From positions 1 through 26,760 of IMG/VR virus record IMGVR_UViG_3300024346_000429: a stretch of DNA of 26,760 nt. The stretch is one strand, 5' to 3'. This document shows positions 1-26,760 of the stretch, one piece after another. This DNA comes from a virus. Position 1 is the first letter of the stretch. Each line of letters opens with the position of its first letter. The notes under the pieces were generated by a model, which was not told the origin of the DNA, searched no databases, and saw nothing but the letters and a program-made list of their open reading frames with translations. A program made the position numbers and the translations under genes.

Positions 1-1291
1 TTTTGCCTTGCGCATCGTACACATAACCACCCGTCTTGCGTGCAGATTGACGCAACACATCTGTTACTTGTGCCTCTGTTAGAGCAGGATTTGCAAGTAT
101 CACACTACCTGCTATTGCAGCCATCACCGGGCATGAACATGATGTTCCACTGAAGTTAGTATAGTTGCTTGTTGCGTTGTAACCAAATGCACCCATGCGA
201 TCAGTTGTAGGGCATCCAACACCGGGTGTTGCAGCAAATGTTTTTGGTCCGTAATTACTAAAAGTTGCACGTGTGTTTGTAGTGGTTGATGCACCAACTG
301 CATGTACCATCGGATAGATAGCCGGTGCTTGTGTAAAGTTGCCGTTGTTTTGATTGCCACTACTTGCAAAAATCGGAATGCCTTTGCCACCACGACCAAA
401 TGTCTTTGCAGCTGTAAGTCCATTTTGGAATAACGGATAGCTTGTAGTGCCACCGCCACCCCATGACATTGATACAGCTACACAATTCACGTTGGCTATT
501 GCTTTATTGATTGCACGTGTTACGATGGTATCGGATGTGCCGAAGCTACCACCTGCTGTGCTGCCATAACCAATGTGCAAAAATTGCACTTTCAATTTAT
601 TGTTGCCAAGTGATGAAACACCTATGCCGTTATCTGTGCTTGCGCATATCAATCCACTGCAACAAGTGCCATGCTTTTCAAATTCACTTGCAGGTCGAAC
701 ATCTGCTGCATCCGTTACGCAGTTCCAACTAGTAGCACTAATAGTACCTACCAAGTCTTCGTGATCCACCTCACAACCAATGTCAAGTACTGCAACTTCA
801 CCATAGGCATTTGCACCAATTAGTGACCATGCTTCTTTTGCTTTTGCATTTGGTAAGTGCCACTGCGCATCGTATGCGTATGCATCTGCATCCACTGCAA
901 ATTGCTGTATGTAATCAGGCTCAACACTGATAAACAATTTACTGCTCATCATTGCTAAATAAAATTCATCATAACTTGAAAAGGCAGGTACTTCAACAAA
1001 GAATGTTTTAGTGATTTCAAATTCATCCACTATAACTACTCTGTTTTTTTGCAGGTAAGCATGAGCAGCTTTGTAGTCGTTGGCAATAGCAATAGCAAGT
1101 CCCGTTGGTATGTTGTCTTGTGCCTTGTCTATTTCATATGCCTGCGATACTTTGGTAGCATTAGCCTTAACAGGTTGTGAATCTTGGAACACAATGATGT
1201 TGAATGGCTCATGAATAGCAACCACATTGCTCTTTGTTTTGTTTTTTTCAAATGACGATTTGTCTTTGAACTTAACTGCATTTATTTTCAT
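1..1291 (-). CDS. Subtilisin-family (S8) serine protease, C-terminus cut by the window edge
   Basis: The frame is open from an ATG at 1291 to the left edge, giving 430 residues without a stop. The S8 signatures are complete and in the right order. The catalytic Asp is D170 in VAVLDIGCEVDHEDL, the His is H207 in KHGTCCSGLI, the oxyanion Asn is N313 in FASSGNQNN, and the Ser is S384 in FSGTSCSCPVMAAIAG. About 145 residues precede the catalytic domain and look like a subtilase propeptide region (VEPDYIQQF followed by AQWHL). I see no signal peptide, so the enzyme probably acts in the host cytoplasm or in the virion. Its start overlaps the prohead protease stop by ATGA, which places it in the late structural operon. 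The family assignment is firm. A role in head or tail processing is inference from position. The residues after the Ser motif that lie beyond the window are unknown. Confidence 0.93.
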   Translation of the reverse strand, partial: MKINAVKFKDKSSFEKNKTKSNVVAIHEPFNIIVFQDSQPVKANATKVSQAYEIDKAQDNIPTGLAIAIANDYKAAHAYLQKNRVVIVDEFEITKTFFVEVPAFSSYDEFYLAMMSSKLFISVEPDYIQQFAVDADAYAYDAQWHLPNAKAKEAWSLIGANAYGEVAVLDIGCEVDHEDLVGTISATSWNCVTDAADVRPASEFEKHGTCCSGLICASTDNGIGVSSLGNNKLKVQFLHIGYGSTAGGSFGTSDTIVTRAINKAIANVNCVAVSMSWGGGGTTSYPLFQNGLTAAKTFGRGGKGIPIFASSGNQNNGNFTQAPAIYPMVHAVGASTTTNTRATFSNYGPKTFAATPGVGCPTTDRMGAFGYNATSNYTNFSGTSCSCPVMAAIAGSVILANPALTEAQVTDVLRQSARKTGGYVYDAQGK

Positions 1292-1884
1292 TTGGATGGG
1301 TTTACACTTTTCAATAGTTGATCTAACTCATGGACCAATTCAGCCTCGTAGTTTTTTACACCTGCCATAGCCACACCAACTTCATTGAAGAAGCCTTCTA
1401 TGCTGTAACCTTTTACCTTGCCTTCTTTCACATCTTGCCACACGCTGTCATCGTCTACGTGCGTACCAATAAACCATGTGCCATCAGGCAAATCATTCAA
1501 GCCAAGTTCAATGCTCTTATCGTTCTTGCCTTCCTTTATCCATGATTCAACTACGGTCACACCCGTGACTGGTATCTCGTGTTGCAAGTTGGTGGTGTGT
1601 TGCAGATTCTTTTTGAAAAACTGATGTGCCACCTGTTGCACTGTTGCCTTTTCAAAGTACACATAGTAAGGTTCGTTATTCTCATCATAGCGCAGTATCT
1701 CCCTATCAGGTATCAATGCAGCACCATACATCATGCGCCTTTCTTTGTCCACTTTTGCAAGCTGCATTTTGCTTAACGCAATCCAGTTCTCTTCGATGGC
1801 AGGTGTGTCAACCAAACCCATTGCAGTGATGCCAAGTCTACCCTCTGCATCTATCACACATTTAACTACTTTTCTTTTTTCCAT
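1288..1884 (-). CDS. Prohead maturation protease, XkdF-like (S78 type)
   Basis: 198 residues resembling the putative phage serine protease XkdF (Peptidase_S78_2), which cleaves scaffold and capsid during head maturation. Visible signatures are GLVDTPAI near residue 23, GAALIPDREILR near 54, YYVYF near 73, the histidines H87, H96 and H102 (the last in LQHE), VVESW near 111, and GTWFIGTHVDDDSVW followed by KGYSIEGFF. By analogy with S78 proteases, H102 and S161 (GYS) are the candidate catalytic pair. It lies 18 bases after the tape measure stop and overlaps the subtilase gene by ATGA. A prohead protease usually precedes scaffold and major capsid genes, so those probably lie left of the window. 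The family is fairly sure; the catalytic residues are inferred. Confidence 0.8.
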   Translation of the reverse strand: MEKRKVVKCVIDAEGRLGITAMGLVDTPAIEENWIALSKMQLAKVDKERRMMYGAALIPDREILRYDENNEPYYVYFEKATVQQVAHQFFKKNLQHTTNLQHEIPVTGVTVVESWIKEGKNDKSIELGLNDLPDGTWFIGTHVDDDSVWQDVKEGKVKGYSIEGFFNEVGVAMAGVKNYEAELVHELDQLLKSVNPSK

Positions 1885-1888
1885 ATTA

Positions 1889-1920
1889 CAAATATATTTT
1901 ATTTATCCGATACGTGACAA
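1889..1920 (-). promoter_or_regulatory. Possible weak internal promoter before the protease genes
   Basis: On the minus strand a TATATTTG (1896 to 1889) fits the Bacteroidota -7 element, with TTG at 1920 to 1918, but the spacer is 21 bases rather than the 19 seen at the three better promoters. A start would fall close to the protease ATG at 1884, making the mRNA nearly leaderless. The match may simply be the AT-rich ribosome-binding region usual in this phylum. Confidence 0.25.
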
Positions 1921-4341
1921 GTCCTCAACCTTTGTGCGCACTTCTTGTTGTGATGCCACGTCACCTGCAAGCACATACGCACGTGGTGTAACTTGGTCAG
2001 GTCTGTCTTGTAAGAATGATGAAGCAAGTGGATTGAACTGCGCAGGTTGTGACCCTGTGTCACCGCCACCGCCACCGCCTATTGATGGTGGGGGGGATGA
2101 TGATGATGAGCCGGGTGATTCGTATTTAGTCGCAGCAATTTTTGCTATGCTTGCTAATCCAGTTGCAGCAGCAAATGCAGCAGACGCAATACCAACAGGA
2201 TTCGGCACAGCTAATATAGCAAGTGGTGCTGCTGCTATTGACGCAGTCACCGCTTTGGCTGCATCCATTGTAGCACCTGCAAGTTGTAGCTTTTTATTTA
2301 GTTGGAATTGCTTTTTAAAAAGTGCTTCCTCTTCTTTGCTACCCTTTTTTACTTTGGCTAACTTGTTTGCAAACGCTGCATCACTGATGCCTTGTATTGC
2401 ATTGACTGCACCTTGCGCTAATTCAATGCCCTGATTAACTGTGGCTAATTGCTCTTGTCTTTTTTTCTCTTCTTCAGTTAGTGCTATGGCAGCAGCCTCA
2501 TCTGCATTTGCTTGTTTTACTGCATTGACTTCTTCACCTTGTTGCTTTTCTATGGCAACCACATCTATTGCCTGTGCTTCTTCACCCGGCTTTAACGATG
2601 CATTGAATGCTTCTGCTGCTGCAAGTAGCTTTGCATACTTTTCTTTTACCGCTAATTCTTCTTTCTCATTATCACTTAGACTGTCTAACAAATTTTGATT
2701 TTGCAGTGCAGCTAATTCGTTGTAGTAATTATCCGAAAGTGCTAATCTTTTTGCTGCTTCATCTTGCGCTGCTTTTGTCCTTTCTTGTTCATGCTCTTCA
2801 AATGATTTTAGCAAGTCATCAAACAATGCCTCTTCTTCTTTGGCTAGGTCTTGTGCTATTTTTAATTTAGCATCGGCTTCTGCCTTAGCATCATCTGCTG
2901 CCTTTTTTGCTGCTGCTTTATTTTTTGCGTCACGTGCATTCAACAATCCATCACGTGTGTTTTCTAAATCCGTTACTCCTTTTTTCGCTGCTTCTGTTGC
3001 TTCTTTAGTTTCCTTTTCTACTTTGGCAGGATCAAACAATAAGTTTGAAACGGAATCCGTAAACTTATTTCTAAGATTGCCAACTTTTGCAAAGGTTTCA
3101 TCAGTAATAAATCCCGCTTTATTCAAGCCTTCGGTAAGCAAATCAACACCTGCTAAAAGAGCAGTAAGTGGTAACGAAACAAAATTTAAAAGTCCTTCTA
3201 AAATTTCTTTGTTTCTTTTCGCTGCATCTATCTGTCCTTGTGCCTGCGCTTCTGTTGTTTCCGCTGTTACTTTTGCTGTAAGTATTGCAAAGTCTAATGC
3301 TTCTAACTTTTTTTGCAGTATCTCTTCCTCAGTAAAGCCTTGCCTTTTTAGTGATTCCTCCTGCTGACCTATTGCATCAAATTGTTGTTTCGCCTGTGCA
3401 GTTTTTTCTTTTTGTATTTCTAATAGTGCTTGGTCTGCATCTGTCACACCATCAATTAATGATAGCAATTCTTTTGAATAAACAACAGCAAGTGCAATGG
3501 CTGCACCAATTAAGAATATCGGGTTTGTAAGTAGTGCCTTACCAACTGCACCCAGTGCGCTACCTATACCTTTGATGCCTTTAGTAATATCACCCGGCTT
3601 AATGTCACCAATGTTTTGCGCAAGTAGTTTTGCACCTTCTGCTGCACCTTCAAAGTCAAGTGATGCAATGCGTGATGTGACAAGTCCAAGTGATCCACCT
3701 ACACGCTCAAATGCACCACCTGCTTGTGTACCTACTGCCTGTGCAGCGTCTTGTATTTTGTCTTTCAGTATACCCGCTTCTTGCGACAACTCACGATACT
3801 TTGTGCTATCGGGTTCTGTGTTTGCAAGTTCAGCCTGCAGTTCACGCAGCTGTGCTTTGAGTGACTTGCTCGATGCAACTACATTTTCTTCTTCTACTGC
3901 CAACTCTTTGAAGTCAGTGCTTGCAGTTTCAATACTTGACGTGTCAACTTTCGTGTCTTTTAGTTCTGCATTCAGTTGGTCAGTTGCAGTTGCTAATTGC
4001 GTGACAGGTGCAACAGCTTGTTCAACAGCATCACCGACCTTCTCAATGCTCTTAGCTGCATCACCTGCATCTATGTTTTGTAAGGCACTACCTATCTCAT
4101 CAATCTTGCCCGTTTCAATCTGCGTGATTGTACTCTCAAGTGTTTTGATTTGCGCATTGACATCAGTGAATGCTTGCGTGTTTGGATCAAGATTTTGTAG
4201 CTGTGTATCTAAGCTAACAAGCTGCGCATACATCGCATCTAGTGACGCAGTGGTTGCATTGATTCCCACATTCAACTGTTGCAGATTTTGCTCTGCTGCA
4301 CTTGTGTCAATTACAAAGGTCCTTACAATAGGTGCTGCCAT
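1903..4341 (-). CDS. Tape measure protein
   Basis: 812 residues, mostly helical and coiled-coil, rich in Ala, Gln, Lys and Glu. There is one hydrophobic segment at about residues 271 to 289 (NPIFLIGAAIALAVVYSKE) and a second apolar Ala-rich stretch near 700 to 740 (VTASIAAAPLAILAVPNP). The C-terminus has a Ser/Pro/Gly linker (SSSSSPPPSIGGGGGG). This layout is typical of tape measure proteins, which fill the tail tube, set its length and help DNA enter the cell. At the usual 0.15 nm per residue it implies a tail of about 120 nm, which fits a siphovirus (an inference). The start ATG overlaps the stop of the 57-residue membrane protein gene as TAATG. It is followed directly by the prohead protease, an unusual order. 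Confidence 0.85.
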   Translation of the reverse strand: MAAPIVRTFVIDTSAAEQNLQQLNVGINATTASLDAMYAQLVSLDTQLQNLDPNTQAFTDVNAQIKTLESTITQIETGKIDEIGSALQNIDAGDAAKSIEKVGDAVEQAVAPVTQLATATDQLNAELKDTKVDTSSIETASTDFKELAVEEENVVASSKSLKAQLRELQAELANTEPDSTKYRELSQEAGILKDKIQDAAQAVGTQAGGAFERVGGSLGLVTSRIASLDFEGAAEGAKLLAQNIGDIKPGDITKGIKGIGSALGAVGKALLTNPIFLIGAAIALAVVYSKELLSLIDGVTDADQALLEIQKEKTAQAKQQFDAIGQQEESLKRQGFTEEEILQKKLEALDFAILTAKVTAETTEAQAQGQIDAAKRNKEILEGLLNFVSLPLTALLAGVDLLTEGLNKAGFITDETFAKVGNLRNKFTDSVSNLLFDPAKVEKETKEATEAAKKGVTDLENTRDGLLNARDAKNKAAAKKAADDAKAEADAKLKIAQDLAKEEEALFDDLLKSFEEHEQERTKAAQDEAAKRLALSDNYYNELAALQNQNLLDSLSDNEKEELAVKEKYAKLLAAAEAFNASLKPGEEAQAIDVVAIEKQQGEEVNAVKQANADEAAAIALTEEEKKRQEQLATVNQGIELAQGAVNAIQGISDAAFANKLAKVKKGSKEEEALFKKQFQLNKKLQLAGATMDAAKAVTASIAAAPLAILAVPNPVGIASAAFAAATGLASIAKIAATKYESPGSSSSSPPPSIGGGGGGDTGSQPAQFNPLASSFLQDRPDQVTPRAYVLAGDVASQQEVRTKVEDLSRIG

Positions 4342-4514
4342 TAGTAGATAAGTTTAGATAGTAAATAGATAAGTCCGAAAAACAATAAAGTGCGCCACAC
4401 GTATAGCGTAATAAACCACAGCACACGCTGCCACCTGCGTAGTGAATGATTGTGTTCTGCCTTTGCGTTAATGCCTAATTGAAGATAGCGCATTGTGTTT
4501 TTAATTGAATCCAT
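4341..4514 (-). CDS. Small membrane protein, 57 residues
   Basis: The ORF starts MDSIKNTMRY and has a basic stretch (HSLRRWQR) followed by a hydrophobic segment at about residues 31 to 52 (VLWFITLYVW, then TLLFFGLIYLLS). It is probably a single-pass protein with the N-terminus in the cytoplasm. Both ends are TAATG overlaps, upstream with the 1054-residue tail protein and downstream with the tape measure gene, so it is almost certainly translated by coupling. I do not recognise the family. Lying directly before the tape measure gene, it could be a tail-assembly or injection accessory, but nothing in the sequence proves this. Confidence 0.75.
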   Translation of the reverse strand: MDSIKNTMRYLQLGINAKAEHNHSLRRWQRVLWFITLYVWRTLLFFGLIYLLSKLIY

Positions 4515-7500
4515 TATGCTATTTTGTTTTGTTGGTATTGTAGTGAAGTAGTCATGATAAAAGCTGTTGGATATGCGCCACCTGTTACTGTTATATTTAT
4601 GCGATGCTCATCGGTGTTTGTGACTGTATCAATGCCAAAGGTGAACACGTATGCGCCTATCGCACCTATCGTGCTAAGTGTAGTGATTGCACTGGCACTT
4701 GCTGCGCCACCTATCTTGGTAAGTGAAAAGTGATGCAGTGATATTTCACTATCACCTGCTGCATCTCTAATTGTTACATTTAACACGCAACCCCACAACG
4801 TGTCATCGGGCATGTCTATGTATTCACCTGCCACACCTTCAATATACAAATCTGTAACTTGACCTGATGCGCTAATAGTTGGATAGCGTTGTAAAGCAAA
4901 CTGACCAAACTGCGACCATCCATCTTCGGTTGCTGCAGGATTGCCTGCACGATAGCCACCACCTACGTGAATGCCCGGTAGATTAGTCGTAACATTTTTA
5001 CCTAACAAATTGCTACCGCGAACATCCTTTGACAATATCAAACGCTCACCAACTGCAAGCATGTTTTGATTGTCTAAGTCAATACTTACATCTGTACCAT
5101 TGATCACGGAATTTAACACGCCACGTGTTTGTTCAGCAGTAGGTGTATCACGCACTGCAGGTGTGGTAGTGCTACCTCCTATGCTGTTTGGTCGCGTGTT
5201 GCCATTAGATGTGAATGCCCAACAGATCGTTGTTGCCTCATCCCAGTTGTAGCCATAGCGTGTGCAACAGTCTTGTGTGGATGCAACAGGATCACCCGCT
5301 GCGTCAATAAAGTTCACTTCACCATTGGTTGAAATAGTGTTAGGTGTAGATGCGCAGTCTTCTAAGTCCTCTAAAAACTTTAGCAACTTTACCTTAGTAC
5401 TTTCTACATCACCCACCTTGTAATCACTAACCTCAAGTATGCGCCAATAGGCATCTTGAATCCATATCTTGTCGCTAAATTGAAAAGTAACAATGTCCTT
5501 TAGTGACAGCGCAAATGATGCTTCCATGATGCGTGCATCAGGTGAATAAAGCGAGTTCATGTAAGTGCGCCAGTACTGATTAAATAAGTTGTTGTATGGG
5601 TTAGCAGTGATGTTATACGGTGGTACTTCAGGTGCCCAGTTCAAATCGACATCGTCTAAATCTGCTATGACTTGGCTGTAGTGATTTAGCACTGGTGTAG
5701 TGGTCACTACGGGAAAGCCTGTGTTGTCGTTTAGCAATTCGATATTGATGTCACCTGCATGAAACAAACAACGCATGCCCGGTGGTACAAATTCCAACTG
5801 CTCATTGATAAACATCGGAATGATGACTGTGCTACCATTAACAACACCACATGGTGTGGATTGCATTGTAAGCTGCACCTTCTGTTCACCTATTGCAAAG
5901 TCACTTGGTGCAATATCAGGGTTGACCGTGTAGCCTATCTGCTCGTAGTCACCATACACACGCTTCACATTCACATACTGCTTACTTATGATGTCAGTAC
6001 CTGCCGTATATGTAAATTGAAACTTTGATTTCTGCAAGTCAACACCACTACTTATTGTCACATCTTTTGAAATGTCGAGCTTGCTTGTCCAGTCTAATAC
6101 ATTGCCACTACCTAAGTAACTATTTTGAGGCACTATGTATATCTTATTTGCTATTGCCCTATCAGATACCACAACGCAATTGTGCATCTTGATTATATCG
6201 GTCACAAAGTCAATTTGCTTCACATCGGGCGCACTCAAGTCATAGAATATAGTTTGCCCATAGTGCAAGTCAGTTAATACTAATTCAAAAATTGAAGTCT
6301 CAAAAGTTCCATCACCTGCAACCAAAGTGACAGTAGGCGTAAGGTTGTTTCTCTTCATCTTTAATTGCACAACGCTCGCTGCATTTATGCCTATGCGATA
6401 TGTGCCGTCAATAATTTGATTATCGAACACATTAAAATTTTGAAGGAAGATGAGTACACCATCAATATCTAAAAAGTACGATACGTTATTAAATCCATTG
6501 TCTGCAACCTCAAACTTGTTGCGGAATCTGAAAGTATAAAAGCCATCTGCTGGCGTGGTGTATGATGCAGTGCCTGTGTTGTAGTCACCATTGTTGTCAA
6601 ATATCTCAACGTCTAAATTGATTTGCGTTGCACTCATTGCCAAAGATGCGCTAGCATTGTTGTACACCCGAAAGAAATACGCATTGAATGAATCACTGGC
6701 TACATTGGTCTTGTTATTTAACCAAGGCATGTGATAGGTTGAAAGTATATTTAACAATGTACCTGCCACAAGTTCAAAGCCTGCGTCTTTTATTATTTGC
6801 TCAAATAAATAATCATAACGCACTGCAGGTGTTAGGTCCGATGGGTACACTGGATTGTCAAAGTCAAATAGACTGCGTGTATTCAATTCATTTGTCTCAC
6901 TCCATAGTTCACCACGCTCAAGCAATGTCCAAATACGTTCGTTTGTTGGATCAGTTACGTTATCATAGTTGATGACTTCATTTAAGTTAGGCAGGTCAGT
7001 GATGTCCTTTAGTTTTTTTTCACCGATGTTCCGTACAAGGTCAGGTGTTTCTGCATAGAACGCTACCTCAACTTCATTGATGCGATTAAGTTGCTTGTAT
7101 ATCTTGCGCACACGAATGTAGCCAGTAGCAATCGGCAAAGTGTCCACACGTATTTCAGCAGGTAACTTGTAGTGAAAGTAATTTGATGCGCCTGCATCCA
7201 CATTAACATCAAACAATGCACCGAGTGCAAGTTGGTTTGTTGCACTGAATGGTATTCTGAACTCGCGACTGAATGCACCTTGCGCTGTGAATGTGTTTAG
7301 GTCCTGAAATTTCCAGTTCTGTGATATGCTTTCATTCTCAAACAAATCTAAATAGCTTTCACCGCCAACAACAAGCATGAAATAACCACCTGCAGCTGCT
7401 GAATAATCTTGCGCCCATGTACCGCCAAAGTTTAAACGTGTTTGACCAACAACAGGTGAATCAATAACGGGATTGCTGTTTAATGTTTTGACTACACTTT

Positions 7501-7678
7501 GACCTATTGAATTGAAGATAGTAAGCGAATCACCTGAAACCAATGCAGCCACTTCATTGCTGCTTGTTACAATCAATCGTGATAGCGAACCAATGCCCAC
7601 ATAGATGGGATTGTTTGATATACTCGCAATCTCTGTAGGTACTTCGCTGTTGACTATTAGTTGTACTTCTCCGTTCAT
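4514..7678 (-). CDS. Large tail-tip or hub-like structural protein
   Basis: 1054 residues. The N-terminal half has features I associate with tail proteins of Bacteroidota phages: YIRVRKIYKQLNRINEVEV near 190, then EVAFYAETPDLVRNIGEKKL, a beta-rich middle, and a segment with KQIDFVTDIIKMHNC followed by VLDWTSKLDISKDV. A Cys-rich patch follows (QDCCTRYGYNWDEATTICW, about residues 815 to 835), and then a beta-rich C-terminal domain of about 200 residues rich in Gly, Thr and Ala, like fibre or receptor-binding domains. It starts two bases after the 427-residue gene and ends in TAATG with the membrane protein gene. Tail tip or baseplate hub is the best reading from size and position. No enzymatic motif was seen, and the specific role is inferred. 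Confidence 0.6.
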   Translation of the reverse strand: MNGEVQLIVNSEVPTEIASISNNPIYVGIGSLSRLIVTSSNEVAALVSGDSLTIFNSIGQSVVKTLNSNPVIDSPVVGQTRLNFGGTWAQDYSAAAGGYFMLVVGGESYLDLFENESISQNWKFQDLNTFTAQGAFSREFRIPFSATNQLALGALFDVNVDAGASNYFHYKLPAEIRVDTLPIATGYIRVRKIYKQLNRINEVEVAFYAETPDLVRNIGEKKLKDITDLPNLNEVINYDNVTDPTNERIWTLLERGELWSETNELNTRSLFDFDNPVYPSDLTPAVRYDYLFEQIIKDAGFELVAGTLLNILSTYHMPWLNNKTNVASDSFNAYFFRVYNNASASLAMSATQINLDVEIFDNNGDYNTGTASYTTPADGFYTFRFRNKFEVADNGFNNVSYFLDIDGVLIFLQNFNVFDNQIIDGTYRIGINAASVVQLKMKRNNLTPTVTLVAGDGTFETSIFELVLTDLHYGQTIFYDLSAPDVKQIDFVTDIIKMHNCVVVSDRAIANKIYIVPQNSYLGSGNVLDWTSKLDISKDVTISSGVDLQKSKFQFTYTAGTDIISKQYVNVKRVYGDYEQIGYTVNPDIAPSDFAIGEQKVQLTMQSTPCGVVNGSTVIIPMFINEQLEFVPPGMRCLFHAGDINIELLNDNTGFPVVTTTPVLNHYSQVIADLDDVDLNWAPEVPPYNITANPYNNLFNQYWRTYMNSLYSPDARIMEASFALSLKDIVTFQFSDKIWIQDAYWRILEVSDYKVGDVESTKVKLLKFLEDLEDCASTPNTISTNGEVNFIDAAGDPVASTQDCCTRYGYNWDEATTICWAFTSNGNTRPNSIGGSTTTPAVRDTPTAEQTRGVLNSVINGTDVSIDLDNQNMLAVGERLILSKDVRGSNLLGKNVTTNLPGIHVGGGYRAGNPAATEDGWSQFGQFALQRYPTISASGQVTDLYIEGVAGEYIDMPDDTLWGCVLNVTIRDAAGDSEISLHHFSLTKIGGAASASAITTLSTIGAIGAYVFTFGIDTVTNTDEHRINITVTGGAYPTAFIMTTSLQYQQNKIA

Positions 7679-7679
7679 G

Positions 7680-8963
7680 TTATGTGTTGTATTGATTAGA
7701 CATGCGAACTTTCAAAGTCACGTTGTATAGCTTGCCGTCACTTGTACGCTTTTCTACATAGCTTGTGTCATCTATGTTCACAGGTATCTCAATGAACTTG
7801 CTATCGTATTCTGTTAGCCATGTGACTTGGTTGGATGCAAGCAATGATCGTAGTAAAATAAATTCACCTTCTGTTATATAATCCGATGTGACAGTTAGCA
7901 CTTGTTGCACTAAGTTTTGGCGTTGTGTTAGCGTCCTATCGTTGGCGGTAAATATGGAAGTGCTACCATTGAACAACACTTTGCGGAATGTCTTGCGCTC
8001 AATCTCATTTGTTATCTCTGACTTCTTTGTAAAGTTGAAATAGTCCCAACCGCCACGACTATTGACCCAACCTAATCTGATATTATCAAAGTTGCAATCT
8101 GCCTGCCCGTAGTCGTGTGTGTTGTAAAATATGTATGATTCACTTTTGCCAGTAACACTATTCAATACGGCAACTGTGTAGCATCTCCAGTTAGCAAACA
8201 ACGAAGGCTTCACTGTTAGTCCTGTCCAGTCATTCAAGTTAGCAGGGTACACTGGCAAGTTCTCAATATCAAAACCACTCAACATAATTGTTTCTTGTGT
8301 TGGTACACCCGTGCTGCTAAATATCGTAATAGTAAAACGATCAACTACATTGTTCGTTAGATAGGTGTCATTGCCCGGTATGGACAGCACACCATAGTCT
8401 TGTTCAAGCACAGGTATCCAAATGCTATTTGTAGCTACACCAAGTGACCATGATTCACTAAGGTAAAAAGGTGAAGTGTTGTTGTTGCGATCACTCATTG
8501 CATACGATGAAGTATTTGTAAGTGATTGCCTTACGGCAGCACCACCCGTTTGCACATTTGGCTTGTAGCCATCTATCACTTGGAAGTACCCATTAACTGC
8601 TAAGGCACTATCGCCATAAACCTCACTGCCCGGATTTTGATCTAATACACCTGCGACAATCCACCACTCAGTAAGTGTGAATGTTAGCGTCATGCCACTT
8701 GTATCTGCCTGCGTATTATCGGTTGCAAAGTGAAAGTTTTGTGGCTCATAGTTACGCATCGTGTCAAGCAATGGGTTCATGTCGAAGTACAGCCTGTCAT
8801 CAGGTGCAGGACTTAAATAGAATTGATAAGGCACTCCATTTAGTATTACTTCAACACCATACTTGAATCCAGTATTGCCAACCTCATCACTGATTGCAAC
8901 AATCATTAGCTTTTGCCCACGCAATGCCCATGTATATGGTTGGTCATTTATCGTTATTGCCAT
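7680..8963 (-). CDS. Putative tail protein (distal-tail-like)
   Basis: 427 residues, predicted largely beta. It starts MAITINDQPYTWALRGQK, close to a distal-tail style N-terminus, and has a motif I associate with Bacteroidota phage tail proteins, RLGWVNSRGGWDYFNFTKKS near residue 294, followed by IERKTFRKVLF. The C-terminus is also beta-rich. It lies between the gp10-like gene (TAATG overlap) and the 1054-residue tail protein (TAACATG). The position fits a distal tail or tail tube component, but I cannot decide between them from the sequence. No signal peptide or membrane segment. Confidence 0.55.
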   Translation of the reverse strand: MAITINDQPYTWALRGQKLMIVAISDEVGNTGFKYGVEVILNGVPYQFYLSPAPDDRLYFDMNPLLDTMRNYEPQNFHFATDNTQADTSGMTLTFTLTEWWIVAGVLDQNPGSEVYGDSALAVNGYFQVIDGYKPNVQTGGAAVRQSLTNTSSYAMSDRNNNTSPFYLSESWSLGVATNSIWIPVLEQDYGVLSIPGNDTYLTNNVVDRFTITIFSSTGVPTQETIMLSGFDIENLPVYPANLNDWTGLTVKPSLFANWRCYTVAVLNSVTGKSESYIFYNTHDYGQADCNFDNIRLGWVNSRGGWDYFNFTKKSEITNEIERKTFRKVLFNGSTSIFTANDRTLTQRQNLVQQVLTVTSDYITEGEFILLRSLLASNQVTWLTEYDSKFIEIPVNIDDTSYVEKRTSDGKLYNVTLKVRMSNQYNT

Positions 8964-9481
8964 TATCTTTTGTTTAGTAAAAATCTTTGTTCAATGCCTT
9001 TCACGTAGCCTTCAATTAACTTGTCTTTGTACTCTTCCCACGTATCGTCTACTGCTTCTTGATAGTAGTTGATGCCTTCAATACCTTTCTCACCAATGCT
9101 TTTTGCTATTGCAAATGCTGCACTTTTTATATTGCTTTCTGTTGCCTTAATAAATTGTCCTTGTCTATTGCGAAGCTTCAAAGGTTTTAATCGTATCCAT
9201 GCTTCAATAGGTTTTACTGGCGGCATCTTTGCGCCTGCTCTTCTACCAAACTCAATCACATCCGCATACTTACCTGCTTGGTCATTTGACACAGTGAAGT
9301 CAAGTGTTGGCTTGTTGTAACGGAACTTTAACTTGTAGTAAAGTGACTTTGCTAAGTGACCTGATGCATTGCGATTGACTACCTTACCACGCACCCTTCT
9401 TGTGATGCGTAGGTTGGATTGCGCGCGCTCAATTACAGCTACTGCGTATTCGTTTAGTATGTCCTCAAATGCATCTGCCAT
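8963..9481 (-). CDS. HK97 gp10-like tail completion protein
   Basis: 172 residues. The pattern YADVIEFGRRAGAKMPPVKP followed by IEAWIRLK is the core signature of the HK97 gp10 family (a tail completion or head-tail connector protein). The N-terminus is a helix with many charged residues (AVAVIERAQSNLRITRRVRG), then ASGHLAKSLYYKLKFRY, as in family members. Length is close to the family norm. Both neighbours overlap by TAATG, so it is translated as part of the chain. In this family the protein acts at the head-tail interface; here it sits among tail genes. Confidence 0.75.
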   Translation of the reverse strand: MADAFEDILNEYAVAVIERAQSNLRITRRVRGKVVNRNASGHLAKSLYYKLKFRYNKPTLDFTVSNDQAGKYADVIEFGRRAGAKMPPVKPIEAWIRLKPLKLRNRQGQFIKATESNIKSAAFAIAKSIGEKGIEGINYYQEAVDDTWEEYKDKLIEGYVKGIEQRFLLNKR

Positions 9482-11685
9482 TACAATACTTCTTCGTATT
9501 CAACTATGCTACCTGCTTTCACAACTACACCACCCGTAGATAGACTTATCATTGATATATTAAATGTGCCTGATGCAGTTGCTACATAAATACCATCAGC
9601 ACTCACAATTCTATTGTTACCAACCGCAACAACAACACCTGTATTATTTGCGCTTCCATTACTTACTATGTTAGTAGATGCGCCACTGCCTAAAGTGAAT
9701 CGGTAAATCGTTGTGCCTGCTGGTCCATTGGTTGAAAAGCATGCCGTAGTTGTTGCCGTTACCCAAATAGTTGCACGCCACTTGTAAGTTTTACCTGCTG
9801 TCATTGCAAAGTTTAATGCAGTCACATTTTGGTAAACAGTACCTGTAGTTGTTTGATCAGTTGACACTACAGCACTGCCTAAACCTAACTCACTTTTTAA
9901 AGTTGCAAGTGATATTGCACTGACTGTATTATTTGCATTCACACGCAAGTAAGTTACAGCACTTGGATTTGTTAGCGTTGCAATGCTGTTGCCTATTGTA
10001 GTCAATCCGATGCTTGCTTGCTTACCATTGAAGGTAGACCAATCTGCAGCACTTAATGCACCACGATTTGCAGCACTTGCAGTTGGTACATTTAGCGTGA
10101 TGACCGGTGTAGTTGTGCCATTAGCAACAGTACTTCCTAAGTCGCTACCTGATGTGCCTATCGTCAATGCAGCAACCGATGTAACTGTGCCTGTTGGTAT
10201 ATCTCCGCTACCAAATATCGAAGTGCTATTAACTGTCTTTACTGATTGATGTTGCCACTTTGCAGGTGCACCACCATACAACCAAACATCGTTAGCTGTT
10301 GGTGTACCGCTTTGCATATCTATGCCATGTATTCTATGCACAGTTGGATTTGGATACGTGCCTGATAAATCACCACCTGCTGCACCATTTGGTGGCAGTG
10401 CTGTTGGTATAGTTGGAAAGGTTTGCAATGCGCCTGATCCATCTACATACTGCGCTGCTATGCCTGCTCCCGTAATTGCAAGTGTGCCTGATGTCGTAAT
10501 TGGTGAACCTGTTACAGTGAATGCAGCAGGTGTAGTAAGTGCAACCGATGTGACTGTGCCACTATTTAAAGTTGGCTTATTTAAAATTTCAGATACACCA
10601 CTTGCACTATTCCAATCACTGTTTACTTGTGCCGCAGGTATGCTCGGTAAGTTAGATAAGTCATTGTAGTCATTTGAATAAGCAACTGCACCTAATTGAC
10701 CATTTTGCCATTCATTACTTGGTGTATCAAACAGCAACACATCGTCTTGTTGTGGGCTGCTGTATTGAACATCAGTCAAGTCATTCAACTCGGTTGGAAT
10801 CGTTGGCTTGTTTAGTATTTGATGATCACCTGTACTTGCATTCCAATCAACAGGTGTTTGTCGCAACCTGTAACCTACACCAACAAGTGTCCAATAGCTT
10901 GTGTTGGTTGGTATAATTGCATCGTTGTTGGCAGTGGCTCTATACACATTGCCGTTATACCACACACGATCACCAACTAAATACTGATTGCCTGTTGCAG
11001 TTGTGTGGTCAGTGTTGTATTCAGTACTTACAAATTCACCACCGCCACCGCCACCCGTTGCCTCAATCGTTACCGATCCATTCCCGTTGTCAGTTATGTT
11101 TATGCCAGTGCCATCAACTAAGTTCAATATGTTTTGAACGGTGTTGTCTATACTATTTGTTCGTAGCAATACACCATAGCCAACACCACTACCACCGCTA
11201 CCACCTGCACCACCAATGGACCATATTGCAGGGATGTCGCATGCGGACCAATCCCAAGGCACTTCTAATTTTATAGTGAATGCAACACCTGTCACCGTGT
11301 TCTTTTGCTCTTCCATGAATGGCTCAAACACTGGCTTATCGACAAGCTGCACATTGAAGCCAAACAACTCCAAACCATTTTGCACTTCTGCAATAAGGTC
11401 CTGCCCTAATCGTATGCAGTCGCTAATCACTTCACGTTGGTATTCTGCCTTGTATTCTTTGTCTCGTGGTATGTCGGCAAACATGATGTGAAAACCGAAC
11501 TGCATGCCCCCTGAAATTGGTTCTATCGTATCGGGCGTAACGTGCATGAAGGGGTATTGATCATCTTGCAACTGATCACTCAAATCAATTTGCCCATGCG
11601 TAAATCTGCGTATTAAAAAGTGACCTGCTGCAAATGCCTCAAGTCGATTGATCAATACGTTGTAACTATAATTGTAACTATCCAT
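9481..11685 (-). CDS. Tail-completion-like domain fused to a fibre (possible neck or tail fibre)
   Basis: 734 residues with two clearly different halves. Residues 1 to about 150 are a compact mixed domain (AFAAGHFLIRRFTHGQIDLS, then DDQYPFMHV, FHIMFADIPRDK, IKLEVPWDWSACDIP), reminiscent of tail terminator or tail completion proteins. A Gly/Ser linker follows (GGAGGSGGSGVGYG), then about 560 residues of fibre-like repeats: WNASTGDHQILNKPTIP, WNSASGVSEILNKPTL, GTVTSVA twice, GDLSGTYPNPTV, and a beta-rich C-terminus. Such low-complexity Thr/Gly/Asn repeats are typical of fibres. The start overlaps the -1 frame of the chaperone by 8 bases. Fusing a neck-type domain to a fibre suggests whiskers or fibres at the head-tail junction, which is inference. 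It could instead be an ordinary tail fibre with an unusual anchor. Confidence 0.65.
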   Translation of the reverse strand: MDSYNYSYNVLINRLEAFAAGHFLIRRFTHGQIDLSDQLQDDQYPFMHVTPDTIEPISGGMQFGFHIMFADIPRDKEYKAEYQREVISDCIRLGQDLIAEVQNGLELFGFNVQLVDKPVFEPFMEEQKNTVTGVAFTIKLEVPWDWSACDIPAIWSIGGAGGSGGSGVGYGVLLRTNSIDNTVQNILNLVDGTGINITDNGNGSVTIEATGGGGGGEFVSTEYNTDHTTATGNQYLVGDRVWYNGNVYRATANNDAIIPTNTSYWTLVGVGYRLRQTPVDWNASTGDHQILNKPTIPTELNDLTDVQYSSPQQDDVLLFDTPSNEWQNGQLGAVAYSNDYNDLSNLPSIPAAQVNSDWNSASGVSEILNKPTLNSGTVTSVALTTPAAFTVTGSPITTSGTLAITGAGIAAQYVDGSGALQTFPTIPTALPPNGAAGGDLSGTYPNPTVHRIHGIDMQSGTPTANDVWLYGGAPAKWQHQSVKTVNSTSIFGSGDIPTGTVTSVAALTIGTSGSDLGSTVANGTTTPVITLNVPTASAANRGALSAADWSTFNGKQASIGLTTIGNSIATLTNPSAVTYLRVNANNTVSAISLATLKSELGLGSAVVSTDQTTTGTVYQNVTALNFAMTAGKTYKWRATIWVTATTTACFSTNGPAGTTIYRFTLGSGASTNIVSNGSANNTGVVVAVGNNRIVSADGIYVATASGTFNISMISLSTGGVVVKAGSIVEYEEVL

Positions 11686-11957
11686 GATTTCTTCTTTTCT
11701 GCATTTCTACTTTTTGCACGTACACATAATCTGCTAAGTAAGTCAAGTGCGTAAACACTTCCGTTGCCATTCTTTCAGTGACTGCATCAAACTTTGTGAT
11801 GTCTCTTTCTGCAAGTGATTCAATGATGTGAAACCAACCATAGGCATCTAAGCCGTCTGGTGTACCTCCGTCATCTCCTTCACTATCTCCGTTATCTCCT
11901 TTGCCAAATATTCTAGGGAAGTGTTGTATAGTTCTGTTTCGATAGTCGAAAAAAAAA
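11678..11957 (-). CDS. Frameshift extension of the tail chaperone (T-like domain, -1 frame)
   Basis: In the -1 frame relative to the chaperone, codons run open through and past the T9 tract to a TAG at 11680 to 11678. They encode an acidic linker (GKGDNGDSEGDDGGTPDG) and a helical domain with YGWFHIIESLAERDITKFD followed by TEVFTHLTYLADYVYVQKVE. There is no ATG, GTG or TTG before the last 30 or so codons, so it cannot be made as an independent gene of this length. It would be read as a fusion of about 256 residues after a -1 shift. The frame ends 8 bases into the next gene, which fits a real, tightly packed coding region. If the slip occurs later than T9, in the AAGGAG-rich stretch, more of the 0-frame helix is kept. 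A sequencing error in the homopolymer is the main alternative. Confidence 0.6.
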
Positions 11958-12447
11958 GCAATACATTTAGTACATGGTCCAGTGTTAGTTCCTTCACTGC
12001 ATCTATGTACTTTCTTTTCGCCTCAGTCTTGTATGCATCAATATCGTAAAAGTTGCCAAACTTTGCTTTGATGGGGCGGTATAGTATGCACATCATTTTG
12101 AGTGCAGCTTCACCATTCACCTTTGCGTCTTTGTACAAGCTTGTGCATGCGCTGTCAAGGTCCACATACTCACCAAAGGTCATCTCTTGCAGGTTGGGAA
12201 TGAAACCTAATTCAATCGCACCTACACGCACCTTGCGCTCAAAGTCATTACTGCCTAAATGCAACACCGCTTCAAACTGCATTATTATTTGATCAATCAC
12301 ATGGGCCTGCAATAGTCTTATGCTCTCACTGCTCTTCCCGGTTATGATATGCACCTGCTCTGTTTTGTCAACTGCATTCTGGTAGTCGATGTACTTGCCC
12401 AGTGTCACACCCTTTGCATTTGCTGCTATGTTTACATTCATCTTCAT
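11848..12447 (-). CDS. Tail assembly chaperone, G-like product
   Basis: 199 residues, helical. The segment LGFIPNLQEMTFGEYVDLDS followed by CILYRPIKAKFGNFYDIDAY matches a conserved pattern I know from Bacteroidota phages, in which the protein sits before the tail genes. In lambda-like phages this position holds gpG, which binds the tape measure with gpGT. The gene contains nine T in a row on its coding strand (11957 to 11949) at codons CTT TTT TTT TCG, a perfect -1 slippery heptamer. Downstream, the -1 frame is open for about 90 codons with no start codon of its own (see the separate entry). The 0-frame tail after the slip site is 33 residues (STIETELYNTSLEYLAKEI and on) and also looks coding. 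Confidence 0.7.
   Translation of the reverse strand: MKMNVNIAANAKGVTLGKYIDYQNAVDKTEQVHIITGKSSESIRLLQAHVIDQIIMQFEAVLHLGSNDFERKVRVGAIELGFIPNLQEMTFGEYVDLDSACTSLYKDAKVNGEAALKMMCILYRPIKAKFGNFYDIDAYKTEAKRKYIDAVKELTLDHVLNVLLFFSTIETELYNTSLEYLAKEITEIVKEMTEVHQTA
11949..11957 (-). promoter_or_regulatory. Candidate -1 ribosomal slippery site (T9)
   Basis: Nine consecutive T on the coding strand place U UUU UUU in the X XXY YYZ arrangement in the chaperone frame, allowing both P- and A-site tRNAs to re-pair after a -1 slip. Purine-rich AAGGAG and GGAG repeats lie about 50 to 80 bases downstream, too far to be a classic stimulator of this site. Confidence 0.5.
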
Positions 12448-12481
12448 GCCCTATTGTATTGTAGTTTTTGTTGTGTTTTTG

Positions 12482-12751
12482 TTACAGGTCCGAATGAACC
12501 TGAATGATTACGGGTGCTTTGTCGTCACCGCTGTGTGTGATGCGTGCCTGTTTTGGTTTGAAGAACTCAAGCAATGCAGTGTAGTGTTTGATGTATTCCT
12601 CATCATCCATATCATTCATTATGCGCATGCACTTGGATGCACCTTCTTGCACAAACCAATCGCCCAAATCATTCCACATTTTTACCTTGTCACTAATTGC
12701 ACCCATAGGTCTACCATTTGGGTTGCCTGATATTCCTTTTGTAAAAGCCAT
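12482..12751 (-). CDS. Small DUF5681-type protein, terminase small subunit-like
   Basis: 89 residues from the ATG at 12751 (an ATG at 12775 would add 8 residues). I chose 12751 because the family normally begins with MAF and a KGxSGNPNGRP motif. Here it is FTKGISGNPNGRPMGAISDK, and the protein ends LLEFFKPKQARITHSGDDKA, also usual for the family. DUF5681 proteins often stand where a small terminase is expected and are thought to bind DNA. The large terminase here is far away and on the other strand (19628 to 20926). Calling this the small subunit is inference; a general DNA-binding protein is possible. Confidence 0.55.
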   Translation of the reverse strand: MAFTKGISGNPNGRPMGAISDKVKMWNDLGDWFVQEGASKCMRIMNDMDDEEYIKHYTALLEFFKPKQARITHSGDDKAPVIIQVHSDL

Positions 12752-12775
12752 CTTGTAAATTTTTGATATTAACAA

Positions 12776-13225
12776 TTATTTGCTATCCACTTTATTCAAC
12801 TGCCTTCTAAATTCTGTAATCAAGTCACGTATGCACGATGCGCATCCTGATACATCTTGCTTCCTACCTATTACCTTAGTTGCCCATGCGTATAACTGTT
12901 GCAAATCATGTGGTTCAATCTTGTTTGCCTTGTGAATCCGATTGATGAATGCATCTAGTTGCGCTATCTCATCTTCTTTCCAGTCAAGTGCAAACCATTT
13001 GTGTGCCGGGCATGATGCAAACACAAACTTTGTTTTGATCGGCATGATGCAACCGCAAAGCTTTATCTTTTCTTTGTAGTGGGTCACGCTATTCTCTTCA
13101 AGTTCGACAGTGTTGCCTACGATAAGCGTACCACATGACTGTGTAAGTGGCTTAAAGAACTTGCATTTTTTACAAGTCGCTAGTCTCTCTCTTTGTATGT
13201 GCAGTGGCACGTTGAAGTTCAACAT
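12776..13225 (-). CDS. Cys-rich, probably zinc-binding protein
   Basis: 149 residues. The N-terminal half has cysteines in metal-binding spacing: CKKC near residue 18, SCG near 30, CGC near 57, then ASCPAHKW near 70. A C-terminal helical part contains another pair (GCASC, about 128) followed by IRDLITEFRRQL. The pattern CKxCKFF and CGC with ASCP..KW is recurrent in small proteins of Bacteroidota phages, but I know no function. The start overlaps the upstream sigma-like gene by 56 bases in another frame. Metal binding is inferred from spacing only. Confidence 0.65.
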   Translation of the reverse strand: MLNFNVPLHIQRERLATCKKCKFFKPLTQSCGTLIVGNTVELEENSVTHYKEKIKLCGCIMPIKTKFVFASCPAHKWFALDWKEDEIAQLDAFINRIHKANKIEPHDLQQLYAWATKVIGRKQDVSGCASCIRDLITEFRRQLNKVDSK

Positions 13226-13610
13226 ATTCTCGTATTCTTTTTAATGCTCGATGTATTGATGTGCGCAGGTAGCTGTATGGTATGCCTGTTTCTTTGCTTA
13301 GTTCTTGGTAGTCAAAATCGGGTTTGCTGTATAGACGCAAAATAATGCTGTCGTATTCATTTAATCTACCTATTGCGCTGTACAAGTATTCACCATCTAT
13401 AAATGCACCTATCCATGTTTCATCTTGTTTGCTTTCATCCAGTTCTTTGTCTGAGTGCAGCTCGTAATACTTTCTATACTTTACTGCGTAGTCGCTTCTG
13501 TTGCTGTGCCATGATAGCCACAATGCCCGGTTGATGTATGCCTCTATCTTACCACCGCACACAATATCTTCAACGTCCTGCTCTGGTCTATCCATCAAAC
13601 GTGCTAACAC
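13170..13610 (-). CDS. Sigma-factor-like HTH protein, start codon unclear
   Basis: 146 residues from the GTG at 13610. The C-terminal half reads like sigma-70 region 4: LNEYDSIILRLYSKPDFDYQ, then ELSKETGIPYSYLRTSIHRA and LKRIREYV, with the middle segment as the HTH. It is the first gene of the leftward operon, so a role in late transcription is plausible. The frame stays open upstream to a TAA at 13721, and the extra codons look coding (HYNAWLDKATRLAHDK, then GSDLLHEVLARLMD, like the helical N-terminus of such proteins). That stretch holds no ATG, GTG or TTG; only ATC (13715), ATA (13694) and CTG are available. The true start is therefore probably non-canonical and upstream, or the sequence has an error. 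No strong promoter was found for this strand. Confidence 0.65.
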   Translation of the reverse strand: MLARLMDRPEQDVEDIVCGGKIEAYINRALWLSWHSNRSDYAVKYRKYYELHSDKELDESKQDETWIGAFIDGEYLYSAIGRLNEYDSIILRLYSKPDFDYQELSKETGIPYSYLRTSIHRALKRIREYVELQRATAHTKRETSDL

Positions 13611-13744
13611 TTCATGCAGTAGATCACTTCCTTTTGTCTTATCGTGTGCAAGCCTTGTAGCCTTGTCAAGCCATGCGTTGTAATGCTTTGCTATGTTATA
13701 GCTTGTGCAGTTGATTTGTTAAAGAATGTTAATTTATTGGTGTA

Positions 13745-13759
13745 AATAGTTGCACTATT
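13745..13759. promoter_or_regulatory. Operator candidate, ATAGT-N3-ACTAT palindrome over the P1 -33 element
   Basis: AATAGTTGCACTATT is a perfect 6-bp inverted repeat with a 3-bp spacer. It covers the P1 -33 TTG (13750 to 13752) and lies between two divergent genes. The same core recurs at P2 (15848 to 15862), and a degraded copy lies at P3. Confidence 0.5.
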
Positions 13760-13779
13760 AAAACATTAGTATATATTTG
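13750..13779 (+). promoter_or_regulatory. P1 promoter, Bacteroidota type
   Basis: TTG at 13750 to 13752, a 19-base spacer and TATATTTG at 13772 to 13779 match the Bacteroidota primary sigma consensus (TTG, about 19 to 21 bases, TAnnTTTG). A start a few bases later leaves a leader of about 25 bases before the ATG at 13809. It drives the early rightward genes. Confidence 0.7.
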
Positions 13780-13808
13780 TACACACAACAAAAGTAACAC
13801 ATAACACT

Positions 13809-14066
13809 ATGAAAATGTATTTTGATTTTGAACACGACTTTGACAGCATCCCGATGACTGCAACCATTACAGTAACATGCGACATTATTGTATCACACGG
13901 TAGCTACTATGAGCCTGCAAGCACTGAGGCAAGTGATATAAGCTATACGATTATGTGCGGTAAGGTAAATGTAACCGAGGCAATTTTATACGGTGCGGAC
14001 CAAACTGCACACAGAGAACTTGAGAATATCGTTGAGGATAAAATTTGGGAACAGTACGAAAATTAA
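13809..14066 (+). CDS. Small hypothetical early protein, 85 residues
   Basis: First gene after P1. It is soluble and acidic, with no signal peptide or membrane segment. The N-terminal half looks beta-rich (MKMYFDFEHDFDSIPMTATI, then VTCDIIVSHGSYYEP); the C-terminus is a charged helix (HRELENIVEDKIWEQYEN). I do not recognise the family. Its position right behind a strong early promoter would suit a host-takeover or anti-defence protein, but nothing in the sequence says which. The ATG at 13809 is the only good start after the promoter. Confidence 0.65.
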   Translation: MKMYFDFEHDFDSIPMTATITVTCDIIVSHGSYYEPASTEASDISYTIMCGKVNVTEAILYGADQTAHRELENIVEDKIWEQYEN

Positions 14067-14094
14067 TCAATAAACAATTTAATAAATAAACACA

Positions 14095-14412
14095 ATGACA
14101 ACTTTAGAAATCAAACACAGAGTGCTAACCACAGTAGACAGCACACCAATTCAACTACCTTACTATTGGTCCTATGGCAAACACGCAAAGTCTTACTGCG
14201 TATTGACAACTGAATTCACTGTAATAGATATACGTGCCAACCACGTGTACTTGCAAATTGATTCTACGCAGTACGATGATGCCGAAGATGCAAGCTATCG
14301 CATGGATCGTGAAATGAAGGTAGAGAATTTTGAGCGCATTGATGAGGCTGTGTTCATGCATCACTTTAGCCTTGCCACACGCCAACTTTATGACCTTGCA
14401 AATCCAAAATAA
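14095..14412 (+). CDS. Small hypothetical early protein, 105 residues
   Basis: Starts 28 bases after the previous gene behind an A-rich leader (AAACACAATG), a common start context in this genome. The N-terminal two thirds looks beta-rich (MTTLEIKHRVLTTVDSTPIQ, LTTEFTVIDIRANHVYLQID). An acidic helical C-terminus follows (DAEDASYRMDREMKVENFER). No known motif, signal peptide or membrane segment. It ends one base before the next ATG. Function unknown. Confidence 0.6.
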   Translation: MTTLEIKHRVLTTVDSTPIQLPYYWSYGKHAKSYCVLTTEFTVIDIRANHVYLQIDSTQYDDAEDASYRMDREMKVENFERIDEAVFMHHFSLATRQLYDLANPK

Positions 14413-14413
14413 C

Positions 14414-14650
14414 ATGAGAAAAAACAATCAATTAAACGGGTTGATTGCACGCACGGTGGGGAGCAAAGCTGCTCTCCTACGTGCTATGCAAAGAAGCAAT
14501 ACACCAATAGTCAAAAAGACACTGCACAACTGGTGTGCTGATCCGGGCAGCATCAAACTACGACAACTGCTAAACCTTAGCAACGTAATGCAGTTGCCAC
14601 TGTGCGAAATCATTAATTCAATAACTATAAAACATGAAGGCGATGAGTAA
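14414..14650 (+). CDS. Small HTH protein, Cro/CI-like DNA-binding candidate
   Basis: 78 residues from the ATG at 14414. Starts further upstream would run through the preceding gene and add a Cys- and Leu-rich stretch that looks non-coding. The sequence MRKNNQLNGLIARTVGSKAA, then LLRAMQRSNTPIVKKTLHNW and RQLLNLSNVMQLPLCEIIN, has the five-helix feel of a Cro-like repressor, with the recognition helix near residues 30 to 48. It overlaps the next gene by 17 bases. It lies just after P1, so it is a candidate for the factor that binds the ATAGT-N3-ACTAT operators. That link is inference. Confidence 0.6.
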   Translation: MRKNNQLNGLIARTVGSKAALLRAMQRSNTPIVKKTLHNWCADPGSIKLRQLLNLSNVMQLPLCEIINSITIKHEGDE

Positions 14651-15062
14651 CATCCAACCAATAACTGCGAAGCAAGTTGCATACATACGCAGGAACATTA
14701 ACAAGAAAGCTTTTCACATTATGCGTAGTGAACTGCAAGTAAGTACAGGTGTCATGTATGAATGGTTTAAGAATGTTTACCAACCCGATATGCAAGTTGT
14801 AGTGGATGAAGATGACAACGAGCTGCACGGCACTTACCTTGTCACGCTAAACCAATTCAACTACATGGTAAAGTTCAGTGTGCCTATTGAATTTCACACC
14901 ATCCAGTACTGCGGACATCTAATCGGTTACGACTACGAGGTGTGCAAATTGAGTTACTGGGAATACAACCATTTGCGTAACCACATACCATGCATCAATA
15001 TCAAAACCGATGCGAACCATGTTTCAAACTTTTGGTCCACTACTAAACTTTGGAAAGAATGA
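14634..15062 (+). CDS. Hypothetical protein with HTH-like N-terminus, 142 residues
   Basis: Residues about 8 to 50 (ITAKQVAYIRRNINKKAFHI, then ELQVSTGVMYEWFKNVYQPD) look like a helix-turn-helix. The rest is a mixed region with several Tyr and His (FHTIQYCGHLIGYDYEVCKL). It overlaps the previous HTH gene by 17 bases and the nuclease gene by ATGA. I do not recognise the family. It may be a second regulator of the early region, but an unrelated fold cannot be excluded. Confidence 0.55.
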   Translation: MKAMSNIQPITAKQVAYIRRNINKKAFHIMRSELQVSTGVMYEWFKNVYQPDMQVVVDEDDNELHGTYLVTLNQFNYMVKFSVPIEFHTIQYCGHLIGYDYEVCKLSYWEYNHLRNHIPCINIKTDANHVSNFWSTTKLWKE

Positions 15063-15421
15063 AGTACGAAGAAAGCAATATGCAACAACGCTGTGTTGAA
15101 TGGTTTCGCTACTCACACCCTCGCATCCTGATTGCTTCGTTCCCTAATGGTGTATTCATAGGTGGCACACCAATACAAAGGGCAAGGAGGTGGAGCAGAT
15201 TGAAAGCTGAAGGTGCTGCACCGGGCATTCCCGATTTAATGATATGCAAAGCACGTGATCCATACCATGCCCTGTTCATCGAGATGAAAACTGAAAAGGG
15301 TAAGCTATCATTTTTGCAAAAAACAATACACGCACAACTAATCAATGCAGGTTACTGCGTCAAGGTGTGCAGATCATTCGAAGAATTTACAATCACAATC
15401 AATAATTATTTACAAGTATGA
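15059..15421 (+). CDS. VRR-NUC domain nuclease
   Basis: 120 residues from the ATG at 15059, which makes an ATGA overlap with the previous gene; an upstream TTG at 15050 is less likely. VRR-NUC features are in order: QQRCVEWFRYSHP near 9, ASFPNGVFIGGTPIQRARR, then EGAAPGIPDLMIC (the PD of a PD-(D/E)xK core), ALFIEMKTEKGKLSFLQKT (E-x-K) and HAQLINAGYCVKVCRSFEE. Such small nucleases are common in phage replication regions and are related to Holliday-junction and FAN1-type nucleases. The substrate here is unknown. It overlaps the next gene by ATGA. Confidence 0.88.
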   Translation: MKYEESNMQQRCVEWFRYSHPRILIASFPNGVFIGGTPIQRARRWSRLKAEGAAPGIPDLMICKARDPYHALFIEMKTEKGKLSFLQKTIHAQLINAGYCVKVCRSFEEFTITINNYLQV

Positions 15422-15846
15422 AAAATCAATCAATGAAAGTTTACAAGTTGCTAATTGACTTGCACGACACAAAGCATTTTAACGCCAAAGAGATGCAGAG
15501 CAAGCATCAAATAGGCACACGCATTTTTACCTTGCTGCGTGAGCGAGATATGATACGCAAGGACAGCAATGGCATGCACAAATATGTGGCTGAAATGCCA
15601 ACACAAATAGTTGCTAATGCACTAACAAAAGAAGTAAAAAAGCAGGCACGTATTTACAACGTAGACTACAAGCAACATCGCAATCAAATTACCATACAAC
15701 CACTAAAAAGAGTTGAGCGCATTGCACCTGTAAAACAGCCAGTGCAAGTTGAAGAGCAACACACACCTTACCCTATCATGGACATTGTAATTGCTTTTTT
15801 AGCGGGCATGGTTGCAGCAGGTTTCATATCAATAATTTGGAAGTGA
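15418..15846 (+). CDS. Winged-helix-like protein with C-terminal membrane anchor
   Basis: 142 residues. The first 60 residues resemble a small winged helix (MKVYKLLIDLHDTKHFNAKE, then GTRIFTLLRERDMIRKDSNG). A basic linker follows (LTKEVKKQARIYNVDY), and the last 22 residues form one hydrophobic segment (MDIVIAFLAGMVAAGFISII), giving a tail-anchored topology with the rest in the cytoplasm. A membrane-tethered DNA-binding-like domain is unusual in a phage early region. The last codons hold the -33 element of P2. I do not recognise the family. Confidence 0.6.
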   Translation: MKNQSMKVYKLLIDLHDTKHFNAKEMQSKHQIGTRIFTLLRERDMIRKDSNGMHKYVAEMPTQIVANALTKEVKKQARIYNVDYKQHRNQITIQPLKRVERIAPVKQPVQVEEQHTPYPIMDIVIAFLAGMVAAGFISIIWK

Positions 15847-15866
15847 GTATAGTTTGACTATATTTG
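15836..15866 (+). promoter_or_regulatory. P2 promoter, Bacteroidota type
   Basis: TTTG at 15836 to 15839, a 19-base spacer and TATATTTG at 15859 to 15866. The -33 element sits inside the end of the preceding gene. A start near 15871 would fall on the first base of a long inverted repeat. Confidence 0.65.
15848..15862. promoter_or_regulatory. Operator candidate, ATAGT-N3-ACTAT palindrome over the P2 -7 element
   Basis: TATAGTTTGACTATA is a perfect 6-bp inverted repeat with a 3-bp spacer, sharing the core ATAGT-N3-ACTAT with the P1 palindrome. It covers the spacer and the first bases of the -7 element, so a bound protein would block the polymerase. Confidence 0.5.
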
Positions 15867-15870
15867 TTTT

Positions 15871-15944
15871 GACTATCCGTACATGAAAACATTACAAATC
15901 CCATCTTCACTGCATTGCCATAGCACAACCGTGCGCGGATAGTC
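15871..15944 (+). ncRNA. Structured leader or looped operator: 9-bp inverted repeat after P2
   Basis: GACTATCCG at 15871 to 15879 pairs perfectly with CGGATAGTC at 15936 to 15944. Inside is a small hairpin, GCAC-AACC-GTGC, at 15923 to 15934. The stem starts about where P2 transcripts should begin and ends 36 bases before the likely start codon at 15981. It could be a structured 5' RNA with a regulatory role. The arms also hold the ACTAT and ATAGT half-sites seen in the P1 and P2 operators, so they may instead be DNA sites for the same regulator. I recognise no riboswitch class. Confidence 0.4.
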
Positions 15945-15980
15945 CTTTGCATGTGGAGGTGGGTTTTTATTCTTTTATTT

Positions 15981-16796
15981 ATGACAGACGCATTAGCATT
16001 ACGTGATAACGCACGTGAACAATTAGCGCAAATTAAAACGCTAGAATCAGGTATAAACTACTTGAACAAAGTAAAAGCGATTGAAGTATGGGCAAAGGCT
16101 GAAAAGAAAGATGCCGAACTTCAGAACATGATTGCCGAACAGAAGATACGCACGCAAAGAATCTTAGGGCAGTTGTTGAAGGAAAATGAAATTAGTAAAA
16201 CTAGTGGCAATGTAAATCAGTACACCAAAAGTGCCTTGGTCGAAGACACCAACCAAGGCAAAACTAAGTTATCTGATTTTGGTTTAAGCAAAGAGCAGTC
16301 ATCCACTTTCCAAAAGATTGCAGCACTACCAGAAGAAATCTTTGAGCGTGAGATTGCAACTGCAAAAGATGAAAGCATAAAGCGTGTTGAACTAACTACC
16401 AGCCGAGTGTTGTTTGCTGCTAAGGAATACGAACAACAAAAGAAAAAAGACGATGCGCAGATTACCACACGTGACCAACAATTAATTGAAGCCTTGAAGC
16501 GTGGTGAAACTGTTGTAGTAAATCAGAAAGTTGATTTAGCTGCCATAAAATACGCAGAAACAAACGACAAGTATGTTCGTTGTGATCGCTTCAGTGATTT
16601 TGGTAATCCCTTTGAAATGGATAAGGATGGTAATCGTGATGAGGTATGTGATAACTACGAGCAATACTACTTACCATTTAAACCTAGCATTCACAAACAG
16701 CTAATGAATTTAAAAGGCAAAGCACTTGGTTGCTGGTGCGCACCGCTTCGTTGTCATTGTGATACCTTAATACAATTAATCAATGCACACAATTAG
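15981..16796 (+). CDS. Fusion of a helical phage domain to a DUF4326 domain
   Basis: 271 residues from the ATG at 15981. An ATG at 15951 would add 10 hydrophobic residues read through leader sequence, so I prefer 15981. Residues 1 to about 165 are helical: MTDALALRDNAREQLAQIKT, then KAIEVWAKAEKKDAEL, then DFGLSKEQSSTFQKIAALPE, a pattern I know from ParB-like or replication-associated phage proteins. After a linker, residues about 200 to 268 carry DUF4326 features: FGNPFEMDKDGNRDEVCDNY and LKGKALGCWCAPLRCHCDTL, where the Cys and His residues could bind metal. The function of DUF4326 is unknown to me. It overlaps the next gene by 14 bases, so the two are probably made together. Confidence 0.75.
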   Translation: MTDALALRDNAREQLAQIKTLESGINYLNKVKAIEVWAKAEKKDAELQNMIAEQKIRTQRILGQLLKENEISKTSGNVNQYTKSALVEDTNQGKTKLSDFGLSKEQSSTFQKIAALPEEIFEREIATAKDESIKRVELTTSRVLFAAKEYEQQKKKDDAQITTRDQQLIEALKRGETVVVNQKVDLAAIKYAETNDKYVRCDRFSDFGNPFEMDKDGNRDEVCDNYEQYYLPFKPSIHKQLMNLKGKALGCWCAPLRCHCDTLIQLINAHN

Positions 16797-17451
16797 ATTC
16801 CTACAGATAGCCATTGCTCAATTTGAAATGAATAGCAAGCTTGGCGGTTATTACCATTGCAGCATTGGTTTGGATTTGAATACCAACGAACTGATAAGAC
16901 TGTATCCAGTTGCATTGAATACCATGTATAAGCATCATCAGTATGAAGTGCAAGTTGAACCTATGACATGCCGTCGTGAAAATTCATACAAGCCATTGCG
17001 TATAAGTTATATTGGAAAGCAGGATAGACAAGACACCGACTTAATGCTTAACAAGATTGCTGTTACAACTGTAGACACATTAAATGAATACCGTTTGTCA
17101 ATGGGTATTGTGGATGCGTCAAGCAAAAAGTTATTGGTTCAAACCAATATGCAAGAAGTGTACGCAACGCAAGCAAGTTTGTTTGATGATGTAGCTGTTG
17201 CCAAACCAATAATACGAAGCCATGCAGACAGCGTACACAAAGATATACGCATCCAGTTTGCAGATAAGGAAACCGATCAAGGCTATCGCAATTTAAGTTA
17301 CAATGAAAGTCATTTCTATATTGGTTTGGAACGCAATGGATCTCTTCCAAATACTTACAGCATGCCACATTGGAACAGATTAATTGTAGGCAACTTGCGA
17401 AATCATCGCAGCACTTTCATAGGTTTGTGTTTATTCAAATCAAATCAATAA
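16783..17451 (+). CDS. Uncharacterised protein of the 'RLYPV' type
   Basis: 222 residues. Visible features are GLDLNTNELIRLYPVALNTM near 30, EVQVEPMTCRRENSYKPLRI near 56, EYRLSMGIVDASSKKLL, and a C-terminus MPHWNRLIVGNLRNHRSTFI followed by GLCLF. It resembles, from memory, an uncharacterised bacterial family with a WIRLYPIPFR motif and a similar C-terminal strand, often found in accessory regions. I cannot confirm that without a search, and no function is assigned. It overlaps the DUF4326 gene by 14 bases, and the two form a unit behind P2. The next gene follows after only three bases. Confidence 0.6.
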   Translation: MHTIRFLQIAIAQFEMNSKLGGYYHCSIGLDLNTNELIRLYPVALNTMYKHHQYEVQVEPMTCRRENSYKPLRISYIGKQDRQDTDLMLNKIAVTTVDTLNEYRLSMGIVDASSKKLLVQTNMQEVYATQASLFDDVAVAKPIIRSHADSVHKDIRIQFADKETDQGYRNLSYNESHFYIGLERNGSLPNTYSMPHWNRLIVGNLRNHRSTFIGLCLFKSNQ

Positions 17452-17454
17452 CAC

Positions 17455-18255
17455 ATGGCAAAAGACCCTGCATTTCTTTTTTACTCATCCGATTTTATCT
17501 CTGGTGTGCAAGACCTAACCATGGAAGAGCGTGGTCAGTACATCACTTTGCTTTGCCTGCAACATCAAAAGGGACACCTTACCGAAAAGATGATACGGCT
17601 ATGCTGCGGCAATGCCACGGCAGATGTGCTGGCAAAGTTTCGGCAGGATGAGAATGGATTATTTTTTAACGAGCGACTTGAAACCGAGCGTGAAAAAAGA
17701 AAAGCACATGGTGAAAAGCAGCGTGCCCGTGCTATTGATGGATGGAAGAAAAGAAAAAACAACAACTGTGACATTGATGCCACGGCATCTACCACGGCAT
17801 ATGCCACGGCAATGCCTTTAGAAGATGTAAATGAAAATGAAAATATAAATGAAGTTATAGTTGAAGATGCAAATGAAAAAAAGACTATGCGCAAAAAGTT
17901 TGTGAAGCCACAGGAGCATGAGGTGTGCAACTACATGGGTGAACTAAGTGTGCAGGGCAGCAACTTTCTTAGCGAAGAGAAGGTACTTAACTTTGCCCGG
18001 GTATTCATTGACCATTACGAAGCCAATGGTTGGATAGCTGGCAAAGTACCAATGAAAGACTGGAGAAGTTCAGTGCGCAACTGGATGCGCAGGGAGTGGG
18101 ACAAAGTAAAAAATCAAAAACAAAATACAAATGGAAAACAATCTAATTCAACATCAGACAGCATTGCAAAAGCTAACCAACTTTATGCCGAAGCAGTCGC
18201 TATCAGTAGAGCACGCGATAACACAGGACCAGATAGGACTACTGCGGAAGCTTGA
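17455..18255 (+). CDS. Replication initiator/replisome organiser (DUF1376 plus DnaD-like region)
   Basis: 266 residues. The N-terminus reads like DUF1376: AKDPAFLFYSSDFISGVQDL, then MEERGQYITLLCLQHQKGHL. A basic stretch (REKRKAHGEKQRARAIDGWK) and an Asn/Glu/Thr-rich linker at about 105 to 145 follow. The C-terminus has FARVFIDHYEANGWIAGKVP and MKDWRSSVRNWMRREWDKVK, as in DnaD-like phage replication proteins that bind the origin and recruit the helicase. The linker DNA holds three 12-bp direct repeats and an AT-rich stretch (separate entries). The last 125 bases overlap the next gene in another frame. The family is fairly sure; the DNA-binding role is by analogy. Confidence 0.8.
   Translation: MAKDPAFLFYSSDFISGVQDLTMEERGQYITLLCLQHQKGHLTEKMIRLCCGNATADVLAKFRQDENGLFFNERLETEREKRKAHGEKQRARAIDGWKKRKNNNCDIDATASTTAYATAMPLEDVNENENINEVIVEDANEKKTMRKKFVKPQEHEVCNYMGELSVQGSNFLSEEKVLNFARVFIDHYEANGWIAGKVPMKDWRSSVRNWMRREWDKVKNQKQNTNGKQSNSTSDSIAKANQLYAEAVAISRARDNTGPDRTTAEA
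17778..17813 (+). repeat. Three 12-bp iterons inside the replication initiator gene
   Basis: TGCCACGGCA at 17778, TACCACGGCA at 17790 and TGCCACGGCA at 17802 have an exact 12-bp period and one mismatch. A fourth TGCCACGGCA lies apart at 17613. The repeat is itself partly palindromic (TGCC and GGCA arms). An AT-rich stretch follows immediately (about 17818 to 17885). The layout resembles the lambda origin inside gene O. Confidence 0.55.
17818..17885 (+). other. AT-rich stretch next to the iterons, candidate unwinding element
   Basis: About 68 bases with very few C, made of repeated AAATGA-like words, encode an Asn/Glu-rich linker. Adjacent to 12-bp iterons in a replication gene, it is a natural candidate for the strand-opening part of an origin. 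The coding constraint of a low-complexity linker could also explain it. Confidence 0.4.
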
Positions 18256-18820
18256 CAAACAAACAACCAAGGAAAAAATCATGCAGTTGGTTACACGATG
18301 CACACAACTAATGAATGTGCAGAATAACATGAATGGTATGCAGATTGAATTTTGCGCTGAACACATTTTAGAAAGTAAATACTTTTATTCACTTGAAGAT
18401 GTGCAGCTGTGTTTAGATCGCGGTGCTATTGGTGCGTATGGAACTATCTACAACCGCATTGATCCTGCTACTGTGCTTTCATGGTTTCCCCTTTACGATC
18501 AACAAAGGCAACCGTATGTAGATGCAAGGAGAAAAGCAAAGCAAGAAGCCAACAACATCTACGACATCTTTGCCCATCCACAAATGGCAGAAGCATTGCA
18601 ACAGGTGAGTGATAAGTTGTTGATTAAGGAACAGCCAGTGCGTGAATACAAACGCAGCAAGGTGTCTAACTTTGAACAGTTGATGATGGATGAATACGAT
18701 GAGTTGCCACTGTGGGGCGAAGACGTTGCATTCAGACTTTACAACACCAAGCCATATCAGTTTACCGAGTACCGCAAGGAACGCTATCGTGAATTGATTG
18801 AACAACAAAATGAATACTGA
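18131..18820 (+). CDS. Replication-region protein, possible helicase-loader-like accessory
   Basis: 229 residues. The middle has FCAEHILESKYFYSLEDVQL followed by CLDRGAIGAYGTIYNRIDPA and TVLSWFPLYDQQRQPYVDAR. I have seen this pattern in small proteins of Bacteroidota phages and plasmids (possibly the DUF6633 group, from memory). The C-terminus is helical and charged (YRKERYRELIEQQNEY). The ATG at 18131 gives a 125-base overlap with the initiator gene. The overlapped N-terminus (ALQKLTNFMPKQSLSV) looks coding, and an internal start at 18281 would lose it. The position after the initiator is where helicase loaders often lie, but I see no Walker motif, so that role is unproven. Confidence 0.65.
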   Translation: MENNLIQHQTALQKLTNFMPKQSLSVEHAITQDQIGLLRKLDKQTTKEKIMQLVTRCTQLMNVQNNMNGMQIEFCAEHILESKYFYSLEDVQLCLDRGAIGAYGTIYNRIDPATVLSWFPLYDQQRQPYVDARRKAKQEANNIYDIFAHPQMAEALQQVSDKLLIKEQPVREYKRSKVSNFEQLMMDEYDELPLWGEDVAFRLYNTKPYQFTEYRKERYRELIEQQNEY

Positions 18821-19029
18821 TGCAGTACAAAACTTCTGAAGGCATAACCTGCGATGTGATTTTCAAATGTGAATCATGTGAGTGCCGTAAATTTCAGCGA
18901 CCAAGTTACTACCTGCAGCCGCTAACATTTTTGGAAGGTGTTTATGAATGCAGTAATTGTCAAGAGGAGTTCTGTTACTACGATGAAGCTTTCACACTAA
19001 TGCCATCACAACTAAATTTATTTGAATGA
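18820..19029 (+). CDS. Small zinc-ribbon-like protein, 69 residues
   Basis: Two Cys pairs in zinc-ribbon spacing, CESCEC near residue 17 and CSNC near 43, flank a hydrophobic stretch (QRPSYYLQPLTFLEGVYE). The N-terminus MQYKTSEGITCDVIFK is beta-like. The start overlaps the previous stop as TGATG and the end overlaps the next gene as ATGA. Metal binding is inferred from the spacing; no function is known. Confidence 0.65.
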   Translation: MQYKTSEGITCDVIFKCESCECRKFQRPSYYLQPLTFLEGVYECSNCQEEFCYYDEAFTLMPSQLNLFE

Positions 19030-19187
19030 AAATCTACGACATACAACGTGAGGTGCAACTGCTACACAACTTGTACCTGTGTACTGCAAAAAGAAGTTTG
19101 CGCCCATCGCTAAAAGATAATTTGCAGATGACTTTGATACTGGAAGAGTTGTATCTTTTGACTGAAAAAGAGAAGTACAAATTGTGA
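19026..19187 (+). CDS. Small helical protein, 53 residues
   Basis: Overlaps the zinc-ribbon gene by ATGA at its start and the next gene by GTGA at its end, which is good evidence that it is real. The product (MKIYDIQREVQLLHNLYLCT, then LQMTLILEELYLLTEKEK) is predicted as amphipathic helices without a membrane segment. No family recognised. Confidence 0.65.
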   Translation: MKIYDIQREVQLLHNLYLCTAKRSLRPSLKDNLQMTLILEELYLLTEKEKYKL

Positions 19188-19366
19188 CTATTGCAGAACT
19201 AATGATACTGCTGCGAGAGTTTGATGAAGAGACTGAAATCTTTATCGGTTACGTAGACGGTCACACAATAGTTCAAGAAGATTTTTGGGTAGTTGAAACA
19301 TTTGCACGTGACGACTACAAGACAGTGAGCCTAATGGTGGATGATATAAACATAATTAATAATTAA
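19184..19366 (+). CDS. Small acidic protein, 60 residues (GTG start)
   Basis: Starts with GTG at 19184 in a GTGA overlap. The N-terminus MTIAELMILLREFDEETEIF is a pattern common to many small phage proteins with an N-terminal helix followed by an acidic strand region. The rest alternates strands (IGYVDGHTIVQEDFWVVETF). It lies 4 bases before the next gene. Function unknown. Confidence 0.6.
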   Translation: MTIAELMILLREFDEETEIFIGYVDGHTIVQEDFWVVETFARDDYKTVSLMVDDINIINN

Positions 19367-19370
19367 TACA

Positions 19371-19628
19371 ATGAGTAACTACACACAGAAAGAAGGGCAG
19401 GGTAGCCTTTTCAAAAACACCTACAAGGAAGCAGCTGCACAACCAGACTACACGGGCAGCGTGTTAATCAATGGCAAAGAGATGCGACTTGCTGCATGGG
19501 TCAAAGAAGGTAAGAACGGTAAGTTCTTTTCATTGCAGTTGTCAGAAAGTGACAAGCCAAAAGTTGACAAGGCAGAAAGTGTCAAGACAAATAATGTCCA
19601 AAATCATAGCGACGATTTGCCTTTTTAA
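19371..19628 (+). CDS. Small protein with SSB-like acidic tail
   Basis: 85 residues. The core DYTGSVLINGKEMRLAAWVK followed by NGKFFSLQLSE looks like a short beta-barrel fragment of the OB or DUF736 kind. The C-terminus ends HSDDLPF, very close to the DDDIPF tip of bacterial SSB that recruits repair and replication proteins. The protein is much shorter than a normal SSB (about 110 to 180 residues). A mini-SSB or a mimic of the SSB tail is plausible. It overlaps the large terminase as TAATG. Confidence 0.6.
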   Translation: MSNYTQKEGQGSLFKNTYKEAAAQPDYTGSVLINGKEMRLAAWVKEGKNGKFFSLQLSESDKPKVDKAESVKTNNVQNHSDDLPF

Positions 19629-20926
19629 TGATTGAGTATTTGCCAAAGCAAAATGAAGCACTGCGTGTGTTGGGTAATTCACACCCGGCACGTGTGGTGC
19701 TTTTTGGTGGTGCAGCTGGTGGATCAAAATCTTTCATCGGTTGCGCTTGGCAGATAAGTAGACGATTCAAATACCCCGGCACGCGAGGTCTGATTGGTCG
19801 CAGCAAACTTGACACGTTAAAAAAGACAACGCTCAAAACATTCTTTGAAGTTGCACAGATGCTTGGTCTTGCACCAAATGAACACTACACAATCAACAAC
19901 CAAACACACGTTATTACTTTTGCAAATGGTAGTGAGATAATTTTAAAGGACTTGTTTGCCTACCCAAGTGATCCTGAATTTCATTCACTTGGTGGACTTG
20001 AGTTAACGGATGCATACGTGGATGAAGCTGCGCAGGTATCAAAGCGTGCAATAGACATTCTACAGTCACGCATCCGATTTAAGCTACGTGAATTTGATTT
20101 ACCACCAAAGATGTTGCTCACATGCAATCCGTCAAAGGGATGGCTTTACAATGAGTTCTACGCACCATACAAGTTGGACAACTTAGCGCAGCACCTTGCC
20201 TTTATTCCATCACTTCCAACAGATAACCCACACCTGCCAGATAGCTATCTTGAAACACTTGAGCGATTGCCTGAAATAGATAGGCGAAGGCTGTTGTATG
20301 GTGACTGGGAATACGATGAGTCAGTAGATAACATGTACAACTACGATGACTTGGTGCGATGCTTCAGGGAAGAGGAAGCAAAGGGAGATAAATTTATCAG
20401 TGCCGACATTGCACGACTTGGTAAGGACCGAAGCGTGGTGTGCGTGTGGCATGGTTTGCAGTTAATCGAGATCCAAGAACTACGCAAGCAACCAATAACA
20501 TCTGTTGTCACTTTGATCAAACAACTTTGCGACAAGCACAGTGTGAAATTATCTAATGTGATCTGTGATGAAGATGGTGTAGGTGGAGGTGTCACGGATT
20601 TTTTAAAGTGTAGAGGCTTCCTTAATGGTGGTCGTGCAAAGCAATCGGATAAGTTCACCAACCAAAAAGCGGAATGCTATTTTAAGTTGGCAGAACTTGT
20701 AGAGCAGAACAAAATTATTTTCAAGGTTAGCCAGTACAGGGATGTGATCGTGCAGGAACTGGACATGATAAGACGCAGGCAACCCGAAGCCGATGGCAAG
20801 CTTGCAGTGATAAGCAAGGATGAGATAGCACGCATGCATGGTAAAAGTCCTGACTACGCTGATGCAATCATGATGCGCATGTATTTTGAACTATTCCCAA
20901 ACTACGGCAGCTATTCGTGGGCGTAA
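19628..20926 (+). CDS. terL: Terminase large subunit
   Basis: 432 residues, a normal length. The packaging ATPase part has Walker A VLFGGAAGGSKSFIG (residues 24 to 38) and Walker B with AYVDEA (D132, E133), then LLTCNPSKGW as motif III. The RNase-H-like nuclease part has ISADIARLGKDRSVV (D260), VICDEDGVGGGV (D314, D316) and SPDYADAIMMR (D409, D412). The enzyme cuts concatemeric DNA and drives it into the prohead. It is encoded with replication genes, overlaps the SSB-like gene as TAATG, and sits on the opposite strand from the structural operon and the small-terminase-like gene. The assignment is secure. Confidence 0.95.
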   Translation: MIEYLPKQNEALRVLGNSHPARVVLFGGAAGGSKSFIGCAWQISRRFKYPGTRGLIGRSKLDTLKKTTLKTFFEVAQMLGLAPNEHYTINNQTHVITFANGSEIILKDLFAYPSDPEFHSLGGLELTDAYVDEAAQVSKRAIDILQSRIRFKLREFDLPPKMLLTCNPSKGWLYNEFYAPYKLDNLAQHLAFIPSLPTDNPHLPDSYLETLERLPEIDRRRLLYGDWEYDESVDNMYNYDDLVRCFREEEAKGDKFISADIARLGKDRSVVCVWHGLQLIEIQELRKQPITSVVTLIKQLCDKHSVKLSNVICDEDGVGGGVTDFLKCRGFLNGGRAKQSDKFTNQKAECYFKLAELVEQNKIIFKVSQYRDVIVQELDMIRRRQPEADGKLAVISKDEIARMHGKSPDYADAIMMRMYFELFPNYGSYSWA

Positions 20927-20957
20927 AAGTCACAAAACCTAGCATATTTGTGTCACA

Positions 20958-20991
20958 TGTAACACGTTACAACAGGTTACAATCTGTAACC
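20958..20991. promoter_or_regulatory. Tandem palindromes built on GTTACA/TGTAAC
   Basis: TGTAACACGTTACA (20958 to 20971) and GGTTACAATCTGTAACC (20975 to 20991) are perfect inverted repeats sharing the same half-site. A fifth half-site, GTTACA, lies at 21074 to 21079 directly before the P3 -7 element. This suggests an operator or origin-type site downstream of the terminase. Confidence 0.5.
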
Positions 20992-21024
20992 GACTGAGGT
21001 AAGTCGCTGATTTCCAAACACACG

Positions 21025-21047
21025 TTTGTTAAAATTTGTTAAATTTG
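21025..21047 (+). repeat. AT-rich direct repeats TTTGTTAAA
   Basis: TTTGTTAAA occurs at 21025 and 21035, followed by TTTG at 21044. It lies in the 330-base gap between the large terminase and the recombination genes, between the palindromes and P3. One copy gives a promoter-like TAAATTTG (21040) but lacks a -33 element at the right distance. Confidence 0.4.
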
Positions 21048-21058
21048 TAGGTCACCTA

Positions 21059-21088
21059 TTGCAGGGGTAAAAAGTTACACTACATTTG
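21059..21088 (+). promoter_or_regulatory. P3 promoter, Bacteroidota type
   Basis: TTG at 21059 to 21061, a 19-base spacer and TACATTTG at 21081 to 21088. A degraded palindrome AAAGT-TAC-ACTAC (21071 to 21083) overlaps the -7 element in the same position as the P2 palindrome. It drives the recombination operon. Confidence 0.65.
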
Positions 21089-21109
21089 TCAAACAAATAA
21101 CAACAAGAC

Positions 21110-21214
21110 ATGAAAACAACCAGTACCATCCTTCGCTACATAGTAGCCGCCATTATTTTTTTAGCAATTCTTAACTATTGCCAAGAGCTTAATGATTGCC
21201 TAATGAAACACTAA
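21110..21214 (+). CDS. Tiny membrane peptide, 34 residues
   Basis: The first ATG after P3 starts MKTTSTILRYIVAAIIFLAI, with a hydrophobic segment at about residues 10 to 22, and a short tail (YCQELNDCLMKH) with two Cys. A basic N-terminus, one membrane helix and a short C-terminal end fit a single-pass membrane peptide. No family recognised. An A-rich leader precedes it. It could be a leader peptide for the recombination genes. Confidence 0.5.
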   Translation: MKTTSTILRYIVAAIIFLAILNYCQELNDCLMKH

Positions 21215-21256
21215 GCCGTATCTTTACAATCAATCATTTAATCAATAACAACACAC

Positions 21257-21931
21257 ATGAATTTTCACAAAGACAACCTTGAAGCATTGCAAAAATTTCA
21301 GCAGATGCTCAACACTTCACCCGATCAGGTGGGGTTAGAAAAGACACCCGATGGCAAAGCTGTTACATTAGTAATTAGCCACGTAGAAACCACGCTAGAT
21401 GAAATGTTTTTCGGGCATTGGCGCACTGAGAATTTCAAATGGGAGCGCATGGCAAATGAAGTGGTAGGATCACTTGACTTAGTAATCATTCACCCCATCA
21501 CAGGCTACGAACTACGCAGAACTGGTGCAGGTGCAATCGTTATTATGGTAGACAGAGTGCCAAGTCAATTAGCAGCCGATCCAATAGAACGCAATAGGTG
21601 GGCATTGAACGCAGATAACAAGAAACCTAACGCATTAGACCTTGCATTCCCTAAACTCAAGACAGAGTGCCTTAAAAACGCTGCAGTGTCATTTGGCAAG
21701 TTGCTTGGTCGTGACTTGAATAGAAAGAACGTAGACATCTACAAGCCATTCAAGTTGAAGGGTACACTTAACACATCAAACAAGGATGTGCAATACCTAA
21801 TGGAACTAATCGACAAGGCGAAAAACCTAGACGATTGCGACATCATTTTGCAGGCATGCCCGGAAGAGTTCTTTCAACAGATTCAACCGCTTGTAAATGT
21901 TAAAAAGCAACAGCTATCAACGCTATCATAG
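21257..21931 (+). CDS. Single-strand annealing recombinase, Rad52/Sak-like
   Basis: 224 residues. The core WERMANEVVGSLDLVIIHPI, then TGYELRRTGAGAIVIMVDRV and a conserved stretch KKPNALDLAFPKLKTECLKN and AAVSFGKLLGRDLNRKNVD, is typical of Rad52-like phage annealing proteins. These coat single strands and pair homologous DNA. The next gene is a YqaJ exonuclease, which is the usual partner, as in Red alpha/beta. An A-rich leader follows P3 and the tiny membrane gene. The family call rests on recognition of the pattern and on the partner gene; the exact subfamily is uncertain. Confidence 0.7.
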   Translation: MNFHKDNLEALQKFQQMLNTSPDQVGLEKTPDGKAVTLVISHVETTLDEMFFGHWRTENFKWERMANEVVGSLDLVIIHPITGYELRRTGAGAIVIMVDRVPSQLAADPIERNRWALNADNKKPNALDLAFPKLKTECLKNAAVSFGKLLGRDLNRKNVDIYKPFKLKGTLNTSNKDVQYLMELIDKAKNLDDCDIILQACPEEFFQQIQPLVNVKKQQLSTLS

Positions 21932-21960
21932 TACATTTGAAAATCAATAACACACACACA

Positions 21961-22728
21961 ATGGAACAAACTTTATTTAGAGCATCGCAGTTAGGCAAGC
22001 TAATGACTGATGCACGCACCAAGACAGGACTAAGCGAAACATGCAAGAGCGCACTGCTTGACATCTACATTCAAAAGAAGTACAAGCGGTACAAAGAAAT
22101 CAGCAACAAGTACATCGAGAAAGGACTGGCTGTGGAGAATGATGCTATCGACTTGTGGCGCAGGGAACGTGGCGCAATCGTATTTAAGAATGAAAACAAT
22201 TTTAAAAATGATTTTGTATCAGGCACACCCGACTTACTTATCAAAGACGCATCAGGTAACTGCATCAATGTACCCGATATCAAGTCAAGTTGGGATATAC
22301 ACACCTTCATAGATTCAAAGGTAAATGATTTGAGCAAAGACTACTATTGGCAAGGGCAGGCATACATGTGGCTAATGGGCGCACCTACTGCAACCTTTTG
22401 CTTTGTGCTTGTCAATGCACCAAGTCAAATGATTGACGATGAAAAGTACCGCCTTGCTCGCAGGATGAATTTGATTGATCCACAAGCTGATCCTGAATTC
22501 ATACGCAAGGCATCACAGATTGAGCGCAATATGATTTTTGACATGCCCACATTCCTTGCTGAAAATCCACACGCTAATCTTGAAAGTGATTTGGCTAATT
22601 GGTCACACGACATACCAGTTGAAAAACGCATCCACGAAAAGGTTGTGATGTTTGATGCAGATGCAATCGCAAAGCTTCAAGAGCGTGTGCCTATGTGGCG
22701 TGAATACTTAAATACTTTGGATCATTAA
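21961..22728 (+). CDS. YqaJ-type exonuclease (recombination)
   Basis: 255 residues from the ATG at 21961; a TTG at 21937 would add 8 residues and is less likely. The sequence FRASQLGKLMTDARTKTG opens like YqaJ, followed by KGLAVENDAIDLWRRERGAI (conserved Glu), FVSGTPDLLIKD and VPDIKSSWDIHTF, which carry the G-x-PD and D-I-K residues of the PD-(D/E)xK core, and YWQGQAYMWLMGA. These exonucleases resect DNA ends to give strands for the annealing protein encoded just upstream. A TACATTTG occurs at 21932 but has no good -33 element. Confidence 0.88.
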   Translation: MEQTLFRASQLGKLMTDARTKTGLSETCKSALLDIYIQKKYKRYKEISNKYIEKGLAVENDAIDLWRRERGAIVFKNENNFKNDFVSGTPDLLIKDASGNCINVPDIKSSWDIHTFIDSKVNDLSKDYYWQGQAYMWLMGAPTATFCFVLVNAPSQMIDDEKYRLARRMNLIDPQADPEFIRKASQIERNMIFDMPTFLAENPHANLESDLANWSHDIPVEKRIHEKVVMFDADAIAKLQERVPMWREYLNTLDH

Positions 22729-22785
22729 AGTCAAACCATACCCTTACATTTATTAGCAATAAGTCAAGGTGAACAAAACAATACT

Positions 22786-23007
22786 ATGAAAAAACAAACA
22801 GCGGTTGAATGGTTAATAGATGTACTGCGCAACCAAATAGAACAAGGCACACTGGATGCAATATCAATTAGCAAACTGAAGTTGTATGCTAAGGACATTG
22901 AGAAAAATCAGATTGTTGATGCCGTGAATGATTCTTGGAACATGGCAAAACATTCAAATTTTGCGGATGCCCAAGCCGAACAATACTACAACGAAACATA
23001 CAAATGA
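22786..23007 (+). CDS. Small conserved phage protein, 73 residues
   Basis: MKKQTAVEWLIDVLRNQIEQ, then LKLYAKDIEKNQIVDAVNDS and DAQAEQYYNETYK form a pattern I have seen often in small phage proteins of Bacteroidota: a helical protein with an xxYYNETY end. The function is not known to me. It overlaps the next gene by ATGA. A 57-base gap precedes it, with only a weak -7 look-alike. Confidence 0.65.
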   Translation: MKKQTAVEWLIDVLRNQIEQGTLDAISISKLKLYAKDIEKNQIVDAVNDSWNMAKHSNFADAQAEQYYNETYK

Positions 23008-23141
23008 CCATCGAACAACTGAAAGTACATGTGATGGAATCACCACAGCACTACTACAACAAACTACAAGTCATTGAACTAATCAACAAACTAAATGAAA
23101 GCAAAGGACAAAGCATGGCAACTGTACTCAAACTATTTTGA
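23004..23141 (+). CDS. Small helical protein, 45 residues
   Basis: Starts at the ATG of an ATGA overlap at 23004. MTIEQLKVHVMESPQHYYNK, then LQVIELINKLNESKG and a short hydrophobic end (ATVLKLF). It overlaps the next gene by 47 bases in another frame. No family recognised. Confidence 0.5.
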   Translation: MTIEQLKVHVMESPQHYYNKLQVIELINKLNESKGQSMATVLKLF

Positions 23142-23361
23142 TATAGTCGAAGGCGGTGAGCAGTTAGGACAACTTGCATTGGTGCATATCAAAGCTGTGA
23201 ACGCTGCACTACACGCAGTGGATGAAGCACTAACCTACGCACCCGATGACATCGTAAATGATTTTGATGGCACAGGTGAATACTACAGCGTGAAGGCATA
23301 CTACCACCACGTAAAGAATGAACTACTAAAATTGAATAATCCAAAAACGAAAATCGAATGA
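23095..23361 (+). CDS. Small hypothetical protein, 88 residues
   Basis: A helical protein: MKAKDKAWQLYSNYFDIVEG, then ALVHIKAVNAALHAVDEALT, an acidic segment (APDDIVNDFDGTGEYYS) and KAYYHHVKNELLKLNNPK. The pattern of a helix with AxxAVDEAL is frequent in small phage proteins. The C-terminal codons contain one copy of a 16-bp repeat (23320 to 23335) that recurs after the next gene, so its original C-terminus may have been altered by an insertion. It overlaps the next gene by ATGA. Confidence 0.6.
   Translation: MKAKDKAWQLYSNYFDIVEGGEQLGQLALVHIKAVNAALHAVDEALTYAPDDIVNDFDGTGEYYSVKAYYHHVKNELLKLNNPKTKIE
23320..23335 (+). repeat. Direct repeat, copy 1 (16 bp)
   Basis: GAACTACTAAAATTGA, identical to the copy at 23662 to 23677 and 342 bases apart. 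Similarity decays over the next 17 or so bases. The two copies flank a gene with different codon use. Confidence 0.7.
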
Positions 23362-23648
23362 AAAGGCATGGTCTAAAGTTAACCTACGCGTTGAATCAAT
23401 TGGATGGCGTCAGGGATTCAATAGAGTACGAAATAGGCGATTTGGTTTATTTATACTCAATAGACGAGTCTTATAGACGTTTACATCCATTCTATAAATA
23501 CGACGCTTGTTTGTGCCGTATAATTGAGGTTAAACCCTCTCAGGATGGTTTACATTTAGAAAAATACGGCCTCCAAAGAGTCAAGGATAAATGTAAAATT
23601 TATTGGTTTTATCCTACGTACATGGAGCCCGCCTTTGAAGCAAATTAA
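23358..23648 (+). CDS. Hypothetical protein of foreign character, 96 residues
   Basis: A beta-rich small domain: IEYEIGDLVYLYSIDESYRR, then YKYDACLCRIIEVKP and KIYWFYPTYMEPAF. It resembles SH3-like or CH-type folds but I do not recognise the family. The coding style differs from its neighbours: many T- and A-ending codons (TAT, TTA, GTT, ATA), whereas adjacent genes favour AAC, TAC, CAC and GCA. A 16-bp direct repeat flanks it. This looks like an inserted cassette gene. It shares an ATGA overlap with the previous gene. Confidence 0.55.
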   Translation: MKRHGLKLTYALNQLDGVRDSIEYEIGDLVYLYSIDESYRRLHPFYKYDACLCRIIEVKPSQDGLHLEKYGLQRVKDKCKIYWFYPTYMEPAFEAN

Positions 23649-23661
23649 ACAACTAAAAAAA

Positions 23662-23677
23662 GAACTACTAAAATTGA
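23662..23677 (+). repeat. Direct repeat, copy 2 (16 bp)
   Basis: Second copy of GAACTACTAAAATTGA. In the frame of the interrupted 88-residue protein the downstream codons continue KLSKYDTKAIAAAEH and stop, which may be the protein's original end. Confidence 0.7.
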
Positions 23678-23683
23678 GCAAGT

Positions 23684-23857
23684 ATGACACGAAAGCAATT
23701 GCAGCTGCTGAACATTGATGAACTGCGTGCGCTGCGACACGATAGGCTTGGTACTATTGGCACAGACAACATCGAAAGCAATCAAATACGCAGAGACTTA
23801 TTACGAATACAAAAAGAAATCTACACAAGAAACTATGAAAGCAACACTAACCTTTAA
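23684..23857 (+). CDS. Small helical protein, 57 residues
   Basis: From the ATG at 23684: MTRKQLQLLNIDELRALRHD, then SNQIRRDLLRIQKEIYTRNY. It is rich in Leu, Arg and Gln, probably two charged helices. It overlaps the next gene by 23 bases. A longer frame on the same strand from 23715 is less plausible because its N-terminal part is Cys-rich and unlike its neighbours. No family recognised. Confidence 0.5.
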   Translation: MTRKQLQLLNIDELRALRHDRLGTIGTDNIESNQIRRDLLRIQKEIYTRNYESNTNL

Positions 23858-24044
23858 CCTGCCCGATGATCAGTACTCATACGACTACACAATCAACGCT
23901 GCCCGGTATAAAGATGCGCTACAAGACATCATGAATATCATGCGCAATGAAGTGAAGTATGGCAACTACGATGAAGGCACTTGTGAAGTGATAGATAACT
24001 TATACATGCAGTTCGGTGAAGTAGTAGGTGACTTGTTATTGTAA
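23835..24044 (+). CDS. Small conserved phage protein, 69 residues
   Basis: Start chosen at the ATG at 23835. MKATLTFNLPDDQYSYDYTI, then AARYKDALQDIMNIMRNEVK and EVIDNLYMQFGEVVGDLLL follow a pattern (a beta start with FNLPD, a Y-rich middle, helices) found in many small proteins of Bacteroidota phages and mobile elements. A frame from 23715 adds 40 residues that look like read-through of the gene before it. It is the last gene before the terminator at about 24090. Confidence 0.65.
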   Translation: MKATLTFNLPDDQYSYDYTINAARYKDALQDIMNIMRNEVKYGNYDEGTCEVIDNLYMQFGEVVGDLLL

Positions 24045-24080
24045 CTACATTTGCAATGTGTTTATGTTATTGATTGATTA

Positions 24081-24112
24081 AAATGCCCTGCAACGGTGGG
24101 GCATTTTTTTTT
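24081..24112 (+). terminator. Rho-independent terminator
   Basis: AAATGCCC (24081 to 24088) pairs with GGGCATTT (24099 to 24106), with a 10-base loop and a run of T to 24112. It ends the rightward operon. On the other strand only four T follow the stem, so it may also weakly end the leftward lysis transcript, whose last stop codon is at 24111. Confidence 0.85.
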
Positions 24113-25154
24113 ATCTAATCTTACCATTAACGATTCTGTAGTTGCTCACTTCAAACTCTTCATCAGACATCACACGCACATGCGCAAAGCCATGATGGTG
24201 CTTGTTGATGGGCAAGAAGTCGGGGTGCAACTCGCATAGACACGCAACACTCCAGCACGTTGTAAGCTTGCCATTTATATTTGGCTCACTGTGTTCACTT
24301 GCTTGGTGGTGATGCCCACATAACGCACTGTCTTTGGCACGTAAAAACAAACCACGTGCAATGTTCACAGGACTGAATACAGACATGCCTAATTCATGCC
24401 CGTGTAAAATAGTTAGCTTACCTGCGTGAATAATTTGTTTATCAGGTATGAATGTGATATCTAACTTATCTAAGTGCATGAGGCTTTCAAAATTGAACTC
24501 ATCCATACCGAGCAAGTCAGGTGCATTGCGCATGATGTAGTGATCATAGCGCACATCATGATTGCCACACTTGTAATAAATAGCAGCTTGTGGAAACAGC
24601 TTGCGTACTGTTGTCAAAAATTGCCTGGTCATTAACACCTCATGCCCTAAGTTTCTTTTGCGTGGATCTTTCTCAAAGCGACTGATTGCGTAAAAGTCTA
24701 TGATGTCACCATTGAGCAGGATCGTATTCACATCGTTGTCAAGTCCATACTTCAATGCAAGTGTTAGTGCTTGTATATTGTGGTATGGCACATGCACATC
24801 ACTAAGCAAAAGAATGTTGTTGTGGTTGCTCGGTAACTTGTACGGCTTGTAGTTACTTTCTTGTGACGGTGGTAGATCAAGTGGGTTGGATAGACTTGGA
24901 ACTAACTCATCGAGCATGCCATTGAAGTCATTATACATTGTTTGCAGCTTGCCTATTGCACCTTGTTGCACTGGCTTACTAACTACATTGCTTTGTGTGC
25001 CGTAATGCCTCTTGCGCCATCCCGAATACATGCGCTCAAAAGAATGTTCTGATAGTGGCAGGTTGTGCTTTTTGATTGCATCCTGCACACGCTGCATAAC
25101 AGTACCCGTGCTGTCATACATCTCTTGGTAGATAGCAGTGTACTTACTGATCAT
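24111..25154 (-). CDS. Calcineurin-like metallophosphoesterase with HTH-like N-terminus
   Basis: 347 residues. The metal-binding motifs are in order: LLLSDVHVPYH (D119, H121), LLNGDIIDFY (G149, D150), KCGNHDVRYD (N198, H199), a central H in LTILHGHELG, and ALCGHHHQASEH (GHxH). These define a binuclear metallophosphatase. The N-terminal 115 residues are helical (TAIYQEMYDSTGTVMQRVQD, then SFERMYSGWRKRHYG) and look like a DNA-binding or dimer module. Substrates in the superfamily range from nucleic acids to cyclic nucleotides and proteins. It is the last gene of the leftward lysis cluster; why it lies there is unknown. Family sure, substrate not. Confidence 0.88.
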   Translation of the reverse strand: MISKYTAIYQEMYDSTGTVMQRVQDAIKKHNLPLSEHSFERMYSGWRKRHYGTQSNVVSKPVQQGAIGKLQTMYNDFNGMLDELVPSLSNPLDLPPSQESNYKPYKLPSNHNNILLLSDVHVPYHNIQALTLALKYGLDNDVNTILLNGDIIDFYAISRFEKDPRKRNLGHEVLMTRQFLTTVRKLFPQAAIYYKCGNHDVRYDHYIMRNAPDLLGMDEFNFESLMHLDKLDITFIPDKQIIHAGKLTILHGHELGMSVFSPVNIARGLFLRAKDSALCGHHHQASEHSEPNINGKLTTCWSVACLCELHPDFLPINKHHHGFAHVRVMSDEEFEVSNYRIVNGKIR

Positions 25155-25447
25155 TATTGCTTACCTTTTAAGTAGCCAGTCAGTTCTGCAATGTTTGCGC
25201 TAATGATTGCATTCTGATTTGTGATAGCATCAATCTTTGTTTCAAGCTTGTCGGTCTTGGTCATTAGTTCCGCTTTTTGCGCACGCATGCTGTCAGTGAT
25301 TGAACTCATTTCTCTTTTGTGGTATGATTCAAGATTGCTAATTTTTTCACTTAGCTTGTCATCACTACGCTTCAAAGCAAAGTACAAACTTGCCAATGAA
25401 ATTGTTCCTCCAACCAGTGTTGCCACATCACGCATTTCAAATTCCAT
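25154..25447 (-). CDS. Holin-like small membrane protein with coiled coil
   Basis: 97 residues. One membrane segment at about residues 8 to 25 (VATLVGGTISLASLYFAL), a basic turn (KRSDDK), then a long coiled coil (EKISNLESYHKREMSSITDS and beyond). The shape resembles XhlA-type or other single-TM holin helpers. It overlaps the metallophosphoesterase gene as TAATG-like coupling at 25154 and follows the exported protein gene by 6 bases. Holin is the best guess from size and position in a lysis cluster, but a structural or tethering role is possible. Confidence 0.55.
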   Translation of the reverse strand: MEFEMRDVATLVGGTISLASLYFALKRSDDKLSEKISNLESYHKREMSSITDSMRAQKAELMTKTDKLETKIDAITNQNAIISANIAELTGYLKGKQ

Positions 25448-25453
25448 AGTTCT

Positions 25454-25909
25454 TTATAGTATTGCAAAATATATAGTAGAAAGTGCTACTGCTGTGATAC
25501 CTAAAGTGAGCGCAGTGTTAGTAATTATTAACCGTGTATTTCGTTTTCTTAGTTGTTTGATTTCAGCATCTTTCTCAGTGGCTATAGCCTTGTCAATAGC
25601 TTGCTTGTTTGCATATATTTCAGCTAGCGTTTCATAACTGTTTGCCTGTATGCCTGTAATCTTTGCGTAATAATTCACTTTCAGTTGTTCCATTTGGTAC
25701 AAAGAATCAATTTCCATTGCAGTGCCATACCAATAAATCATACTATTGTAATTGAGATTGAAAAGTTGAAGATCGTAGGTTGTAAGTTCGGGTGTAAAAT
25801 CCTGCTTTAAGTAAGCTGTCCGACTTTTTGAGCGTTGTGCGGAACTGAGCATTGGCATTAGCAGGAGAAGCAGAAAGAATGTTATATGTTTCATTGCGAT
25901 ATATTTCAT
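25454..25909 (-). CDS. Exported protein with C-terminal membrane segment (spanin-like topology)
   Basis: Start at 25909 (ATG) or, more economically, at 25894. From 25894 it opens MKHITFFLLLLLMPMLSSAQ, a signal peptide with a probable signal-peptidase-I site. A periplasmic middle domain follows (TYDLQLFNLNYNSMIYWYGT), then a charged helical part (IATEKDAEIKQLRKRN) and a C-terminal membrane segment (LIITNTALTLGITAVALSTI). There is no Cys, so it is not a lipoprotein. N-terminal signal plus C-terminal TM resembles unimolecular spanins, which however have a lipobox. It overlaps the neighbouring spanin-like gene by over 150 bases out of frame. Confidence 0.6.
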   Translation of the reverse strand: MKYIAMKHITFFLLLLLMPMLSSAQRSKSRTAYLKQDFTPELTTYDLQLFNLNYNSMIYWYGTAMEIDSLYQMEQLKVNYYAKITGIQANSYETLAEIYANKQAIDKAIATEKDAEIKQLRKRNTRLIITNTALTLGITAVALSTIYFAIL

Positions 25910-26159
25910 TGGTGATTTGTTGCTGCTGAATAATGGTGTCTTGATGTATTTTGAGTGAATCAATTTTTAGAAAAATGCTATCTGCCTTGCGATTATTTAA
26001 GTCAATCACATCGTATAGTGAATCATTGATTGAACGCAACCTATCAATAGCAGGATCACCTTTGTCACGGCATGACTTTACACTTACAATAGTTAGTATA
26101 AGCACCAAAGTGGCAACCGATGCAATGATCACCGTGTTTCTTAGTTTGATTTTTTCCAT
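25743..26159 (-). CDS. Rz-like inner-membrane spanin candidate
   Basis: 138 residues. One N-terminal membrane segment (TVIIASVATLVLILTIVSV, about 9 to 27) followed by a basic turn (KSCRDK) and a long helical, periplasmic coil (SINDSLYDVIDLNNRKADSI, then IDSLKIHQDTIIQQQQITNE). This is the topology of Rz i-spanins. It lies just after the endolysin gene, overlapping it by 19 bases, and its 3' half overlaps the next exported gene out of frame, much as Rz and Rz1 do. The role in outer-membrane disruption is by analogy. Confidence 0.6.
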   Translation of the reverse strand: MEKIKLRNTVIIASVATLVLILTIVSVKSCRDKGDPAIDRLRSINDSLYDVIDLNNRKADSIFLKIDSLKIHQDTIIQQQQITNEIYRNETYNILSASPANANAQFRTTLKKSDSLLKAGFYTRTYNLRSSTFQSQLQ

Positions 26160-26716
26160 CGTGTAATGTGTAAGTTTTTTGATAGTGGGCGAATCTTGTA
26201 ATATACCCCATCACCCGTGCGACTATCGCGCATGCCCTGATCATTCGTGTTGCCTTCAATGGTGCGCACTGAATACTTCGCAACTCTGTCCACGATGCCA
26301 GTGTGACCTATGCCCTTGTACCTTTTGTTGTAATCTTTGCTGTAACTCAGTGTCATCACTAACACATCTGAATCACTATAAGACTTTACAAATTTACCTT
26401 CAGTAAACACCACATCTTTCTTGTTGTATGCAGTAGGTGACCAACCTGTGATGGTGTGAGGTATGCCGCACTCGTCGAGCATTGCCATAACAAAGAAGCT
26501 ACACCATGCATAGCCGGGCAACCAACCTTGTTGCTTCATTATAACAAGCAATGCACGGTCATTAAACCCCATGTTATTGCCACCCTTTTCTCTTACACCA
26601 ACGAATGAAGCTGCTGTTGCCCTTACGCAATAGCCGTCATCAGCATGTGTAAGATATACAGGTATGCAGCAAAGTAGAATGCATATAAGAGCAGGTACAA
26701 AACAACCTTTTGCCAT
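26141..26716 (-). CDS. Exported CHAP/NlpC-type endolysin
   Basis: 191 residues. A signal peptide or signal anchor (FVPALICILLCCIPVYLTHA, residues 6 to 25), then a cysteine peptidase domain: the catalytic Cys is probably C72 in GYAWCSFFVMAML, the His is H138 in GIGHTGIVDR, and N156 in TIEGNTN fits the third position. These motifs match CHAP and NlpC/P60-type peptidoglycan hydrolases, which cut peptide bonds in the cell wall. A signal sequence would let it leave the cytoplasm without a holin, as signal-arrest-release endolysins do. The frame stays open to the window edge upstream, but the ATG before the hydrophobic segment is the natural start. Confidence 0.8.
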   Translation of the reverse strand: MAKGCFVPALICILLCCIPVYLTHADDGYCVRATAASFVGVREKGGNNMGFNDRALLVIMKQQGWLPGYAWCSFFVMAMLDECGIPHTITGWSPTAYNKKDVVFTEGKFVKSYSDSDVLVMTLSYSKDYNKRYKGIGHTGIVDRVAKYSVRTIEGNTNDQGMRDSRTGDGVYYKIRPLSKNLHITRWKKSN

Positions 26717-26760
26717 GTCGTTAAATAGGTATTGATTTCGTATTTCACTTCCTTGTTGTA
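26623..26760 (-). CDS. Possible partial membrane protein gene at the right edge
   Basis: In another frame, the minus strand is open from the right edge to a TAA at 26625 to 26623. It ends with a hydrophobic stretch (WQKVVLYLLLYAFYFAAYLY, then ILHMLMTAIA) over about 90 bases that overlap the endolysin gene. It could be the C-terminus of a holin whose start is outside the window. It could also be a shadow of the endolysin signal sequence read in another frame, because hydrophobic codons tend to give hydrophobic residues in shifted frames. Confidence 0.3.
   Translation of the reverse strand, partial: YNKEVKYEINTYLTTWQKVVLYLLLYAFYFAAYLYILHMLMTAIA

Follow-up and report, generated by a model that had tools for sequence, protein, structure and literature searches.

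The window, that is, the whole stretch of viral DNA analyzed here (26,760 nucleotides, positions 1 to 26,760 of the IMG/VR record IMGVR_UViG_3300024346_000429), carries on its minus strand a gene that contains a run of nine T's (T9), past which a second reading frame is open. The features of this locus are the following:

12447-11848, minus strand: 0-frame gene (G-like) of 199 codons and 199 aa, with an N-terminal core and a frame-specific 33-aa tail past the slip site
11957-11949, minus strand: T9 tract, the predicted slip site, read in the 0-frame as CTT TTT TTT TCG
11956-11950, minus strand: T_TTT_TTT, a -1 slippery heptamer in the correct 0-frame register, common to every T9-bearing relative
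11678..11950, minus strand: -1 frame extension encoding the T-like domain (90 post-slip codons and a TAG stop)
11848..11949, minus strand: dual-coding overlap from the slip site to the 0-frame stop, with substitution suppressed at all codon positions

The first-pass annotation had described a T9 run with an in-frame U UUU UUU in this gene, a -1 frame open from there to 11678 over about 90 codons, the lack of start codons over most of that stretch, and an end 8 bases inside the next gene. Our analysis reproduced each of these points. Reading in the -1 frame is uninterrupted from 12022 down to the TAG at 11680-11678, which places its end 8 bases past the start of the next gene at 11685, and the open stretch has no ATG, GTG or TTG before its residue 84, past the conserved YGWFHIIESLAERDITKFD block. 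The predicted fusion product comprises 256 aa, encoded by 166 codons before the slip and 90 after it. In random synonymous recodings of the 0-frame, the -1 frame was kept open across the overlap in just 0.57% of cases; because of this low fraction, and because the arrangement is conserved with the exception of one relative, the openness of the -1 frame exceeds what chance would produce. A shift into the +1 frame was considered and rejected, as the open stretch of that frame, a short one near the 0-frame stop, does not extend as far back as T9.

The window contains a single other nine-T run, at 24104-24112 on the plus strand, located after a short GC-rich inverted repeat, GCCCTGCAACGGTGGGGC. 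Run and repeat together look like a putative intrinsic terminator between convergent genes.

Conservation and selection at the slip site

A protein search of IMG/VR provided a first set of 35 relatives of the 199-aa protein, of which 34, at 68-100% identity, share both the T9 tract and its phase and likewise keep the -1 frame open. Wider searches reached lineages at 22-36% protein identity, including the Nonlabens phages P12024S and P12024L, a large family around L121 and L122, and the L284/L285/L288 groups. Altogether T9 was present at 271 loci and T10 at one, where the extra T is a substitution in the codon after the tract, while one contig (L036, the same as L038) has no tract; the loci overlap between searches, and 144 of the fusion proteins are distinct. 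Thirteen additional loci, mostly from distant lineages, carry T9 in all cases, as do the isolate genomes of P12024S and P12024L. In bacterial genomes, scans turned up just one relative, which a Winogradskyella MAG carries on a contig of 3 kb; this contig together with the Nonlabens phages suggests that the hosts are Bacteroidota-type bacteria.

Since these loci were retrieved by protein similarity, the choice of codons at the slip site was not selected for. A stricter test was provided by two codon-degenerate DNA scans that allowed any Val or Leu codon followed by any two Phe codons at the site: among the matches listed, at least 236 distinct contexts all read NTT TTT TTT T, with no synonymous variant of the slip site. 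Neither was a mixed heptamer found in any T9-bearing lineage examined, and TTC was never seen as the third slip codon, though in several lineages it would leave both encoded proteins unchanged. On this comparative evidence, the recoding site is real and strongly conserved, and its slip site is an unusually invariant run of pure T.

Homologues in which the downstream domain is absent or separately encoded, would speak against the frameshift proposed in the first-pass annotation; among these relatives, the domain lies in the -1 frame after T9, with the exception of one contig. This contig, L036 (2475-3137), is near-identical to the T9-bearing L030 except that it lacks 104 bases spanning the slip site and the overlap, and in it the core and the downstream domain run in one frame. 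It is a single-frame form that derives by deletion from a T9-bearing, L030-like relative. As the sequence of one metagenome contig, it supports the predicted fusion product, and it may represent either a phage making the fusion alone or an assembly artefact.

The same contig could be taken to favor a trivial explanation, namely that a homopolymer sequencing or assembly error has split a gene that is truly one continuous frame, all the more so as T9 is a classic error-prone tract. We consider this scarcely credible, as L036 differs through its 104-base deletion and not through one T, the identical T9 recurs in hundreds of contigs as well as in the two isolates, and conservation also extends to the 0-frame tail beyond the slip, with dual coding visible as detailed below. 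It is also highly improbable that the -1 domain is a small protein of its own, expressed from a separate start or by translational coupling, as the annotation of P12024S would have it, with two genes of which the second starts at an ATG. Between the preceding -1 stop and a conserved Trp, 141 of the 144 distinct relatives have no ATG, and approximately half of the 144, the window included, have no ATG, GTG or TTG whatsoever; for most relatives, separate initiation therefore cannot explain the domain. In addition, the -1 codons directly past T9 are conserved across lineages.

The pattern of substitution was obtained by counting changes by parsimony on the trees of two families, that of the window and that of L121. 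Upstream of T9, third positions of the 0-frame change 8.7 and 8.2 times per codon in the window and L121 families, respectively, and past the 0-frame stop, third positions of the -1 frame change 11.3 and 6.0 times. Between T9 and the 0-frame stop, all codon positions are slow, which indicates two overlapping coding frames. At the three slip codons, third-position changes are zero in both families; elsewhere in these genes, invariant Phe codons average 9.5 and 3.3 changes, and in one family three of the seven other invariant Phe columns likewise never change. The 0-frame tail past the slip is conserved as well; in the L121 family, for example, the 0-frame product is always 214 residues long.

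Proteins of approximately 25% identity align continuously across the junction only with a frame change at T9, with the junction sequences ILFFLSFRERL in P12024S, VVFFLEFRERL in L122 and LLFFFDYRNRT in the window. The first-pass annotation had also considered the AAGGAG repeats, which are further downstream, as the place of the slip. This position does not agree with the data: we place the slip at T9 because the -1 residues directly after it are conserved across lineages and because dual coding begins there. Judged from such sequence comparisons, the analysis shows the exact point of the predicted shift and two overlapping frames, with selection on both. Programmed -1 recoding at T9, yielding a short and a fused product, is thus supported by the relatives, the change pattern and the junction alignments.

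Ribosome or RNA polymerase

How the shift takes place is a matter of judgement and not of computation. A ribosomal -1 slip on U_UUU_UUU is, in our opinion, the probable mechanism. By the same kind of judgement, transcriptional slippage is a realistic though doubtful alternative: the host RNA polymerase would add or remove U's on T9, the resulting U10 or U7 mRNAs would be translated normally, and the product ratio would be set by the polymerase rather than by the ribosome. The two processes could also contribute together.

The tract itself bears on both. T9 is unbroken in every relative that has it, without a mixed heptamer in any lineage, as polymerase slippage would predict. In E. coli, RNA polymerase slippage occurs on runs of seven or more T's, with a rescue of about 5% on T7 and 10% on T8 and a bias toward poly(T) (PMC6260861). 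However, the outermost T at either end can be accounted for by the amino acids encoded there (Leu/Val in frame 0, Leu/Phe in frame -1), which leaves seven T's for which constraint is demonstrable, and rules derived from E. coli may not hold in Bacteroidota. An uninterrupted A/T run of at least about eight or nine at the frame switch, conserved as it is here, is equally expected for a ribosomal U_UUU_UUU site.

The third slip codon leads to a similar balance. Both variants of U_UU.Y have been rated as shift-prone (PMC4066793), and TTC should therefore suit the ribosome equally well, yet it does not occur, which would fit the polymerase better. This absence is statistically weak in view of the three unchanging columns among the seven other invariant Phe columns of one family, and we judged it too weak to serve as proof of transcriptional slippage.

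A further point in favor of the polymerase is that no ribosomal stimulator was detected at the site. An upstream Shine-Dalgarno-like element, the stimulator of the dnaX/IS3 kind, is not a feature of either the window family (0 of 76) or the L121 family (5 of 64). Downstream, mean z-scores of pseudoknot-free folds are near 0 over 60 and 90 nt, and consensus folds are weak, show little covariation and differ between the families. To our knowledge, lambda gpG/gpGT likewise slips without an obvious stimulator. When no stimulator is present, shift-prone heptamers in E. coli yield only 2.1 to 10 times a background of 0.055% (PMC4066793). Against the polymerase stands the strong precedent for ribosomal slips in tail chaperones, that of lambda among them (PMC5009743); the tail-chaperone shifts cited here have been described as translational, including that of P2 E/E+E' (PMC3091744).

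Slightly more tentative is a clade-wide version of polymerase slippage, in which a large and widespread clade of Bacteroidota phages might set the ratio of its two tail chaperones by slippage of RNA polymerase on an invariant T9 and not by ribosomal frameshifting. If true, chaperone stoichiometry would become a property of the transcript pool. With T9 invariant over lineages of 22-36% protein identity, the site lends itself naturally to testing whether the polymerase can set the ratio of tail chaperones.

Tail gene neighborhood and candidate function

Genes of the window with structural annotations include the following:

9481..11685, minus strand: next gene, 734 aa (phrog_9729), with a tail-fibre-like C-terminal part
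8963..9481, minus strand: tail completion or neck-like protein (phrog_29822)
1903..4341, minus strand: candidate tape-measure protein, 812 aa, weak match to phrog_3336
1288-1884, minus strand: head maturation protease-like protein, with an odd shared match to a PHROG labelled DNA methyltransferase (phrog_1530)
19628-20926, plus strand: terminase large subunit, opposite in orientation to the tail module

In the larger relatives, the frameshift gene comes after the terminase (P12024S and L298) and is followed by a gene of 138-156 aa or a larger protein with tail-fibre-like repeats, by the neck/tail-completion protein (phrog_29822), by two larger genes, and then by the tape-measure candidate and the head-protease-like gene. 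The terminase is thus directly upstream of the frameshift gene in P12024S and L298, in contrast to its place on the opposite strand in the window. The tape-measure candidate has the same orientation as the frameshift gene and is located downstream of it, with about four genes and 5-7 kb in between, and the counterparts of this 812-aa gene in L296 and L298 match tape-measure families at 1e-6. Among the genes examined, none could be recognized as that of the major tail protein. The N-terminal part of the gene at 9481-11685 sits where P12024S has a separate 138-aa gene, and the whole seems to be a connector-like N-terminus fused to tail-fibre-like repeats; its length differs between relatives (734 and 834 aa).

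Taken as a whole, the gene is likely to be a programmed -1 recoding locus with a 199-aa short product, a 256-aa fused product and a role like that of the G/GT chaperones, a reading built on sequence comparison. Most expression would lead to the short, G-like protein, while a minority would shift one base back on T9 to give a GT-like protein that shares its first 166 residues with the short form and adds the conserved C-terminal domain. Short copies, in large numbers, would then coat the tape-measure protein, and fused copies, few in number, would recruit the tail tube protein, as do lambda G and GT. It is quite likely that the pair works in this way. We describe it as working like G/GT and do not file it as a proven member of that group, because several genes separate the frameshift gene from the tape measure, in the window and in its relatives alike.

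The first-pass annotation had called this the G/GT pair of the phage. That assignment is favored by the synteny of the tail module and by a weak similarity of fold to chaperones; against it, none of the Pfam chaperone profiles scored above the cut-off, the best being Phage_TAC_7 in 1 of 11 sequences at a chance-level E of 0.35. Sequence searches of Pfam, PHROG and the PDB returned no informative family. The short product was modelled with AlphaFold2 for two lineages, with moderate confidence (pLDDT 80.5 for the window and 79 for the other). Foldseek found nothing significant in the PDB; against viral models it recovered many uncharacterised phage proteins, and the informative names among the matches were tail assembly chaperones, at weak E values of 0.037 and 0.83 in one search and about 0.5 in another. 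A second-look aligner gave the HK97 tail assembly chaperone 2ob9 as the top PDB match of the window model, with a weak Z of 3.1 over 59 residues; for the model from the other lineage it did not recover HK97 gp13 and returned only an unrelated chain (Z 2.7).

The neighborhood also admits a different function for a truly recoded gene, that of a head-tail connector or another assembly factor with a C-terminal variant. The gene adjoins the terminase in P12024S and L298, directly precedes connector/neck-like genes at a distance of several genes from the tape measure, and has a weak match to phrog_20522, 'virion structural protein' (E 0.006). We regard this function as unlikely, since a short and a fused product encoded in a tail cluster are typical of tail assembly chaperones, the weak fold matches are to chaperones, and the tape-measure candidate is downstream in the same direction. 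With a chaperone role as the preferred reading, a probable G/GT-type gene can now be identified in a large group of environmental phages.

Flavobacterium phage 6H contains a fold-level relative of the chaperone (L295, 10352-10927, minus strand) with a T_TTT_TTC heptamer near its end, after which a stretch of the -1 frame looks coding but is shut by an immediate stop. Divergent recoding and a sequence error in the record are both possible, and the gene was left out of the comparison.

Comparison with known systems

Lambda gpG/gpGT consists of a short product and a -1 fusion with a common N-terminus, the shift being located near the end of the first frame in the tail gene cluster (PMC5009743). 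The window has the same layout of a short and a predicted fused product, with the shift near the first-frame end and within a tail gene cluster. The two systems differ in that no family profile connects them, that the slip site of the window is a pure, invariant T9, and that the lambda gene is beside the tape measure, whereas the window gene is several genes upstream of a tape-measure candidate. In P2, E/E+E' (Phage_TAC_7) undergoes a translational -1 shift on TTTTTTG without downstream structure (PMC3091744); both systems thus shift by -1 on a T-run heptamer, although the run is TTTTTTG in P2 and T9 in the window. The likeness to HK97 gp13 (PDB 2ob9) is confined to the N-terminal helical part, with a low Z that was not repeated with the second-lineage model.

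Runs known for transcriptional slippage comprise nine A's in T. thermophilus dnaX and Tn, with n over 8, for mxiE (PMC3711429). Shigella mxiE and Thermus dnaX resemble the window in that the shift site is an unbroken run of about nine A's or T's. They differ in being cellular genes in which slippage was shown experimentally, the window site being known from its sequence.

Genes 38 and 39 of the Nonlabens phages P12024S and P12024L (phrog_32199 and phrog_38404) are the homologue of the window locus at 25% identity, with the identical T9, phase and -1 domain and with neighbors conserved between the two. The P12024S record lists them as two hypothetical proteins and makes no mention of a frameshift; by the comparison presented here, they would together encode a short and a fused product of the same kind as those predicted for the window.
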